Assembly: GCA_026391355.1 (NCBI GenBank)
Contig: JAPLDH010000063.1
Coordinates: 1 to 64,000 of the forward strand
Origin: Bacteroidota bacterium
GTDB lineage: Bacteria; Bacteroidota; Bacteroidia; Bacteroidales; FEN-979
Length of the DNA stretch: 64,000 bases
Reading direction: 5' to 3'
The position numbers and the translations under genes are program-made. Below the pieces are notes generated by a model. It made no database searches. It saw nothing but the letters and a program-made list of their open reading frames with translations, and was not told the origin of the DNA. Shown one piece after another: positions 1-64,000 of this stretch (position 1 is its first letter; each line of letters starts with the position of its first letter).

Positions 1-157
1 CTTTGAAAGGATCCAAAACAACGCTTAGATTTATTGCAAAGAAACATCACGAAACTTGTAAATTTACATCTGAAAAGATTTTATATAAACATAAGAAAGT
101 TAATAACTCTATCCTTTTATAAGGGGGGTGAATAGTTACAAGATTAAAAATTAAAGA

Positions 158-517
158 TTACGGATTATTCTTTTTTGTGGTGATCTGGATTTTGGCAATG
201 ATTCTTAAGATTTCTTCAATATCATCGAGAATTGATTTTGCTTGTTGTGCTGTAATGTATTCTGAATCCCTTAATATCCTGATCCAGTAATTTGTCTCTC
301 TTGCTTCTTTATAGGCAACTGCAAGTTTCGAAGTAAAATCGGCCCGGGACTGTCCACCTAATGCTTCTTCAACATTTGCCCCTATTGATGTTCCACTTTT
401 TAATACCTGTTTTGACAATACAAATTCTTTCTTTTCCTCAACTAAATGCCTGTAAAGTTTAACAATTCGCAGAGCGAAATTGTAAGTTTTTATTTGAATC
501 AGGTTATCCGATTTCAT
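158..517 (-). CDS. four-helix bundle protein (S23/IVP family)
   Basis: This 119-residue protein looks like the small four-helix bundle family first found as proteins encoded in 23S rRNA intervening sequences (S23/IVP). The family signature is visible: a basic N-terminal helix, then 'SGTSIGANVEEALGGQS' at about residues 42-58, then 'KEARETNYWIRIL' at about 70-82. The length matches the family. These proteins are thought to form small oligomers that may bind RNA, but no catalytic role is established. It stands alone here, outside any rRNA gene, with no partner. The ATG at 517 is the only good start and lies just after an AT-rich repeat tract. Family assignment is firm; function is unknown. Confidence 0.85.
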   Translation of the reverse strand: MKSDNLIQIKTYNFALRIVKLYRHLVEEKKEFVLSKQVLKSGTSIGANVEEALGGQSRADFTSKLAVAYKEARETNYWIRILRDSEYITAQQAKSILDDIEEILRIIAKIQITTKKNNP

Positions 518-550
518 TAGGTCAAAAAATTAACAAATCTATCTCCTTAT

Positions 551-602
551 CATTCGAAATTCAATTCGTAATTCGTAATTATTAATTTTTAATTTTTAAT
601 TT
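551..602. repeat. AATTCGTAATT / AATTTTTAATT phrase tract
   Basis: This stretch between the four-helix-bundle gene and the PIG-L gene consists of short near-repeats (AATTCGTAATT, TTTTTAATT). It belongs to the set of low-complexity intergenic phrase tracts that recur across the window. The end of the PIG-L reading frame runs into it. Confidence 0.5.
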
Positions 603-1491
603 CATTGGTTACCTGTATTACCCTGAAGTATTCCTTATTAAAAATCTTGAAGTAGATCCAGTATGGATACCAATTGTAACCGGGTGAAAATTTTGCGATA
701 TATTTCCTGTCAAGTGGGTCAAAACTGTTCATGTATTCCTTTTTTTGCCTTCCCCAGGGATAGATAAACACATAAACATCTGGATTGGGCATTCCCTGGC
801 ATTGATATATTTTTTTTCCTGCTAAATATGGGTTTATGCTGCTCCAGGAGTTTTTAACCAGAAAGTTTTCTGCCATAGAGGGGGGGAAAACGCTCTGATA
901 GATCCTTTTTACGGAGAAACCGGGGTTGTTCTTATTCCGGTTGCAATATTCCACCACCAGTTTGCTGATAAAAACATGGTCGGGATGTCCGTACCCTCCA
1001 ATGATGTCATCGAGAGTAAAGATGATATCCGGCTGATAGTTATCTATCAGGGATGAGAGATAATGATAAATCGTATCGTGGTTAAATACTGACGGGAACT
1101 TTTCGTATGGAATCGGCATATAAGGCATTTTATTTGTTTCCAAATCGTTACGATATTTTGCCTCAATCAGGTCAACACCTTCCAGTTCTTCATTTTTTGC
1201 CAGTTCGTAAAATAATTCATTTTTAAGAGAGTCCTTCATTTTAAAACTGATCTGACGGATATCCCATGAGTCACCGGTAAGCTTTGCAATGGTTCCTGCA
1301 AAGGAATAGGCGTCATCATCATGGGCAGTGACGATCATGGCTCTCTTTCCAAAAACATGATCCAGATAGGTATCCACCGGGTAGGTTTCCCTGGCAGTCA
1401 TAGAGTTTAAATAAAACAGGTGGGCTCCAACTGCGAAAATAAAAAGCAACACAATAAAAAAAAATAATTTTCTGGTTGTTCTTCTGGGCAT
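589..1491 (-). CDS. PIG-L family deacetylase, membrane anchored
   Basis: A 300-residue member of the PIG-L/LmbE family of Zn-dependent N-deacetylases, which remove acetyl groups from sugar amides. Residues about 8-28 form an N-terminal membrane anchor or signal. The metal-binding loop appears as 'AHDDDA' near residues 56-61, where most members have AHPDDE, so the Pro and the Glu are replaced. The second metal site 'GHPDH' is present in the C-terminal half after 'FTLDDIIGGY'. The gene follows the GH13 amylase on the same strand with about 85 bp between them. The fold and His/Asp ligands support the family. The changed active-site loop leaves substrate and even activity uncertain. Confidence 0.8.
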   Translation of the reverse strand: MPRRTTRKLFFFIVLLFIFAVGAHLFYLNSMTARETYPVDTYLDHVFGKRAMIVTAHDDDAYSFAGTIAKLTGDSWDIRQISFKMKDSLKNELFYELAKNEELEGVDLIEAKYRNDLETNKMPYMPIPYEKFPSVFNHDTIYHYLSSLIDNYQPDIIFTLDDIIGGYGHPDHVFISKLVVEYCNRNKNNPGFSVKRIYQSVFPPSMAENFLVKNSWSSINPYLAGKKIYQCQGMPNPDVYVFIYPWGRQKKEYMNSFDPLDRKYIAKFSPGYNWYPYWIYFKIFNKEYFRVIQVTNEIKN

Positions 1492-1555
1492 GTTTGAGTT
1501 ATTGATTTAATGAATTATACAGTTAATATAAAGTTAACGTTTTCAATTGATTTTC

Positions 1556-1587
1556 CCTATTGCCTATTGCCTGATGCCTAGTGCTTG
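1556..1587. repeat. GCCTATT/GCCTGAT phrase tract
   Basis: Tandem near-copies of a seven-base unit (GCCTATT, GCCTGAT, GCCTAGT) lie at the 3' end of the GH13 gene and supply its stop codon (TAG on the minus strand at 1578-1580). The same phrase recurs at about 11110-11140 and, inverted, at about 55490-55512. Confidence 0.55.
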
Positions 1588-3431
1588 AATTCAATGATCA
1601 TCACAGATTTCGGAGCAACTGACAGATGATCCGGATCCGTTATCTCAGAGCCGCTGATGATCTCTTTTCCGCGATGGAAATTTTTTAAAAATTCATTGCA
1701 AACATTCCGGTTAACCACTTTAGTTTCATATTTGTTGTTGTTCATCACAACCATCACTGTATCATGCTGATTATAGCGGAAGTAAACATACAGACCATCG
1801 TTGGGGACAAATTGTTTCAGTTTGCCTGAATGAATGACCTCCTTGTTTTTCCTCCAGTTCAGGAGGTTATGCAAGTACTGAAACATATCATTCTGGGGTG
1901 CATCCCTTCCGGAAGCGGTAAATGCATTGTGAAGATCCTTCGGCCAGCCGCCGGGGAAATCCTTCCTTTTCTGTCCGTCACCCTGGTCATCCCCGGTTGT
2001 CATCAGGATCTCGGTTCCATAATATATCTCAGGAATTCCACGGGTTGTAAGGACAAAAGCCAGCCCCATTTTAACCTTCCGGATATCATCCTTCTGGGAA
2101 TCGAAATAACGATTAACATCATGATTATCAGAAAAAATAACGATGTGTGAGGGATCGGGATACGATAAATCCTGTGAAAGGATATCATAAAGGCGAAGAA
2201 TCCCGGTATTCCAACCATCGTCTTCCATAAATCCAAGTCGAAGCGCATCATACATAGGAAAATCAAAAACGCTGGGTAAAAAGGAGTTATAATGATCGCG
2301 GTTTTTTGCATCTTTCTGCCAGTAGGCAACCCCGGCAGGATTCGTAACCCAGCATTCCCCGACGATATTGAACCGGGGATACTCTTTCAGCACTGCTTTA
2401 TCCCAATCTGCCATGAAATCCTTATAGCAGTAAGGGTAAGTGTCCTGCCGGATCCCGTCAAGCCCGGCATATTCAATCCACCAGATACTGTTTTGGATAA
2501 GGTATTTAGCTAAATAAGGGTTGTGCTGGTTCAGGTCGGGCATGGTTTGGTCAAACCAGCCTTTCACAAATTGCCTACTGTCATAAGCGGAGAGGTAAGG
2601 ATCGACCATGGTTCCAGCCCGGTAGGAGGTCCGGGTGAATTCAGGCCAGTTGTTCAGCCAGTCTGGAGAAGGAAGCGCCTTCATCCACCAATGTTCCAAA
2701 CCACAATGATTAAATATCATATCCATGATCAGTTTCATGCCTTTTTTATGGATCGAATCGGATAATCTGATATAATCCTCATTCCTTCCGAATCGTGCAT
2801 CGATATTGTAATAATCGGTGGTTGAGTAGCCATGATAGGAGTATTTCTTCATGTTATTCTCAAGAAGCGGATTGATCCAGATCGCTGTTGCGCCCAAATC
2901 CTGAATATAACCCAGGTGATCCATGATTCCTTTGATATCCCCTCCATGCCGGCCATCGGGATTATTCCTGTCAGTTGTTTCAAACATACCCGGCAGGTTA
3001 TCATTGGTTGTGTCGCCGTTTGCAAAACGATCCGGCATGAGAAGATAAACAACGTCGTTCGCATTAAATCCCACACGATCTGCTGAACCGGCTTTCCTCA
3101 TCCTTAACTCATAATGACAACCGGCAACCTGCTTTCCTTTGTTGATAAAGGTTATCATGATATTTGTCCGGCGATTCAATGGTTGGATCAAAAGATCCAG
3201 GAAGAGATAATCGGGATTTTCCACTTTATTGACCCGCACCAGGGCAACATCAGGTGATTTTATGGATACTGTTGCTTGCGAAATATTCTTTCCATATATC
3301 ATTAACTGCAGTTGCCGGTTTTTAAAACCGGTCCACCAGAAAGGAGGCTCAACACGGGACAGGCTGATATCCTGGGCGAAGAGGAGAATATTTGCAATAA
3401 ACAGGATAATGATGAGAATGGTCTTTTTCAT
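1578..3431 (-). CDS. secreted alpha-amylase family enzyme (GH13, cyclomaltodextrinase/neopullulanase type)
   Basis: A 617-residue GH13 enzyme with an N-terminal signal peptide (MKKTILIIILFIANILLFAQ), an N-terminal beta-sandwich of the cyclomaltodextrinase/SusA type (about 22-120), then the catalytic barrel. All three catalytic acids are visible: the nucleophile D330 in 'GIRQDTYP', the acid/base E359 in 'VGECW' and D438 in 'SDNHDVN'. It probably cleaves starch, pullulan or cyclodextrin oligomers in the periplasm or at the cell surface. A longer reading frame opens with TTG at 3452, but the ATG at 3431 starts the signal peptide and lies one base after the malQ stop, with AAGGAAA just upstream. 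It forms an operon with malQ and the upstream transporter. Confidence 0.93.
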   Translation of the reverse strand: MKKTILIIILFIANILLFAQDISLSRVEPPFWWTGFKNRQLQLMIYGKNISQATVSIKSPDVALVRVNKVENPDYLFLDLLIQPLNRRTNIMITFINKGKQVAGCHYELRMRKAGSADRVGFNANDVVYLLMPDRFANGDTTNDNLPGMFETTDRNNPDGRHGGDIKGIMDHLGYIQDLGATAIWINPLLENNMKKYSYHGYSTTDYYNIDARFGRNEDYIRLSDSIHKKGMKLIMDMIFNHCGLEHWWMKALPSPDWLNNWPEFTRTSYRAGTMVDPYLSAYDSRQFVKGWFDQTMPDLNQHNPYLAKYLIQNSIWWIEYAGLDGIRQDTYPYCYKDFMADWDKAVLKEYPRFNIVGECWVTNPAGVAYWQKDAKNRDHYNSFLPSVFDFPMYDALRLGFMEDDGWNTGILRLYDILSQDLSYPDPSHIVIFSDNHDVNRYFDSQKDDIRKVKMGLAFVLTTRGIPEIYYGTEILMTTGDDQGDGQKRKDFPGGWPKDLHNAFTASGRDAPQNDMFQYLHNLLNWRKNKEVIHSGKLKQFVPNDGLYVYFRYNQHDTVMVVMNNNKYETKVVNRNVCNEFLKNFHRGKEIISGSEITDPDHLSVAPKSVMIIEFKH

Positions 3432-3432
3432 T

Positions 3433-4929
3433 TTATTTTCCTTGTCTTCCAAATAAGATGGTTAAATGTGCTAATCTTTCAGCCAGTTGATCTGTCAACT
3501 GGTTTGGCTTAGTCCTCCACATCCAGTTACTGACGGTTGTTCCGGGGAAGTTCATGCGGGCTTCCGTTCCCAGGTCCAGGACATCCTGCATAGGAACAAT
3601 TGCCGTATATGCCACCGATGCCCATGCAAGGCGGATAAGATCCCAGTTCAGCTCTTCGCCTCCTGTGTTCAGATAATCCAGTATATATTTCTTGTCTTCT
3701 TTTTTGGCATTAAGATACCATCCTCTCACGGTTTCGTTGTCGTGAGTTCCGGTATAGACCACGCAGTTCCTGGTATAGTTGTGCGGTAGAAAATCGCTGG
3801 GTTCATTGGAGTCGAAAGCGAACTGGAGAATTTTCATCCCAGGCAGCCCGAAAGAATCCCTGAGATCTTCCACATCGGGGGTGATGACACCAAGATCTTC
3901 AGCAATGACAGGGATATCCCCCAGTTCATTGCGGATGGCTTGTAAAAGTTCTTTTCCCGGACAGGTTATCCATTCTCCCCTGATGGCGGTTTTTTCACCG
4001 TATGGGATCGCCCAATATGCTGCAAGACCCCGGAAATGGTCAATTCTGACGATATCATACAAGGTGAGGTTGGCTTTGATGCGGTTGATCCACCACCTGT
4101 AACCGTCCTGGCGCATCCTGTCCCAATTGTATAAAGGATTTCCCCACAATTGACCGGTTTCACTGAAATAATCGGGAGGAACGCCTCCCACGGCAATGGG
4201 ATTTTTATTACTGTCGAACTGGAAAAAGTCGGTGTTTGCCCAGGCATCAACACTGTCGAGGGCGATATATAAAGGAATATCGCCGATGATCCGTATGTTA
4301 TGATTGTGCGCATATTCCTTCAGCGACATCCACTGCCGGAAGAAAATGAACTGGATGAATTTCTGGAATTCAATGTCCTCATGAAGGATCCCGAATAAAG
4401 GATAGAGCGCCTGTTCTTCTTTCATTTTAAAAGGACGGTCCCATTGATACCAAGGCTTCTGACCAAAATACTCCTTCAACGCCATGAACAGCGCATAATC
4501 AGAGATCCACCATGAATTGGATTCGAGAAAATGGTAATAGCTGTCTTTCTCCTTTTTCCCGGCTTTTTCATGAAAGACCCGTGAGGCTTTCCTGAGCAAA
4601 GGGTATTTTATATTTATCACCTTCCCATAATCCACGGGGCCGTCATGAAAATCCCTGGCATTTTCGAGATCCAGGGGATCAAGGAGGCCTTCCGCTGCAA
4701 GGAGATCGAGGTCAATGAGCAACGGGTTCCCTGCAAGGGCGGAGAAACACTGGTAGGGTGAATCGGCAAACCCGGTTGGCCCCAAGGGTAATATCTGCCA
4801 GTATTTCTGTTTGGCCTTAACCAGAAAATCAATAAATTTCCTTGCCTCTTTTCCTAATGTACCTATCCCATATTTCCCGGGCAAAGATGTAGGATGTAAT
4901 AGTATTCCGCTGGTTCGTTCTTTCTTCAT
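3433..4929 (-). CDS. malQ: 4-alpha-glucanotransferase (amylomaltase, GH77)
   Basis: MalQ is a cytoplasmic disproportionating enzyme that moves maltosyl and longer glucan units between maltodextrins and releases glucose. The family opening 'SGILLHPTSLPGKYGIG' lies a few residues from the start. 'DIVRIDHFRGLAAYW' carries the nucleophile Asp, 'VIAEDLG' the acid/base Glu, and 'GTHDNET' the third Asp. Length (498 residues) is normal for the bacterial amylomaltase type. A start at 4950 is possible, but its extra residues (MTNDQLK) are encoded by the ATGACCA repeat tract upstream, so the ATG at 4929 is preferred. The gene lies between the sugar transporter and the secreted amylase, consistent with processing imported maltodextrin. 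Confidence 0.95.
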   Translation of the reverse strand: MKKERTSGILLHPTSLPGKYGIGTLGKEARKFIDFLVKAKQKYWQILPLGPTGFADSPYQCFSALAGNPLLIDLDLLAAEGLLDPLDLENARDFHDGPVDYGKVINIKYPLLRKASRVFHEKAGKKEKDSYYHFLESNSWWISDYALFMALKEYFGQKPWYQWDRPFKMKEEQALYPLFGILHEDIEFQKFIQFIFFRQWMSLKEYAHNHNIRIIGDIPLYIALDSVDAWANTDFFQFDSNKNPIAVGGVPPDYFSETGQLWGNPLYNWDRMRQDGYRWWINRIKANLTLYDIVRIDHFRGLAAYWAIPYGEKTAIRGEWITCPGKELLQAIRNELGDIPVIAEDLGVITPDVEDLRDSFGLPGMKILQFAFDSNEPSDFLPHNYTRNCVVYTGTHDNETVRGWYLNAKKEDKKYILDYLNTGGEELNWDLIRLAWASVAYTAIVPMQDVLDLGTEARMNFPGTTVSNWMWRTKPNQLTDQLAERLAHLTILFGRQGK

Positions 4930-4930
4930 T

Positions 4931-5009
4931 TTTAATTGGTCATTGGTCATTAGTCATTAGTCATTGGTCACTTGATATAAGGCACCAGGCACGAGGCATC
5001 AGGCACGAG
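4931..5009 (-). repeat. intergenic phrase cassette upstream of malQ
   Basis: Read on the malQ coding strand the order is a GTGCCTGATGCCTCGTGCC phrase, then ATGACCA/ATGACTA heptads that run straight into the malQ start. The heptads point the same way as the downstream gene, as in the cassettes upstream of the genes starting at 10442, 42374, 48995 and 55421. Confidence 0.75.
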
Positions 5010-5048
5010 TAAAATTGCAATTTGCACGTTGAATTGAATGACATTATT

Positions 5049-5071
5049 CCCCTCCCTGATTTGGGGAGGGG
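5049..5071. repeat. CCCCTCCC/GGGAGGGG hairpin
   Basis: A perfect 8-bp stem (CCCCTCCC with GGGAGGGG) encloses a 7-base loop TGATTTG, followed by a second GGGGAGGGG. It lies between the MFS gene stop and malQ. Related hairpins with loops TGGTTTG or its complement lie at 48891-48911 and 55517-55537. It could act as a terminator or processing site, but there is no T-tract. Confidence 0.6.
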
Positions 5072-5110
5072 CAAGGGGAGGGGCATTGATTTTGCATTTT
5101 TCATTTTGAA

Positions 5111-6433
5111 TTAAGTTGCAGTTACAGTCCGGGTGTGTTTGTAAGAGACCACAAAGAGTGTCATCAATGCAGCAATGCCAAAGCAGACCCCACCGATGAC
5201 CATGGCGCTCATGGGATTGCCTGCAAAGAACACTTCGAGTACCTTACCCAGCAATCCGGAGGCAATGACCTGTGGGATGACAATGAAAAGGTTGAACATT
5301 CCCATCATTACACCGAGTTTACCGGCAGGCAATGCAGGCGTGAGCATGGCATAGGGCATGGATAATATGCTTGCCCATGCAATCCCGATACAGGCCATGG
5401 AAAACAGCAACTCATATTTGCCTGTCATTAGCGGGATGGTCAGCAATCCGGCGGCACCGATCGCCAGACAGAGGGTATGCATCAGCTTGGGACCGGTATA
5501 TTTCGTTACTTTTATCAAAACGAATGAAAAGGCAAAACATACGGCATTGTACATGGCAAAGCAGAACCCTGCCCAGGTTCCGGAGGTTTCCATTTCAACC
5601 GTGCCTTCATTTGCATGAAAGATATGTCCTGCGATTGAAGGTGAGAAATAGACCCATAAACAGAACATCCCAATCCAGGTAAAGAATTGTACAAGCCCGA
5701 GTTCCCACATCCGGCGCGGTAAGTGTCCTGTGAGCCGGAATATCTCACCCAGTCCGAGTGTCCAGTCAAATTTCCGGTTTTTAAGTGAACTCAATTCACT
5801 CTCATCGGGTGCAATTTCTTTTGTTGAAAAGACGGTCCAGAGTACGGCGCCGATGAAAACAACGGCACCAATGTAAAAGGAGAAGGTAACGGAGCTCGGT
5901 ATATGCCCTTGCCCGGCCTTTTCAGCTACAATGCCGAACCAGTTTGTCATCATCCAGGGCAATGCTGAGGCAATGGTACCGCCCAGGCCGATAAACAGCG
6001 ATTGTATGGCAAATCCCTGCGAATTTTGCTCTTCGGGGAGATTATCGGCGACCATGGCACGGAATGGTTGCATGCTCGCATTGATGGTTCCGTCGAGAAC
6101 CCACAACAAACCTGCAGCCACCCAGAAAGTAGGGGAGTTCGGCATCAGTAAGAGTGCCAGGGATGCAAGGATCGCACCGACAAGAATATAGGGCCTTCTG
6201 CGACCCAGCCGTGTCCAGGTACGGTCGCTTGCCTGTCCGATCAGCGGCTGTATAATAACACCCGTAACAGGCGCGGCAAGCCAGAGCATGGCGATCTGGC
6301 CGGGCCTGGCGCCGAGATAGGAATAAATGGCGCTCATATTGGCCATCTGCAATCCCCACCCAAACTGGATCCCGAAAAAGCCGAAGCTCATGTTCCAGAT
6401 CTGCCAGAAGGATAGTACCGGTTTGTTTTTCAT
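5111..6433 (-). CDS. MFS sugar transporter (SLC45/GPH-like, probable maltodextrin or maltose uptake)
   Basis: A 440-residue, roughly twelve-helix major facilitator protein. The loop after helix 2 carries 'GQASDRTWTRLGRRRPYI', the MFS motif A region as seen in the SLC45/GPH-type sugar symporters. The opening 'FWQIWNMSFGFFGIQFGWGL' is typical of the Bacteroidota SLC45-like carriers found beside malQ and neopullulanase genes. It would import sugar across the inner membrane by cation symport. The assignment to maltose or maltodextrin comes from its position directly upstream of malQ and the GH13 enzyme on the same strand; the sequence alone only supports an MFS sugar carrier. Confidence 0.85.
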   Translation of the reverse strand: MKNKPVLSFWQIWNMSFGFFGIQFGWGLQMANMSAIYSYLGARPGQIAMLWLAAPVTGVIIQPLIGQASDRTWTRLGRRRPYILVGAILASLALLLMPNSPTFWVAAGLLWVLDGTINASMQPFRAMVADNLPEEQNSQGFAIQSLFIGLGGTIASALPWMMTNWFGIVAEKAGQGHIPSSVTFSFYIGAVVFIGAVLWTVFSTKEIAPDESELSSLKNRKFDWTLGLGEIFRLTGHLPRRMWELGLVQFFTWIGMFCLWVYFSPSIAGHIFHANEGTVEMETSGTWAGFCFAMYNAVCFAFSFVLIKVTKYTGPKLMHTLCLAIGAAGLLTIPLMTGKYELLFSMACIGIAWASILSMPYAMLTPALPAGKLGVMMGMFNLFIVIPQVIASGLLGKVLEVFFAGNPMSAMVIGGVCFGIAALMTLFVVSYKHTRTVTAT

Positions 6434-6465
6434 AAACGGTGAAGTTCTGTAAGAAAATGAAAAGC

Positions 6466-6473
6466 CAAATTTA
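6466..6473 (-). promoter_or_regulatory. candidate -7 element for the maltodextrin operon
   Basis: TAAATTTG on the minus strand fits the Bacteroidota TAnnTTTG element and lies about 33 bp before the MFS start codon. No clear -33 TTG is seen. Confidence 0.45.
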
Positions 6474-6633
6474 GGAAATTATACTTTGGGGTTGTTGCAG
6501 ATTATGGTATTTGGGTTATATCTTTTTTTTGAGATGCCGCAACGATAAAAACTTTTACCACCATGACACCAAAGAAATGAATAATGAGTGATGAATTATT
6601 GCAAAGAAGGTTTTCCAATTCACTTAAATGTGC

Positions 6634-6641
6634 TAATTTTG
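6634..6641 (+). promoter_or_regulatory. candidate -7 element for the GT2 gene
   Basis: TAATTTTG, a match to TAnnTTTG, lies 8 bp before the ATG at 6649, implying a very short leader. Confidence 0.45.
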
Positions 6642-6648
6642 ATGTCAT

Positions 6649-7542
6649 ATGAAAATTAATAAAATCACCTATATGCCGGGTGTCCACGAGGAAAACCCAA
6701 TATTCTCCATCCTCATTCCTACTTGGAACAGCCTGGAATACCTGAAGCTTTGTATCGGGAGCATACGAAAAAACAGCAGGTTCAACCATCAGATTATTGT
6801 TCACGTAAATGAAGGAAGCGATGGAACCTGCGAATGGGTGAAAAACCAGAAGCTCGATCACAGTTATTCCCCTTCAAATGCCGGCGTGTGTTACGCTTTT
6901 AATGCTGCGGCCACGCTGGCCAAATCCGATTGGCTCCTGCTGATTGATGACGATAATTACCTTTTGCCTGACTGGGATTTTTATCTGTGGGAAGAAGTCC
7001 GAAAAATCGGGCATGAGTATTTCGCAGTTTCCGGAACTAAAATCGAACCGCGCACTACCTTTAATAATTGTGTGATCTCACCCTGGAATTTCGGTGCCTC
7101 TCCTGAAGAATTAAAGGAAGATGAACTGCTCGAAACGTTCTCGAAAATAACATTCAACGACTGGAATGGGAGCAGTTGGTACCCGTTGGCGATTCATAAA
7201 AACATCTGGAATCTTGTTGGTGGACTCAGCATAGAATTCACGCCAGGGATGTATTCCGACCCTGATTTTATGATGAAATTGTGGCAGGCTGGAGTAAGGT
7301 ATTTCAAAGGCGTTAGCAAAAGCAGGAGCTATCATTTTATTTCGAGAAGTGTGCGCCGCGTTAAAAAAAACGACGGACGGAAACAGTTTCTGAAAAAATG
7401 GGGCATCAGTAATTCCACATTCCGAAGATATTATCTGCACATGGGCGAACCTTTTACAGGTTATCTTAAAGAGCCGGAAAAGAACACTGAATTTAAACTG
7501 CGGTTGCTTCGCGACCGGTTAAAAGGTTTTTTTCCCTTCTAA
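6649..7542 (+). CDS. GT2 family glycosyltransferase
   Basis: A 297-residue glycosyltransferase of the GT-A fold, family GT2. The nucleotide-sugar domain is visible as 'FSILIPTWNSLEYLKLCIGS' near residues 19-38, the acidic segment 'NEGSDG' near 62, and the metal-binding 'LLLIDDDNYLLPDW' near 97-110. The C-terminal part is basic and aromatic. It would add a sugar to a surface polysaccharide or a glycolipid at the cytoplasmic face of the membrane. It converges on the next glycosyltransferase, and the two reading frames overlap by 24 bp at their 3' ends. Donor and acceptor cannot be read from the sequence. Confidence 0.88.
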   Translation: MKINKITYMPGVHEENPIFSILIPTWNSLEYLKLCIGSIRKNSRFNHQIIVHVNEGSDGTCEWVKNQKLDHSYSPSNAGVCYAFNAAATLAKSDWLLLIDDDNYLLPDWDFYLWEEVRKIGHEYFAVSGTKIEPRTTFNNCVISPWNFGASPEELKEDELLETFSKITFNDWNGSSWYPLAIHKNIWNLVGGLSIEFTPGMYSDPDFMMKLWQAGVRYFKGVSKSRSYHFISRSVRRVKKNDGRKQFLKKWGISNSTFRRYYLHMGEPFTGYLKEPEKNTEFKLRLLRDRLKGFFPF

Positions 7543-8292
7543 CCGCTTTAATCGCAAGGCTTTCCTGTATTTCTGAAAAGTTTCTCCCGCAGCGATCCAA
7601 CAAATGCGAAATCCAGGATACCCATCTAAAAAACCGAGGCGAAGCAGGTAGTTCCGGATAAACTTTGCGATCGGATTGAGAATGATCATGAAAAAATTGA
7701 CGGGTTTTCCTAATGTCACCAGCTCCCTGGCTGAAATGGCGCTGAATTTGTCAGCCTGCCGGTGATGCTCTTCGACCGTGTAGTAGGTGTAATGCAAAAT
7801 ATCGCCGTGTAAAAACCCTGCTGATGAGTCAGGAATCATTTCAAATTTTTCGTGAATGAAAAGACCTTCCCATTTTCCTTTTGCCGAATCGTACAGCCTG
7901 AGTTTGGTATCAGGGTACCAGCCGCAGTGCCTGATCCATTTTCCGCAATAGTTGGCCAACCGGTTCATGCGATAGCCATCGCAATGCCAGTTTTCCTTTA
8001 TCTTTTTTATCTCGTTTTTCAATTCATCCGACAAAGCTTCATCGGCGTCTAAGGAAAGCTGATGAGGGAAAGTTGCCTGACTGATAGCATAATTTTTCTG
8101 CCGGATGTACCCTTCAAAATCATGCTCAATAAACTTTACACCGTACTTTTCACAAATCAACCTGGTTTTGTCAGTCGAATGTGAATCGATCACAACTATT
8201 TCATCAGTAACACCTTGCAGTGATTCAAGGCATCTTTCGATATTTTTTTCTTCATTAAATGTGATAATAACTGCTGAAATTTTTACCATCAT
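7519..8292 (-). CDS. GT2 family glycosyltransferase (WaaE/KdtX-like)
   Basis: A 257-residue GT2 enzyme of the compact lipopolysaccharide-core type (WaaE/KdtX-like). Seen motifs are 'ISAVIITFNEEKNIERCLES' at residues 4-23, 'DEIVVIDSHSTDKT' near 30-43, 'RQKNYAISQA' and 'LSLDADE' near 79-85, which is the DXD-type metal site. It probably transfers a hexose to a lipid A-core or polysaccharide acceptor on the inner membrane. It is the last gene of a minus-strand group with a SAM methyltransferase and an O-antigen ligase, which supports a role in surface glycan assembly. The start has two consecutive ATG codons; either is possible. Confidence 0.9.
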   Translation of the reverse strand: MMVKISAVIITFNEEKNIERCLESLQGVTDEIVVIDSHSTDKTRLICEKYGVKFIEHDFEGYIRQKNYAISQATFPHQLSLDADEALSDELKNEIKKIKENWHCDGYRMNRLANYCGKWIRHCGWYPDTKLRLYDSAKGKWEGLFIHEKFEMIPDSSAGFLHGDILHYTYYTVEEHHRQADKFSAISARELVTLGKPVNFFMIILNPIAKFIRNYLLRLGFLDGYPGFRICWIAAGETFQKYRKALRLKRLEGKKTF

Positions 8293-8406
8293 CGGCAGAA
8301 TATTTTTTGTAAATATAAGATTAATTTGAGAATGGAAATTATTTTTACCTGGGCAGAAATAGAACCAGACGTTCGGGTTGGTTATTCCTTTCGGGATTAG
8401 GGAATA

Positions 8407-9660
8407 TTAAACCGGTCCAATTGCAGCAAGATCGAAAAAAAAGACATTAAAAAACGCATAAAACACCACACCTTCCTGCCTTTCAAGCATCGATTCAAAA
8501 ATCATACTGATCCCAACGATGAATAAAAATGCAAAATAGATATAGTTTTCTCGTTTGAGGGAAAAAATGGCAGGCGTTACAATCATGGTTATCAGAATAA
8601 GTAGTCCAAATATCCCCAGCGCCATAAAAGTCTGAACGTATTGATTATGGGCATTGAGATAATGCTTCAGTACTGCTATGACATTTCCTCTCCTGTATTC
8701 TTCCATAAGTTTATCCCTGACATCTCCGGTGCCGACACCAAAGAGAAAATGTTTCTTAATAATTTCTTCAGAGGACTTCCAGATTAAAATACGGTCGCCC
8801 GTACTTCGCCCGGAATTGTCAATAGAGTCTTTGAACGCTATATCCTGTTTTGCCTGTGAAACCCGGTCTGCAGCAGTTGGGAAAAGAAGAAGAAAGAGAA
8901 CAAAAGCCGTCAAAGCAACTGCAACGAATATCACGACTGTACGCCATCTTTTGTATTTGAACAAAAGAATAACAGCATAAAAACCGATGACGCAAAGCCA
9001 TATCAGAAGACCTGCTTTCGAACTTAACAGAACGATCATCAGGGTAAAAAAAAGAAGGATCAGAATATGTGCTGTCACTTTAGGAAATCCTTTCACGCTT
9101 TGACGGATCAGGAGAAAATAGAGAATGTTCGACATGGCAAAAGTGATGTACATGGAATAGTACCCCGGGTGAAAGTTCCAGGAGAGACTTGTATAGTAAA
9201 ATGCTCCGGCTTGGTGAATAAATACACTGGAATAAAAAGCTCGCCCGACCAATATAAGACTACCTGCAATACATCCGGCAGCAAAGACCCTTAAAATAAT
9301 CCCTGTCTCTTTTTTACTTAATAGAGGGAAATCGGATGTAGCAAAAATCAATGGAAAAAGGAGAATCGATACTTTAATCTCAAGATCTTCCCGGGCATAT
9401 TGAAAATTATTTGTATGAATAAGTCCAGCCAGGTAGAGCAAATAAAGAAATGAAAATGAAAACATTAAAAATCGCGTTCTTTCCTTAAAAATTAACGGGA
9501 ATGTCTTACTATATTCCCCTTCTATAAGCCAGTTAAGAAAGAGAAACCCGATTAAAAAGGGTAACAATCGGCCATAGACAGGAATAGTAAATGCGATGGC
9601 CAGAGAGAGACCCATAAAGATTTTCCTGTGAATGACTTTTCTTTTATCCTGTTTAATCAT
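8407..9660 (-). CDS. O-antigen ligase/polymerase family membrane protein
   Basis: A 417-residue polytopic membrane protein with about ten to twelve hydrophobic segments and a periplasmic loop carrying the Wzy_C-type sequence. 'SGRSTGDRILIWKSSEEII' is followed by 'FGVGTGD' and 'LNAHNQYVQTFMALGI', where the His-Asn pair is the conserved catalytic region. Family members join polysaccharide to lipid A-core (WaaL) or polymerise repeat units (Wzy). These two roles cannot be separated by sequence alone. It is 30 bp downstream of the SAM methyltransferase gene on the same strand and precedes a GT2 gene, so it likely belongs to a surface glycan operon. Confidence 0.88.
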   Translation of the reverse strand: MIKQDKRKVIHRKIFMGLSLAIAFTIPVYGRLLPFLIGFLFLNWLIEGEYSKTFPLIFKERTRFLMFSFSFLYLLYLAGLIHTNNFQYAREDLEIKVSILLFPLIFATSDFPLLSKKETGIILRVFAAGCIAGSLILVGRAFYSSVFIHQAGAFYYTSLSWNFHPGYYSMYITFAMSNILYFLLIRQSVKGFPKVTAHILILLFFTLMIVLLSSKAGLLIWLCVIGFYAVILLFKYKRWRTVVIFVAVALTAFVLFLLLFPTAADRVSQAKQDIAFKDSIDNSGRSTGDRILIWKSSEEIIKKHFLFGVGTGDVRDKLMEEYRRGNVIAVLKHYLNAHNQYVQTFMALGIFGLLILITMIVTPAIFSLKRENYIYFAFLFIVGISMIFESMLERQEGVVFYAFFNVFFFDLAAIGPV

Positions 9661-9689
9661 CTTGTAGGTCCGACGACATTAATGAAGCA

Positions 9690-10442
9690 TCACCTGAGGC
9701 AAACAACAAGGAAATCTTTGGAGCCGATGGTCAATGGGCGTTCGTGATAATCCCCGAAGATCCGGAAGTCGGTAAACTTCGACATCGTTAAGAGGTGTTC
9801 CAGTTCATACCTGAAGAAAAGCCTGAGCTCTGTGTTCCAGGTTTCAGATTGAACCTTTCCTTTTTCGCTCCATTCAAAGCGGAACGTAACATGGGTGATC
9901 TGGTTCACGATGTCGCTGTGCGAAGAGGTGATCCGCCGCACCGTTTCCCCCGGGGCATTTTCCCCTTCAAAATCGGTGACTTCATTCATTCCTCTTTCAA
10001 GAAGCCCCGGATTAGGAACAAAGAGATCGAAAATAAAAAGGCCACCCTCTTCAAGGTAATCGTAAACATGGTTCAGCGCGGCAATCTGTTCCTGAACCGT
10101 CGTGAGGTGCATAAAAACCCGGAAAGGAGCAATAACCAAGGCAAATTTTTTATCAAGGGTAAAGCCGGTTATACTCTGAAGAGAGATCCTGTGCTGATCT
10201 TTTTTGTCAATCCTTGACCTCAGGATATCCAGCATCGATGGACTAATGTCGATCCCGTAAATGTCGGCTCCCTGGTTCAGTGCCTCAATAAAAAAGCGTC
10301 CTGTACCCGTACCTACTTCCAGCACAGGTCCGTTTGCCTCACTGATCTTTTTTAGGAAGTAATCTGTGTCAACACCTGACCTTATATGGCTGTAGATCAG
10401 ATCATAGAAGCGGGCGAAGAATTGCGGGTAGAGGGTGGTCAT
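9690..10442 (-). CDS. class I SAM-dependent methyltransferase
   Basis: A 250-residue Rossmann-fold methyltransferase. The SAM-binding motif I is 'VLEVGTGTGRFFIEAL' near residues 37-52, followed by the acidic strand end 'GADIYGIDISPSML' near 56-69 and 'FALVIAPFRVFMHL' as the motif IV region. The C-terminal half resembles small-molecule methyltransferases of the Methyltransf_25/11 type. The substrate is unknown. The start codon at 10442 is the last ATGACC unit of a long heptad tract. Spacing of 30 bp to the O-antigen ligase suggests cotranscription. Confidence 0.85.
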   Translation of the reverse strand: MTTLYPQFFARFYDLIYSHIRSGVDTDYFLKKISEANGPVLEVGTGTGRFFIEALNQGADIYGIDISPSMLDILRSRIDKKDQHRISLQSITGFTLDKKFALVIAPFRVFMHLTTVQEQIAALNHVYDYLEEGGLFIFDLFVPNPGLLERGMNEVTDFEGENAPGETVRRITSSHSDIVNQITHVTFRFEWSEKGKVQSETWNTELRLFFRYELEHLLTMSKFTDFRIFGDYHERPLTIGSKDFLVVCLR

Positions 10443-10666
10443 GGGTTATTGGTCATTGGTCATTAAGTCATTGGTCATTGGTCATTGGTCATTGGTTATT
10501 AAGTCATTGGTTATTAAGTCATTGGTCATTAAGTCAAAAGGTCATTAGGTCATTAGGTCATTTGGGAAGAAGCGATTAGACAATAGACAATAGGCATTGG
10601 TGTTTTGACCTTTGACATTTGATTTTTTTTACTGATGACTTAATGACTTAATGCCCAATGACCAGT
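10443..10666 (-). repeat. two-armed intergenic heptad cassette
   Basis: Read on the coding (minus) strand, the interval between the 10670-10945 gene and the methyltransferase gene begins with GTCATTAAGTCATT units. It passes through a middle part with phrases such as CAAATGTCAAAGGTCAAAA and GCCTATTGTCTATTGTC, and ends with many AATGACCTAATGACC units up to the start codon at 10442. The two arms are inverted relative to each other and could pair as an imperfect long stem. This is the longest heptad tract in the window. Confidence 0.8.
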
Positions 10667-10669
10667 ATA

Positions 10670-10945
10670 TTACAAATTAAACAGAATGACTAATGTGATA
10701 ATGGCGAGCACGATTGGTACCAGGATCAGCACCTTTTTCCGGTCGCGGTTGATAAAGCCCTGGCATTCAATCGCCTTTTCCGTTGCGAATTTATCTCCCG
10801 GCTTATATTGGAGGGCTGCTTTGAACTCCTCCCGTGCTGACCGGAACAGGTCGATCTTGATAAAGTCGGCTCCGCGTTGTGTATGCTCACGGTATTTCAG
10901 CTCTTCGTGGGAGAGGGGTTCTTCCTGTACTTCATGACTGGACAT
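10670..10945 (-). CDS. small tail-anchored protein, TPR-like
   Basis: A 91-residue protein. The N-terminal two thirds is helical and resembles a single tetratricopeptide-type hairpin ('FRSAREEFKAALQYKPGDKFA', near residues 34-54). The C terminus is one strong membrane helix ('VLILVPIVLAIITLVILFNL', 72-91) with almost nothing after it, so the protein should be tail-anchored with its helical part in the cytoplasm. I do not recognise a named family. A good TAnnTTTG element lies about 20 bp upstream, which supports expression as its own unit. A scaffold or assembly role is possible but only a guess. Confidence 0.7.
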   Translation of the reverse strand: MSSHEVQEEPLSHEELKYREHTQRGADFIKIDLFRSAREEFKAALQYKPGDKFATEKAIECQGFINRDRKKVLILVPIVLAIITLVILFNL

Positions 10946-10965
10946 AATTTTTCTGTTTTAAAGTC

Positions 10966-10973
10966 CAAAAGTA
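10966..10973 (-). promoter_or_regulatory. candidate -7 element TACTTTTG
   Basis: Minus-strand TACTTTTG matches TAnnTTTG and lies 20 bp upstream of the ATG at 10945. Confidence 0.5.
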
Positions 10974-10982
10974 TAAAAAATA

Positions 10983-11143
10983 TTGGAATTAGGAATTTGG
11001 AAAAAGGAATTTGGAAAGAGGAATTAGGAATGCAGAAATGCAGGAGTGCAGAATTAATCCCTTGGGGTTACATAATTTCTGGAATGACGAATATGCGAAT
11101 GACGAATAACTATTGCCTACTGCCTGTTGCCTATTGCCTCCTA
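10983..11143. repeat. phrase cassette left of the defence genes
   Basis: Roughly 160 bp of near-repeats: GGAATTAGGAATTTGGAA units, ATGCAGAAATGCAGGAGTGCAG, GAATGACGAATATGCGAATGACG and finally TGCCTACTGCCTGTTGCC. It ends directly at the 30-bp direct repeat at 11146. No gene is seen between 10946 and 11265 other than this and the elements listed separately. Confidence 0.65.
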
Positions 11144-11145
11144 AG

Positions 11146-11175
11146 TCAAAGATACAATCTAAAAGCAATTCACAA
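11146..11175 (-). repeat. left 30-bp direct repeat flanking the defence cassette
   Basis: This copy and the one at 18657-18686 are identical at 29 of 30 positions and lie in the same orientation on either side of the xre-helicase-methyltransferase genes. Read on the minus strand with one more base at this copy, it begins GTTGTGAATTGCTTT and ends TATCTTTGA. That form resembles the 5' part of Bacteroidota type II-C CRISPR repeats as I remember them. It also contains TTG-N18-TATCTTTG, a full promoter match. Only single copies are present, not an array. Confidence 0.8.
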
Positions 11176-11260
11176 CGTATTCAGTGTTAAGTATCTGTCT
11201 TAATAGCCATAAGTAATAAAAAAAGTTATAAACATCCGGAGAAAATTTTATTTTTTTTAC

Positions 11261-11268
11261 TATTTTTG
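11261..11268 (+). promoter_or_regulatory. candidate -7 element for the defence operon
   Basis: TATTTTTG fits TAnnTTTG. It overlaps the first half of the inverted repeat at 11266-11282, so a protein bound there would block transcription. Confidence 0.5.
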
Positions 11269-11282
11269 ACAAATTCTGTCAA
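11266..11282. promoter_or_regulatory. probable XRE operator TTGACA-N5-TGTCAA
   Basis: TTGACAAATTCTGTCAA is a perfect 6-bp inverted repeat with a 5-base spacer. It lies over the promoter and just before the regulator's reading frame, the usual position for an autoregulatory operator of a restriction-modification control protein. Confidence 0.55.
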
Positions 11283-11298
11283 GTCAATATTTGGTCAA

Positions 11299-11607
11299 TT
11301 GGGTAACTTCGGTCAGCGAATCAGGGAACTCAGGGAAGGCAAGGGTCTTCTGCTTCGGGAAATAGCGGCTTCCCTTGAAATAGACACAGGATTGATGAGT
11401 AAAATTGAAAGGGGCGAACGCAAACCAAACCGGGACCAGGTAAAGCGGATCGCCCGGATACTGAAAGCTGATAACAAGGAATTGCTTACGCTGTGGCTCG
11501 CCGATAAAGTTCAGTATATTATCAATGAGGAGTTGTCGGTAGCCGAAGAAGCATTGGAAATTGTTAAACGAAAGTTAAAGCATGATACCGAGAATTATTC
11601 TCATTGA
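11299..11607 (+). CDS. XRE-family transcriptional regulator (C-protein-like)
   Basis: A helix-turn-helix protein of about 102 residues. The HTH is complete: 'FGQRIRELREGKGLLLREIA', then 'SLEIDTGLMSKIERGERKPN', then 'RDQVKRIARILKAD'. A short helical tail follows. No ATG lies upstream of the HTH. The open frame allows TTG at 11266 or 11299; because the likely -7 element overlaps 11266, the TTG at 11299 (protein start MGNFGQRIREL) is preferred. It overlaps the helicase gene by 26 bp, so the two are coupled. By position it should control the downstream restriction-type genes, possibly by binding the inverted repeat over its own promoter. Confidence 0.8.
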   Translation: MGNFGQRIRELREGKGLLLREIAASLEIDTGLMSKIERGERKPNRDQVKRIARILKADNKELLTLWLADKVQYIINEELSVAEEALEIVKRKLKHDTENYSH

Positions 11608-14600
11608 CAATTCGTCAGAAAATTACTCCCTTGGATATGCATTTAAGGAACTGATCAGCGATCCCTCTTTTTCACAGGTGGCCATCGCCTCAGGATATTG
11701 GGATTTACTAGGTATGGCCTTGATTTATGATGATTTAAAGTCATTTCTGGAACGGGAGAACACATCATTCAGGCTGCTCCTTGGCGAAGAACCATGTGTA
11801 CGTACATATCAGGTTAAAAATCCGGAGAACCAGGATCCTGAATTCCCGGAAAAATATTTTAAAAAGGATCTCGAAGAACTCGAACTAAAAGATGAATATC
11901 AGAAGGTAGTAGATCTGCTTTTAAAACATACAAAGCCGAATGGTAAACTTCAAATCAGGGTTTACCGTAAAAATTTTCTTCATGCTAAATGTTACATCTT
12001 TGGGAGTGTTGAGGATAATGCCGTCGGATTATTAGGGAGCTCCAATTTTACATTTCAGGGACTATCCGGCAACCTTGAACTCAACCAACTGGAAGATAAT
12101 AACGCAACCGTAAATTATATCCGCAAAAACATTACCCAACATCCTACACACCGGTCATGGTTTGAGGAATTGTGGAGCAACAGTGAAGCCTGGACCGGGA
12201 TCTTCTCAGAAGAGATTCTCGATGTCAGCAAGCACGGAAGCCTTTGTTTCAGCCCGTATGAAATGTATATACATGCATTGTACAGAATTTATGGACAGGA
12301 ACTTCTTGATGAAAAAGAGAACAAGGTCGAACCAAATGATCCTGCATCCGGAAAACCGCAAATGCTTAAATTCCAAATACAGAATGCCAATAGTATAATC
12401 AAAAAATTAGAACGGCAAGGCGTTGCCATGCTTTCGGATTCGGTTGGATTAGGTAAAACTTACACTGCAATTAAAGTAATCGAATATTACCAGCAAACCC
12501 GCCAACAACGGGTTGTTGTAATCACACCAGCAGGGTTGAAGTCGCAATGGGAAAAAGCCTTTGCAGATTTCAGGTTTAAAAATATTCCGGAAATACTTTC
12601 AATGCAAGACATAAATAAAGTTCAGGACAGAAGAGAAACTTACAAGAGTATTTCTGTCGGGTTATTTGTGTTCGATGAGAGTCATAATCTAAGAACGGCG
12701 GGCGGCAGCCGTTCAGATATTTTTACTCAATGGAAAATGGAGAATGAAAAAGCACATACATTGTTGGTAACTGCTACACCCATTAATAATCAACTTTCAG
12801 ATTTGACAAATCAAATAATAATTGGTACAGGAGGAGAATTGACAAAACTTGGTTTTCATGTCAATGACAGAGGAAACCGGGAAACAATTCAGGAAAGACT
12901 GGCCATTATTCAAAAAAAAATCAAGACAGATATTACTTCTGGTTTTATTGATTACCATGGAATAAGAGAGCAACTTACCCCACTTCTAAATAAGTTTATC
13001 GTAAAGAGAACAAGACAAAGTATCGAAAAAGAATTTCCTGACGGTCTTTTGATAAATGGAATCCTGCAAAAATTTCCAAAGTCCATTCCATTTAATTTGG
13101 AATACACTGTTTCAAATCAATTCAAATCAGAATTGGAAAAGTATGCTGCCAATTATCCCAGATTGGCGAAGGCTTTCCAATTTACCATTAATAGTTTAGC
13201 TGAGTTAAAATACCTGGCTCATCCTTTAGATTTATTCGAATACTACGAAAAAAGAAAAATTCCAATTTCGTCATCACTGGAAATCATATATACAGGACTG
13301 CTTTCACTTGGCTTTCCATGTTATAGGTATAATATTTACAGGTGGGCTTATTATGGGAGAAACAGAGAAGCAGACGATTTTAAGTTAACGAGTGATGAAA
13401 ACAAGGAACTTAGCAGGCAAATTGGTATATATGGAATTTTCAGAACAGTTTTTTTAAAACGACTTGAATCTTCATTGTTCTCAATTCAAAAGTCTGTTTC
13501 AAGCTATGAAGATAAACTACTTGATTTTCAAAAAAAGTTGATCAGGTACAACAAGATCATTTCTGTAAAGAATCTTTCATCCCTGAATAAATTTATTGAT
13601 TCCTACAATGAGCAAAATGCAGGAGAAGATGAACTGGATTTTGATTTTGCCACTTTTGAAAACAGGGAAGATGGTTTTTTTAGTATAGATGCGGATAAAG
13701 GAGTTTTTAATATTGACCAGTTAAAAGAAGATATTGCCAAAGATCTGGCTATAATCCAGGTGTTGAAAAAGCAATTGGACTTGCTGATTAAAAAGGACGA
13801 TAAGATACAGCAACTTGCCAAACACCTAAATCAAAATGATGACAGGAAGGTATTAATATTCACTTATTTTGCCGATACGTTAAAATACCTGCAAAACGAC
13901 CTGCCTCAATATTTGCTTAAGGGCAGGAATGTTGAATTTGCGTTAGGTACCAAAAGTGAAATTGAAAATTTTGCCAGGCGATTTGCTCCGGTTGCAAAAC
14001 AATATACTTTAAAAACGGACGAAAGAGAAATAGATTATTTACTGGCAACCGACAAACTTTCAGAAGGGCAGAATCTTCAGGATAGTGGAATGATAGTGAA
14101 TTATGATTTACACTGGAACCCAGTCCGGATGATTCAGCGAAATGGCCGGATCAATCGGTTAGGATCTACTTTTGAGGAAATTTATGTATATAATTTTCGC
14201 CCAACTGATCAGTTAGAGAGTTATTTGCAGTTGGTAAATAAATTGCAAACAAAAATTGACTTAATCAGGTACACTGTGGGAACCGATCAGTCTGTTCTGG
14301 ATGAAGAACCAATTCCACAGGAATTCACTGAGGAATTATACAGTCGGGATGAAAAGAAAAGGTTAGCTGCTTTACAAAAAATTATGGAAACAACGGAATA
14401 CCTCGGTGCCGAGCCAATATTCCTCGAAGACCTCAGATATTTTGATAATAACCCTGATATTGATGATACGTACAAAGAAAAAATAAAAAATCTACCTAAA
14501 GGGAAATGGGGTAAAATTCAGGAAAAACAAAAAGATGATGAATTTTTGCACATTGCACATCTGGCCGCAGGAGAAGAAGATACATTTGAAGCAGGATTTT

Positions 14601-15079
14601 TTGTGGTATTTGGAAAGAATGAAATTGGCGTCATGATGTCGGAAGCCGAAGGGCTGAATTATATTAAAACCACCAGTGACAATAACAAAAGATTTTCTGA
14701 TCAGTTTAAAAATAAAGTACAAACGGAAGAAATGATCAGAAACTTTATTGACCTTTATGATATTTCAGAGGATGTTCATAATATCCGATATGGGAAACAA
14801 CAGGAAGAAGCCATTGCAGCATTGATTACCAGAATGATTGAATATGGAGAATCACCTGAAATCATTGAAATGGTGACAAATTCGATCTTGCATTCACAAA
14901 ATGCCTATATAAACAGGGAAAACCTGAAATTGGTGAAACAAGTAAATAGTAAAATCCGAAAAGGAGAACATTTTGGATCAAAAGAGATAGAACGATTTAA
15001 ACAATTGGCGTTACAAAACAAACCCGAAGAAAAAACAGTGAAAGTCCCACTTTCAGAAATCATTCAAATTTTTGCATAG
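11582..15079 (+). CDS. PLD-nuclease / SNF2-type helicase fusion (restriction component)
   Basis: A 1165-residue protein. Residues about 1-190 carry one phospholipase D-type nuclease half-site: H134-x-K136 in 'FLHAKCYIFG', then 'GSSNFTFQGLSGNLELN' (N155, E166). A single HKD motif implies a dimeric active site, as in the BfiI-like nucleases. Residues about 270-900 form a superfamily 2 SNF2-like motor with Walker A 'SVGLGKTY' (about 287-294), Walker B 'DESH' (365-368), 'TATP' (397-400) and motif VI 'QRNGRINRLG' (about 851-860). The C-terminal 250 residues are unassigned. The methyltransferase gene begins at the next base after its stop. It probably translocates on DNA and cuts unmodified DNA; the pairing suggests an ATP-dependent restriction system. 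From about 12.7 kb the DNA is richer in A+T than the metabolic genes. Confidence 0.85.
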   Translation: MIPRIILIDNSSENYSLGYAFKELISDPSFSQVAIASGYWDLLGMALIYDDLKSFLERENTSFRLLLGEEPCVRTYQVKNPENQDPEFPEKYFKKDLEELELKDEYQKVVDLLLKHTKPNGKLQIRVYRKNFLHAKCYIFGSVEDNAVGLLGSSNFTFQGLSGNLELNQLEDNNATVNYIRKNITQHPTHRSWFEELWSNSEAWTGIFSEEILDVSKHGSLCFSPYEMYIHALYRIYGQELLDEKENKVEPNDPASGKPQMLKFQIQNANSIIKKLERQGVAMLSDSVGLGKTYTAIKVIEYYQQTRQQRVVVITPAGLKSQWEKAFADFRFKNIPEILSMQDINKVQDRRETYKSISVGLFVFDESHNLRTAGGSRSDIFTQWKMENEKAHTLLVTATPINNQLSDLTNQIIIGTGGELTKLGFHVNDRGNRETIQERLAIIQKKIKTDITSGFIDYHGIREQLTPLLNKFIVKRTRQSIEKEFPDGLLINGILQKFPKSIPFNLEYTVSNQFKSELEKYAANYPRLAKAFQFTINSLAELKYLAHPLDLFEYYEKRKIPISSSLEIIYTGLLSLGFPCYRYNIYRWAYYGRNREADDFKLTSDENKELSRQIGIYGIFRTVFLKRLESSLFSIQKSVSSYEDKLLDFQKKLIRYNKIISVKNLSSLNKFIDSYNEQNAGEDELDFDFATFENREDGFFSIDADKGVFNIDQLKEDIAKDLAIIQVLKKQLDLLIKKDDKIQQLAKHLNQNDDRKVLIFTYFADTLKYLQNDLPQYLLKGRNVEFALGTKSEIENFARRFAPVAKQYTLKTDEREIDYLLATDKLSEGQNLQDSGMIVNYDLHWNPVRMIQRNGRINRLGSTFEEIYVYNFRPTDQLESYLQLVNKLQTKIDLIRYTVGTDQSVLDEEPIPQEFTEELYSRDEKKRLAALQKIMETTEYLGAEPIFLEDLRYFDNNPDIDDTYKEKIKNLPKGKWGKIQEKQKDDEFLHIAHLAAGEEDTFEAGFFVVFGKNEIGVMMSEAEGLNYIKTTSDNNKRFSDQFKNKVQTEEMIRNFIDLYDISEDVHNIRYGKQQEEAIAALITRMIEYGESPEIIEMVTNSILHSQNAYINRENLKLVKQVNSKIRKGEHFGSKEIERFKQLALQNKPEEKTVKVPLSEIIQIFA

Positions 15080-18000
15080 ATGACAATTCAACATCTCAAT
15101 AATATACTTGTCGAGTTATACCAGAATAAAACAAGAGAAAAAGTTATGGAGTTTGCTTTTACTCTTATTGAATGGATGGGGTTAATTGCCCACGATGATA
15201 AAAAGGGACAGTTATTGGCTCCTCAAACAAATAAACTAAAAGGTTTTTTAGCCCCGGTTCCAAAAACAGCCCAGCCGCAGTTATACAGACTTACAGCCGA
15301 TGGACAAAATATCCGTATCCGGTTTGCAGTATTGAACAATTTGAAAAAAGAAACCATCAATCAATTGGTGGATAATGACCCGGGCCTTACCAGTTATCAG
15401 GCAATTACAAAAGGAATCGGAAAAACTGTAAACGGAACTGCATTTATTCCTTCTCAGCCCTATTTTATTCATTTTGTAACCACAAAAGATTATGACCGTC
15501 TGATCCTGATTTTTAATCAGGGCGACCAAAAACGCCTTGTTTCGTTCCGAAACAGGTTAACCAATACTCAATACTTTAAAATTATTTTACAATGGCAATA
15601 CATTGCCCGAAAATCAAAGCCAGAGATTTCCGATCTGCTATGGAAAAGTCTCGATGTTAAAGAAGTCAATAAAGACTTTTACAAACAAATTAAAGAGCGT
15701 TTTGATGCTTTATTGGGTATGGTCAAATCTTACAACCTGGATGCAACCGAAAATCAGGTAAAACAATTCGCGATAAAATTGATTGGCCGATACCTCTTTT
15801 GTTGGTTTCTGAAGGAAAAAGAGATTATCCCCAACAGCTTGATTTGTAGTGATTACATAAAAAAAACAGACAATTATCATCAACTTTTCCTTCAAAAGCT
15901 ATTTTTTGGAATACTTAATTCCAGGATTCAGGATAGAGATTGGCTGATTACTGAATCAACAGAAATAAAACACTTCTTCGAAAAGATACCCTATCTGAAT
16001 GGAGGCCTTTTTGACAAGACCACTGAAGATGAATTATTTGCAACCCTTGAATTAAATCCATGGTTAATTAAGTTTGTTGAGGTTCTGGAAAATTATGATT
16101 TTACAGTTGACGAAAGCAGTAACCAATATCAGCAGGTAGCTGTTGACCCTGAAATGTTGGGGCGTATTTTTGAGAATCTATTGGCAAGCCAGAACCCTGA
16201 AACCGAAAAAGCAGCAAATAATGAACGAAAAGCCTTTGGCGCTTTCTATACACCCCGGGAGATTGTGGACTATATGGTAGATGAGGGTTTAAAAACCTAT
16301 TTAGCCGGTAAACTGAATATTCATTCTGATGAATTAACTTATGCATTTTCTGCTAATCCGGTATGGCCTGACAAATTATCAAAAAGGAAACCAGAGGCAG
16401 AGGCTGCTTTGAAAAATGTAAAAATTCTTGACCCGGCTTGCGGTTCCGGTGCTTTTCCGATGGGTGTTTTACATCGCCTTATCAGTTTAAGGGAAATTTT
16501 AAGCCTGCAGCCAAATACTTATCTACTTAAAAAAGAAATTCTTTCAAACAACATTTACGGTGTGGATATCATGCCCATGGCAATTGAGATTGCCCGTCTC
16601 AGAGCATGGCTTTCTCTGATTGTCGAAGAAGATTACAAAGGCGAAAAGGTTTCCGGTAATTTCGGTATCGATGCTCTGCCGAATTTAGACTTCAAATTTA
16701 TGCAGGGGAATTCGCTACTTGAAACATTCGAAGGTATTAAATTATTTGATGAGAAATTGCTTTTGGTAAAAATTGCCAGTGATAAACAGGATCTGATAGA
16801 CAAAACAAAGAATAAACTGAATGAACTACAACAAACCTACATTACACTCCATCAAACAAATCAACTGAAAGGAACTACAAAAGCGATCCTTGATATTGAA
16901 CTTAAACAAAATAAAGAATTACTGACAAGGATTCTGAAAGCAGAGGAACCCAATGCCAATTATGGTTTGTTTCAGACAGAAGAACATACCGATAATATCA
17001 CGGAGAAATTACAAAAGCTACACTCGGAGTTATTCAGTACGTCGGAAAAAGATCGTAAAAAAGAACTTATTCTTGCAATAGAAACACTTGAATGGAAGTT
17101 GATTGCAACAACTTTAAAGGAACATGGCAAAACCGATAAACTGAATGATCTTGAAAATCTTCGGAAGCAAAATATAAGACCCTATTTCCTTTTTAAACTC
17201 AATTTTCCGGAAGTATTTACCGAAAAAGGAGGATTCGATATTGTAATCGGAAACCCGCCTTATGTGCGCCAGGAGGCCATTGACCCCTATTACAAACCCA
17301 AATACATAGCCAATCATCCCGAAGTAGGCAGTGGTACTGCCGATTTATATGTTTACTTTTTCGATTCAGCCCTTTCTGTTACAAATAAAGGTGGTATTAT
17401 CATTTTTATTACCCTGAATAAATACCTGAAAACAAAATATGGTGAGGGTTTACGAAAAAAGTTAAAAGATAAAAATGTTGATTTGATTATTGATTTTTTT
17501 GAACTTCCCGTTTTTGAGGCAAGCACCGATACTGCAATTACTAAAATTATCAATTCACCGGATACAGACACTACCCGCTATTTTCCTGTAAAATCATTGG
17601 ATCAACTTGATTTAAATGTGTTGACTAGGTGTGAGCCTTTAAAAGTGATTAAAGATGGCTCAGAGTGGAAATTTATCGATGAATCGAATGTTAAACTTCT
17701 CGGTAAATTTTATAATAATTCAATTTCCCTTCAAAATTATAGCAATGACAAAATTTATCGCGGATTGACAACTGGATTAAACAATGCATTTATTTTTGAT
17801 GAGGAAGTTGCAATTCCTATTGCAAATTCCGAAAGTAATGTACTATTACGAAAATACGCACATCCAAAAGGAATTAAAAAATGGAAAATTGAAAATGAAA
17901 AATTTTTCTTATCAACTGGATTTGATATAGATATAGAGAATAAATATCCTAAAGCGTATAATCATTTATTGCCTTTTAAAGAAGAATTATTGATAAGACA

Positions 18001-18508
18001 AGACAAAGGTAAAAAATGGTGGAATCTTAGGGCCTGTGCGTATTATGATTTATTTGACAAACCAAAACTAATATACATTAGAACCGCGAAAAATCATACT
18101 TTCTATTTTGATGAAGAAGGATATTATATAAATGATTCTTGTTTTTTAATATCTACAAGCAACAAGTATTTATTTTTCTTTTTAAATTCATATTTATTTG
18201 ATTGGTATAAGAGAATTAAATTTGTAGCATACGGTGATGCAGATGAAGGTGGTCGCGTAAAACTTGAATACAATAAAATGGTTTCTGTTCCCATTAAGCA
18301 AATTACCGATAATCAGTTAAAATGGTTTGAAAACCAATATGCGGTTATTAAATCAGTGCTTGGCAATGAAGCAAGGGTGAAAACTTTAGAACAAGAAGCA
18401 GAAACCATGCTTTTTAAAATATACGAACTCACCTTCAATGAAGTAAAAACGGTTTGTCAGGATTTCTGGATGGATGAGCAGGATTATTTGCAATTGAAGT
18501 TTGAATAA
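15080..18508 (+). CDS. class I N6-adenine DNA methyltransferase with C-terminal specificity domain
   Basis: A 1142-residue Eco57I/BREX-PglX-like methyltransferase. 'FGAFYTPREIVDYMVDEGL' near residues 390-408 marks the start of the core, motif I is 'DPACGSGAF' from D451, and the catalytic motif IV 'NPPY' is N725-Y728. About 390 residues precede the core and a TaqI-like target-recognition region follows it. I see no PD-ExK nuclease in the N-terminal part, so cutting is presumably done by the upstream PLD-helicase protein. The start ATG directly abuts that gene's stop. It would methylate adenine at a specific site to protect host DNA. The N-terminal residues resemble those of the short reading frame that follows. 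Confidence 0.9.
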   Translation: MTIQHLNNILVELYQNKTREKVMEFAFTLIEWMGLIAHDDKKGQLLAPQTNKLKGFLAPVPKTAQPQLYRLTADGQNIRIRFAVLNNLKKETINQLVDNDPGLTSYQAITKGIGKTVNGTAFIPSQPYFIHFVTTKDYDRLILIFNQGDQKRLVSFRNRLTNTQYFKIILQWQYIARKSKPEISDLLWKSLDVKEVNKDFYKQIKERFDALLGMVKSYNLDATENQVKQFAIKLIGRYLFCWFLKEKEIIPNSLICSDYIKKTDNYHQLFLQKLFFGILNSRIQDRDWLITESTEIKHFFEKIPYLNGGLFDKTTEDELFATLELNPWLIKFVEVLENYDFTVDESSNQYQQVAVDPEMLGRIFENLLASQNPETEKAANNERKAFGAFYTPREIVDYMVDEGLKTYLAGKLNIHSDELTYAFSANPVWPDKLSKRKPEAEAALKNVKILDPACGSGAFPMGVLHRLISLREILSLQPNTYLLKKEILSNNIYGVDIMPMAIEIARLRAWLSLIVEEDYKGEKVSGNFGIDALPNLDFKFMQGNSLLETFEGIKLFDEKLLLVKIASDKQDLIDKTKNKLNELQQTYITLHQTNQLKGTTKAILDIELKQNKELLTRILKAEEPNANYGLFQTEEHTDNITEKLQKLHSELFSTSEKDRKKELILAIETLEWKLIATTLKEHGKTDKLNDLENLRKQNIRPYFLFKLNFPEVFTEKGGFDIVIGNPPYVRQEAIDPYYKPKYIANHPEVGSGTADLYVYFFDSALSVTNKGGIIIFITLNKYLKTKYGEGLRKKLKDKNVDLIIDFFELPVFEASTDTAITKIINSPDTDTTRYFPVKSLDQLDLNVLTRCEPLKVIKDGSEWKFIDESNVKLLGKFYNNSISLQNYSNDKIYRGLTTGLNNAFIFDEEVAIPIANSESNVLLRKYAHPKGIKKWKIENEKFFLSTGFDIDIENKYPKAYNHLLPFKEELLIRQDKGKKWWNLRACAYYDLFDKPKLIYIRTAKNHTFYFDEEGYYINDSCFLISTSNKYLFFFLNSYLFDWYKRIKFVAYGDADEGGRVKLEYNKMVSVPIKQITDNQLKWFENQYAVIKSVLGNEARVKTLEQEAETMLFKIYELTFNEVKTVCQDFWMDEQDYLQLKFE

Positions 18509-18623
18509 CATGGAATTAAATCAGATAGATAAGGTTCTGTCCCGGCTTGAAAATGATAAGGCAAATGGTCGTGATCACATTTTATCCTTGGTTGCCGCAC
18601 TGATTGAATGGATGGGAATACAA

Positions 18624-18653
18624 CCGGTTGCTTCGACTATGCTCAGCAACCGG
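18624..18653. repeat. REP-like palindrome
   Basis: A perfect 9-bp stem (CCGGTTGCT with AGCAACCGG) encloses the loop TCGACTATGCTC. The TTCGACTATGCTCAGC core resembles short dispersed palindromes that I recall from many Bacteroidota and cyanobacterial genomes. It lies at the break point of the truncated methyltransferase copy and three bases before the right-hand 30-bp repeat. Confidence 0.75.
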
Positions 18654-18656
18654 GGT

Positions 18657-18686
18657 TCAAAGATACAATCTGAAAGCAATTCACAA
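18657..18686 (-). repeat. right 30-bp direct repeat flanking the defence cassette
   Basis: Same sequence and orientation as 11146-11175 with one difference (G for A at the sixteenth base on the plus strand). It follows the palindrome at 18624-18653 and is itself followed by phrase-type repeats (18688-18792). Confidence 0.8.
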
Positions 18687-18687
18687 T

Positions 18688-18792
18688 AAAGTGCCAAATG
18701 GCAAATCCAAAGTGCAATGTGCAAAGTGCAAAAAAATAGTCTTGGTCACCTTGTCACAGGTCCCATGTCCCATGTCACACGTCACATGCCGC
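18688..18792. repeat. phrase cassette right of the defence genes
   Basis: Near-repeats GTGCCAAATGGCAAATCC, AAAGTGCAATGTGCAAAGTGC, then GTCACAGGTCCCATGTCCCATGTCAC. The last phrase is the complement-related form of the GGGACATGGGACACGGGAC run at 30032-30092. Confidence 0.6.
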
Positions 18793-18793
18793 G

Positions 18794-19735
18794 TCAGTGC
18801 AGCCTGTACGAGATACCAACCCCGATATTTTCCCGGAATTGAGTTCTGGGGCCTGTTTTGCCATGAATATCCGTGATCATGACCTGGTCATCATAGATGA
18901 GGGCAAGATTAACTGATGTTGCCAACCATTTGCCGGCTTTCAGTGTGAGAAGCATGTTCCAGTTCACATTGATATCGCCAAAATTCTTGAAATAGTTGGT
19001 GAACAGGTCGAGGGTGCTGCTGATACTGGCGGATTTCCCCAGTTCCTGGTTCAGAGACGCCCTGACATAAGCCCCGAATTCAGCCTTTACCTTTTTTCCC
19101 CTGTCCACACCACACGCGCCTGAATCGGAAAGTGCCGGATCAATCACAAAAATAAGACGACCTGCTGCGGGTGACATAAACAAGTTGAAAGATTTTACAG
19201 GAACCCAGGTGAAACCAAGCCCTGCTATCAGATAACCAGGCGACATGAATTTAGCGATGATCACACTGTCGTTCGGATAGTTGTATCCGTCGGTAAATTG
19301 AGTCTTGAAATTCAAAATAGCACTTAAGTCCCAGGTTTTGGAAATACCATAGCCATAGCTCGAATTGAGTTCGATGCGGTCGTCGGTTTTGCGGTATTGA
19401 TTGTCGCTGCTCCCAGGTGCAAGATATTGAAAACCGTAAGCCATGTCAAGGTTGTTCTGCCAGGAATGTTTCCCCTTCCTGTATCCTGCCTGGAAGCTGG
19501 CAAAGGTGTTCAATCCTATGGAACTTTGACCACCTGCAGCCCAGTTAACAAGATACACCTGGTTCACATTCAGGGAAGCCACCCCTGTCCAGGTCCAGTG
19601 TTTAATGGTATCCGGCGCTGCGTCAAGATGCCGGACTGCGGCCTGTACCTTTTTAATATCGCCCTGGGCAGATCCGGCCAGGTAAAGGAATACCAGCAGA
19701 GAAAGTAAAAGGGTCTTTTTCATAAATTGTAACAT
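18794..19735 (-). CDS. DUF3078 outer-membrane barrel protein
   Basis: A 313-residue secreted protein with signal peptide 'MKKTLLLSLLVFLYLAGSAQ' (the ATG at 19723 may be the true start; 19735 adds four residues). After a short linker comes 'WTWTGVASLNVNQVYLVNWA' and 'GGQSSIGLNTFASFQAGY', the hallmark of the Bacteroidota DUF3078 family. The rest alternates polar and hydrophobic residues as beta strands of an outer-membrane barrel and ends in a hydrophobic strand with a C-terminal aromatic/basic tail. Its function is unknown in the literature I know. It shares its strand with the mini-MscL gene 20 bp upstream. Confidence 0.85.
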   Translation of the reverse strand: MLQFMKKTLLLSLLVFLYLAGSAQGDIKKVQAAVRHLDAAPDTIKHWTWTGVASLNVNQVYLVNWAAGGQSSIGLNTFASFQAGYRKGKHSWQNNLDMAYGFQYLAPGSSDNQYRKTDDRIELNSSYGYGISKTWDLSAILNFKTQFTDGYNYPNDSVIIAKFMSPGYLIAGLGFTWVPVKSFNLFMSPAAGRLIFVIDPALSDSGACGVDRGKKVKAEFGAYVRASLNQELGKSASISSTLDLFTNYFKNFGDINVNWNMLLTLKAGKWLATSVNLALIYDDQVMITDIHGKTGPRTQFRENIGVGISYRLH

Positions 19736-19754
19736 TCAGGGTTAATGGTTGTGA

Positions 19755-19928
19755 TTATTTCTTCAGCAGATCCCGGATCTCGGTCAGCAGTTCCTGGTCT
19801 TTTGTCGGAGGCGGGGGAGGCACAGGCAGTGCTTCTTTCTTCCTTCTTGCACTGGTAACACCTTTGATGATAAGGAATACCGAACAGGCGATGATGACAA
19901 AGTCGATCAGGGTCTGGATAAATTTCAT
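19755..19928 (-). CDS. 57-residue stand-alone MscL C-terminal half
   Basis: This short gene encodes 57 residues matching only the second membrane helix and cytoplasmic bundle of the large-conductance mechanosensitive channel MscL. '[20 protein letters not shown]' is the TM2 segment, then a basic linker, a proline-rich run, and '[11 protein letters not shown]', the classic MscL C-terminal helix. TM1 and the pore-lining N terminus are absent. An in-frame stop lies five codons upstream of the ATG, so it is not the tail of a longer frame. A TATTTTTG promoter element lies about 25 bp upstream. It could be a decayed mscL remnant, but a clean start, promoter and conserved end suggest a functional short protein. 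Confidence 0.75.
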
Positions 19929-19952
19929 AGTGGCATGGGGTTAAATGCGCTG

Positions 19953-19960
19953 CAAAAATA
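19953..19960 (-). promoter_or_regulatory. candidate -7 element for the mini-MscL gene
   Basis: Minus-strand TATTTTTG followed by CA, 25 bp upstream of the ATG at 19928. Confidence 0.45.
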
Positions 19961-19999
19961 ATAATTTAGTGACAAAGGCACAGAAGCACATTCATTTTC

Positions 20000-20112
20000 C
20001 GTTACGCGTAACGCGTGACACGTGACCAAATGACCAATGACTAATGACTAATGACTAATGACTAATGACCTTTTTCTGACTCGCCAGTTCACCATCTCAC
20101 CAATTCACCAAC
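20000..20112 (-). repeat. phrase cassette after the PepSY-like gene
   Basis: On the coding (minus) strand, directly after the gene stop, come GGTGAATTGGTGAGATGGTGAACTGG, then GTCATTAGTCATTAG units, then a perfect 12-bp palindrome GTTACGCGTAAC at 20001-20012. The same module order (GGTGAACTGGTGA, then GTCATTAG) follows the 3' end of icd at 54096-54149. Confidence 0.7.
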
Positions 20113-20114
20113 TT

Positions 20115-20591
20115 CTAATCGTCGTCCTTTCCCCAATCGCTTTTTTTCTCCTTGCTTACTTTACCCAGGATATCTCCCTTAGGTGACAAATGCACCTCAA
20201 TGATCTCATTCCCTTTCTCAATTCCTACATTATACAACATTCCTTTCGAGGGAGTTTCGACCTTCTCGGCCTCATATATGGTAAATCCGGGAAAATGCCT
20301 GGCAATTGCCTTTGAAACCGCTTTGGGCAAAGCTGATTTAAGGATCCTGGTTTCTTTATCGAGCCAGTTCCCGTCATTGTCAAATTTCATTGCAAACTTC
20401 GTCTCACCCTGCGCAAACATTACCTGGTAAGTACTGCCTTCCAGCGTCCACACCTGGTTTGTTGCTTTCGGGAACTGTTTTATGAATTCTGATCTTACTG
20501 CATCCGATACCCTGTCGGCTTCAATATACTGGGCAATCCCTCCTGAAATCATCAGGAACGTTATAACCATTATTAACATTAATCTTTTCAT
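20115..20591 (-). CDS. secreted PepSY-like (DUF2874-type) protein
   Basis: A 158-residue exported protein. Residues 1-20 form a signal peptide (MKRLMLIMVITFLMISGGIA). The rest contains two PepSY-like alpha-beta repeats: 'VRSEFIKQFPKATNQVWTLE' with 'YQVMFAQGETKFAMKFDNDG', and 'VSKAIARHFPGFTIYEAEKV' with 'LYNVGIEKGNEIIEVHLSPK'. The C terminus is acidic. This is the family of small periplasmic beta-lactamase-inhibitor-like proteins common in Bacteroidota. The role is unknown; related domains inhibit proteases or bind metals. It has its own TATCTTTG promoter about 40 bp upstream. Confidence 0.85.
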   Translation of the reverse strand: MKRLMLIMVITFLMISGGIAQYIEADRVSDAVRSEFIKQFPKATNQVWTLEGSTYQVMFAQGETKFAMKFDNDGNWLDKETRILKSALPKAVSKAIARHFPGFTIYEAEKVETPSKGMLYNVGIEKGNEIIEVHLSPKGDILGKVSKEKKSDWGKDDD

Positions 20592-20629
20592 GGTGATACT
20601 TTTTAGACCTTATCAGGATTACTTTAATG

Positions 20630-20637
20630 CAAAGATA
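20630..20637 (-). promoter_or_regulatory. -7 element TATCTTTG for the PepSY-like gene
   Basis: Exact TATCTTTG on the minus strand, followed by CA, 39 bp before the ATG at 20591. Confidence 0.6.
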
Positions 20638-20695
20638 CATCCTGACCGGGAAAACTATACAGGGGTTACGGATATTTTATAAACTCACCCCCAAA

Positions 20696-20724
20696 CCCCC
20701 TCTCTTTGAAGGAAAGAGAGGGGG
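20696..20724. repeat. 12-bp perfect hairpin CCCCCTCTCTTT/AAAGAGAGGGGG
   Basis: Perfect 12-bp stem with loop GAAGG, preceded by a CCCCCAAA run. It lies between the divergent PepSY-like gene and the truncated T9SS fragment, and resembles the CCCTCCC hairpin module found elsewhere in the window. Confidence 0.7.
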
Positions 20725-20763
20725 ATGCTGAATGCTGGGGAAGTTTATTTAGAATGAATAAAA

Positions 20764-21216
20764 ATAGTTGAAATAACCGGTGATGGCCATTTTGGGAACA
20801 GCTCTTTACTGAATACCGGCTACAAGCCAGGAACAGGAGATATTGCAGGAGGAAGTGTCGATCTTCAGCTTATCGCTATTCCGTTGAGTCCTTGTGTCGG
20901 AAATATTACAAGCACCATGCATGTGGTCATTGATAACTGCAATGCAGTTCCCCAAACAGAGGATCAGCCATTCCATCTCGCTGCAACACCGAATCCTTCC
21001 CATGGAATATTTTTTATTAAGCTGACCGGACTTAAACAGAAACCAACACGGCTCTCCGTGACAGACTCACAGGGAAAAACGGTTTACAGTGAGCTTATTA
21101 CAGGTGCTGATCAATTCAAAAAAACGCTTGATATTTCTTCGGATTCAAAGGGGATCTACCTGGTAAAAGCAGAATCTGAAAAAGGATCAGGTATCGTAAA
21201 ACTGGTGGTCAGGTAA
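20764..21216 (+). pseudogene. C-terminal fragment of a T9SS-secreted protein
   Basis: This frame has no start codon near its beginning, but its 150 residues match the C-terminal ~155 residues of the next gene (21312-23684). 'GDGHFGNSSLLNTGYKPGTG' here corresponds to 'GDGTFTNSGLLNTSYHPGTG' there, and both end with a type A T9SS sorting domain ('PNPSHGIFFIKLTGL' against 'PNPTNGIMNIKLNGL'). It is therefore the 3' remnant of a tandem duplicate whose front has been lost. The break lies about 40 bp after the hairpin at 20696-20724. It could be mistaken for a small gene starting near 20884. Confidence 0.75.
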
Positions 21217-21288
21217 CCTGACGGAGACATTTTGGGTAAAATATTTAAAACAGTCGTGTTCATGTCCTTACATGATGCAATGAATTTG

Positions 21289-21296
21289 TATCTTTG
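21289..21296 (+). promoter_or_regulatory. -7 element TATCTTTG for the T9SS protein gene
   Basis: Exact TATCTTTG, 15 bp before the ATG at 21312. It overlaps an in-frame TTG at 21294 and so rules that TTG out as the start. Confidence 0.6.
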
Positions 21297-21311
21297 GCAA
21301 AAAATCAGCAC

Positions 21312-23684
21312 ATGATAAAACCTGTTTCCCTTTTTACCTTTCTGTTTGCTTTAATAGCAGTACAGTCCTTCTCTGCGGGGGAGAATGTTTCCCGTCCCAG
21401 GGTCTCCAAAGCAATCTATTTTGATGTTTCCCCTTCATTAAGGGACCTTGCAAAAATGGCCGGTCAGAATATTGACAGGACATGGAAAGATGGAGTTGTA
21501 AAAAATGTTTTCTTCGATAATCTTCCGGGTTCACAGAAAATGCTTACACAAAATGTATATGATCCCGGGCTTCAAAGCAGGAATGGTACAACGATCACCG
21601 ACACAACCATCGTGAATTTTGAGGGAATGGGAGCTACTGCTTATGTGCCTCCTGATACCCATGGAGAGGCAGGGTCGGATTATTATTTCCAGGTAGTGAA
21701 CTGCTCTTATGCGATTTATAATAAGACCGGATCCATGATTTTCGGTCCCTATGGGAGTAGTACGATCTGGAGTGGTATGCCGAATAACACGAACAGTGGA
21801 GATGCTGTTGTAGTGTGGGACGAGGTGGCGCAACGGTGGCTGTTTACGCAGTTTTCCCTGCCTTTCTACCCGAATGCCCCGTTTTTTCAGATGATAGCCG
21901 TATCTCAAACGCCTGATCCGACAGGTTCATGGTACCGTTGGGAATTTGAATTTCCCGATATGCCTGACTATCCTAAGTTTGGGGTATGGCCTGACGGTTA
22001 TTACATGTCATCGAACCGGTTTGCTTCCGGTGGAGGGGGTTATATGGGACCCGGGCTTGCAGCGTTCGACAGGACGGCTATGCTAGCCGGTGATCCGGAT
22101 GCGCAGTCCGTGACAGTTGAGTTTTCCCCCGGTGGCGAAGGATTTATTACGATGTTGCCCTCCGATTGCGACGGCACATTCCCGCCAATGGGAACACCCG
22201 ACTATTTTATGTATATCAGAACAGGAAGTTCCCCACACCTCGGTATTTATGAATTTCATGCAGACTGGACAAATCCCGGGAATTCTACATTCGGAAACAA
22301 TGTCGTGCTGCCGGTGAATGCCTTTAATACTTTCAACAATGGAGGGATAACCCAGAAAGGTACAAGCACTCAACTGGATCCGATATCCGACCGGCTGATG
22401 TACAATATGAAATACAGGGTTTTCAACGGTTATTCTTCCATGGTCGCAAATCATACGGTAAACACAGGGTCAAATATAGCAGGAGTGCGTTGGTATGAGT
22501 TACGGAATACAGGATCTTCCTGGTCGGTATATCAGCAGGCCACTTATGCACTTTCTGATAACAGGTCGAGGTGGATGGGGAGTATTGCCATCGATACTGC
22601 CGGTACCATTGCACTTGGTTATTCAATTGCCGGTGCAGATATGTATCCTTCTATCCGTTATACCGGGAGGTTTAAAACGGATGCATTGAATACGATGACC
22701 ATTGCAGAAAGAACGATCATCAACGGTTCAGGAGGTCAGACCGGTAGCTGGGGAGGACGAAGCAGATGGGGCGATTACAGCGGGATGAGCGTAGATCCTG
22801 AAAACCCAACTACGTTTTGGTATACCACTGAATATTATTCCACCACCTCTTCTTCAAACTGGCAAACCCGCGTCGGCTCCTTCACTTTCGGAAATGTATT
22901 CTCAATCGCTGCTTCTGCCACACCTGCAATGATTTGTGGTGGTGTTCCCTCACAACTTGATGTGAATGCCTATGGCGGATCATCAAATTACACCTATTCA
23001 TGGACATCCATTCCGGCAGGTTTTACTTCCAACATAAAAGACCCGGTTGTTACACCTACCATTACAACGAAGTATATTGCAGCAGTCAATGATGGCAGCC
23101 AGACCAAACACGATACAACCCAGGTTTCCACGGTACAGCCTGCCTCTGTCAACGCAGGAAATGATACTACGGTTTGCCGGGATGTGGTATCCATTGCGCT
23201 TCACGGAACGGCCTCCAATTATACCTTCTTCAGTTGGGCTACCTCTGGCGACGGGACTTTTACAAATTCAGGTTTGCTGAATACATCCTATCACCCTGGT
23301 ACGGGCGACAGGGCTTCAGATTCAGTCGACCTTGCACTGATCGCATTTTCAATGTTTCCCTGCACTGGAAATGTAAGAAGTATCAAAAATGTTACCTTCG
23401 ATCCCTGTAATGGCGTTGCAGATGAGAGTAAGGATTTGTTTTCTGTGAAAATATCCCCGAATCCGACAAATGGGATCATGAATATCAAACTTAATGGGTT
23501 ACGAAATAAAGTCACAACTATCAAACTGAGCGATCTCAATGGAAAAACAATTTGTTCCTGCGAAATATCAGGACAGTCGTGTGCATCGAAGACAATTGAT
23601 CTTACAGATTATCCTGCAGGGGTTTATATTGTGAAAGTCCAATCTGAGAATAATCTCTGGACAGGGAAGGTTGTTGTCGAATAG
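21312..23684 (+). CDS. large secreted protein with T9SS type A sorting domain
   Basis: A 790-residue exported protein. The start at 21312 gives the signal peptide 'MIKPVSLFTFLFALIAVQSF'. Residues about 90-540 form one large domain rich in Gly, Trp and Tyr ('PPDTHGEAGSDYYFQVVN', 'WPDGYYMSSNRF') with no catalytic motif that I recognise. This is followed by an Ig/PKD-like segment (about 545-690) and a C-terminal T9SS sorting domain ('ISPNPTNGIMNIKLNG' to the end). Such proteins are exported by the type IX system and held at, or released from, the surface. Function is unknown. A partial duplicate of its C terminus lies immediately upstream. Confidence 0.8.
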   Translation: MIKPVSLFTFLFALIAVQSFSAGENVSRPRVSKAIYFDVSPSLRDLAKMAGQNIDRTWKDGVVKNVFFDNLPGSQKMLTQNVYDPGLQSRNGTTITDTTIVNFEGMGATAYVPPDTHGEAGSDYYFQVVNCSYAIYNKTGSMIFGPYGSSTIWSGMPNNTNSGDAVVVWDEVAQRWLFTQFSLPFYPNAPFFQMIAVSQTPDPTGSWYRWEFEFPDMPDYPKFGVWPDGYYMSSNRFASGGGGYMGPGLAAFDRTAMLAGDPDAQSVTVEFSPGGEGFITMLPSDCDGTFPPMGTPDYFMYIRTGSSPHLGIYEFHADWTNPGNSTFGNNVVLPVNAFNTFNNGGITQKGTSTQLDPISDRLMYNMKYRVFNGYSSMVANHTVNTGSNIAGVRWYELRNTGSSWSVYQQATYALSDNRSRWMGSIAIDTAGTIALGYSIAGADMYPSIRYTGRFKTDALNTMTIAERTIINGSGGQTGSWGGRSRWGDYSGMSVDPENPTTFWYTTEYYSTTSSSNWQTRVGSFTFGNVFSIAASATPAMICGGVPSQLDVNAYGGSSNYTYSWTSIPAGFTSNIKDPVVTPTITTKYIAAVNDGSQTKHDTTQVSTVQPASVNAGNDTTVCRDVVSIALHGTASNYTFFSWATSGDGTFTNSGLLNTSYHPGTGDRASDSVDLALIAFSMFPCTGNVRSIKNVTFDPCNGVADESKDLFSVKISPNPTNGIMNIKLNGLRNKVTTIKLSDLNGKTICSCEISGQSCASKTIDLTDYPAGVYIVKVQSENNLWTGKVVVE

Positions 23685-23718
23685 AATTTATTCAGATTTA
23701 ATATTCTTCAAGGAATTT

Positions 23719-23726
23719 TATCTTTG
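23719..23726 (+). promoter_or_regulatory. -7 element TATCTTTG for the aldo/keto reductase gene
   Basis: Exact TATCTTTG followed by CATA, 33 bp before the ATG at 23759. Confidence 0.6.
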
Positions 23727-23758
23727 CATAGAAAAGATTTGAGTGACTAAATAAATTG

Positions 23759-24796
23759 ATGAATATGGAATACAGTATTCTCGGCAATACGGGTGTGTGG
23801 GTTTCGAAGATCTGTTTGGGAACGATGACATTCGGCGGAGTAAATTTTTGGGAAACAATCGGCAGGCTTCAGCAGGAAGAGGTGAATGACCTGGTGAGAA
23901 CGGCTTTTGACGAAGGAGTGAACTTTATTGATACGGCAAACATATACAGCGAAGGGAAATCTGAACTTTTACTTGGGAATGCCATCCGCTTACTTGACCT
24001 TCCACGTCAACAACTTTTCATTGCAACCAAGGTTCGGGGACGCACGGGGAAAGGGCCTAACCAGGTCGGACTTTCACGGCTGCATATCATGGATGCCGTG
24101 AACGATAGTCTTGCAAGGCTGCAGATGGATCATATTGATCTGCTCTATATTCACGGGGTTGACGTCATCACTTCCTATGAAGAAACTATGCGCGGCCTTG
24201 AAGATATTGTGAGATCCGGGAAAGTCAGGTATATCGGTTGTTCAAACATCCCTGCATGGCAGGTGATGAAAGCAAATGGTATTTCGGAAAGATCCGGATG
24301 GACCCGGTTTATTGCCCTTCAGTACTATTACTCACTGGCCACAAGGGATATCGAAAAGGAGATCATTCCCATGGCGGAAAGTGAAAACCTGGCGCTCATG
24401 CCCTGGAGTCCATTGGCAGGTGGGTTCCTTGCCGGAAAATTCAAGCGTGAAAGCGGAAAGGCAGAAGGGGAGGCCCGCAGAAATACTTTCGATTTTCCCC
24501 CGATTGACAAAGAAAAAACCTATACCCTCCTCGAAAAGATGACGGACATTTCCTGTCAGCACAATGCTTCCATTGCCCAGGTCGCCCTTGCATGGTTACT
24601 GCATAAACGTTCTGTCACCAGCGTTATCATAGGCGCCAGATCAAAAGATCAACTGCTGGATAACCTGAAATCGACCGACCTGAAACTTTCTACTGAGGAG
24701 ATGAATGTACTCGATGAGCTTACTGCCATTGCTATGGATTACCCCCACTGGATGATTGAACGCCAGAATACGGAACGTCTCCAGCCCCAGGGATAA
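23759..24796 (+). CDS. aldo/keto reductase
   Basis: A 345-residue NADPH-dependent oxidoreductase of the aldo/keto reductase barrel family. 'LGTMTFGG' near the start, then 'FIDTANIYSEGKSELLLG' contains the active-site Asp and Tyr. 'KVRGRTGKGPNQVGLS' holds the Lys, 'HIDLLYIHG' the His, and 'IIGARSKDQLLDNL' near the C terminus binds the cofactor phosphate. The length and the internal insertion resemble the YajO/AKR11-12 group, which reduces diverse aldehydes. The substrate is unknown. It has its own promoter and is separated from the leucine operon by a second promoter region. Starts at 23759 or 23765 are both reasonable. Confidence 0.92.
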   Translation: MNMEYSILGNTGVWVSKICLGTMTFGGVNFWETIGRLQQEEVNDLVRTAFDEGVNFIDTANIYSEGKSELLLGNAIRLLDLPRQQLFIATKVRGRTGKGPNQVGLSRLHIMDAVNDSLARLQMDHIDLLYIHGVDVITSYEETMRGLEDIVRSGKVRYIGCSNIPAWQVMKANGISERSGWTRFIALQYYYSLATRDIEKEIIPMAESENLALMPWSPLAGGFLAGKFKRESGKAEGEARRNTFDFPPIDKEKTYTLLEKMTDISCQHNASIAQVALAWLLHKRSVTSVIIGARSKDQLLDNLKSTDLKLSTEEMNVLDELTAIAMDYPHWMIERQNTERLQPQG

Positions 24797-24853
24797 CAGA
24801 TTTTGATGACCCTTAATTTTTTAAACATAGAATATTCATGTTATAAAAATACA

Positions 24854-24861
24854 TATCTTTA
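24854..24861 (+). promoter_or_regulatory. candidate -7 element for the leucine degradation operon
   Basis: TATCTTTA, one base off TAnnTTTG, 37 bp before the first ATG of the operon at 24898. Confidence 0.45.
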
Positions 24862-24878
24862 TAATGTTATATATTAAT

Positions 24879-24893
24879 ATGTTGTGAAAACAT
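24879..24893. promoter_or_regulatory. candidate operator ATGTT-GTGAA-AACAT
   Basis: ATGTTGTGAAAACAT is a perfect 5-bp inverted repeat in the leader between promoter and start codon. A further ATGTT half-site lies at 24864-24868. It may bind a regulator of the leucine operon, but no regulator gene is in this operon. Confidence 0.35.
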
Positions 24894-24897
24894 TAAC

Positions 24898-26505
24898 ATG
24901 TTTCGTATTGAGAGTAAAATAGATACAACAGATTCCGAATTTATCAGGAATAAAGAGGAATATGGAAAAATCCTGAATACATTCAGGGAGACCCTCTGTA
25001 ACGTGAAAAAAGGGGGACCGGAGCAATCAGTAAAACGTCATAAGGAGAGAGGAAAGTTGCTGGCAAGGGAACGCATTGACATGCTCATTGACAGAAACAC
25101 GCCATTTATTGAGCTTTCCAGTATGGCTGCATTTGGAATGTACAATGATGAATTCCCGTCGGCGGGAATTATCACCGGGATTGGAGTCATTCATGGCAAG
25201 GAGACCATGATCGTGGCGAATGATGCCACGGTAAAAGGGGGAACCTATATCAAGGAGTCGATCAAGAAGCATGTCCGTGCCCAGGAAATTGCCATGGAGA
25301 ATCGTTTGCCATGCGTATATCTTGTTGATTCAGGAGGGGTTTTTCTCCCGGAACAGGCCAATGTATTTCCTGACAAGTACGACTTTGGCAGGTTTTTCTT
25401 CAACCAGGCCCGTCTTTCAGCAGAAGGAATTCCGCAGATTGCGGTCGTTATGGGTTCCTGTACTGCAGGGGGTGCCTACGTGCCTGCCATGAGCGATGAA
25501 ACGATCATTGTGCGAAACCAGGGAACAATATTCATTGGTGGACCTCCCCTTGTAAAGGCTGCTACCGGTGAAGAGGTAACGGCAGAAGAACTGGGTGGCG
25601 CCGAAGTACATACCTCGATTTCCGGTGTTGCTGATTATCTGGCAGAAAATGATGTTCATGCAATACAGATCTGCCGGAACATTTTCGAGTCGATCGAACG
25701 GCAGGAAAAGCAGGAACTGAACAGAAGAGAATCCATTGATCCTTTCTATGACCCGGAAGAACTTTACGGGATACTGCCCATTGACCTGAAAAAACCGGTT
25801 GATTCGCATGAGATCATTGCCCGGATCGTGGATGGTAGTCTCTTTCATGAGTTCAAGGAACGTTATGCTCCCACCCTGGTTACCGGATTTGCACGGATCA
25901 TGGGATACCCGGTCGGAATTCTTGCAAATAACGGAGTTCTTTTTTCTGAAACCTCACTCAAGGGAGCACACTTTATCGAACTCTGCGCTTCCCGTAAGAT
26001 CCCCATCCTTTTTCTTCAGAATATTACCGGCTTTATTGTCGGGAAACAATATGAACGGGGAGGTATTGCACGCGACGGGGCAAAGTTTGTACATGCGGTT
26101 GCCAATGCCAATGTGCCTAAATTCACTGTGATCTTTGGCGGCTCCTTTGGGGCAGGAAATTATGCCATGGCCGGAAGGGCTTATGAACCAAGGTTTCTGT
26201 TCATGTATCCCAATGCCAAGATCTCCGTAATGGGAGGTGAGCAGGCATCCGGAGTACTGGTTACCATAAAGGAAGACCAGATGAAAGCAGCAGGAAAGGT
26301 ATTTCCCGAAGAAGAAAAGGAAAATCTTCGTAAAAGTATTTTGAAAAAATATGAAGAGGAGGGGTCAGCCTATTTCAGTACAGCCCGCCTTTGGGATGAC
26401 GGGATCATTGATCCGGTTGATACGCGGAAGATCATCGGGCTTTCCATCGCCATCTCTCAGAATAAGGAATATAAACAAACCCGGTTCGGGATATTCAGGA
26501 TGTAA
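24898..26505 (+). CDS. mccB: methylcrotonoyl-CoA carboxylase, carboxyltransferase (beta) subunit
   Basis: A 535-residue acyl-CoA carboxylase carboxyltransferase that moves CO2 from biotin to 3-methylcrotonyl-CoA in leucine breakdown. The N-terminal half contains 'GGTYIKESIKKHVRAQEIA' and 'PCVYLVDSGGVFLPEQ', and the second half has 'FLQNITGFIVGKQYERGGI' and 'GAGNYAMAGRAYEPRFLFMY'. These segments are characteristic of the MCC beta subunit rather than propionyl- or acetyl-CoA carboxylases. The length is normal. It heads an operon with a methylglutaconyl-CoA hydratase type enzyme and the biotin carboxylase subunit, confirming the pathway assignment. Confidence 0.94.
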   Translation: MFRIESKIDTTDSEFIRNKEEYGKILNTFRETLCNVKKGGPEQSVKRHKERGKLLARERIDMLIDRNTPFIELSSMAAFGMYNDEFPSAGIITGIGVIHGKETMIVANDATVKGGTYIKESIKKHVRAQEIAMENRLPCVYLVDSGGVFLPEQANVFPDKYDFGRFFFNQARLSAEGIPQIAVVMGSCTAGGAYVPAMSDETIIVRNQGTIFIGGPPLVKAATGEEVTAEELGGAEVHTSISGVADYLAENDVHAIQICRNIFESIERQEKQELNRRESIDPFYDPEELYGILPIDLKKPVDSHEIIARIVDGSLFHEFKERYAPTLVTGFARIMGYPVGILANNGVLFSETSLKGAHFIELCASRKIPILFLQNITGFIVGKQYERGGIARDGAKFVHAVANANVPKFTVIFGGSFGAGNYAMAGRAYEPRFLFMYPNAKISVMGGEQASGVLVTIKEDQMKAAGKVFPEEEKENLRKSILKKYEEEGSAYFSTARLWDDGIIDPVDTRKIIGLSIAISQNKEYKQTRFGIFRM

Positions 26506-26514
26506 AAAAATCAT

Positions 26515-27300
26515 ATGAAGAACTATGAAACCATTGAAACGAAGATCTATGACAAAATCTTTACCTTGACACTGAACAGACCCGAAGTGCACAACGCTTT
26601 CAATGAAACGATGCTGCTTGAGCTGACGGATTGTTTTGAGCAGGTCGAAACAGAAGATGTGCTTTGTGTGATCATCAGGGGAAGGGGAAAATCATTCTGT
26701 GCCGGAGTCGACCTGAATTGGATGAAAAATGTCAAACGGAACAGTTATGAACAGAATTACCAGGAAAGTCTCTTGCTCTCCAAGTGCTTTTATACGATCT
26801 ACACATGCCCAAAGCCAACCATTGCCATTGTTCACGGAACAGCCCTGGGAGGGGCAAACGGGTTGCTGACGGCCTGCGATCTTGCCTATTGTACAGAGGA
26901 TACTATATTTTCGTTGAGTGAGGTGAAGATCGGTATTGTGCCTGCATGTATCTCTCCATACATCATCAAACGCATCGGGGAATTTGGTGCACGTGAGCTG
27001 ATGCTGACCGGTCGCCGGATCAATGGGAAGGAGGCCGAAGGATTTCACCTTGTCAACCGGTCGTTTCCTGCCGGTCAACTCGAAGAATATGTCAGTTCAG
27101 TGATTTCGCTTCTAAAAACCAGTGGTCCCGAAGCAATGAGACATTGCAAAAACCTGATCCATGAGGTTTCCAATAACCTTACATTGGCAGAAGCTTATGA
27201 TTATACAGCAAAGATCATCGCAGAGATCCGTGCTTCAGAGGAGGGACAGGAGGGGATGAATGCATTTCTTGAAAAACGTAAACCGGGATGGGTGGAATGA
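26515..27300 (+). CDS. liuC: enoyl-CoA hydratase family, probable methylglutaconyl-CoA hydratase
   Basis: A 261-residue crotonase-fold enzyme. The oxyanion hole segments 'GKSFCAGVDLNWM' and 'GTALGGANGLLTACDL' and the Glu in 'SLSEVKIGIVP' are present. It most likely hydrates 3-methylglutaconyl-CoA to HMG-CoA, the step after methylcrotonyl-CoA carboxylase. That substrate is inferred from its place between mccB (10 bp upstream) and mccA (4-bp ATGA overlap), since crotonases cannot be told apart by these motifs alone. The start ATG at 26515 gives a normal family length. Confidence 0.88.
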   Translation: MKNYETIETKIYDKIFTLTLNRPEVHNAFNETMLLELTDCFEQVETEDVLCVIIRGRGKSFCAGVDLNWMKNVKRNSYEQNYQESLLLSKCFYTIYTCPKPTIAIVHGTALGGANGLLTACDLAYCTEDTIFSLSEVKIGIVPACISPYIIKRIGEFGARELMLTGRRINGKEAEGFHLVNRSFPAGQLEEYVSSVISLLKTSGPEAMRHCKNLIHEVSNNLTLAEAYDYTAKIIAEIRASEEGQEGMNAFLEKRKPGWVE

Positions 27301-29300
27301 TCAAAAAAATTCTGATAGCCAACAGGGCTGAGATTGCGGTCAGGATCATACGAACTGCGAAAAAGCTGGGAATAAGGAGTGTGGCGGTCTATTCACAGGT
27401 TGATCGCGATGCTTTGCATGTGTCAATGGCAGATGAAGTTGTATGCATCGGTGAAATTGAACTGAGCGATACATACCTGAACATCGGGAAGCTGATTGAG
27501 GTAGCGTTAAGTACCGGTTGCGATGCCATTCATCCGGGCTATGGATTTCTTGCCGAAAATCCTTTGTTTCCTGATGCCTGTGAAGAAGCGGGAATAATTT
27601 TCATAGGTCCTACGGGCAAGGTTATGAGGACCATGGGTAACAAGATCAGTGCCCGGGAATTTGTAAAAAACACAGGAGTTCCAATCACCTCAGGAGTAAC
27701 AGGAAAGAAAGAAGAACTGCTCGACGCTGGTAAACGGATCGGTTTGCCCGTACTTTTAAAAGCAGCAGCCGGAGGCGGGGGGAAAGGGATGCGGATCGTT
27801 CATCATGAAAATGAACTGGAAGAAGCCATTGAATCAACTGCCCGCCAAGCCAAAGCCTACTTCGGGGATGAAACGGTTTATATTGAAAAATATCTTGAAA
27901 ATCCCCGTCACATCGAATTCCAGATCCTTGGAGATCATCATGGGAATGTGATCCACCTCTTCGAAAGGGAATGTTCCATTCAACGCAGGTACCAAAAGAT
28001 CATAGAAGAGTCCCCCTCCCCGACACTTACTCCGGAAATCCGTGCCGGTATGGGTGCAGCTTCCGTGAAGATCGGGAAAGAGATCGGTTATACCAACGCA
28101 GGCACTATTGAATTTCTCGTGGATAAGGATCTTAATTTCTATTTTCTGGAGATGAATACCCGGATCCAGGTCGAACATCCTGTCACCGAATTGGTTACTG
28201 GTATTGACATGGTGGAAGAGCAAATCCGTATTGCCGAGGGGAAGGAGTTAACATTGAAACAAGCGGATATCCTTCAACGCGGACATGCAATCGAATGCCG
28301 GATCTATGCCGAAAATCCTGAACATGACTTCCAGCCCTCCCCCGGACATATGACCCTCTACCGGGAACCGGAAGGTCCGTGTATTCGTATTGATAAAGGG
28401 ATCAGACCGGATACTGAAATAAAAAGCACGTTCGATCCGATGATCAGCAAACTGATCACCTGGGGAAATGACAGGGATGAAGCCATAACAAGAATGGGCA
28501 ATGCCCTTAGCGAATATATCATCCATGGGATAAAAACAAATATCGCATACCTTCAGGCGCTCGTTCATCATCCCGCTTTTCTTGAGAATAAGATATCAAC
28601 AGGGTTTTGCGATCTTCATACAAAAGACATTATCGCAGGGATTCATAATGAAAAGAACAAGATAAACAGGTATTTGCCTTTGACAGGTTATCTTGCCTGC
28701 GAACTTTCAGGAAAGCATAACGGAAATAGCCAGGTCATAGGAGCAGAAAATATCTGGGACGAGACCGGGTTCTGGAGAAATTCAATGAATATCCGGGTAC
28801 AATTTGAAAATGAAGAGATTCTTGTCGATATTCTGAAGATAAAGAAGGATCGCATTGAATTCAGAATCGCCGATACACTCATGATGGCAGATACAATTGT
28901 CAGACGTGACCATAAAGTCGCATTTACTATAAATGGAAGCAATTTCACTGCATGGGTCTCCGAAAATAAGGAGCATACTGCTTCTATTACTTTCCAGGGA
29001 CAATTATTTACTTGTAAACGAATGGATATCCTTACAGAATCAGAGTTTGCTTCCGGACCAGATCTGCATGGTTCTGATCATAATCATGTCTGTTCTCCCA
29101 TGCCGGGAAAAGTGATCAAAGTTGAGGTGAAAGAAGGGGAAGAAGTCAGGAAGGGTGCATTGCTTATGATCGTGGAAGCCATGAAGATGGAAAACAAGAT
29201 CGTTTCACCCGCAAATGCCATTATTTCCGAGATCAGGGTGAAGATCAACGACAGGGTGGAAGCGGACACTGCACTTATATTGTTTGATAAGATTGAATAA
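27297..29300 (+). CDS. mccA: methylcrotonoyl-CoA carboxylase, biotin carboxylase (alpha) subunit
   Basis: A 667-residue biotin-dependent subunit. The N-terminal biotin carboxylase domain starts 'KILIANRAEIAVRII' and includes 'GYGFLAENPLFPDACEE', the ATP loop 'KAAAGGGGKGMRIV', 'FLEMNTRIQVEHPVTE' and 'GHAIECRIYAENP'. The C-terminal biotinyl domain carries the acceptor lysine in 'VEAMKMENK' near residues 626-634. It carboxylates its own biotin with bicarbonate and ATP and works with MccB. A longer frame from 27288 exists, but the ATG at 27297 overlaps the upstream stop as ATGA, typical of coupled genes. Confidence 0.94.
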   Translation: MIKKILIANRAEIAVRIIRTAKKLGIRSVAVYSQVDRDALHVSMADEVVCIGEIELSDTYLNIGKLIEVALSTGCDAIHPGYGFLAENPLFPDACEEAGIIFIGPTGKVMRTMGNKISAREFVKNTGVPITSGVTGKKEELLDAGKRIGLPVLLKAAAGGGGKGMRIVHHENELEEAIESTARQAKAYFGDETVYIEKYLENPRHIEFQILGDHHGNVIHLFERECSIQRRYQKIIEESPSPTLTPEIRAGMGAASVKIGKEIGYTNAGTIEFLVDKDLNFYFLEMNTRIQVEHPVTELVTGIDMVEEQIRIAEGKELTLKQADILQRGHAIECRIYAENPEHDFQPSPGHMTLYREPEGPCIRIDKGIRPDTEIKSTFDPMISKLITWGNDRDEAITRMGNALSEYIIHGIKTNIAYLQALVHHPAFLENKISTGFCDLHTKDIIAGIHNEKNKINRYLPLTGYLACELSGKHNGNSQVIGAENIWDETGFWRNSMNIRVQFENEEILVDILKIKKDRIEFRIADTLMMADTIVRRDHKVAFTINGSNFTAWVSENKEHTASITFQGQLFTCKRMDILTESEFASGPDLHGSDHNHVCSPMPGKVIKVEVKEGEEVRKGALLMIVEAMKMENKIVSPANAIISEIRVKINDRVEADTALILFDKIE

Positions 29301-29334
29301 CCCCTTAGGGGTAGGGGATATAAAAATAGGAATC

Positions 29335-30027
29335 ATGAATAAAGTTGTAAAAAACGCTTATGAGGCGATTGCCGGTATTTCCGATAACGCAACCATCATG
29401 TTCGGGGGTTTCGGTTTGTGCGGGATCCCGGAGAACTGCATCAAAGCTTTGGCAGAGACGAATATCAAAGGACTAATCTGCATTTCAAACAATGCGGGGG
29501 TCGATGAATTCGGACTGGGAGTCCTTCTGAGGAAGCACCAGATGCGGAAAATGATCGCGTCCTATGTAGGAGAGAACAAGGAATTTGAGCGTCAGTTGCT
29601 GAGCGGTGAACTGGAGGTAGAACTCCTTCCTCAGGGAACACTTGCGGAAAGGATCCGGGCGGGAGGAGCAGGCATACCGGCTTTTTATGTTCCGGCAGGG
29701 TTTGGAACGGAAGTCCAGGGAAACAAGGAGGTACGGGAATTCAATGGGAAGATGCACCTGATGGAACTGGGGATGACAGCAGACTTTGCAATCGTTAAAG
29801 CAAAGCTCGGGGATACCCATGGCAACCTGATCTATAATAAGACTGCCTGGAATTTCAACGGGGTTATGGCCACTGCAGGAAGGATCACCATTGCCGAGGT
29901 GGAAGAACTTGTACCCTATGGAACGCTGGACCCCGGCCACATTCACACACCGGGAATATACGTGCACCGGATCTTCCAGGGAGTAGGCTATGAGAAAAGG
30001 ATTGAGTTTGCAACGGTCAGGGAGTGA
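29335..30027 (+). CDS. scoA: 3-oxoacid CoA-transferase subunit A
   Basis: A 230-residue alpha subunit of succinyl-CoA:3-oxoacid (acetoacetate) CoA-transferase. 'MFGGFGLCGIPENCIKAL' near residues 22-39 and 'PAFYVPAGFGTEVQ' are family hallmarks. With ScoB it transfers CoA to acetoacetate, the product of leucine breakdown, giving acetoacetyl-CoA. The open frame reaches back to 29284, but the ATG at 29335 starts the conserved sequence. A minimal CCCC-TTA-GGGG hairpin lies in the 34-bp gap after mccA. The subunit genes are split by a repeat tract rather than overlapping as is usual. Confidence 0.93.
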   Translation: MNKVVKNAYEAIAGISDNATIMFGGFGLCGIPENCIKALAETNIKGLICISNNAGVDEFGLGVLLRKHQMRKMIASYVGENKEFERQLLSGELEVELLPQGTLAERIRAGGAGIPAFYVPAGFGTEVQGNKEVREFNGKMHLMELGMTADFAIVKAKLGDTHGNLIYNKTAWNFNGVMATAGRITIAEVEELVPYGTLDPGHIHTPGIYVHRIFQGVGYEKRIEFATVRE

Positions 30028-30031
30028 CAGA

Positions 30032-30092
30032 GTGACCTGGGACATGGGACACGGGACATGGGATACATCCCAAGTTCCAAGTCCCAGGTCAC
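30032..30092. repeat. 12-bp stem with GGGACATGGGACACGG phrase between scoA and scoB
   Basis: GTGACCTGGGAC (30032-30043) and GTCCCAGGTCAC (30081-30092) are perfect inverted copies around a loop of GGGACATGG-like near-repeats. A related phrase is at 18750-18790. It is the main phrase tract inside the leucine operon and separates two genes whose products must assemble together. Confidence 0.7.
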
Positions 30093-30138
30093 ACGATATA
30101 TACATTTAAACATCCAAACATCTAATCATCTGAAATAT

Positions 30139-30795
30139 ATGGCACTTGACAAACACGGAATTGCGAAGAGAATAGCCCAGGAGTTGAAGGATGGATATTA
30201 TGTCAACCTCGGGATCGGGATACCGACATTGACCGCCAATTACATTCCCAAAGGGATGGAAGTGATCCTTCAATCGGAAAACGGATTGCTGGGCATCGGC
30301 CCTTTTCCTTCAAAGGAAGAGCTTGACCCTGATCTTATCAATGCCGGGAAACAAACTATAACCACGCTTCCGGGAGCTGCTTTTTTCGATTCTTCGGTCA
30401 GTTTCGGGATGATTCGCGGCGGACATATAGACCTGACTGTGCTGGGCGCTTTCGAGGTGTCCCAGGACGGGGACATTGCAAGCTGGAAGATCCCGGGAAA
30501 GCTGGTAAAAGGAATGGGAGGGGCTATGGATCTTGTAGCTGCAGCGAGGAATATCATCGTTGCAACGACCCACACCGATAAGGATGGAAAATCAAAGCTG
30601 CTGAAAGCATGTACGCTGCCACTTACAGGCGTTAAATGCGTAAAGCGGGTGATCACCGACCTGGCGGTTGTGGATGTTGTTGATGGCAGCTTTAAGCTTT
30701 TAGAGCGTGCACCGGGAGTTTCGATCGAGGAAATTAAAAATGCAACCGAGGGAACGCTGATTGTTGAGGGAGATATACCGGAAATGGTGTTTTAG
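30139..30795 (+). CDS. scoB: 3-oxoacid CoA-transferase subunit B
   Basis: A 218-residue beta subunit. The catalytic Glu that carries the covalent CoA thioester lies in '[12 protein letters not shown]' near residues 45-56. '[19 protein letters not shown]' and '[14 protein letters not shown]' are further family signatures. It pairs with ScoA for acetoacetate activation. The frame opens at 30058 but the first 27 codons lie in repeat sequence, and the ATG at 30139 begins the conserved '[15 protein letters not shown]' segment. Confidence 0.94.
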
Positions 30796-30807
30796 CTGGC
30801 TTTTTTT

Positions 30808-30876
30808 CACCGCAAAGACACAAAGACGCTAAAAAGTTTATTATAAGCTTCGCGTCTTCGCGACTTAGCGGTTAAA
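30808..30876. repeat. inverted repeat ACCGCAAAGACACAAAGACGC / GCGTCTTCGCGACTTAGCGGT
   Basis: The two arms pair imperfectly across a short AT-rich loop between scoB and the HMG-CoA lyase-like gene. The ACCGCAAAGACACAAAG phrase is one I recall as a widely dispersed intergenic repeat in bacteria. It may terminate or process the operon transcript. Confidence 0.6.
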
Positions 30877-30923
30877 GAATAAAAACCTTATTTATTCACA
30901 CAGAATTGCTTTACAGTAATTTT

Positions 30924-31934
30924 ATGAACTATCCGAAGAAAGTAACTATCGGTGATATAACGGTTAGGGATGGATTTCAGCACGAAGAGACCTTTATCAC
31001 GACCGATGCCAAGGTATGGCTTGCGGAGCAGCTGATCCTTGCCGGGTTCCGGTATATCGAAGTAACAAATCTTGGAAATCCTCAAGGGATGCCGCAATTC
31101 AGGGATGCCGATGATGTGCTCACCCGGTTACGGAACAGTAAAAAGATTGCTCATCTTATCAATGAGGTGATAATCACTGCTATCACAATCCGGGAAAAGG
31201 CAATTGAGCGTGCTATCCGTGCCAGGGAAGAGGGGTACGGCCCCGACAGGATCCTGCTTATGGTTTCTACCAGTGAGTCGCATCACCGGATAAATTCGGG
31301 AGTATCGCTCGATGAATACTGGAAGATGGCGGAAAAATATATTCCGAAGGCAAGGGATGCAGGGTTGAAGGTGAATGGAACCGTCAGTACAATCTGGGGT
31401 TGCCCGATCGAAGGCCCGACAGAAATGAAGAAGGCTGTAGAGTTTGCAAAACGCTGGTTTGAGATCGGAGCCTCCGATGTTGAACATGCCGACCATGATG
31501 GTTCTGCAAGCCCTGATAGGGTTTACCAGTACTATTCGATGTTGCTCGATGCGATACCCAGGCCCGAAAAGCAGATCGTTCATTTTCACACGACCCGTGG
31601 TTGGGGGCTGGCGAATGTGCTTGCCGCATTACAGGCGGGTATGGTCAACTTTGAATCGACAATGGGTGGGATCGGCGGACAGCCGGCCAATTTCGTCAGC
31701 GGTGTGCCGGTAACAGGCACAGGGCAATATTATTACAAAGATTCGAACCTGGTTGGCCTTGTTTCAACGGAAGATATGGCGGTGATGATGGATGAAATGG
31801 GTATAGATACAGGCCTTGATATTGATAAGATACTGGAGATCGGCACCATGGTTGAAAAGATCATCGGACGAAGATTACGATCCGAATCGATCCGGAACGG
31901 GCGAATTCCGAAAACCATGACCGGCAGAAGTTGA
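30924..31934 (+). CDS. HMG-CoA lyase homologue lacking the signature cysteine
   Basis: A 336-residue barrel protein of the HMG-CoA lyase/DRE-TIM family. The metal and active-site elements 'VRDGFQHEE' near residue 13 and 'HFHTTRGWGLANVLAALQAG' near 215-235 are present, as is 'STEDMAVMMDEMGIDTGLDI' near 280-300. The loop that should read GLGGCPY reads 'GIGGQPA', with Q253 where the catalytic cysteine sits, and an extra ~10 residues follow. In the leucine operon it should cleave HMG-CoA to acetoacetate and acetyl-CoA. Without the cysteine it may use another residue, be slow, or act on a different 3-hydroxy acyl-CoA. The true start is the ATG at 30924. Confidence 0.8.
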   Translation: MNYPKKVTIGDITVRDGFQHEETFITTDAKVWLAEQLILAGFRYIEVTNLGNPQGMPQFRDADDVLTRLRNSKKIAHLINEVIITAITIREKAIERAIRAREEGYGPDRILLMVSTSESHHRINSGVSLDEYWKMAEKYIPKARDAGLKVNGTVSTIWGCPIEGPTEMKKAVEFAKRWFEIGASDVEHADHDGSASPDRVYQYYSMLLDAIPRPEKQIVHFHTTRGWGLANVLAALQAGMVNFESTMGGIGGQPANFVSGVPVTGTGQYYYKDSNLVGLVSTEDMAVMMDEMGIDTGLDIDKILEIGTMVEKIIGRRLRSESIRNGRIPKTMTGRS

Positions 31935-32116
31935 TCCCCCGGATGGCTGAAACACTCAAACTACTCCCCAGTCTGAATTATAGTAACACAAGAACAAACC
32001 GCATGATTCTTTATTGAACAAAAACATTTACCGGCACATCTTGATAGAGCCGCTTTTACCAACACCATGACATTCGCGTCCGTTACATGTAATAATTAAC
32101 CAGAAAAACCAAATCT

Positions 32117-33262
32117 ATGTATTTAACCGAAGAACATAACATGATCCGGAAAACGGTTCATGATTTCGCAGAACGGGAGATCCGCCCGATTGCCCGTGAA
32201 TTGGATGAGAAAGCGGAGTTTTCCATTGAACTGACCCGGAAAATGGGAGAGATCGGGTTGTTTGGGTTGCGAACACCTGTCGAGTTTGGCGGACTGGATA
32301 TGGATACGCTTGCCTATGTGATTGCTGTTGAGGAGTTGGCAAGGGTCGACAGTTCCCAGGCAGCAACAATTGCAGCGCACATTTCGCTGGGCATAGGCCC
32401 TATCATGAATTACGGGACAGCCGAACAGAAAGCCAAATACCTTCCGATGCTTTCCACCGGCACGGCTACCTGGGCTTTTGGCCTGACTGAGACTGAGGCC
32501 GGATCAGATTCCCGGAATACCAAGACAAATGCGCGGATCGAGGATGATAAATGGGTGATCAACGGTTCTAAGATATTTATTACCAATGGATCTTCGGAAA
32601 TAAATAAAGGAGCGACCGTCCAGGTAGTTTCGGGTGTCAACTCCGGAACCAAGGAGTTTACGACCATCCTGGTGGATGCCGATACTCCCGGATTCAAAAG
32701 GAGCCAGATGCACAATAAGATGATGTGGCGTGCTTCGGATACGGCAGAACTGTTCTTTGATGATTGCAGGGTTCCTGTTTCAAATACCCTGGGGGAGAGG
32801 GGAGAAGGATCAAAGATCATGCTCAACACACTCGACAGTGGTCGCCTGGCCATCGGGGCCATGGGTTTGGGACTGTCGCAGGGCGCTTTTGAATTGGCGT
32901 TGAACTATTCACGGCAGCGCAAGCAGTTCGGCAAGCCTATCGCACAGTTCCAGATCAATGCCTTCAAGCTCGCCGACATGGCCACGAAGATCGAGCTGGC
33001 AAGGAATCTACTCTACAAAGGCGCCTGGCTGAAATCCAACAGTATGCCCTTTGCAAAAGAGGCTGCCATGGCGAAGCTGTACTGTTCCGAAATAGCCAAA
33101 GAAATCGCCGACGAAGCTGTTCAGCTTCATGGCGGTTATGGACTGATGAAGGAGTACGATATCGAGCGGTTTTACCGTGACCAGCGTCTGCTGCAGATCG
33201 GGGAAGGAACCTCCGAAATCCAGCGGCTGGTGATATCGAGGTACATTGGGTGCTACGAATAG
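32117..33262 (+). CDS. acyl-CoA dehydrogenase (probable isovaleryl-CoA step)
   Basis: A 381-residue flavoprotein of the acyl-CoA dehydrogenase family. 'WAFGLTETEAGSD' and 'KIFITNGSSEINKGATVQ' form the FAD and substrate region, and 'QLHGGYGLMKEYDIERFYRD' and 'QIGEGTSEIQR' the C-terminal lobe. Its place in the leucine operon suggests isovaleryl-CoA dehydrogenase. However, that enzyme normally has the catalytic Glu elsewhere and lacks it in this last motif, whereas this protein keeps the short-chain-type Glu in 'GEGTSE'. It may therefore be a short-chain or 2-methyl-branched acyl-CoA dehydrogenase that serves the same step. Electrons pass to ETF, whose genes are not here. Confidence 0.87.
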   Translation: MYLTEEHNMIRKTVHDFAEREIRPIARELDEKAEFSIELTRKMGEIGLFGLRTPVEFGGLDMDTLAYVIAVEELARVDSSQAATIAAHISLGIGPIMNYGTAEQKAKYLPMLSTGTATWAFGLTETEAGSDSRNTKTNARIEDDKWVINGSKIFITNGSSEINKGATVQVVSGVNSGTKEFTTILVDADTPGFKRSQMHNKMMWRASDTAELFFDDCRVPVSNTLGERGEGSKIMLNTLDSGRLAIGAMGLGLSQGAFELALNYSRQRKQFGKPIAQFQINAFKLADMATKIELARNLLYKGAWLKSNSMPFAKEAAMAKLYCSEIAKEIADEAVQLHGGYGLMKEYDIERFYRDQRLLQIGEGTSEIQRLVISRYIGCYE

Positions 33263-33410
33263 GTAATTATGAATTATGAAAGATGAGATTTGAATTATGA
33301 AGATTAATCATATCTCATAATTCGTTGATCGAGTATTCGAGTATTCTATTTTTGGTTATATCATTATTATCAATATGTTAATAATAATTATGAATCAACT
33401 AAATAGGATT
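33263..33410. repeat. AATTATGAA and TCGTTGATCGAGTATTCG phrase tract
   Basis: Near-repeats of AATTATGAA followed by CGTTGATCGAGTATTCGAGTATTC. The second phrase recurs as a related form at 35980-36010, 42445-42468 and 54023-54045. It separates the end of the leucine operon from the convergent T9SS pseudogene. Confidence 0.55.
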
Positions 33411-35123
33411 TTACTGGATTTTCACGAACTTCAATCGATCAATCCCTTTGCTGTTCAGGATCTCTGCTATATAAAACCCGTCCTGAAGAAAACTTATATC
33501 TAGAAATGTACGGGGCTTTGAATTGGAAGTCCCTTTAAATACTATTTTTCCCGTCATGTCGTAAATCACGATATCCAATTCAGAAGGTGTCCCGCTGGCA
33601 TTCTCAAGGGTGATCTTGTTGTCTGTAGGATTCGGATAAAGTCTGAATAATGATTTTATCCTCTTTTTATCCGGGATCCCGAGGTTCCCTCCTTCCGAGT
33701 ATCTTAAAATAGTTCCGTTATCTCCGACAACAAAGGTAGAATTGTTCCTCGTTGTAAAGACAGAGTAAAGATGGTTACTGCAGCCCGATTTCATTGATGT
33801 CCAGGTTTCTCCCGCGTCAGTAGAGCGGAAGACCATTCCCGCCCATCCAACAGCAAACCCGGTATCCGCATTCAGGAATTGGATACAATAGAGGTCGTTC
33901 GTTGAACCTGGGAATAAGGCCGACCATGAATTGCCACCATCGGATGTCTTAATAATTCTGGGGCTTGATAAATACCGGCTTGTAGCATAGCCGGTGCTGG
34001 CAGAGGTGAAGCATATTGAACTTAGCCAGCTTATATTTGCACCAATGGGTAGTTCAGACCAGTTATCTCCTCCATCAACGGTTTTGAGAATAATTCCTGA
34101 ATTACCCGATAGTCCTGCTGCATACCCCGTATGACCATCCGTAAAGCAGACCGAAGAAAGATAAGCTGTGGTCCCGGTATTCCCTAACGTCCATGTTAAA
34201 CCGGCATCGACCGACTTAAGGAAAATACCGCTTTCCCCGACAAGATAACCCGTATCAGGAAGTGGGAAATGGATAGAAGTCAAACCGGTCATTGTGCCTG
34301 AGCTGACCGTTTCCCAGTTTATCCCGGCATTGTTTGTTTTAATGATCGTACCGTAGTCTCCGACTGCAAATCCCTTTTGATCGTTAGTAAAGAAGATTGA
34401 ATTTAATGTATACACTGTACCAGAGGGTGTGATTTCCCAGTGCTTCCCTGAATTAGTTGTCTTAAACAACCCTGCAGACCCTGCGGTGTACCCGGTTGAA
34501 TCGTTTATAAATACAATTGAGTTAAGGATTTCAGAAGTAACCGTACTGTTTTCAGGAGTCCAGGTCTCACCGGCATCTGTTGTCTTGAGGATCACTCCTG
34601 CATCCCCAACTGTATAACCGGTTTTTACATCTGGAAAATAAACGCACAATAGTACTTTAGTCGTACCAGAGATACTGGTTGTCCAGTTCTGTCCGCCATC
34701 GGTTGATCTCAGGATAATGCCGCCGGTTCCAACCGCAATACCTGAATTTACATCTGTGAAAAAAACTGAGTAGAGAGAGTTTTGTATGCTCGGGCTATAT
34801 GTTGTCCAGGAATTTCCTTCACCACCATTGGTTGTTTTCCATATCGTTCCATTGTCGCCGACAGCATACCCGGTATCCGGAACAGGGAAGTATACTTCTG
34901 ATATATTGTAAGATGAGTTATTCATTGAATTGGTCCATGTTACACCGCCATTTTCTGTCCTTAGGAATGTTCCCGTTTAGCCTGTCACAAAGCCATGATT
35001 CTCGTCGGTGAAAAAGACATTCCCAAGACGGTTACCCTGTGGCAATGGATTTTGCCAGGTCCATTGAGCGCACGATATATTAGAAAGAATAAAGAAAACC
35101 GATAAGATAATCGCCTGTTTCAT
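33411..35123 (-). pseudogene. T9SS YCF48-repeat protein interrupted by a stop codon
   Basis: Reading from the ATG at 35123 gives a signal peptide (MKQAIILSVFFILSNISCAQ), then 'WTWQNPLPQGNRLGNVFFTD', close to the start of the intact paralogue at 51684. Codon 49 is TAA (34979-34977) inside the first YCF48/BNR-like repeat, where homologous repeats have an acidic or small residue. The frame then continues uninterrupted for 522 codons. These encode about ten repeats of the form 'GYAVGDNGTIWKTTNGG' and a C-terminal T9SS sorting domain. It is thus a recent nonsense pseudogene, a sequencing or assembly error, or a readthrough gene. The downstream ATG at 34925 would lack a signal peptide. Confidence 0.8.
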
Positions 35124-35171
35124 GATGGGTCAGAATAATTTAATGCGCAGAACATTACTAATTCTTCTTTT

Positions 35172-35549
35172 TTATATAGCACTTTTTTTTACGATTGCTT
35201 CGATCGATTCCTTGAGGGTTGGTATTTTGTTCCTCACTACATCCCAAACAATATAATAATCAACTCCAAAGTAATCATGGATTAGCCGATCCCTCATACC
35301 TGACATCTGCTTCCACTCAATTCCAGTATATTTTAATTTGAAATCAACAGGGATATTTTTTGTCGCTTCCCCAATGATTTCAAGGCTTCTGACAATTGCT
35401 CTTTTCTTTTCCTCATCGGTCATGAAATCGTCAAACGAAACATTATCAGGAACCGAATGGACAACAAATGTGCATTCGTCAAGGATATGTTGCAGGTAAT
35501 CAAGAGGAGAATGGGGCATATTCAACTTGTTGAAGAATTTTTGGACCAA
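35172..35549 (-). CDS. hepT: HepT-like ribonuclease toxin (DUF86)
   Basis: A 125-residue all-helical HEPN protein. The RNase motif R-x4-H-x-Y is complete in 'RDRLIHDYFGVDY' near residues 86-98, and 'RSLEIIGEATKNI' is the other conserved family stretch. It is the toxin of the HepT/MntA type VII toxin-antitoxin system, in which the nucleotidyltransferase adds AMP to the toxin's tyrosine to silence it. It lies downstream of, and overlaps by 50 bp, the mntA gene. The pair may serve plasmid or phage defence; nothing here shows it to be mobile. Confidence 0.9.
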   Translation of the reverse strand: MVQKFFNKLNMPHSPLDYLQHILDECTFVVHSVPDNVSFDDFMTDEEKKRAIVRSLEIIGEATKNIPVDFKLKYTGIEWKQMSGMRDRLIHDYFGVDYYIVWDVVRNKIPTLKESIEAIVKKSAI

Positions 35550-35814
35550 TATATGGACTCAGGGAATTTGTAGTCACGACTTCAACTTTCTTGCCCTGAA
35601 AAAGATCATCCAGGAGGAAACATAAATTGATAAAATTATCATAACTATTCTTGTCCTTTTTGAATTCAACAAGGATATCAACATCACTCAGCTCATTTTG
35701 TTGATCCGTCAGATAAGAGCCAAAAAGTCCAACCTTTTCAACGCCAAGTTGCCTGATGGGTATTTCATTCCGTACTAAACGCGATATGATGATATTCCGG
35801 TTAAGGTCTTCCAT
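35500..35814 (-). CDS. mntA: MntA-like nucleotidyltransferase antitoxin
   Basis: A 104-residue minimal nucleotidyltransferase. The active-site motif GS-x10-D-x-D is exact in 'GSYLTDQQNELSDVDILVEF' near residues 30-49, and a third acidic residue follows in 'KKVEVVTTN'. Such proteins AMPylate the HepT toxin. The open frame extends to 35835 with TTG, but a TATCTTTG promoter element covers that position, so the ATG at 35814 (MEDLNRNI) is the start. It is the first gene of a two-gene operon with hepT. Confidence 0.9.
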   Translation of the reverse strand: MEDLNRNIIISRLVRNEIPIRQLGVEKVGLFGSYLTDQQNELSDVDILVEFKKDKNSYDNFINLCFLLDDLFQGKKVEVVTTNSLSPYIGPKILQQVEYAPFSS

Positions 35815-35832
35815 ATAAGAAATTTTCAAATA

Positions 35833-35840
35833 CAAAGATA
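35833..35840 (-). promoter_or_regulatory. -7 element TATCTTTG for the mntA-hepT operon
   Basis: Exact TATCTTTG on the minus strand, 19 bp before the ATG at 35814. Confidence 0.6.
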
Positions 35841-35869
35841 AATAACTTTAGTGTTTTCAGGAAGTTCAT

Positions 35870-36010
35870 ACGAATTCAACTTATAATTCACCCTCATAAT
35901 TCATAATTGGGCTCGTAACTCAATATCGGTGTTCAATTACTAGTGTAATCACACAACGAGTTCTGAGTTCAGATCTGATTTCAAATATCGTTGATCGAAT
36001 GTTCGATTGC
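35870..36010. repeat. phrase tract after the FISUMP gene
   Basis: Near-repeats of ATAATTCA, then ACGAGTTCTGAGTTCAGATCTGA and ATCGTTGATCGAATGTTCGATTGC. The last phrase belongs to the module also seen at 33322, 42445 and 54023. It fills the gap between the mntA promoter and the 3' end of the large secreted gene. Confidence 0.5.
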
Positions 36011-39000
36011 TCAATTATCCTTCAAACACCTAACACTGAAAGCATTGCTCCTAAATGCCGGATAAAGGGAAACAGAGGGATCAGTATCATTCATCCCATG
36101 ACTCCAGGCTTTATTTATTCCATGAGAAGTTGAACTCCAGAAAAACGTCGCAAACCCGCTCCAGTCCCATGTTTTGTTCATATGCCGTGCACCGGAAAGG
36201 GTTGCGTTGAATCCAGAATAACCGGTATAGAGCAGCGGCCAGGCAGCAAAAGCATTGTTAATGTAAACAGCAAACATAGTGTTCCAGTCCGGTTCTGTCG
36301 GTACATGCCATCCGGGCGGGCAAAGTCCCTGTGTACTCAGAGTTTCGTCGTAGGCCATAATTTCATCCCATTGATAGTTTGCAGTTCCCAGTTGGCAGTT
36401 TGCAGTTATATCGTTCAAACAGTATTTTTCAGCGGTGCAGTTATCTCTTTGAGAAATTGAGCCAGGGATCATTGTTCCGAAGTTCAGGTTTGACGCTAAC
36501 CAGCATTGGGAGCCAATCTGGACTGTTGGATACACATTTCCATCACGAATATCTGTAAGAATATTCCCACACACAACTAATGACAACTGACTAATGACCA
36601 ATGACCTGCTTGCAGACCCCGAACAAAGCGCAACATTGGTATAGGAATAGGTGATTGTCTTGGTCCCGGCTCCCGCGATCGCAGGATAAAAGATGCCATT
36701 TGTGACGCCAGGTCCGGAATAGGTTCCGCCAAGTGGAATGCCGCCTTTTAATCTGAACGGTTGTGCATTGACGGTGGTAATGGAATCGTTACAACGAGTA
36801 AAGGTTACGAGGGGTGATATAAACACATTCATCGTGATTATGTTTGATGTTGCCGGGTTTCCTGTTGCACAGATTGAATTTGACGTCAGAAAGCATGAAA
36901 CCAGGTCGCCGTTAGCAGGTGTATACGACATCGTAGGGGCGTATTGCGATACGCCCACACCATCCACCACCCATTGGTATGTTGGATTAGAACCACCATT
37001 TGTTGGAGTTGCTGAATACGTAACAGGAATCCCCGAACAAACAGGATTTACCGATGCGGAGATCGAAACGGATACCGGCAGGTTAGGATTGACCGTCATG
37101 GTGATCGTGTTCGATGTTGCCGGGTTCCCACTCGCGCATATTATGCTCGAATTTAGAATGCAGGAAAGCTGAATACTGAATGCAGGAATGAATGTATAAG
37201 TATTCGAATTTGTCCCGACATCGACTCCATCAACCTTCCATTGATAAACGGGTGATGATCCTGCGTTAATTGCCGTCGCAGTGGCAGTAACCTGACTTCC
37301 TGAACACACATTATTTGAAGGTACTGAAATTGCTATGCTTACCGGAAGGTTCGGATTGACGGTCATAGTGATGGTATTGGAGGTGGCCGGGTTCCCGCTT
37401 GCACAGGCAAGATTGGAGGTGAGGGCGCAGGAAACAACATCACCGTTTACCGGCATATATCCGAATGTAAAACTATTGGTTCCGGCGTTAATTCCGTTCA
37501 CCTTCCAATGGTAGGTTGGTGAGGTTCCACCGTTGGTGGGAGTGGCAGTGAAGGTCACCGAGGTACCGCTGCAGACTGCCGTTACAGGTGTGCTGATGAC
37601 TATACTTACCGGATTTACCGTATTCTCGGTCATCGTGATCGTGTTCGATGTGGCAGGATTACCCGATGGACATTCAATGCTTGAATTCAGAATGCAGGAA
37701 ACAAGGTCGCCATTATTCGGAGAAAATGAATAGATCGGATTATTCGTACCAACACCGATCCCATTCACCTTCCATTGATAAGATGGTGTTGACCCCCCGT
37801 TTGCAGGTGTAGCAGTGAAAGTAACCATTGACCCCTGACAAAATGGGTTATCTGGTGTATTTATCGAAACACTGACCGTCAGCAGGGGATTTACTACCAT
37901 TGAAATGGCATTCGATGTAGCGGGATTGTTTGAAATGCAAACCGTATTTGAAGAGGTGAGAATACAGGTTATAATATCACCATTAGTGGGGATGTAAGAC
38001 ATTGTAGGGGCGTTTGGCCAAATGCCACCGCCATTCACCAACCATTGGTAGGCAGGAGATGCGCCACCGTTAACAGGAGAGGCTGTAAAAGTTACGGAAC
38101 TTCCCGCACAAACAGGGTTTTCTGATGCCGAAATAGTAACTGAAGGGGCCGAAGGTGGATTGACGGTCAGCACGTAATCCTGAACTGAGCCTGTGCATTG
38201 GGAAATTGTAGGTGTGATATGATAGGTGACCATTCCCGGATTGTTGTCGCTTAACGAAAGCAGATCCGTGATCTGGGTGGCATTGTCTTGTCCCGGGGGA
38301 CAAACTGTAATATTGGCAGTGCATCCCGGGGCTGGACTTGTCCAACTGAAAGTAGCGCCGGGAGGTGTCGAGGTGAGCAGGATATTTGTGCTATTTCCGG
38401 TGCATATGTTTCCGGAATAAGGAAGATTCAGGATAGGGATACCGCTAATGGTTAGCGAAAGCGATGATGTCGGGCCGTTACCGGGACAGTTGGCATTTGT
38501 GCCGTAAACGGTAAGATCCCCTGAGGTAGCATTGGAAGCAATATCAATTGTTATGAAATTATCCGAAGGAAATGCCTGGTGAATAGTAACTCCTGTACCG
38601 GTGTAGCCCCAATGGTAAATGTCAGTATTCACATCGGGTGTCACTGCGTAGTAGACTCCTGTTAATGTACTGCAGATATGCTGGGGCAACGATGAATTGA
38701 ATACCAATGCCTGGGGGAGGCGTTTTTCGACGATGGTTACCGGATCCGTACTATCAGAAACAGAGTACCACCAGGTGTTTATCGTGTTTGCGTTGCCAAA
38801 ATTTAAAGATATGGGATGGCAGCCCGGCGGATTGAGACAACCTGTCAGGTTTGTAGTTCCCCCGGTAATATTGCTGTCGTCCCAGTAAATACGAGGGGCG
38901 TTCCCGGCAGGACTTACCAACCCAATGGTAAAACCATTAAGATTTTCTTCGATATCAAACATGGGCAGATTGGTCAGTCCATAAATGTATTTTATGGCGT

Positions 39001-40072
39001 ACGTGACCAGGATATTATTGGGAACCATAACACCCGAACCATCCAGTCCATTCCAGGTCAGGAGGTTCTCACCTGCCACACCATTCATAATTAAAATACG
39101 GGTAGTAAAAGGGCTGGGGAAGTGAAGATCTATTTCCAAAGTTCCTGCTTTATTTACATGAACATGAAATATTATATTTCCGCTGGTGCAGTTTGTTTCA
39201 CCCCAGGGATCAGGCGGAACGATCTGCCCTAATATTTTCGCAGGTTGAAAAATAGTAGTATCCGGCGGATTAAGAAATACCGGATACTGCGGCAAGTATG
39301 CCAACTGGTGAACAGATTTTCTGTCGGAAGCAAAATTGCTTGTATTGGCGCATCCCCATTGATTGCAGAACACGTTCCAGATACCTCCGTCCAGGTTGGT
39401 AACTGCGACTGAGGTAGCGATACTATCCGACGAATAAGGATAAACAGTTCCTGCATAATTCAGGGTTTCTTCATATTGCCATGCTTTTGAATAAAGTCGT
39501 CCGGGTTTCACCTGAAGCGCCACAGAGTCGTAAACCGTGAGATCAAATATATTCATCCTGAATCCTCTGGGAGTGGGAGCACCGGAAATATTATCTATCA
39601 CCTGGAATTCCATATAGTATGTCCCTGCGGCAGGCGGGTGCCAGTCAATGGCATTGTATCCACTGGCACCATAGATCTGGGCAGGACCAATGCGTGCCTG
39701 TGATACAAAATAAATGTAGCCCGGTATTGCGGTAATCGGAACAGGGGTTTCAGGATAAACGACAGTTCCGGAGAGATCCTTTATCCTGAATACACAAGTA
39801 TTTCCACTGGGAATGTCGGATTGTTCCAAATTGAAACCAAAGTAAGCAATCTCATCCGTATTTTTTGTTACAAAACAGAGCCTGCTGGTCTCATCGCATC
39901 CGTAGGCTGCAAAATTTGTGTATTCACAATGTGTAACAAAATCGGTACATATAAATAAGTATGACATATATGTGCCAACCCATATCTCTTTTGACCCTTC
40001 TGCATGAGAATCCTGCAAACGGAAGAGGGTTCCTGTACATAGAAGGAATATCAGGATATATCGCTTTTTCAT
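36011..40072 (-). CDS. giant secreted protein with tandem Ig-like repeats and FISUMP domain
   Basis: A 1353-residue exported protein. Residues 1-25 are a signal peptide. Residues about 25-600 hold a unique N-terminal region with PKD/gliding-motility-like features. Five tandem Ig-like repeats of about 85 residues follow (about 660-1090), each with 'VCSG..VTFTATP.NGG', 'YQWKVNG' and 'SGNPATSNTITM'. The C-terminal ~180 residues are a FISUMP domain ('VQIGSQCWLASNLNFG', 'CPPGWHVPTEPDWNTMF'), which in this phylum ends many surface proteins. No T9SS tail follows the FISUMP domain. It is probably a surface adhesin or structural protein. Repeats 3 and 4 are the most alike, suggesting recent duplication. 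Confidence 0.85.
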   Translation of the reverse strand: MKKRYILIFLLCTGTLFRLQDSHAEGSKEIWVGTYMSYLFICTDFVTHCEYTNFAAYGCDETSRLCFVTKNTDEIAYFGFNLEQSDIPSGNTCVFRIKDLSGTVVYPETPVPITAIPGYIYFVSQARIGPAQIYGASGYNAIDWHPPAAGTYYMEFQVIDNISGAPTPRGFRMNIFDLTVYDSVALQVKPGRLYSKAWQYEETLNYAGTVYPYSSDSIATSVAVTNLDGGIWNVFCNQWGCANTSNFASDRKSVHQLAYLPQYPVFLNPPDTTIFQPAKILGQIVPPDPWGETNCTSGNIIFHVHVNKAGTLEIDLHFPSPFTTRILIMNGVAGENLLTWNGLDGSGVMVPNNILVTYAIKYIYGLTNLPMFDIEENLNGFTIGLVSPAGNAPRIYWDDSNITGGTTNLTGCLNPPGCHPISLNFGNANTINTWWYSVSDSTDPVTIVEKRLPQALVFNSSLPQHICSTLTGVYYAVTPDVNTDIYHWGYTGTGVTIHQAFPSDNFITIDIASNATSGDLTVYGTNANCPGNGPTSSLSLTISGIPILNLPYSGNICTGNSTNILLTSTPPGATFSWTSPAPGCTANITVCPPGQDNATQITDLLSLSDNNPGMVTYHITPTISQCTGSVQDYVLTVNPPSAPSVTISASENPVCAGSSVTFTASPVNGGASPAYQWLVNGGGIWPNAPTMSYIPTNGDIITCILTSSNTVCISNNPATSNAISMVVNPLLTVSVSINTPDNPFCQGSMVTFTATPANGGSTPSYQWKVNGIGVGTNNPIYSFSPNNGDLVSCILNSSIECPSGNPATSNTITMTENTVNPVSIVISTPVTAVCSGTSVTFTATPTNGGTSPTYHWKVNGINAGTNSFTFGYMPVNGDVVSCALTSNLACASGNPATSNTITMTVNPNLPVSIAISVPSNNVCSGSQVTATATAINAGSSPVYQWKVDGVDVGTNSNTYTFIPAFSIQLSCILNSSIICASGNPATSNTITMTVNPNLPVSVSISASVNPVCSGIPVTYSATPTNGGSNPTYQWVVDGVGVSQYAPTMSYTPANGDLVSCFLTSNSICATGNPATSNIITMNVFISPLVTFTRCNDSITTVNAQPFRLKGGIPLGGTYSGPGVTNGIFYPAIAGAGTKTITYSYTNVALCSGSASRSLVISQLSLVVCGNILTDIRDGNVYPTVQIGSQCWLASNLNFGTMIPGSISQRDNCTAEKYCLNDITANCQLGTANYQWDEIMAYDETLSTQGLCPPGWHVPTEPDWNTMFAVYINNAFAAWPLLYTGYSGFNATLSGARHMNKTWDWSGFATFFWSSTSHGINKAWSHGMNDTDPSVSLYPAFRSNAFSVRCLKDN
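36937..36956. repeat. palindrome GGGCGTAT-TGCG-ATACGCCC inside an Ig repeat
   Basis: A perfect 8-bp stem with 4-base loop inside the coding sequence of Ig repeat 5, translated as part of 'GVSQYAPTM'. A second, imperfect palindrome (38009-38026) sits at the homologous place in repeat 1. GGGCGTATTGCAATACGCCC-like palindromes are known to me as dispersed intergenic elements. Confidence 0.7.
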
Positions 40073-40303
40073 AAAAAGTCATAGGTAAGCAACAGATCAC
40101 AATTAACCAAAATACTCATTTCCACCCGATTTCCATTAATAGCAAACATCTAACAATGAATTAAAATTTCTTTATGCAGTTCAGATCAGGTATCCGGATT
40201 CAATTGTCGAATTGTCGAGGGATCAAATAGATAATGCTTTGAATCTTGCCGGGGAACTTTTTGATTTGATTTGTTCGAAAATTAATGCTGAATAGCCTGT
40301 GCC
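40073..40303. other. gene-free interval
   Basis: The 231 bp between the FISUMP gene start and the 3' end of the DUF4143 ATPase gene contain a GATTCAATTGTCGAATTGTCGA phrase near 40197-40218. No convincing gene or promoter is seen. Confidence 0.4.
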
Positions 40304-41467
40304 TCATTTGAAAATAATTTCTGAACATTCATTCCAATTCACTACCATGCCATTTGAACGGTTTTGCCTGGCATTACCGCCGTATACCAGGAAGAGATTC
40401 TCTGGTGAAGTTCCGGAGAGTTTGCTCCAGTAATCCAGTCCTTTGAAAAATTCGGCGTTTACTACCCGGCTTGACTTAATTTCAATTGCTTTCTGGCAGA
40501 CACCCTCATCGATGATTAAATCCACCTCGTTTCCAATGTTGTCGCGCCAGAAGTAGAAATCCGGACGGAATCCTTCATTAAACCGGTTCTTCATTAATTC
40601 TGCAATAATGAGGTTCTCAAATAGCATCCCTTTTGCAAAATGAAGATGGATCTGTTCTTTCGTTTTCAGACCCAGTAAGACAGATGCCAGGCCGGTGTCG
40701 TAAAAATAGAGTTTAGGCGTTTTAACAAGTCGTTTGTTGAAATTCTGATGATAAGGGTACAAACGGAATACAATATAACTCGCCTCCAGCGCCGATAACC
40801 AATTCTGTGCTGTATGATAGGAAATACCAAGGGCATTTCCGAAAGAAGAAAAATTGATCAACTGGCCAATATGCCCTGCACAAAGCTTAAGAAATTGCTG
40901 AAAGCGATGCAAGTCAATGATATTGGAGATCTGGCGAACATCCCGTTCAAGGTAGGTCTGGATATAATCTGACAACCATTTAACGGGATCCCGTTCTTCA
41001 TCATAAATCCTTGGATAAAAGCCGGTCAGGAAATAATCTTCATAATCTTTTTTCGCATATGATGTTTGCCGAAGTTCACTCACTGAAAAAGGCAGCAGGG
41101 AAAAAAGGGATACCCTGCCGGAAAGGCTTTGCGATATCTTATGATGAAGTAACAGGTTTTGCGACCCTGTAAGGATGAAACGCATCTCCTTATTTTCATC
41201 GGTAAGAAGCTGGATATAGGAAAACAGATTCGATACATGCTGCACCTCATCAAGGATGACCTGGTTTCCATATGTTTTCAGAAAAGATAGCGGGTCAGAA
41301 GTTGCAAATTCCCGAAGGCTCAGATCCTCCAGGTTGATATAATGAAATTCAGGGAAAGCGGCTCTGACAAGCGTCGTTTTTCCCGATTGCCGTGGACCGG
41401 TAACAGAGATCACTGCACTTTTTTGTGAAGCCTTTCTTAAAACTTTATTTAGAACCCGTTCAATCAT
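40304..41467 (-). CDS. AAA+ ATPase with DUF4143 domain
   Basis: A 387-residue ATPase of the large bacterial/archaeal AAA_14-DUF4143 family. Walker A is 'GPRQSGKTTLVR' near residues 24-35, Walker B 'QVILDEVQHV' near 68-77, and sensor 1 is in 'FILTGSQNLLL'. The C-terminal half contains the DUF4143 segment ending 'FYFWRDNIGNEVDLIIDEG', whose E-V-D and later 'AIEIKSSR' resemble a PD-(D/E)XK nuclease-like fold. The family is common, often strain-variable, and its role is not settled (defence or toxin functions have been proposed). It stands alone here on the minus strand. Confidence 0.9.
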   Translation of the reverse strand: MIERVLNKVLRKASQKSAVISVTGPRQSGKTTLVRAAFPEFHYINLEDLSLREFATSDPLSFLKTYGNQVILDEVQHVSNLFSYIQLLTDENKEMRFILTGSQNLLLHHKISQSLSGRVSLFSLLPFSVSELRQTSYAKKDYEDYFLTGFYPRIYDEERDPVKWLSDYIQTYLERDVRQISNIIDLHRFQQFLKLCAGHIGQLINFSSFGNALGISYHTAQNWLSALEASYIVFRLYPYHQNFNKRLVKTPKLYFYDTGLASVLLGLKTKEQIHLHFAKGMLFENLIIAELMKNRFNEGFRPDFYFWRDNIGNEVDLIIDEGVCQKAIEIKSSRVVNAEFFKGLDYWSKLSGTSPENLFLVYGGNARQNRSNGMVVNWNECSEIIFK

Positions 41468-41528
41468 TTAACAAAGGTAATAAATACAATTTAGAAATCA
41501 GACTTCTAATTTGTAAAATATTCTTTAC

Positions 41529-42374
41529 CTATATCTCTCTGACTGCCATGGCTTCCCTCATCCTATATCCCTTCTCCGTCTGCATGATGGTGCAACATTC
41601 GTGATAAAGATCATGCTCGAAAAACAGAAGATAATTATTTTCAACCGCTTCCTTCAGGAATTTTTCTTTCTCCTGCAAAGTGATCAGCGGGCGGGTATCA
41701 TAACTCATCACATAAGGCAGTGGGATATGCGCTGCAGACACCAATAAATCAGCCATGAATACTACTGTCCGGTTTTTAAAGGTGATGAAAGGAATGACCT
41801 GCCCGTCGGTGTGACCATTGAACAGGCGGATACTTATTCCCGGTAATAATTCGCCATCACTATCAATCAGGTGCAGTTTACCTTTTTCCTTGATCGGAAG
41901 AATGTTTTCGGGAAGAAATGAGGCTTTCTCACGGTTATTGGGATTGGTAGCCCATTCCCATTGCCGTAGACCAATATGATAGGTGGCATTCTTAAAAGTA
42001 GGAACATACCCGGTTCTGTCTTCATTCCATCTTACTGCATCCCCGCAATGATCAAAATGCAGGTGTGTGAGGATGACATCCGTTATATCGTCTGTTGTAA
42101 AACCATTGGCCGCAAGGGATTTATCAAGACTATCATCACCGTTCAGGTAATAATTGGCAAAGAATTTTTCACTCTGTTTCCTGCCAATCCCGGTGTCAAT
42201 CAGTATCTTCCGGTCGCCATCCACCACCAGAAGGCAGCGCATCGACCAGTTACACAGGTTATTCTCATCTGCAGGATAGATCTTGTTCCAGATCACCTTT
42301 GGCACTACCCCGAACATAGCGCCTCCGTCGAGTTTCAGGTTGCCGGTTAGAATTGGATACAGGGTCATGGTCAT
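41529..42374 (-). CDS. MBL-fold metallo-hydrolase
   Basis: A 281-residue metallo-beta-lactamase-fold hydrolase. The zinc motif is 'ILTHLHFDHCGD' near residues 99-110, with downstream ligands in 'GHTDGQ' and 'FFEHDLYHECC'. The overall pattern matches the N-acyl homoserine lactonase/quorum-quenching-like branch, but the substrate cannot be read from sequence. The first codons (MTMTLYP) lie in the ATGACC heptad tract, so the start could be 42374 or 42368. It lies downstream of butyrate kinase on the same strand but is separated by about 200 bp of repeats. Confidence 0.88.
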   Translation of the reverse strand: MTMTLYPILTGNLKLDGGAMFGVVPKVIWNKIYPADENNLCNWSMRCLLVVDGDRKILIDTGIGRKQSEKFFANYYLNGDDSLDKSLAANGFTTDDITDVILTHLHFDHCGDAVRWNEDRTGYVPTFKNATYHIGLRQWEWATNPNNREKASFLPENILPIKEKGKLHLIDSDGELLPGISIRLFNGHTDGQVIPFITFKNRTVVFMADLLVSAAHIPLPYVMSYDTRPLITLQEKEKFLKEAVENNYLLFFEHDLYHECCTIMQTEKGYRMREAMAVREI

Positions 42375-42574
42375 TGGGTATTGGTCTTTAGGTCATTAAG
42401 GTCATTAGGGTCATTAGGGAAAATTCCTTCAACATTCATAAATCGTTGTTCGATTATTCGAGTATTCTTATTGGTCATTAGGTCATTAGGAGAATAATTC
42501 AAAGTCAAATATCAAAAGTCAAATATCAAAATCCCTATTGCCTTATTCCCTTAATGACTTAATGACCAAATGAC
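42366..42574 (-). repeat. two-armed intergenic heptad cassette
   Basis: On the coding (minus) strand, after the butyrate kinase stop: GTCATTTGGTCATTAAGTC, then AAGGCAATAGGG, then TTTGATATTTGACTTTTGAT, then CTAATGACCTAATGACC. An ATCGAACAACGAT phrase follows, and finally CCTAATGACCTTAATGACC into the MBL start. It shows the same outward-inward arm polarity as 10443-10666. Confidence 0.8.
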
Positions 42575-42577
42575 TTA

Positions 42578-43654
42578 TTAAGCATACGTTTTTACTACCA
42601 TTTCCCCCTTTATGATCCTAAGCGCACTTGCTGCCATGGCTTTGGTTTCGTTGTCGCCAGGATAGATGAATGTGGGGGCAAATTTTTCAATATGATCAAG
42701 GATCTTCCTGACCAGGATTGTGCTGTGTGCCAATTCCCCTGTGATCAGGATTGCATCGACTTCAGCCATGAGCACGGCATACATTTCACCGATACATTTT
42801 GCAACCTGGTATCCCATGGCTTCCATGATCAGTTTTGCATGTTCATCGCCATCTTTGATCCGTTGTTCAATCTCACTGAGACTGGTGGTTTTAAAATGGG
42901 CATACAGTCCCCCGCAATGGGTCAGGAGGCATTGCACATCCTCCTTTGTTTTCTGACCGCTGAAACACATCTCCACAATATCAACCAAAGGGAGCGATCC
43001 ACTGCGGATCATTGAGAAGGGACCGTCGCCTCCAAAACCCTGGTTTACGTCGATAACCTTTCCTTTCCGGTGAGCGCCAACCGTTGTCCCATTCCCCATA
43101 TGCGCTACAATAAGGTTCATCTCTTCGTAGTTTTGCTTGTGCGTTTCGGCATGAAGATGGGCAACAGCCTTCTGATTCAGCGCGTGGAAAATTGACTTTC
43201 TCATGATGTCGGGAGACCCGGTAATCCTTGCAATCTCTTCCAACTCATCCACTACCGTAGGATCGGCGATCATGGCTCTTGAACCGGGAATTTCCGCTGC
43301 AATGGCATCGGCTAACAACCCCCCGAGATTGATGATGTCCTCACCTACCGGACTATCCTTGAGGTCCTGCTTCAGTTGTTCATTGACCTCATATACGCCA
43401 GATTCAACAGGATGGATCAATCCACCACGGGAGATAACAATTTTTACCTCGCTGAGATCAAAATCGTTGTTCTTAAGGTCTTTAATAACAATATTTTTCC
43501 GGAAGTCCACCTGGTCGTAGATACTGTCAAAAGGAGAGAGATCTTCGTTTGTGTGTTTTCTGCCGATCATATAACGCAGTTTATAATTCTCATATACTGC
43601 GATCTGAGTTTCCTTGTCTCTTGGGTTTACTACCAAAATGTTGAAAGTCATCAT
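42578..43654 (-). CDS. buk: butyrate kinase
   Basis: A 358-residue acetokinase-fold enzyme that interconverts butyrate + ATP and butyryl phosphate + ADP, with branched short acids such as isobutyrate also used by the family. Signatures are 'ILVVNPRDKETQIAVYEN' near the start, 'VISRGGLIHPVESGVYEV', 'LIVAHMGNGTTVGAHRKG' and 'GFGGDGPFSMIRSGSLP'. The length matches Buk rather than acetate kinase. ATG codons at 43654 and 43651 are both possible; the TTG at 43660 is not needed. It is 18 bp downstream of the icmF stop, so the two are cotranscribed. No phosphotransbutyrylase gene is in the window. Confidence 0.93.
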   Translation of the reverse strand: MMTFNILVVNPRDKETQIAVYENYKLRYMIGRKHTNEDLSPFDSIYDQVDFRKNIVIKDLKNNDFDLSEVKIVISRGGLIHPVESGVYEVNEQLKQDLKDSPVGEDIINLGGLLADAIAAEIPGSRAMIADPTVVDELEEIARITGSPDIMRKSIFHALNQKAVAHLHAETHKQNYEEMNLIVAHMGNGTTVGAHRKGKVIDVNQGFGGDGPFSMIRSGSLPLVDIVEMCFSGQKTKEDVQCLLTHCGGLYAHFKTTSLSEIEQRIKDGDEHAKLIMEAMGYQVAKCIGEMYAVLMAEVDAILITGELAHSTILVRKILDHIEKFAPTFIYPGDNETKAMAASALRIIKGEMVVKTYA

Positions 43655-43672
43655 AGACAAATGGTTTTAGTT

Positions 43673-46600
43673 TTACATATTTCGACGATACTGACCTCCC
43701 ACTTCAAAAAGTGCACTGGTGATCTGCCCGATGGAACAGCATTTCGTTGCCTCCATCAGAGCTTCAAAAGTATTTTTGTTATGTGTGGCAACATCCTTCA
43801 GATCATCCAAAATAACATCAGATTTCTCTGTGAAGGTTCTGTGCAGTTGTTCCAGCATAGAGATCTGGTATTCCTTTTCTTCCATTGTAGCACGGATCAC
43901 CTCCCTGGGAAGAACGGTCGGGGATCCTTCACTCGAAAGGAAGGTGTTGACGCCCATGATCGGAAGTTTCCCGTTGTTTTTCAAGGTTTCATAATAGAGA
44001 GATTCGTCCTGGATCTTACCCCGCTGGTACATGGTTTCCATAGCGCCCAGCACGCCTCCGCGTTCAGAGATCCTTTCAAACTCTTTTAAAACAGCTTCTT
44101 CCACGAGATCTGTCAGTTCTTCAATGATGAAAGAGCCCTGGAGGGAGTTTTGGTTCTTTGCCAGTCCGAGTTCATGGTTGATGATCATCTGGATGGCCAC
44201 TGCGCGCCGCACCGACTCCTCTGTGGGAGTCGTAATGGCTTCATCATAGGCATTGGTGTGCAGCGAATTGCAATTATCGTAAATGGCATACAACCCCTGC
44301 AACGTTGTCCGGATGTCGTTGAAATTGATTTCTTGTGCGTGCAGAGAACGGCCGGAGGTCTGGATATGGTACTTCAGCATCTGGGAACGGCTGTTTGCCT
44401 TGTACTTCAACTTCATGGCTTTTGCCCAGATCAGCCGTGCCACCCGTCCAATCACCGAATATTCCGCATCGATCCCATTGGAAAAGAAAAACGATAGATT
44501 CGGCGCAAATTTATCAATATCCATTCCCCGTGAAACATAATATTCCAAATAGGTGAAACCGTTTGCCAGCGTAAATGCAAGCTGTGAGATCGGATTGGCG
44601 CCGGCTTCTGCAATGTGATAACCGGAGATCGAAACGGAATAAAAGTTATGGACGTTATTGAGAATAAAATATTCCTGAATATCTCCCATCATCTTCAGGG
44701 CGAAATCAGTCGACAACAGACAGGTATTCTGAGCCTGGTCTTCCTTCAGGATATCAGCTTGAACAGTACCCCTGACATGACACAGGGTCTCTTTTTTTAT
44801 CTTCTCATAGATTTCGGGAGGAAGAACTTTATCCCCGGTAATTCCCAATAACATTAGTCCAAGCCCATTATTGCCCTTGGGAAGGTCGCCCTGGTAAGTG
44901 GGACGGGTTGTTCCTTTTTTACCGTAAAATTCCTTTATTTTTTCTTCGGTCTCTTCCAAAAGGCCATGTTCCCGTATGTAAATCTCGCACTGCTGATCAA
45001 TCGCAGCGTTCATGAAATATCCTACCATGGCAGGAGCCGGGCCGTTAATGGTCATCGAAACCGAAGTGTTGGGGTCCAAGAGGTTGAACCCTGAATACAA
45101 TTTTTTTGCATCATCCAGGCATGCAATGGAAACGCCTGAATTGCCGATCTTTCCGTAAATATCAGGGCGCAGGTCGGGATCGTTGCCATAAAGGGTAACG
45201 GAATCATAAGCGGTTGAAAGCCTGACAAAGGGCATATCGTAGGAAAGATAATGGAACCGCTTGTTGGTCCTTTCCGGTCCACCTTCGCCGGCAAACATGC
45301 GGGTAGCGTCTTCCGTTTCCCTTTTGAAAGGGAAAACCCCTGCTGCATATGGAAATTCACCGGGTACATTCTCTCTCAGGTTCCATTTCAAAATATCTCC
45401 CCAACCCTGGTACTTTGGCATAGCGATCTTCGGGATCTTTGTGCCGGAGAGGGATTCAACATGTGTTTCTATTTGAATTTCGCGTCCCCTGACTTTAAAA
45501 ATATACAGATCATCCTTATAGGATCTGACCTTATTATCCCAGTCTTTGATTATCTTTTCGTTCGCCGGATCAAGCAGCCTCATTTTCTCCTCAAAGATTT
45601 GCTGAATTTCGGTGATGGAGGAAGAGTGATCATCAGCAGATGGAATTGGTTGTTTTTCCTGAATGGTTTTCTTTACCTGGTCTAACGAATAAAGTTGTGT
45701 TGCAATGCCGGCCTGCTGATCTGTCCATTCGTTATAGGTTCTGATCGATTCGGCAATTTCTGCCAGGTATCGGGTACGCGATGGAGGGATGATGAAGATC
45801 TTTTCGGTCATTTCATTCTTCCCGACAAAAGTGCTTGGGAAAGGTGCATTGGTCTTTTCAACGATCTTTCTGATCAGGGCTTTATAAAGATGGTTGATCC
45901 CGGGGTCATTGAATTGTGAGGCGACGGTACTATAAACCGGCATGGAACTGACCTCGTCATGGAACAGGTTATGGTTCCTCTGGTATTGTTTCCTCACGTC
46001 GCGCAATGCATCTTCCGAACCCCTTTTATCAGCCTTGTTGATGGCAACGATGTCGGCAAAATCAAGCATGTCGATCTTTTCAAGCTGGCTGGCTGCTCCG
46101 TATTCCGGGGTCATCACATACAGCGTAACATCGCTGTGATCCACGATCTGCGTATCCGACTGCCCGATACCTGTCGTCTCCACGATTACCAGATCATAAC
46201 CCGCTGCCTTGACGATGCTGATGGAGTCTTTCACATACCTTGAAAGCGAGAGGTTGGATGCCCGTGTGGCAAGGGAGCGCATAAAGACCCTGGAATTGCT
46301 GATCGAGTTCATCCGGATGCGGTCACCCAGCAGTGCACCTCCGGTTTTCCTTTTGGAAGGATCCACTGAGATGATCGCTATTGTTTTTTCCGGGAAATCG
46401 GAAAGATACCTTCTTACGAGTTCATCTACAAGAGAAGATTTCCCTGCACCACCGGTTCCTGTTATTCCCAAAACGGGGATATGCGCTTTCGCGGAGAGTT
46501 TTTCAACAGCGCTGATAATTTCACTGACCCCTTCCGGGAAGTTTTCAACGCTTGAGATCAATCTTGCAATAGTGTTTACATCCTTATTTACCACCGATGA

Positions 46601-47065
46601 GATTTCCATGTGGTCGGATTCTCCCAGCGGGAAGTCAGATTTCATCAACAGTTCGTTGATCATTCCCTGGAGGGTCATTTCCCGCCCGTCGTCGGGAGAA
46701 AATATCCTTGCAATCCCATATTCCTGAAGTTCCCTGATCTCCTCCGGTAAGATAACTCCGCCACCGCCTCCAAAGATCCTGATGTGTCCGCTGTTTCTTT
46801 CTTTCAGGAGATCATACATGTATTTAAAATATTCGATATGACCACCCTGGTACGAAGTCAGGGCAATGGCCTGAACATCTTCCTGGACAGCACAGTCGAC
46901 GATCTCCTGAACGGAACGGTTATGACCGAGATGGATCACTTCGGCTCCGCTCGACTGAAGGATACGACGCATGATGTTGATGGCTGCGTCATGACCATCG
47001 AAAAGAGAAGCCGCGGTGACGATCCGGATGTGGTTCACCGGTTTATAAAGGTTCACAGTTTTCAT
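43673..47065 (-). CDS. icmF: fused isobutyryl-CoA mutase with G-protein chaperone
   Basis: A 1130-residue B12 enzyme that interconverts isobutyryl-CoA and butyryl-CoA. Domains in order: a cobalamin-binding domain with '[12 protein letters not shown]' (about 20-31) and '[11 protein letters not shown]'; a MeaB-type GTPase chaperone with Walker A '[13 protein letters not shown]' (about 203-215) and 'ETTGIGQSD'; a linker; and the mutase barrel (about 560-1110). F591 ('MFAGEG') and Q779 ('QAQNT') sit where isobutyryl-CoA mutases have Phe and Gln and methylmalonyl-CoA mutases have Tyr and Arg, supporting the ICM assignment. It lies between an acyl-CoA dehydrogenase (9 bp upstream) and buk. Some IcmFs also use isovaleryl- or pivalyl-CoA. 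Confidence 0.95.
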
Positions 47066-47073
47066 TGGAAGTG

Positions 47074-48216
47074 TTAATCATTCATAATTGCACGGGAAAT
47101 GATCATCTTCTGGATTTCGCTTGTTCCTTCATAGATCTGTGTCAGCTTTGCCTCGCGCATAAGCCTTTCCACATGATATTCCTTCACATACCCGTACCCG
47201 CCATGGATCTGAACTGCTTCAGTGGTTACAAACATTGCTGTTTCGGCTGCCCAGTATTTGGCTATTGCGCTTGCAATCCCGTAAGGCTGATTCTGGTCTT
47301 TCAGCCAGGCGGCTTTCAGGCAGAACATCCGGGAAGCTTCAATGCGCATATGCATCTCTGCCAGCTTGAATGCAACAGATTGATGGTTGATGATCTCAGT
47401 TCCGAATGCTTTACGTTCTTTTGCATAATTCAGGGCTCTTTCATAGGCGCCCTGTGCAATACCCAATGCCTGTGCAGCAATACCGATTCGTCCGCCTTCC
47501 AGGGTCTTCATGGCAAACTTAAAACCGAACCCGTCTTCACCAAGCCGGTTCTCCTTGGGTACTATCACATCTGTAAACATAACCGAATGGGTATCGGAAC
47601 TGCGCATTCCCATTTTATCCTCGTGCGGCCCAAGAGTTACACCCGGTGCGTGCCGGTCGATCATCAGTGCATTGATGCCTCGATGACCCTTTTCAGGATG
47701 GGTCTGTGCGATAAGGATATAAGTCGAGGCTGAATTTGCGCTGGTGATCCAGTTTTTTGTCCCGTTTACCAGGTAATGATCCCCTTTGTCTTCGGCAAGT
47801 GTACGCTGTGAAGTGGCGTCAGAACCTGCATCCGGCTCTGAAAGAAGGAATGCACCTAACTTTTCACCGGTCGCAAGGGGACGAAGCCATTTCTCCTTTT
47901 GTTCTTCGGAACCAAAGGCTTCAATTCCATAGCAGACAAGTGAATTGTTCACCGACATGATGACTGAAACGGAAGAATCGATCTTTGATAATTCTTCCAT
48001 TGCCAGGACATATGAAATAGTGTCCATTCCCTCTCCACCGTATTTGGTGTCAACAAGCATTCCCATGAAACCTAGCTCCGTGAGCGCTTTTACATGTTGT
48101 GCCGGATATTCCGCTTTTGCATCCCTTTCGAGGACGTCCTTGATGAGTTCACGCTGCGCATAGTCCCGTGCAGCTTTCTGAATCATGAGTTGTTCTTCGG
48201 TGAATTGAAAATCCAT
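47074..48216 (-). CDS. acyl-CoA dehydrogenase (short-chain, butyryl-CoA type)
   Basis: A 380-residue flavoprotein. '[11 protein letters not shown]', '[15 protein letters not shown]', '[19 protein letters not shown]' and '[16 protein letters not shown]' with the catalytic Glu give a clear short-chain acyl-CoA dehydrogenase. It probably oxidises butyryl-CoA (the IcmF product) to crotonyl-CoA, or isobutyryl-CoA to methacrylyl-CoA. It is first in the operon with icmF and buk. The 231 bp upstream also face the lhgO fragment and hold a candidate operator, so the two directions may share regulation. Confidence 0.9.
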
Positions 48217-48276
48217 AATGTCTGAGTTGAATGATTTGTGGTTGGTATATAAAATTACGTAAAAATATTTTTTCCT

Positions 48277-48305
48277 AGTTTAGATTTATTTAGACTGATT
48301 CTATA
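48277..48305. promoter_or_regulatory. candidate operator with three TTTAGA-type half-sites
   Basis: TTTAGA occurs at 48279-48284 and again 10 bp (one helical turn) later at 48289-48294. The latter forms an imperfect inverted repeat with TCTATA at 48300-48305 (TTTAGA-N5-TCTATA). The array lies between the divergent acyl-CoA dehydrogenase operon and the TATCTTTG promoter at 48304. Confidence 0.35.
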
Positions 48306-48311
48306 TCTTTG
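48304..48311 (+). promoter_or_regulatory. -7 element TATCTTTG upstream of the lhgO fragment
   Basis: Exact TATCTTTG followed by C, overlapping the candidate operator. It is about 140 bp before the lhgO fragment start, unusually far for the promoters in this window. No gene is seen in the 48312-48452 leader. Confidence 0.55.
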
Positions 48312-48452
48312 CTTCCGTTGAACAGATAAATGGTTATTAAAAAAAATCAATCATTATATCGAGAGCGGGTAGTTAGAATCAGATCAAAGGTAGTATTTTT
48401 TCATGATCAGCTTTTGGTACGCAAAAATAAATAAAAAAGAAAAACATTGGAT

Positions 48453-48794
48453 ATGGAATATAAGGCAGATTATCTGATCATCGGTGCGGGAATTATCGGG
48501 CTGGCAATTGCAAGAGAGTTCAGGAACCGGTTTCCGGGTGCAGAGATCATTGTGATTGATAAGGAACCTGATGTGGCCTATCACAGCAGCGGGCGAAATA
48601 GCGGGGTCCTTCATGCAGGTTTTTATTATTCTGCTGATTCGCTCAAGGCAAAATTTACAAGGGATGGAAACCGGGCAATGAAGGAATATTGCAGGGAGAA
48701 AAACCTGAAGCTGAATGAGTGTCAGAAAGTGGAATGCAGGAATTCAAAAATAAAATCAAAATGCAAAATGCAAAAAGCAAAATGTAAAATGTAA
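48453..48794 (+). pseudogene. lhgO: truncated L-2-hydroxyglutarate oxidase (LhgO) N terminus
   Basis: The first ~95 residues are a clear FAD-binding start of the LhgO/YgaF family: 'ADYLIIGAGIIGLAIARE', then 'VIDKEPDVAYHSSGRNSGVL' and 'HAGFYYSADSLKAKF'. A full enzyme is about 400 residues. After 'LKLNECQKV' the frame runs into AAAATGCAAAATG-type repeat sequence and stops, so three quarters of the gene is missing. The missing part is not found on the other side of the neighbouring gene. The truncation lies at the start of the long repeat cassette, whose 81-bp core is the left inverted repeat around the Ldh gene. Confidence 0.85.
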
Positions 48795-48859
48795 AATGCA
48801 AAAATCAGAATTCCTCGTGCCTGGTGCCTGGTGCCTCGTGCCTTATTCCTAATGACCAA
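48779..48859 (+). repeat. left 81-bp inverted repeat around the Ldh gene
   Basis: Matches the complement of 50089-50169 at 80 of 81 bases by hand alignment. The two copies face each other across a single dehydrogenase gene. Confidence 0.88.
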
Positions 48860-48890
48860 ATGACTAATGACCTCCTGCCCCACCCTAAAT

Positions 48891-48911
48891 CCCTCCCCAA
48901 ACCAGGGAGGG
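48891..48911. repeat. CCCTCCC/GGGAGGG hairpin
   Basis: Perfect 7-bp stem with loop CAAACCA, inside the 34-bp module shared with 55512-55545. Confidence 0.7.
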
Positions 48912-48994
48912 ACTTAATAATGAGGTAATGAAATTATTTCCTTAATGACCTAATGACCAAATGACCAAATGACCAATGACTAAATATAAAAACA

Positions 48995-50143
48995 ATGGAA
49001 ACAATATTGAGATACAAGCGTGAAGACCTTATTGACTTTGTGGTCAGGTATATGTCGAAAATAGGCGTATCGCCCGAAGATGCAGCCATCGTAGGAGATG
49101 TGCTGGTAAGCGCCGATATGCGGGGTGTTGAATCGCATGGCCTGATCCGCCTGGCATCCTACTATGGAAGCCGGATACAGAAAGGCTTTATTGACCCGAA
49201 AACCCCCTGGAAAGTGATCCACGAAACGCCTTCCACTGCGCTGATCGACGGGGGTAACGGGTGCGGACAGGTTGTCGGGAAAAGAGCCATGGAGATGTGC
49301 ATTGCCAAGGCAAAAACTGCAGGTCTGGCAGCCGTCAGCGTGAAACACAGCAACCATTATGGAATTGCCGGTTATTACTCCATGATGGCGCTGGAGCACG
49401 ATATGATCGGGATGAGCTTTACCAACTCCCAGCCACTGGTTGCTCCAACCTATGGAAAGACGGCTGTCCTGGGAACAAATCCCATCAGTCTTGCAGCACC
49501 AACAAATAAAGCCCATCCATATGTGCTGGACATGGCCACGAGTGCTGTAGCGTATGGCAAGATCCAGCTTCATGAGAAGATGAAAGAGAACATTCCCATC
49601 GGCTGGGGAGTGGATGAAGACGGCCAGCCAACTACCGATCCCACAAAGATCAAACCGGGAGGACATGGCGCCCTGCTTCCGCTGGGTGGCATGGAGGTAA
49701 CGGCAGGTTACAAAGGATACGGATTAGCAGTTCTGGTCGAGATTTTCTGTTCAGCACTTTCAGGCGGCTGTTTCCTGAGCCAGGTCGGCTCACCTGCCAA
49801 ACCAGATCCTACTTGTGTATCGCATTTCTTCATGGCGATAAACATTGAGTCGTTTCGTCCCATTTTCGATTTCAGGAACCAGATGGACGACATGATCGCC
49901 CTCCTGAAACGCTCACCACTGGCAGTTGGAAGGGACGAGATCATGGTGGCCGGCGAACCCGAATTCGAATATGCAAAATTCAACCTTGAACATGGCGTTC
50001 CTCTCCACAAACCCATCGTTGATGACCTGATTGCAGATGGCGAAAAGATCGGGGTCCAGTTTGACCTCGTGCCGGTGACAGTTAATCATTGGTCATTAGG
50101 AATAAGGCACGAGGCACCAGGCACCAGACACGAGGAATTCTGA
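48995..50143 (+). CDS. Ldh-family NAD(P)-dependent dehydrogenase (malate/L-lactate/ureidoglycolate type)
   Basis: A member of the Ldh_2 (MDH/LDH/AllD) family of NAD(P)H-dependent 2-hydroxyacid dehydrogenases, unrelated to classical lactate dehydrogenase. Family segments are 'ADMRGVESHGLIRL' near residues 40-53, 'VKHSNHYGIAGYYS' with the catalytic His near 115-128, 'LGTNPISLAAP', 'DMATSAVAYGKI' and 'GYKGYGLAVLVEI'. The substrate (malate, lactate, sulfolactate or ureidoglycolate) is not decided by these. The last ~20 codons after 'FDLVPV' are encoded by phrase-repeat DNA, so the C terminus has been altered by the repeat. The gene sits between 81-bp inverted repeats. Confidence 0.9.
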   Translation: METILRYKREDLIDFVVRYMSKIGVSPEDAAIVGDVLVSADMRGVESHGLIRLASYYGSRIQKGFIDPKTPWKVIHETPSTALIDGGNGCGQVVGKRAMEMCIAKAKTAGLAAVSVKHSNHYGIAGYYSMMALEHDMIGMSFTNSQPLVAPTYGKTAVLGTNPISLAAPTNKAHPYVLDMATSAVAYGKIQLHEKMKENIPIGWGVDEDGQPTTDPTKIKPGGHGALLPLGGMEVTAGYKGYGLAVLVEIFCSALSGGCFLSQVGSPAKPDPTCVSHFFMAINIESFRPIFDFRNQMDDMIALLKRSPLAVGRDEIMVAGEPEFEYAKFNLEHGVPLHKPIVDDLIADGEKIGVQFDLVPVTVNHWSLGIRHEAPGTRHEEF

Positions 50144-50169
50144 TTTTTGCATTTTACATTTTACATTTT
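50089..50169 (-). repeat. right 81-bp inverted repeat around the Ldh gene
   Basis: Inverted copy of 48779-48859 with one mismatch. It supplies the stop region and part of the C-terminal tail of the Ldh reading frame, and continues to 50192 with further TTTTACATTTTGCATTTTAC units. Confidence 0.88.
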
Positions 50170-50197
50170 ACATTTTGCATTTTACATTTTGATTGAT

Positions 50198-50228
50198 TTG
50201 CCTTTCTCCTTTTATCACCCTATCTTTA
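50198..50228 (+). promoter_or_regulatory. promoter for the VCBS/YCF48 operon
   Basis: TTG at 50198-50200, a 20-base spacer, then TATCTTTA at 50221-50228. This fits the Bacteroidota -33/-7 pattern with one mismatch, 22 bp before the ATG at 50251. Confidence 0.55.
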
Positions 50229-50250
50229 CGGGAGATAAAAACGATTGCCT

Positions 50251-51687
50251 ATGAATATAGTTTTCCGCTCCCTGTTCATCCTTTTCCTGTTTCCGCTTTT
50301 CATCTTCTCCCACAGCGACAGCCGCAGTGAATATTTTCTTCCGATGAATGCAAGGTCAGCTTATGCTGCTGATTTTGATCGCGATGGATTTAATGATATT
50401 GTTGTAGGACACGCGTCTTATGGGCAAGGGCCTGCAATAACGGTCATGAAAAATAGTTCCTGGGGAACCTTCGAAATCATCGATACATCAAAAGTATTCA
50501 ATGCAAATGAAGACCATATCCTTTCCGTGGATGTAAATAATGACGGCTGGCCTGATATCGTAACCTTCTATTTTGACTTCTCATCCGGAACAGGTGTGAA
50601 CAAAATCCGGGTCTATTACAACGACCATGGAGTATTTCCCAATGATAACCATGCCGATTTTAACCTCCAGAGATCTGAGCCTTTTACGGATATCAATTTT
50701 GGAGATGTTAACGGAGACGGATATCCCGACATGGTGGTGATCTCCACCAACTATGACTTCTGGGGTATTCTTTACAATAATGGAAGCGGTGGTTTCCTTT
50801 CGCCTGCCTACCGCTATGTAATGACTCCTTATAAAATTGTTTGCGGTGACCTCAACGGCGACGGAAGGGATGATGTAGTGATTGCCGGACAAAAGACCGA
50901 GATTTGGTATAGTTATCCAACCTACCTTGAACATAAAGTACTCGATACTAACTGGAGTGATATCCCTGCGATTGCCGATTTCGACAGGGATGGATGGAAT
51001 GATATCGTTACCCAGGCTTACAGCACCACCCGGTTGTTCAAAAATCTCGGCAATAAGACGTTTCAGCAGCTTCCTGATTTGATTTACCCCGCAGGGGTCG
51101 GTGGCCTCTATGTTGCGGATCTGAACAACGATGAATATCCCGACCTGGTCTACTGCAGCACAACAGGAGATCTTATTTATTATAACCAGGGGAATTTCCT
51201 GTTTGCGGATTCCCAGTTCGTTGCCATTCCTTATTTGGGAGAGAACTGGATAAATGTTTATTTTGAGGATCTCGATAACAATGCGTTCAAGGACATTATT
51301 ACGGTTCGGGGAGGTATACCCAGGATCTATCCCAACCTGGATATCCGCTTCAACGACGGGCACGGGAACTTTACCACTGACCCCATCGTTTCGACGGATA
51401 ATAAGGGGGTACTAACGAAAGCGAGGTTTGCCAATTATCCGAATCCCTTTCATGAGAATACGACTTTTGAGTTTTATTTGCCGGAATCCGGCATGGTGGA
51501 TATTATCATCAGTGGTATGAATGGATTAGAAATTACCAGGCTTAAGGCTAGTCACTTTGAAAAGGGATTCCATTCGGAATATTGGAACGGGTTGAACGAT
51601 CATTGTCTTCCGGTCGAAGGAATTTATTTAGCTGCTATTACACTGAATGGAAGGATTATTAAGTATTTAAAAATAATATATATATGA
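50251..51687 (+). CDS. secreted VCBS/FG-GAP repeat protein with T9SS-type tail
   Basis: A 478-residue exported protein. A signal peptide (MNIVFRSLFILFLFPLFIFS) is followed by at least six FG-GAP/VCBS calcium-binding repeats: 'DFDRDGFNDIVVG', 'DVNNDGWPDIVTF', 'DVNGDGYPDMVVI', 'DLNGDGRDDVVIAG', 'DFDRDGWNDIVTQ' and 'DLNNDEYPDLVYC'. They should form a beta-propeller. The C-terminal ~90 residues ('NYPNPFHENTTFEFYLPESG' to the end) are a FlgD-like T9SS sorting domain. The start is the ATG at 50251 rather than the TTG at 50245. It overlaps the next gene by 4 bp (ATGA), so the two surface proteins are made together. It probably mediates surface binding. Confidence 0.88.
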   Translation: MNIVFRSLFILFLFPLFIFSHSDSRSEYFLPMNARSAYAADFDRDGFNDIVVGHASYGQGPAITVMKNSSWGTFEIIDTSKVFNANEDHILSVDVNNDGWPDIVTFYFDFSSGTGVNKIRVYYNDHGVFPNDNHADFNLQRSEPFTDINFGDVNGDGYPDMVVISTNYDFWGILYNNGSGGFLSPAYRYVMTPYKIVCGDLNGDGRDDVVIAGQKTEIWYSYPTYLEHKVLDTNWSDIPAIADFDRDGWNDIVTQAYSTTRLFKNLGNKTFQQLPDLIYPAGVGGLYVADLNNDEYPDLVYCSTTGDLIYYNQGNFLFADSQFVAIPYLGENWINVYFEDLDNNAFKDIITVRGGIPRIYPNLDIRFNDGHGNFTTDPIVSTDNKGVLTKARFANYPNPFHENTTFEFYLPESGMVDIIISGMNGLEITRLKASHFEKGFHSEYWNGLNDHCLPVEGIYLAAITLNGRIIKYLKIIYI

Positions 51688-53753
51688 AAGGTCTTTACAT
51701 CTTTCTTTTGACTTTTCTCACTTTCAATGAAGGAAGATCTCAGGACTGGGAATGGCTGAATCCCAAGCCGCAGGGAAATGATTTATATTCCGTTTCTTTT
51801 ACCGATTCGCTGACCGGTTATACCGTTGGCAATAGCGGAACGATCCTGAAAACAAACAATGGCGGAGTGACCTGGAACAAACTTAATTCGGGAACGACTT
51901 ATCACTTATACACGGTATTTTTTCCCACAAAGGATACCGGGTATACTGCAGGATTTTATGGTACAATACTCAGAACGACTGATGCGGGGCTTTCATGGAG
52001 TAAACTTACGACCAATAACTACTGTACCTTCAATTCTGTTTATTTTACAGATAGAAATACAGGCTATGCAGCCGGTTTCTGGGGAAACATCATGAAGACG
52101 ACCGATGGTGGGGAAACCTGGGTGATACAGAATACCTCTACCACCAGTACCTTTAACGCCATTTGCTTTACGGGATCATCAACAGGATATGCCATCGGGG
52201 GCGGGCTGTGGAAAACAACCGATGGAGGAATGACCTGGACAAACCCTTCTTTTTTTTACGGACCTGTGTTTAATGGTCTCTGCTTCCCGGTGGCGGATAC
52301 GGGATATGCTGTAGGAAATGATGGCAACGTAGCAGCTTATGTTATGAAAACTACCGACGGAGGGGCGACATGGGCTCCCTGCCTTTCAGTGAATGGCTGT
52401 CCCAGGTTCTACTCCGCCACTTTCCTTGATTCCCATACCGGATATGTGGCAGGATGGAACGGTGCAATTTACAAAACCGGGGATGGCGGCGCTACCTGGA
52501 GCTATCTTCTCTCGTCGACGGTAAATGGCCTGGAATCAATCTGTTCTTTAGGTACAAATTATGTTTATGCCGTTGGAATTTCTGGAACCATTGTGAATAC
52601 AACGAACAGCGGGTCTACCTGGAACTCACAATATTCAGGATTGACATGGGGGTTGACTTCCCTTTCCTTTCCAACCCCGAATACAGGATATGCTGCCGGA
52701 GGAACGAATGGTGAAATCATGAAGACAACAGATGGAGGAATTGCCTGGGTAAGCAGGAATACCGGTACAGGATATCTTCTGTCGTCACTCTCTTTTGTAA
52801 ATGAAAATACCGGATGGGGTGTAGGAAAATCAGGAACCATTGTAAAAACTACCGACGGGGGAACAACATGGGGGCTTGAGTATTCTGTCGTAACGGAGGA
52901 TATCTATTCCGTTTTCTTCATCAATGCGAATACCGGGATAGCTGTAGGGCACGGAGCCAAAGTAATTGTTACAACGAATGGCGGAAATACCTGGAACATC
53001 GTGAACTCAGGTACCTTGGGGAGTTTTTATGGTGTATTTATGGCAAATGCGCTTACTGCCTTTATTGTTGGGGCACAGGGAACAATCCTGAGATCCACCG
53101 ATGGGGGTTCCACCTGGGCCCTTCAAAACTCGGGAACATCAAAGGATTTGCTTGCCGTCTTCTTTACTGATCCGGATAATGGCGTGGCTGCTGGCAAGGG
53201 CGGAACCATTCTCAGAACCCGGGATGGAGGGTTGCATTGGGAGAGCCGGCCAGCATATGTGTCAGAATCACTGAATTCGGTTTGCTTTACCGATCAGAAC
53301 AACGGTTATATTGCCGGACAATACGGTTTGGTGCTTTATACTATTGATGGGGGAACGACCTGGAACCGGCAATTCCCGGGAACTGTCTACAATCTCAGCA
53401 GCATTTGTTTCCCGGAACCGAATACCGGATACATCGCGGGCGCAAACGGAACAATCATGAAAACCTCAAATGGCGGTGGGGTTGGAGTTTCAGAAAAAAA
53501 ACAAAAGGATAACCTGGTCATCTCCCCGAATCCTTCAACCGGTTGGATAAACATTGAAATAAAAGGACTATCCTCTCATTCCTCTGAAAATAGTATGATA
53601 AGGATCATTGATATGACCTGCCGTGAATTGCTCAGGTCAACATTTCATGGGAACAGAATTTTACTGGATATTGGTCATCTTCCGAAAGGGATCTATATTG
53701 TAGCATTGACCACTGCTTTAGGTCAGGAGATTGGGAAATTTATAAAGGAATAG
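51684..53753 (+). CDS. secreted YCF48-repeat protein with T9SS sorting domain
   Basis: A 689-residue exported protein, the intact relative of the broken gene at 33411-35123. After a signal peptide (MKGLYIFLLTFLTFNEGRSQ) and 'WEWLNPKPQGNDLYSVSFTD' come about fourteen repeats of roughly 43 residues ('TGYTVGNSGTILKTNNGGVT' type) that fold as YCF48/BNR-like propellers. The last ~80 residues ('ISPNPSTGWINIEIKGL') are a type A T9SS sorting domain. Plant and cyanobacterial YCF48 assists photosystem assembly, but here the repeat is only a structural match. It probably acts as a surface protein. It is translationally coupled to the upstream VCBS gene. Confidence 0.88.
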   Translation: MKGLYIFLLTFLTFNEGRSQDWEWLNPKPQGNDLYSVSFTDSLTGYTVGNSGTILKTNNGGVTWNKLNSGTTYHLYTVFFPTKDTGYTAGFYGTILRTTDAGLSWSKLTTNNYCTFNSVYFTDRNTGYAAGFWGNIMKTTDGGETWVIQNTSTTSTFNAICFTGSSTGYAIGGGLWKTTDGGMTWTNPSFFYGPVFNGLCFPVADTGYAVGNDGNVAAYVMKTTDGGATWAPCLSVNGCPRFYSATFLDSHTGYVAGWNGAIYKTGDGGATWSYLLSSTVNGLESICSLGTNYVYAVGISGTIVNTTNSGSTWNSQYSGLTWGLTSLSFPTPNTGYAAGGTNGEIMKTTDGGIAWVSRNTGTGYLLSSLSFVNENTGWGVGKSGTIVKTTDGGTTWGLEYSVVTEDIYSVFFINANTGIAVGHGAKVIVTTNGGNTWNIVNSGTLGSFYGVFMANALTAFIVGAQGTILRSTDGGSTWALQNSGTSKDLLAVFFTDPDNGVAAGKGGTILRTRDGGLHWESRPAYVSESLNSVCFTDQNNGYIAGQYGLVLYTIDGGTTWNRQFPGTVYNLSSICFPEPNTGYIAGANGTIMKTSNGGGVGVSEKKQKDNLVISPNPSTGWINIEIKGLSSHSSENSMIRIIDMTCRELLRSTFHGNRILLDIGHLPKGIYIVALTTALGQEIGKFIKE

Positions 53754-54149
53754 GATAGAAGGGAAGTCAAAAGGTAAAGTGCAAAAATCAAAGTGTAAAT
53801 ATCAAAAATCAAAAATGTTTTACCCTGAAAGGATGAATGTTGATAACCCCTGGTAAAACTGGGGGAAAGGAAATATTTTTAACACAATAAGCACATTAGG
53901 ACACAGTAGTATAACACAATAGAAAAAATTAATTGAGAATATTGATTGTTGGATTCTGAAATAGGAAGAGATGAAGAGTTTTGGTGTTATTGTTTTTCCT
54001 CCAAATGCCCATGCCTCTTCATACTTCAAAAATCGTTGTTCAATATTCTCTATTTGAAATAGTTGTAAAAATTGAATTTCTCCGGAATACCCGCTTCCCT
54101 AATGACTTAATAACCTACTCGCCAGCTCACCAGTTCACCAGTTCACCAG
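53754..54149. other. gene-free interval with phrase repeats
   Basis: No credible gene lies here. The left part (53760-53816) has AAAATCAAAGTGTAAATATC-type phrases, the middle (about 53820-54020) shows nothing recognisable, and 54023-54045 has the AATCGTTGTTCAATATTC phrase. The right end (54096-54149) reads on the icd coding strand as GGTGAACTGGTGAGCTGG then GTCATTAGGG, matching the cassette after the PepSY-like gene. Confidence 0.5.
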
Positions 54150-55421
54150 CTACATATTCCGAATGATCTCCGCCCCGAACTCTGAGCATTTGAGCTTTGT
54201 GGCACCTTCCATTTGTCTTTCGAAGTCATAGGTGACCCGCTTATTATTGATGGCGCCCTGCAGGCCTTTGATGATGCAATCGGACGCATCATTCCATCCC
54301 ATGTATTCAAACATCATGGCACCGGAAAGGATCACTGAACCCGGATTAACCATGTCTTTACCGGCATATTTGGGCGCTGTTCCGTGAGTGGCTTCAAAAA
54401 CGGCATGACCCGTATCGTAGTTGATATTGGCGCCGGGAGCAATACCGATCCCGCCTACAATGGCAGCCAGTGCATCCGAAATATAATCCCCGTTCAGGTT
54501 CAGGGTGGCAATTACCGAATATTCGGCAGGACGGGTGAGGATCTGTTGCAGAAATGCATCCGCGATCACATCCTTGATGATCAGCTTACCATCGAGGATT
54601 GCTTGTTTCTGAATGGAATTGGCAACTTCCTCTCCCTTGCCGGCCTTGATCTTATCATATTCAGCCCATGTGAATACCTTGTCGCCGAATTCCTTTTCGG
54701 CCAGCTGGTATCCCCATTTCTTGAACATACCTTCGGTATATTTCATGATGTTCCCTTTGTGAACGATCGTCACTGAAGGCTTGTTCTGTTGCAGGGCATA
54801 CTTGATCGCTGCACGTACCAACCGGTCTGTTCCTTCTTTTGAAACCGGCTTGATCCCGATCGACGAGCTTTCGGGGAACCGGATCTTGGTCACTTTCATG
54901 GTGTTTATCAGGAAATCCAGCACGGACTTCACCTCCGGTGTTCCGTTCAGCCATTCAATCCCTGCATAGATATCCTCAGAATTCTCACGGAATATAACCA
55001 TGTCGGTCAGTTCAGGGTGTTTGACAGGCGATGGAACCCCTTGGAAATACTTTACCGGACGAAGGCAAACATAAAGGTCAAGGATCTGGCGCAGCGCCAC
55101 ATTCAGTGAACGGATCCCTTCCCCCACAGGTGTGGTGAGCGGGCCCTTGATCGCAACAATGTATTCCCTGATCGTATCCAGTGTTTTCTCCGGCAGCCAT
55201 TCCCCGGTTTCAAGGAATGATTTCTCCCCGGCAAGTACCTCTTTCCATTGTATTTTACGATGCTCGCCATATGCTTTTATCACAGCTGCATCAAAAACCC
55301 TCACACTGGCTTTCCATATATCCGCTCCCGTTCCGTCACCTTCAATGAAAGGGATGATCGGGAAATCAGGCACGATCAGGCGCCCGTCGTCAAATCTTAT
55401 TTTCTGTTCGCTCATCATCAT
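54150..55421 (-). CDS. icd: isocitrate dehydrogenase (NADP-type)
   Basis: A 423-residue TCA-cycle enzyme oxidising isocitrate to 2-oxoglutarate. '[16 protein letters not shown]' near the start, '[20 protein letters not shown]' (with the substrate-binding Ser that AceK phosphorylates in E. coli) and '[14 protein letters not shown]' give the E. coli-type family. The cofactor loop '[16 protein letters not shown]' has the Lys-Tyr pair associated with NADP preference. It lies upstream of a heptad cassette and next to the acyl-CoA synthetase fusion, with aconitase and citrate synthase nearby, forming a TCA gene neighbourhood. Confidence 0.95.
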
Positions 55422-55558
55422 TCAATTTTAAACATTATTGTTCACTATTCACTTGTCATTAGTCATTAAGTCATTAAGTCATTAGGAAAGAAGGCAATAG
55501 GCAGTAGGCAATAAGTCCCTCCCTGGTTTGGGGAGGGATTTAGGGAGGGGCTTTCGGG
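55422..55558 (-). repeat. phrase cassette upstream of icd
   Basis: On the coding strand the order is CCCTAAATCCCTCCCC hairpin module, TTGCCTACTGCCTATTGCC, then CTAATGACTTAATGAC into the icd start. The 34 bp at 55512-55545 are identical to the complement of 48883-48916. Confidence 0.8.
55517..55537. repeat. CCCTCCC/GGGAGGG hairpin
   Basis: Perfect 7-bp stem with loop TGGTTTG; inverted twin of 48891-48911. Confidence 0.7.
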
Positions 55559-58500
55559 TCATTCTTCATTCCCTAATTTCTTTATCAGTGCTCCCCACTT
55601 CTCATCCACCTCAAAGAAATGCTTCATATAGTAATTTCCAAAAAGGAAGTGGGCTTTGACTACCTTAACTCCCCTTGCAGCCATTTGTGTGAAGAAGTCG
55701 CTGATCATTGCCGATGCAATGCCTCTTCCCTGCAAAGAGGAAGTGACCACCAGTCCGTCGAGCAGGATATTTGATTCATCGAGTTTACGCCAGGTAAGCC
55801 CGCCAATGATCTTTTCATTATCGTCGGTTACCACAAAATGGTTGTCACTTTGGGAGATCTCCTTCGGATAGTTTTCACGGAAAAAGAGCTGGTAAAGTTG
55901 TCCGACCTCTTTTGGTTCAAGGGGTTCCCGGAAAGTGTAACGGCTACCTGCCTTGTCCTTCAGGTCGAATCTGACCACAACATGCTCTTTCAGCCTTTCA
56001 CCGACCTTCATGAAATCGACCTTCTGTTCACTTTGTAAACGCGGGAAGACCATCCGGCTGAACACATTCTTGTCATCCGGCGTTTCCAGGGCAGATTGTA
56101 ATCCCGAAAGCTCGACCAACTGGATCGGCAGTGTACCGGTAGGTGATGACTGCATTTTCTCAAGCAGCTTGTCAAATGCATTTACTACCTTCAACCCGGC
56201 TTCTGCAAAATAGGAGTGGCGATAAAAATAATAACGGACAGGTTCATGAAACTCATGTAACCTGAATAGTTCCATCAGTTCAAAAATGGTTTGTTCCCGT
56301 GCCGCAGAGGTTATAAGCGGATTCATCCTGACCCATTCATCATACTGATCGATGGCGCTGCATAATGTCAGTGGGAGGTAAAACTTGTCCAGGTTAACAT
56401 CCATATAATGGTCAAGTTCCTTACGTAACATTGCCTCATCAAAACCGGGTCCCGGGCACAGCAACAACTCTTTTTTCAGGGTATTCAGAAAAACGGTGGC
56501 TTCTTCTTTCCCCAGTGCTTCAATACAGGCATCGAACACCCACCGGATCTTGAGTTGTTTTTTGCTCAGCGGATAGATGTTGGAGGTCCTTTCGTAGAAA
56601 TCCCGGATCATCGGGCCGACCAACGACAGGGTATTAAGATACGCTGTCCAGCCTGTAAGCGACAGGATCACTGCATTTTCCCGGAAATCCATCTCAGGTA
56701 CCACAACATTTGCAGGGGAAATGATGCCCGGTACGATCTGGAAACCGCTGTGATGCCAAGCACGGAAGATTACGGTGAATGCCTTCACGAACACTTTTTT
56801 CCATGCATTGGGCTGAAGGTACCCGGCCGATTTATGGATCTCGGCAAATTCACGGATCTTATCCCAGGCTGTGAGCCCGCTGATGTATTGTGTGGTGAGG
56901 ATGCCAAGGTCAGGTCGGCTGCTTCCAAGGAAAGGAGCCACTGCCGGGCCATAGGGGAACCCGGCAAGGGAAGCGAGCCAGTAAAAAGTATCGGGTTTGG
57001 GCTTGAAATCAGGATTTTCGCTCAACACAAGATGAAGATCGAAATGTTTCCCTGAAATGGTATTAATACTGACAATATAATGCCTGAACTCTTTCATTGC
57101 CTGCAAGCGCAATATCCAGATACCCCCTTCGGGTAGATCCTTCAGGTCAAATCCAGATTCATTAAAGGCAAGAATAATACTCTCCTGCAGGAACGATGTC
57201 GTTTGAAATATATATGTAATCCGCTCCTTTTCAATACCCGAAATACCGTACTCAAATACCATTTTTGGTTTCCAGACAGCCAACGGATAATTGACCGTCT
57301 TTTCCTCAATGACCTTTTCAAAAATAGCGGCCAGTCTGAAAAAATAATCTTCCGCTTTTTGTGAGAGATAGGGATCGACTCTGTGAAGGATCCATCTTGA
57401 AAGTTCTGCCCTCACTGAAACATAAAATTCCAGGTGCTCGGCAGCAAAATCGAAAAGCATCTGGAGAACATATTCAAATTGCGGACGATTTTTCTTTCCT
57501 GCCGGCCATTTCAGGTGGGTACGATACCAGTAAAGACGTTGTTTCAACGCATCCAGCCTGTGTTTTCCGAAGTTCCCGGAGGCGATTTCCCGGATGGATC
57601 TTTCATTGAGAAAGGAGAGACCGGATTCGATAAAGGATGGCATATATTGGATCAACCCCGGCTCGGATGCCTTTAATAGCAGGATACGGTATGCAAGTGC
57701 CCGGATCTCCTCTTCCGGATGATATGCCAGGGTTTCGAGCCTTCGTTGCAAAACGGTTGCCAGCCTTGGTTCAACATCGCCGATCAGGGATCCGATCTTA
57801 TCTGTAGCCGGGTAGGCGTATGCGAATTTTAAAAATAAAGATCTGAAAAAAAGATTATTGGCAATAATTAATTGAGGGTCCTTTACCAACTTGAGTACAG
57901 GAAAATCCTTAACTGTGTATTTTTTATGCTTTGCAACATGGATACTCTCAGAGATGAACCCCAGGGGAACATCCCAACCCTCCCTGATTGGGCAGAAAGC
58001 GATCAGCGCCGGATTTCCTGCCCACAATTTCGGTTGTCTTGCAAACACCCCAAGATCGAAGATATCATTGGTGATGGTATATTGAAAATCGCCAATCTGG
58101 TATGTATGACCTTTTATTTTTTTGACTATCAGATATTTATCTGTGAACTTGTTATAGAGATTGTCATGATCTGCTACAATATCGGTTTCCAGCGCTCCCA
58201 GGTCCCGGAAAAACCATCTTGGAATAAGGATGGTAAAGTTCTCAAAGGGAATTGTAATTGTATTGCTGATATATAGTAATTCGATGGTATCCCTGAAATT
58301 ATTTTCAATGGTTTTGCGGTTGAACGAACCTTTGGGAGTGAGTTCTCCATTTTCCGAACTGAATTCACGGTCGGTGAGTGCGAAATTTACAACCCTTTCA
58401 AAGGGCGCCACATCTGAGTTTGCAGCAGTAACTATCTGGTGATAATAATCCCTGAGGTTTTCATCGGGAACTGAATGGTAAAGGGGATCCTTTTTATCGG

Positions 58501-60160
58501 GACTGATCAGCAGAACGTTGTAAGGACGATTATCACCAACTACAAATGTGCTTTTTATGCCGGGAACATTGATGAATTTCTTTTCAATAATCTGCGGGGC
58601 AACCGTTTGTCCGCGGTTGTTCTTGTAAATATCCTTTACGCGGTCGATGATCTGGTAATGACCCTCTGTGGAGATGGAAAACACATCGCCGGTTGGAAGC
58701 CATTTATCTTTTTCGGGGGAAACCGGGTAGGGAATAACATCACCCGGACCGGCATCTTCAAGGTATCTGCCAATATAATGCCCGCTGATTTCGAGTTCCG
58801 AATCGTTTGTGAGGCGGGTTCTGATCCCGGGCAGGGGAAATCCGACAGATTGATCGTGGTATTGTCCCGGGGGTGTCATGGTGATCCCGCCCGTTGCTTC
58901 CGTCATCCCGAATCCACTGCAGAGGCTGATCCCATATTGATTGAAGAACCTGAACACTGAAGGATCGAGGTAACCGGCAGCAGAAAGTCCCCATCGCAGA
59001 TTCTGGCCGACAACCTCCCTCACAGCGCTGATTCGCAGTTCCTCTCTCTCAATCCCGTTAATCCTCTCGGAACATCGCTCATATAATTCCTGCCATCGTA
59101 AGGGAATGCTGATAAAACCCGTGGGACCTACAATGGGAAACTGCCTGAACAACGTTTCAGCCGAAGTGTTTCCTGCAAAAACATAGGTTCCATCCCAGAA
59201 AATAGCTCCTGTCATCTCAAGGTAACGGCCAAATGTATGGAACAGCGGCAGATAGCAAAGGAAGGTTTCCCCTCCGACCGCTGGAAAGGCTGCAGCCCTC
59301 GCAAAACGTTTACTGACAATATTGTAAACAGAGAATGAGACTCCTTTTGGAAGCCCCGTGCTGCCCGATGTGAACATCGTGGTTGCTACCTCATTGCTGG
59401 TATGGATCTTCCGTTTTCCAAGCGTTTCTTCGATCTCCTGATGAGTCAGCTTTTTACATTCTTCAAGAAGGTAAAGTGACTCATTTCCCGAAGAAATCCC
59501 TGGCGACAAGGTAAATATCCTAAAGGGTTTCACGGTTTTCCCTCTGAGATTTCGCAACAGGGTTAATCGCTCCCTGGAATCGGTAACTGCAATACTGATA
59601 TGGAGACGATCGAAAATATCCCTGAGAATTTCCGGGTTAAAATGCGTATTCAGCGGGGTATCAAAAATATCGTAACAAAGGCATGCCAGGTCAGTGCATG
59701 CTCCTTCAAGGCAGTTTTCGGTATAAAGGGCTACATGTGGTTCTGCCGGATCTGTCAGGTAAAACAGCGTGGCAATTTCCCGGATGTGCCTGTAGATCTG
59801 CTCATAGCTCCATCCGACAGGAGTGCTGGATGTCAACTCCCTGAAAAGAATATCATCCGGATGCTCCTTTACCCGGCATTCCATCATATCCCGCAGGGTA
59901 TAATTGACCGGTTGCAGGATGGTAAAGACCGATTCAGCCCATCGTTCCCTGTTTTCCTTACTACCCAATGCCCGGAGGAAACGTGGTTTTTTAGTAATAT
60001 CCAGAAACTCCATCCAGAATTCTGCCGGAAATGAATTCAGGTTGCCGGAAGCAATTGTTTCTTTAGTAATTTGAAGGATTTTAACTGCTAATTGTTCGTC
60101 CTTCCCATTGATAGAATCAACAGATCTCCATTGTTCGAGCATGTCCTGCAATCCGGTCAT
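55559..60160 (-). CDS. acyl-CoA synthetase / unknown central region / GNAT acetyltransferase fusion
   Basis: A 1533-residue protein. Residues about 90-640 are an AMP-forming acyl-CoA synthetase: 'TTMFTSGSTGLPKGVSF' (P-loop, near 262), 'GFGMTEATGG', 'LPTGDVF', 'DRVKDIYKNNRGQTVAP' and the C-terminal 'ELTPKGSFNRK' with a catalytic-type Lys. Residues about 1400-1533 are a GNAT acetyltransferase with the acetyl-CoA loop 'LQGRGIAS'. The roughly 700 residues between them match no family I recognise. They contain a helical repeat-like part ('HPEEEIRALAYRILLLKA') and a stretch near 'GIISPANVVVPEMDF' faintly like a kinase catalytic loop. It probably activates a fatty acid and then modifies a substrate. 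Its place among TCA genes suggests a regulatory lysine-acylation link, which is inference. Confidence 0.8.
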   Translation of the reverse strand: MTGLQDMLEQWRSVDSINGKDEQLAVKILQITKETIASGNLNSFPAEFWMEFLDITKKPRFLRALGSKENRERWAESVFTILQPVNYTLRDMMECRVKEHPDDILFRELTSSTPVGWSYEQIYRHIREIATLFYLTDPAEPHVALYTENCLEGACTDLACLCYDIFDTPLNTHFNPEILRDIFDRLHISIAVTDSRERLTLLRNLRGKTVKPFRIFTLSPGISSGNESLYLLEECKKLTHQEIEETLGKRKIHTSNEVATTMFTSGSTGLPKGVSFSVYNIVSKRFARAAAFPAVGGETFLCYLPLFHTFGRYLEMTGAIFWDGTYVFAGNTSAETLFRQFPIVGPTGFISIPLRWQELYERCSERINGIEREELRISAVREVVGQNLRWGLSAAGYLDPSVFRFFNQYGISLCSGFGMTEATGGITMTPPGQYHDQSVGFPLPGIRTRLTNDSELEISGHYIGRYLEDAGPGDVIPYPVSPEKDKWLPTGDVFSISTEGHYQIIDRVKDIYKNNRGQTVAPQIIEKKFINVPGIKSTFVVGDNRPYNVLLISPDKKDPLYHSVPDENLRDYYHQIVTAANSDVAPFERVVNFALTDREFSSENGELTPKGSFNRKTIENNFRDTIELLYISNTITIPFENFTILIPRWFFRDLGALETDIVADHDNLYNKFTDKYLIVKKIKGHTYQIGDFQYTITNDIFDLGVFARQPKLWAGNPALIAFCPIREGWDVPLGFISESIHVAKHKKYTVKDFPVLKLVKDPQLIIANNLFFRSLFLKFAYAYPATDKIGSLIGDVEPRLATVLQRRLETLAYHPEEEIRALAYRILLLKASEPGLIQYMPSFIESGLSFLNERSIREIASGNFGKHRLDALKQRLYWYRTHLKWPAGKKNRPQFEYVLQMLFDFAAEHLEFYVSVRAELSRWILHRVDPYLSQKAEDYFFRLAAIFEKVIEEKTVNYPLAVWKPKMVFEYGISGIEKERITYIFQTTSFLQESIILAFNESGFDLKDLPEGGIWILRLQAMKEFRHYIVSINTISGKHFDLHLVLSENPDFKPKPDTFYWLASLAGFPYGPAVAPFLGSSRPDLGILTTQYISGLTAWDKIREFAEIHKSAGYLQPNAWKKVFVKAFTVIFRAWHHSGFQIVPGIISPANVVVPEMDFRENAVILSLTGWTAYLNTLSLVGPMIRDFYERTSNIYPLSKKQLKIRWVFDACIEALGKEEATVFLNTLKKELLLCPGPGFDEAMLRKELDHYMDVNLDKFYLPLTLCSAIDQYDEWVRMNPLITSAAREQTIFELMELFRLHEFHEPVRYYFYRHSYFAEAGLKVVNAFDKLLEKMQSSPTGTLPIQLVELSGLQSALETPDDKNVFSRMVFPRLQSEQKVDFMKVGERLKEHVVVRFDLKDKAGSRYTFREPLEPKEVGQLYQLFFRENYPKEISQSDNHFVVTDDNEKIIGGLTWRKLDESNILLDGLVVTSSLQGRGIASAMISDFFTQMAARGVKVVKAHFLFGNYYMKHFFEVDEKWGALIKKLGNEE

Positions 60161-60351
60161 CCCTGATTATTTTTGCTTTGCAAATTTCTTAAGATTTTGA
60201 TGATTTTACATATAATAATCGAAGAATATTTAAGTATTTATATGTATGATAAAGTTTTATTGAAAAATTGTATTATTTTTATCGATTCAAAATAAGAAGA
60301 TAGATCTTATCATTGGTTGATCATAAGTAGTTGAAATATAATAGTTAGAAA
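60161..60351. promoter_or_regulatory. AT-rich divergent promoter region
   Basis: The 191 bp between the divergent acyl-CoA synthetase fusion and aconitase genes are strongly AT-rich. TATTATTTTTATCG at about 60268-60281 is only a weak TAnnTTTG match. No phrase repeats are present here. Confidence 0.35.
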
Positions 60352-62613
60352 ATGCTAATAGACCTTGAAGCGCTGAAAATTGCCTACCGGAAACTGTCCG
60401 GTAATATCAAAGAAACCAGAATTATTCTGAACAAGCCGCTTACATTGACGGAAAAGATCCTGTATGGCCATTTGTTTGATCAGGTACCTAAGGGTTCCTA
60501 TAGAAGAGGAATTGATTATGTGAATTTTCTACCCGACAGGGTAGCCATGCAGGATGCTACTGCTCAAATGGCGCTACTGCAATTCATGACAGCCGGTCGA
60601 AAATCAACGGCTGTGCCTGCCACTGTCCATTGCGATCATCTTATTCTGGCCAATGCCGGTGGTAAGTTTGATCTGGAGCAAGCCAGGGCCCAGAACAAGG
60701 AGGTATATACTTTTCTGGAATCAGTTTCAGCCAGGTATGGGATCGGCTTCTGGAAACCCGGCGCCGGGATCATTCACCAAGTTGTGATCGAGAATTATGC
60801 TTTTCCGGGTGGAATGATGATCGGTACGGATTCACATACACCTAATGCCGGTGGATTGGGCATGATAGCCATTGGGGTGGGAGGAGCCGACGCAGTGGAT
60901 GTAATGTCGGGAATGCCCTTTGAACTGAAAATGCCAAAGATACTGGGAGTTGAGCTGACAGGTAAGTTGAATGGATGGGCCTCCCCTAAAGATGTGATCC
61001 TGAAACTGGCCGGGATACTGACAGTAGAAGGCGGAACAAATTCCATCATTGAGTTTTTCGGGGAAGGAACCTCCAACATCTCAGCTACCGGTAAGGGTAC
61101 CATCTGCAATATGGGAGCTGAAGTGGGAGCAACCTGCTCTTTATTCGGGTATGACAACAGGATGCGAACCTACCTTCATGCAACCGGACGGAAAGAAGTA
61201 GCTGATCTTGCCGATGAATATGCTGACATGTTATGTCCTGATCCGGAAGTCATGAATAATCCTGCCGGTTATTATGACCGATATGTAAAAATTAATTTAT
61301 CAGAACTTGAACCCTATATCAATGGTCCCTATTCTCCGGATGTTGCACATCCGATCTCGGAATTCGCTGCATTTGTAAGGGAAAATGGCTATCCTGAGAA
61401 ATTTGACGCCGGGCTTATCGGTTCCTGCACCAATTCTTCCTATGAGGATATATCGCGTGCGGCTTGTATTGCTCAGCAAGCCATTGAGAAGAACCTGAAA
61501 GTCAAATCGGAATTTATTATTACTCCTGGTTCGGAACAGATCCGCTATACCTGTGAACGGGACGGATTGCTTGGGATTTTTACGGAAATTGGTGGTGTGA
61601 TAATGGCCAATGCCTGTGGCCCCTGCATCGGACAATGGGCACGCAAAATTGACCCGCCGGATAAGAAAAATTCGATCCTGAATTCCTATAACCGGAATTT
61701 TGCCAAGCGGAACGACGGTAACCCAAATACGCACAGCTTTATTGCTTCACCGGAAATCGTAACAGCCATGACCCTGGCAGGAACCCTGATGTTTAACCCG
61801 TTAACCGACTCCCTGGTAAATGAAAAAGGAGTAGAGGTGATACTGGAAGAACCTGTGGGGGTTGAATTACCGGAGAATGGTTTTGAAGTGAAGGATTCAG
61901 GATATCTTCCGCCGCCGGAAAATCCATCCGCCTTAGAAGTCAGGGTAAACCCTGCCTCCGAGCGGTTGCAACTCCTTGAACCGTTTGAAAAATGGGATGG
62001 CAGGGATCTGACCGGAATGAAACTCCTGATCAAGGTGAAAGGAAAATGCACAACCGATCATATATCAATGGCTGGTCCCTGGTTACGTTATCGTGGTCAC
62101 CTGGATAATATTTCCAATAATCTCCTGATGGGCGCCATCAACTTCTTTAATGGGAAACCAAATTCAGTCAGGAATGAATTTACCGGTGAGTACAGTGAGG
62201 TTTCGAAAACCGCACGGGACTATAAATCGAAAGGGGTTCCGATGATCGTGGTTGGCGAGGAAAATTACGGCGAGGGTTCCTCACGGGAGCACGCTGCCAT
62301 GGAACCACGGCATCTGGGAGTTCGCGTGCTGCTTGTAAAATCTTTTGCCAGGATACATGAAACCAACCTGAAAAAACAGGGAATACTCGCACTGACATTC
62401 ATGGACCCAAATGATTATGATAAAATACTGGAAGATGATACCTTCGAACTTACCGGTCTTGATTCATTCTCGCCCGGTAAACCATTAACGTTGAAAATTT
62501 ATCATACCGGCGGAACGACCGGAGAGATCCAGCTAAAGCATACCTATGGTGCTTTGCAGATCGACTGGTTCAAAGCAGGGAGTGCACTGAATTATATGAA
62601 ACAGTTAAGTTAA
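60352..62613 (+). CDS. acnA: aconitate hydratase (mitochondrial type)
   Basis: A 753-residue [4Fe-4S] enzyme isomerising citrate to isocitrate. The cluster ligands are the Cys in '[12 protein letters not shown]' and the two in '[11 protein letters not shown]'. The catalytic Ser lies in '[12 protein letters not shown]', and '[20 protein letters not shown]' contains substrate contacts. Length and segments fit the mitochondrial-type aconitase rather than AcnB or the longer AcnA/IRP1 form. It is followed 30 bp later by citrate synthase on the same strand, so the two form an operon. The symbol is used loosely since naming differs between lineages. Confidence 0.95.
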
Positions 62614-62643
62614 AAATTGTAACAATAATAAACAAATATCGAT

Positions 62644-63993
62644 ATGCAAATCTCAGAATTTATCAAACAGCATTCAACCTTGACAGCCGAAGCCGACAGG
62701 ATTGACGAAACCCTTTTTACTCAGTTTGATGTTAAACGCGGACTCAGGAATGCAGATCATACAGGTGTTCTGGTCGGGTTGACAAAAGTGGGCAGTGTGA
62801 TCGGCTATGAAAAAGTGGATGGCAAACTGGTAGCCATTGATGGCAAACTGGTTTACAGGGGAATTGAGATCGCCGATCTTGTTCGTGGTTTCCAGGCAGA
62901 GGGCCGGACAGGATATGATGAAACAGTCTTCCTGTTGCTTTTCGGCCGCCTTCCCAATGCAACAGAACTGCATGAATTTTCAGCAGGGATGGCTGAACTC
63001 AGGGTTTTACCGGAAAATTTCAACCGTGATATGATCCTTACCATGAAAGGAAAGGATATTATGAACATGATGGCAAGATCCATTCTTGCCCTGTATACCC
63101 TCGATGAAAATGGAGATGATACCTCAATAGAAAATATACTGAAGCAATCCATCAGCCTGATCGCCAAATTCCCTACCATTGCTGTCTATTCCTATCATGC
63201 AATGCGGCACCTGATCTATTACGAAACCTTGAGCGTAAGGTATCCTGATCACAGGCTCAGTACAGCAGAGAATTTCCTGTATATGCTGAAAGGGAATGAA
63301 TATACCAGGCTTGAAACGGAGTTGCTGGATCTTTGTCTCGTTTTACATGCAGAACATGGAGGAGGTAACAATTCAACATTTACTACAAGGGTCGTCAGCT
63401 CCAGTGGTACTGACACCTATTCTGCGATCGTTGCAGCCATCGGGTCATTAAAAGGTCCGTTGCACGGTGGTGCGAACCTGATGGTGATCGATATGATGGA
63501 CAACATCAAGGACAATATCAAGAACTGGACAAATGATGATGAGATTGCCGATTACCTGAGGAAAATATTAAAGAAGGAAGCATATGACAGATCAGGAAAA
63601 ATTTATGGTTTTGGACATGCAGTATATACGGTATCCGATCCAAGGGCCTTACTTCTGAAGGAAAAGGCACGGCTGTTATCGAAGGAAAAAGGAAGGGAAG
63701 CCGAACTGGGATTGTATGAAGCCATTGAGCGGATCGGACCGCAGATTTTTTATGAATTCAAGGCAACCGACAATAAACTGATCTCCCCGAATGTCGATTT
63801 TTATTCCGGGTTTATCTATGACTGTCTGCAGATCCCGAAGGAATTGTACACACCTTTGTTCGCCATTTCAAGGATCGCAGGATGGTGCGCCCATCGCCTG
63901 GAAGAGATGATCAGCGGCAGGCGGATCATTCGTCCCGCATATCGGTCAGTAAGTCCCGAAGCACATTATTTACCTTTAACCGAAAGAAAATAG
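62644..63993 (+). CDS. gltA: citrate synthase
   Basis: A 449-residue enzyme condensing acetyl-CoA and oxaloacetate. The catalytic residues are visible: His in 'LKGPLHGGAN', His in 'GFGHAVY' and Asp in 'SPNVDFYSGF'. The final Arg-containing 'GWCAHRLEEMISGRRIIRPA' contacts the substrate. The N-terminal ~50 residues precede the 'YRGIEIADLVRGF' motif. A 2-methylcitrate synthase activity cannot be excluded by sequence. Its operon partner aconitase and nearby icd support a TCA role. The gene ends seven bases before the right edge of the window. Confidence 0.95.
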   Translation: MQISEFIKQHSTLTAEADRIDETLFTQFDVKRGLRNADHTGVLVGLTKVGSVIGYEKVDGKLVAIDGKLVYRGIEIADLVRGFQAEGRTGYDETVFLLLFGRLPNATELHEFSAGMAELRVLPENFNRDMILTMKGKDIMNMMARSILALYTLDENGDDTSIENILKQSISLIAKFPTIAVYSYHAMRHLIYYETLSVRYPDHRLSTAENFLYMLKGNEYTRLETELLDLCLVLHAEHGGGNNSTFTTRVVSSSGTDTYSAIVAAIGSLKGPLHGGANLMVIDMMDNIKDNIKNWTNDDEIADYLRKILKKEAYDRSGKIYGFGHAVYTVSDPRALLLKEKARLLSKEKGREAELGLYEAIERIGPQIFYEFKATDNKLISPNVDFYSGFIYDCLQIPKELYTPLFAISRIAGWCAHRLEEMISGRRIIRPAYRSVSPEAHYLPLTERK

Positions 63994-64000
63994 TTGCCAT

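What the first reader, a model, noticed from the sequence alone, without database searches (positions are those of the whole stretch)
11299..18508. Compact candidate defence system: XRE regulator, PLD-SNF2 helicase fusion, large adenine methyltransferase
A single-HKD PLD nuclease fused to an SNF2 motor, directly abutting an Eco57I/PglX-like methyltransferase, resembles a two-gene ATP-dependent restriction system. DISARM has separate PLD (DrmC), SNF2 helicase (DrmD) and methylase genes plus DrmA/DrmB, which are absent here. ISP enzymes put nuclease, helicase and methylase in one chain but with an Mrr-type nuclease. This split with a PLD nuclease fits neither. A dimeric PLD would need two converging motors or dimerisation to cut.
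Basis: partly seen in the sequence, partly recalled or inferred. Interest (0 to 1): 0.78.

Follow-up and report, generated by a model that had tools for sequence, protein, structure and literature searches.

The report
Two-gene ATP-driven restriction system with controller
A mobile set of three genes in a bacterium most likely makes a DNA-cutting defence machine: one protein marks the cell's own DNA and reads the target, another runs along unmarked DNA and cuts it, and a small switch protein keeps the dose in check; similar gene pairs occur in several bacterial phyla, and no bench test of one was found.

Summary
They form a real unit: in 25 of 25 homologous loci whose contigs run on far enough (27 examined) an Eco57I/PglX-like adenine methyltransferase follows the PLD-SNF2 gene, from Bacteroidota to Streptococcus. 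The PLD residues H, K, N and E and the motor lysine are kept in 74 of 74 aligned homologues; the Asp of classical HxKx4D is Gly here. The motor-nuclease has a median pairwise identity of 80% between Bacteroidota loci, the methyltransferase's recognition region 28%, so specificity lies in the methyltransferase. Best reading: an ATP-dependent restriction-modification enzyme, like Type ISP split in two with a PLD nuclease. DISARM, BREX, Hma/BR and Type ISP each fail a tested defining feature. Not unprecedented: a 2018 paper describes such a pair on a lactococcal plasmid as a putative type II system; I found no functional test. New here: a conserved operator before the XRE gene, a homologous controller with a like operator before a Type III system in the same genome, signs of recognition-domain inversion in lactococcal relatives, an empty site in relatives, and two solitary CRISPR-repeat relics flanking the insert. 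Nothing was tested at the bench.

The parts
11261..11283 (+). Operator-like motif TAnnTTTGACA-N5-TGnCAAG over a Bacteroidota-type -7 box; begins 38 bp before the HTH start at 11299
   Evidence: 17 of 18 distinct HTH-bearing loci match at <=2 mismatches, 0 of 2 distinct loci of the same group without the HTH gene, 1 hit elsewhere in the 526 kb scanned (L004=L019 and L003=L026 counted once). The -7 consensus TAnnTTTG is recalled.
11299..11607 (+). XRE-type HTH controller, 102 aa (TTG start; a longer ORF begins at 11266)
   Evidence: Pfam HTH_31 44.3 bits over cut-off 27; PADLOC capH 1.7e-10 and Control_protein 2.4e-7; matched upstream in 13 of 15 Bacteroidota loci
11582..15079 (+). PLD nuclease fused to SNF2 motor, 1165 aa: restriction/translocation subunit
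11981..12079 (+). PLD active-site stretch H134, K136, G152-S153-x-N155, E166 (Gly at the canonical Asp position 141)
   Evidence: H, K, G, S, N, E the same in 74 of 74 aligned homologues (74 of the 80 loci; six had no frame of 850 aa); position 141 is G in 27 of 27 of clades 1 and 2, D in 26 of 47 of clade 3
12434..12460 (+). Walker A SDSVGLGKT (residues 285-293)
   Evidence: invariant in 27 sequences; G289, G291, K292 the same in 74 of 74, T293 is S in 11
12674..12685 (+). motif II DESH (365-368)
   Evidence: E366 and H368 in 74 of 74, D365 in 73
14135..14164 (+). motif VI QRNGRINRLG (852-861)
   Evidence: Q852, R853, R856, R859 in 74 of 74
15080..18508 (+). Adenine-N6 methyltransferase with fused recognition domain, 1142 aa: modification/specificity subunit
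   Evidence: Pfam Eco57I, TaqI_C; model matches CamA Z 24.4, PglX Z 21.5, LlaGI Z 20.5, MmeI Z 18.8
16430..16450 (+). motif I DPACGSG (451-457)
   Evidence: invariant or nearly invariant in 20 sequences
17252..17263 (+). motif IV NPPY (725-728)
   Evidence: invariant in 20 of 20
17570..18505 (+). hypervariable recognition region (831-1142)
   Evidence: median pairwise identity 28% against 63% for residues 1-550 (11 Bacteroidota rows) and 80% for PLD-SNF2 (16 rows)
18510..18632 (+). 5' remnant (41 codons) of a second, different methyltransferase of the same family
   Evidence: 58-64% identity over 36-38 aa to the starts of the methyltransferases in L021, L019, L017; only 6 residues matched in the window's own (first 60 aa of each compared)
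18626..18651 (.). short palindrome at which the remnant ends
   Evidence: read by eye
11146..11176 (-). solitary fragment (first 31 nt) of a type II-C-like CRISPR repeat, left of the cassette
   Evidence: 0 mismatches to the pattern, which has one free position; same repeat in arrays of G001 and G242
18657..18687 (-). second solitary CRISPR-repeat fragment, right of the cassette
   Evidence: 1 mismatch; Rfam CRISPR-DR49 23.3 bits, below its cut-off of 41, E 2.5
10946..18793 (.). inserted stretch between two genes that are neighbours in relatives
   Evidence: match ends of the two genes lie 17-278 bp apart in 10 of 11 relatives fetched; in the eleventh only one gene was found

Best explanation
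It is an ATP-dependent restriction-modification system built from two subunits. The methyltransferase reads an (inferred) asymmetric site through its C-terminal recognition domain and methylates one adenine of it in host DNA. On unmethylated foreign DNA it instead recruits or activates the PLD-SNF2 protein, whose SNF2 motor moves along double-stranded DNA; when two complexes meet, or one stalls, their PLD domains form one composite active site and cut, probably without metal. The XRE protein binds the operator over its own promoter and holds down the whole operon. Shown: domain content, intact catalytic motifs, conserved pairing, place of the variable specificity region, conserved operator-like motif, insertion relative to relatives. 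Inferred: complex formation, translocation, collision, cleavage, repression, defence.
For: Pair conserved across phyla and adjacent; also in four plasmid loci of lactic acid bacteria. PLD residues kept in 74 of 74. PLD-SNF2 nearly uniform while the recognition region of the methyltransferase is hypervariable, as expected if the methyltransferase supplies specificity; PLD-SNF2 and methyltransferase 1-550 distances correlate (rho 0.89 over 20 loci, 0.43 within 11 Bacteroidota rows; 0 of 1000 permutations as high in each). Fold of the methyltransferase matches the M-TRD part of ISP enzymes and BREX PglX; the motor matches SNF2 ATPases and RapA by sequence. On two lactococcal plasmids the first part of the recognition domain is active on one and silent and inverted on the other, beside a serine invertase gene. 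A homologous controller with the same kind of motif stands before a Type III R-M operon in this genome. Published models: SauUSI, PLD-SF2 dimer (PMC7913695 passages); ISP convergence (PMC7049714 abstract).
Against: No experiment. The PLD lacks the classical Asp. The 1165-aa model is only of medium confidence (mean pLDDT 69, pTM 0.47), and the PLD domain was not matched on its own. No complex was modelled. The methyltransferase's N-terminal 190 residues were not folded alone, so a hidden nuclease there is not excluded. In 28 of 53 more distant PLD-SNF2 loci no methyltransferase match was found in the DNA held, so the motor-nuclease family may also work in other settings. PLD-SNF2 residues 1051-1100 are also variable (41% to the window), so a recognition role of that part is not ruled out. 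One of 7 carriers among 100 genomes has a broken gene, and L033's methyltransferase frame is broken.
Confidence: 0.78

Rival explanations
1. The methyltransferase is a self-contained Type IIG enzyme that cuts with its own N-terminal nuclease; the PLD-SNF2 protein is an accessory or a separate defence gene.
For: PADLOC's best match is REase_MTase_IIG (342 bits; 514 and 545 bits for two clade 2 proteins). REBASE calls the lactococcal relative IIG, as told in PMC6098607. An N-terminal ~190-aa domain precedes the PglX-like part, and the DrdV alignment reaches into it (from residue 89-91).
Against: No acidic residue is conserved in 80% or more of 20 homologues within residues 1-190 (best: position 74, 15 of 20 D/E), unlike a PD-(D/E)xK site; the 2018 paper also found no restriction domain; the PLD-SNF2 gene is beside it in all 25 testable loci of clades 1 and 2.
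Confidence: 0.1
2. A BREX/DISARM/Hma-like system that has lost or disperses its other parts and blocks phage replication without ordinary site-specific cutting.
For: The motor resembles DrmD (112 bits in PADLOC) and RapA-type helicases; the methyltransferase resembles PglX and DrmMI. Type-2 BR helicases also have an N-terminal HKD domain (PMC12839542 passages).
Against: No DUF499, DrmA, DrmB, PglZ or BrxC-like protein among ten flanking genes scanned; the one PADLOC hit there is mad2 on a 250-aa SAM methyltransferase. DUF499 occurs in this genome only on another contig, and in 1 of 16 genomes of clade 1 and 2 loci searched. The pair is the same from Bacteroidota to Streptococcus.
Confidence: 0.08
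3. The unit is mainly a selfish addiction module kept by post-segregational killing, as proposed for some R-M systems, rather than a phage defence.
For: Insertion with an empty site in relatives, neighbourhoods that differ by eye between carriers, own controller and operator-like motif, a decayed copy in G015, plasmid carriage of relatives.
Against: ATP-dependent enzymes that need two sites are usually poor post-segregational killers (recalled); signs of recognition-domain switching fit an arms race better. Not exclusive with the main reading.
Confidence: 0.12

Closest known systems
Lactococcus lactis pLd8 orf33/orf34 (PMC6098607, 2018; section on restriction-modification read in full) and relatives pJM1F, pUCCL629A, pUCCL635A
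   Same: PLD + SNF2 + helicase C protein followed by IIG-type N6-adenine methyltransferase; described there as putative type II R-M. I saw the arrangement on pJM1F, pUCCL629A and pUCCL635A; pLd8 itself was not fetched.
   Different: About 31-33% identity to the window protein; no gene annotated as HTH beside the three lactococcal pairs (a Lactiplantibacillus plasmid has one); two of the three carry an invertase gene and an inverted recognition-domain copy.
Type ISP enzymes LlaGI and LlaBIII
   Same: nuclease, SF2 motor, methyltransferase and recognition domain; the methyltransferase part superposes (5ffj Z 20.5, 4xqk Z 19.9)
   Different: one chain with an Mrr-type nuclease (start of the PMC4666363 abstract in the listing; PMC3874165 passage); here two chains and a PLD nuclease
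SauUSI (Type IV)
   Same: PLD nuclease fused to an SF2 motor, dimer through PLD domains, ATP-dependent (PMC7913695 passages)
   Different: recognises methylated targets through its own SRA domain on the same chain; no methyltransferase partner (recalled)
CglI and NgoAVII
   Same: PLD nuclease plus SF2 motor plus methyltransferase, ATP-dependent (PMC4267653 abstract)
   Different: PLD joined to a B3 recognition domain, motor on another chain with a Z1 domain (passage of PMC7913695); cytosine methyltransferase (recalled)
Type-2 BREX-related (BR) / Hma systems
   Same: N-terminal HKD domain on an SNF2 helicase, N6 methyltransferase (PMC12839542 passages)
   Different: DUF499 ATPase and DUF3780 belong to it; no DUF499 on the window's contig; DUF3780 was not searched by itself
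Class 1 DISARM
   Same: PLD, SNF2 helicase and adenine methyltransferase activities
   Different: separate genes plus DrmA and DrmB (recalled); none seen here

Membership tests
DISARM | DrmA and DrmB beside the methyltransferase | tested here: not met
   none among ten flanking genes scanned with PADLOC at E<=1e-5
DISARM | DrmD at its curated NCBIfam cut-off | tested here: not met
   140.8 bits against cut-off 610
BREX | PglX at its curated cut-off, with PglZ and BrxC | tested here: not met
   PglX BREX-1 70.9 bits against 500; no PglZ or BrxC-like protein among ten flanking genes
BR / Hma | DUF499 ATPase in the locus | tested here: not met
   in this genome only on contig C54, not C21
BR / Hma | N-terminal HKD domain on the SNF2 helicase (Type-2 BR) | tested here: met
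   PLDc_2 residues 114-185, motor from about 260 on
Type ISP | single chain with Mrr-family nuclease | tested here: not met
   two ORFs, PLD domain
Type ISP | methyltransferase-TRD module of ISP fold | tested here: met
   5ffj_B Z 20.5, 514 aligned, rmsd 5.2; 4xqk_B Z 19.9, 572 aligned, rmsd 5.5
Type IIG | active nuclease domain at the N-terminus of the methyltransferase | tested here: inconclusive
   no acidic residue conserved in 80% of 20 homologues within 1-190, but the domain was not folded alone
CglI/NgoAVII | NgoFVII-type PLD, with the motor on a separate chain | tested here: not met
   RE_NgoFVII 22.0 bits, below cut-off 23.8; PLD and motor on one chain
Two-gene PLD-SNF2 / IIG-type methyltransferase group (pLd8-like) | PLD-SNF2 gene followed by Eco57I-type methyltransferase, same protein family | tested here: met
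   clades 1 and 2 form one group with support 100 (the lactococcal proteins themselves were not in that tree)
N6-adenine methyltransferase (gamma class) | motif I then NPPY, C-terminal recognition domain | tested here: met
Phage defence system | restriction of phage | not testable with these tools
   needs plating

The most novel reading that the evidence does not exclude
The unit belongs to a widespread, unnamed class of ATP-dependent restriction enzymes in which a specificity-free PLD-SNF2 motor-nuclease is aimed by an exchangeable one-chain methyltransferase, so that swapping or inverting the recognition domain re-aims modification and cutting together, and in Bacteroidota a portable XRE controller with a fixed operator governs it as well as Type III systems. 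PADLOC's models split it into a 'Type IIG' gene and an unnamed helicase candidate.
Probability: 0.5. Interest if true: 0.66.

Novelty: new variant of a known kind. Interest (0 to 1): 0.5.

Why it matters
If right, it adds an architecture to the ATP-dependent restriction enzymes that separates motor-nuclease from recognition in two genes, so specificity could be changed by exchanging one protein and the collision model could be tested with another kind of nuclease. It also suggests that defence catalogues undercount this class: its methyltransferase scores best as Type IIG and its partner only as an unnamed candidate. The operator-like motif is very specific: its strict form hit 2 of 393 genomes, both at this operon, although both copies were already known to me.

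Tried and rejected
DUF499/BR membership: searched in this genome and 22 locus genomes; 4 of 23 had a match, the own one on another contig. The guess that all distant PLD-SNF2 homologues are BR/Hma was not borne out for the few looked at: eight proteins lying between methyltransferase and PLD-SNF2, or just before PLD-SNF2, in seven distant loci gave varied families, none DUF499. The distant set as a whole was not surveyed for DUF499 (5 of the genomes plus L040's belong to it: L040, L047, L050, L054, L058, L063, of which L040's and L058's genomes had a match somewhere).

The PDB sequence search found RapA best for the motor and CamA, BseCI and PglX/BrxX for the methyltransferase; no PLD restriction enzyme was among the 60 chains shown for the first, nor in the structural lists, which one domain filled; this says nothing on the PLD fold.

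Direct repeats flanking other cassettes: of 16 loci compared, L020 alone had a strong one (32 bp, 97%), of another sequence; so repeat-flanked insertion is not a general trait and no mobility mechanism is claimed. Other copies of the flanking repeat in the window genome were looked for and not found at 3 mismatches; its cas1 locus has an array of a different repeat.

A mistake found on checking: I first took the G272 hit of the operator search (L231) as an independent find. It is the same record as L025; likewise L004 = L019 and L003 = L026. Operator counts are given for distinct loci, and the 393-genome search shows specificity only. An earlier count gave an older count.

Phage records: no record covered 80% of either protein. 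Viral contigs: 80 of 86 loci kept, 25-38% identity; 8 of 80 also hold a methyltransferase match at E<=1e-10. The sigma-70 promoter and terminator scan was uninformative. Literature: searches brought up the two-gene pair only in PMC6098607, as far as the listings and the passages I opened show; two searches sought named lactococcal plasmid systems, whose source paper is not held, so I cannot exclude that one of them is this pair. That paper is recalled, not seen.

Dropped rows: L026's contig ends 208 bases after PLD-SNF2 and L030's ends inside the gene, so both were left out of the adjacency count; L007 (decayed) misses the operator pattern at 2 mismatches; searches used 75 of 81 possible PLD-SNF2 rows (frames of 850 aa or more), two of them identical (L085, L087); L035 and L082 are near-copies (93% DNA identity) and both are counted.
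Full report
OBSERVATION. One search confirms three intact + strand genes: XRE-type HTH (11299-11607, TTG start; longer ORF from 11266), PLD-SNF2 (11582-15079, 1165 aa) and methyltransferase (15080-18508, 1142 aa). Pfam scores pass curated cut-offs for HTH_31, PLDc_2, SNF2-rel_dom, Helicase_C, Eco57I and TaqI_C. The window lies on contig C21 of a 4.83-Mb genome in 81 contigs; that it is a Bacteroidota genome is inferred from its nearest homologues.

CONSERVATION OF THE PAIR. A scan of genome contigs gave 80 loci, the best of 164. Fifteen Bacteroidota loci (L013-L027; 64-69% identity) and twelve loci from Patescibacteria, Elusimicrobia, Bacilli, Clostridiaceae, Acholeplasmataceae, Streptococcus, Enterococcus and unplaced bacteria (L028-L038, L082; 32-38%, L030 not aligned there) carry full or near-full PLD-SNF2. 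In 25 of these 27 the contig runs on far enough, and in 25 of 25 an Eco57I-type methyltransferase follows on the same strand: in 24 directly, in L022 after an inserted stretch of about 1.6 kb. In L033 its frame is broken after 82 codons, the first part being recognisable as a methyltransferase start. L026's contig ends 208 bases after PLD-SNF2 and L030's inside it. Four of four lactic acid bacteria plasmid loci opened show the same pair. Among 100 genomes (own and 99 relatives), 6 including the own one hold an orthologue, full length or cut by a contig end, and one more, G015, a copy broken by stops. A tree of 75 proteins puts clades 1 and 2 together with support 100 and apart from 47 distant homologues (the tool warns of long-branch joins). 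In 53 distant loci a methyltransferase match lies upstream in 24, downstream in 1 and was not found in 28; 17 of these 28 have less than 5 kb held upstream.

ACTIVE SITES. In the 74 homologues aligned, H134, K136, G152, S153, N155 and E166 of the PLD are the same in all; so are the motor residues checked, except T293 (S in 11) and D365 (E in 1), both among the 47 distant ones. Position 141, Asp in classical HxKx4D, is Gly in the window and in all 27 close homologues; 26 of 47 distant ones have Asp. SauUSI has Glu there (PMC7913695 passage), so the position varies in known PLD restriction enzymes too. The methyltransferase keeps DPACGSG and NPPY.

WHERE SPECIFICITY LIES. Within the Bacteroidota set PLD-SNF2 has a median pairwise identity of 80% (minimum 64; 16 rows), methyltransferase residues 1-550 63%, 551-700 27%, 701-830 35% and 831-1142 28% (11 rows). 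PLD-SNF2 has no comparably variable domain, though residues 1051-1100 drop to 41% identity with the window. Distances of PLD-SNF2 and methyltransferase 1-550 correlate (rho 0.89 for 20 loci, 0.43 for 11 Bacteroidota rows; 0 of 1000 permutations as high in each case), those with the rest of the methyltransferase less (0.62 and 0.24). The inference is that the methyltransferase aims the motor-nuclease.

STRUCTURE. The models are of medium confidence (PLD-SNF2 mean pLDDT 69, pTM 0.47; methyltransferase 72 and 0.64). The motor matches SNF2 ATPases over about residues 242-889 (Z up to 19.8; ZorD 18.5); RapA is the best solved relative by sequence. The methyltransferase matches CamA (Z 24.4), PglX/BrxX (21.5, from residue 193), LlaGI (20.5), LlaBIII (19.9), DrdV (19.1) and MmeI (18.8). 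Its first 190 residues show no acidic position conserved in 80% of 20 homologues, against a Type IIG nuclease there, but were not folded alone.

SWITCHING IN RELATIVES. On lactococcal plasmids pJM1F (L096) and pUCCL629A (L095) the methyltransferase is followed by an inverted partial copy of its recognition domain and by an Mpi-family serine recombinase gene. An inverted repeat of 267-270 bp (72-75% identity) joins the two. The first part of the recognition domain that is active on one plasmid is silent on the other and the reverse, while the later parts differ. This is what inversion between two specificities, followed by divergence, would leave; pUCCL635A has no invertase gene in its locus. 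In the window there is no invertase, but directly after the methyltransferase stop lies a 41-codon start of another methyltransferase of the family (58-64% identity over 36-38 aa to three relatives), so exchange of the methyltransferase has probably happened here too.

CONTROLLER. Upstream of the HTH gene, 14 of 14 loci looked at (window and 13) carry two half sites TTGACA...TGnCAA 10 bp apart over a TAnnTTTG box (that this is the Bacteroidota -7 consensus is recalled). As TAnnTTTGACA-N4-[TA]TGACAAG with up to 2 mismatches it is found in 18 of 19 HTH-bearing loci, which are 17 of 18 distinct ones; the miss is the decayed L007, whose worn copy is visible. It is absent from the loci of the same group without the gene (L003 = L026, and L021), and occurs once elsewhere in the 526 kb scanned (L029); five rounds of letter-shuffled window and L013-L038 gave 3 hits in all. 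A strict form searched in 393 genomes of the order hit 2: the window, and G272, which precedes HTH-PLD/SNF2 but is the same record as L025. So the motif is specific, but no new carrier was found with it. In the own genome the relaxed motif has one other perfect match and one with a mismatch, the latter not followed; the backward control pattern had 1 hit. The other perfect match precedes an HTH gene 54% identical to the window's over 88 aa, followed by Type III restriction and modification genes (REase_III 514 bits, MTase_III 524 bits). Homologous controllers thus precede two different ATP-dependent R-M types in one genome, which supports the R-M reading. Repression is inferred from the overlap with the promoter box.

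INSERTION AND THE CRISPR RELICS. The genes on either side (10670-10945 and 18794-19735) were sought in 43 genomes of the family by the second one (39 with a match, own included); 11 of the 38 others were fetched. In 10 of these 11 the two genes' match ends are 17-278 bp apart, without the unit; in the eleventh only the second gene was found. Two solitary 31-nt repeats in the same orientation flank the unit and occur nowhere else in the genome at 3 mismatches. The sequence is the first part of the repeat of arrays, mostly of 75-77 bp period, in other genomes: 23 of 198 genomes of the order, own included, match at 3 mismatches, and 3 of 43 in the family; it is exact in G001 of the same genus (5 copies, one with a mismatch) and in G242 (11 copies). 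Beside these two arrays lie proteins that I read by eye, without a profile search, as Cas1 with Cas2 or Cas9. Rfam gives CRISPR-DR49 below its threshold. The own genome has a Cas1 locus with a different repeat. How two truncated CRISPR repeats came to flank a restriction unit is unexplained; recombination at repeats of a lost array is one guess.

MECHANISM AND COMPARISON. The parts are those of a Type ISP enzyme, but in two chains and with PLD in place of Mrr. By analogy with LlaBIII (convergence of two translocating enzymes, PMC7049714 abstract) and SauUSI (PLD dimer, stall-induced cutting, passages), I expect ATP-driven movement and cutting when complexes meet or stall. DISARM, BREX, BR/Hma, ISP and CglI/NgoAVII each fail at least one tested feature; the Type IIG test stayed inconclusive. 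The group to which it does belong was noted in PMC6098607, the only description that my searches brought up: orf33 and orf34 of pLd8, called a putative type II system and likened to DISARM domains (section read in full). I saw no functional test.

VERDICT. A real, conserved, recently inserted unit that reads as an ATP-dependent restriction-modification system: a new variant of a known kind, described before at domain level in one plasmid paper, untested.

Noticed in passing
window 11146-11176 and 18657-18687 (-): Two solitary, equally truncated type II-C-like CRISPR repeats flank the unit in a genome where no array of that repeat was found; the sister species G001 has one.
   Followed up: partly
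L229 (G000:C76:48000-60000), motif at about 3807: A Type III R-M operon in the same genome has a homologous XRE gene and the same kind of operator motif: perhaps a portable controller of ATP-dependent R-M systems.
   Followed up: partly
L095 13992-15654 and L096 7794-9579: Signs of recognition-domain inversion beside an Mpi-family recombinase gene in lactococcal relatives; the first parts of active and silent copies are exchanged between two plasmids.
   Followed up: partly
window 18510-18632: Remnant of the start of a second methyltransferase ending at a short palindrome.
   Followed up: yes
G000:C54:146263-155059: DUF499 ATPase match and an SNF2-type helicase match about 8 kb apart: perhaps a separate BR/Hma-type system in this genome.
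   Followed up: no
L022 5102-6698: About 1.6 kb with small ORFs between PLD-SNF2 and methyltransferase; one looks RhuM-like by eye.
   Followed up: no
L132, L133, L134, L136, L148: Other solitary copies of the type II-C-like repeat in genomes of the order; L132's stands next to genes that look like Cas1 and Cas2, no such gene was seen by eye beside the others.
   Followed up: no
L007 (G015): A decayed copy of the system with stops and a deletion in PLD-SNF2.
   Followed up: no
window 10436-10560 and 20016-20063: Simple GGTCATTA/TAATGACC-type repeats around the insertion region.
   Followed up: no
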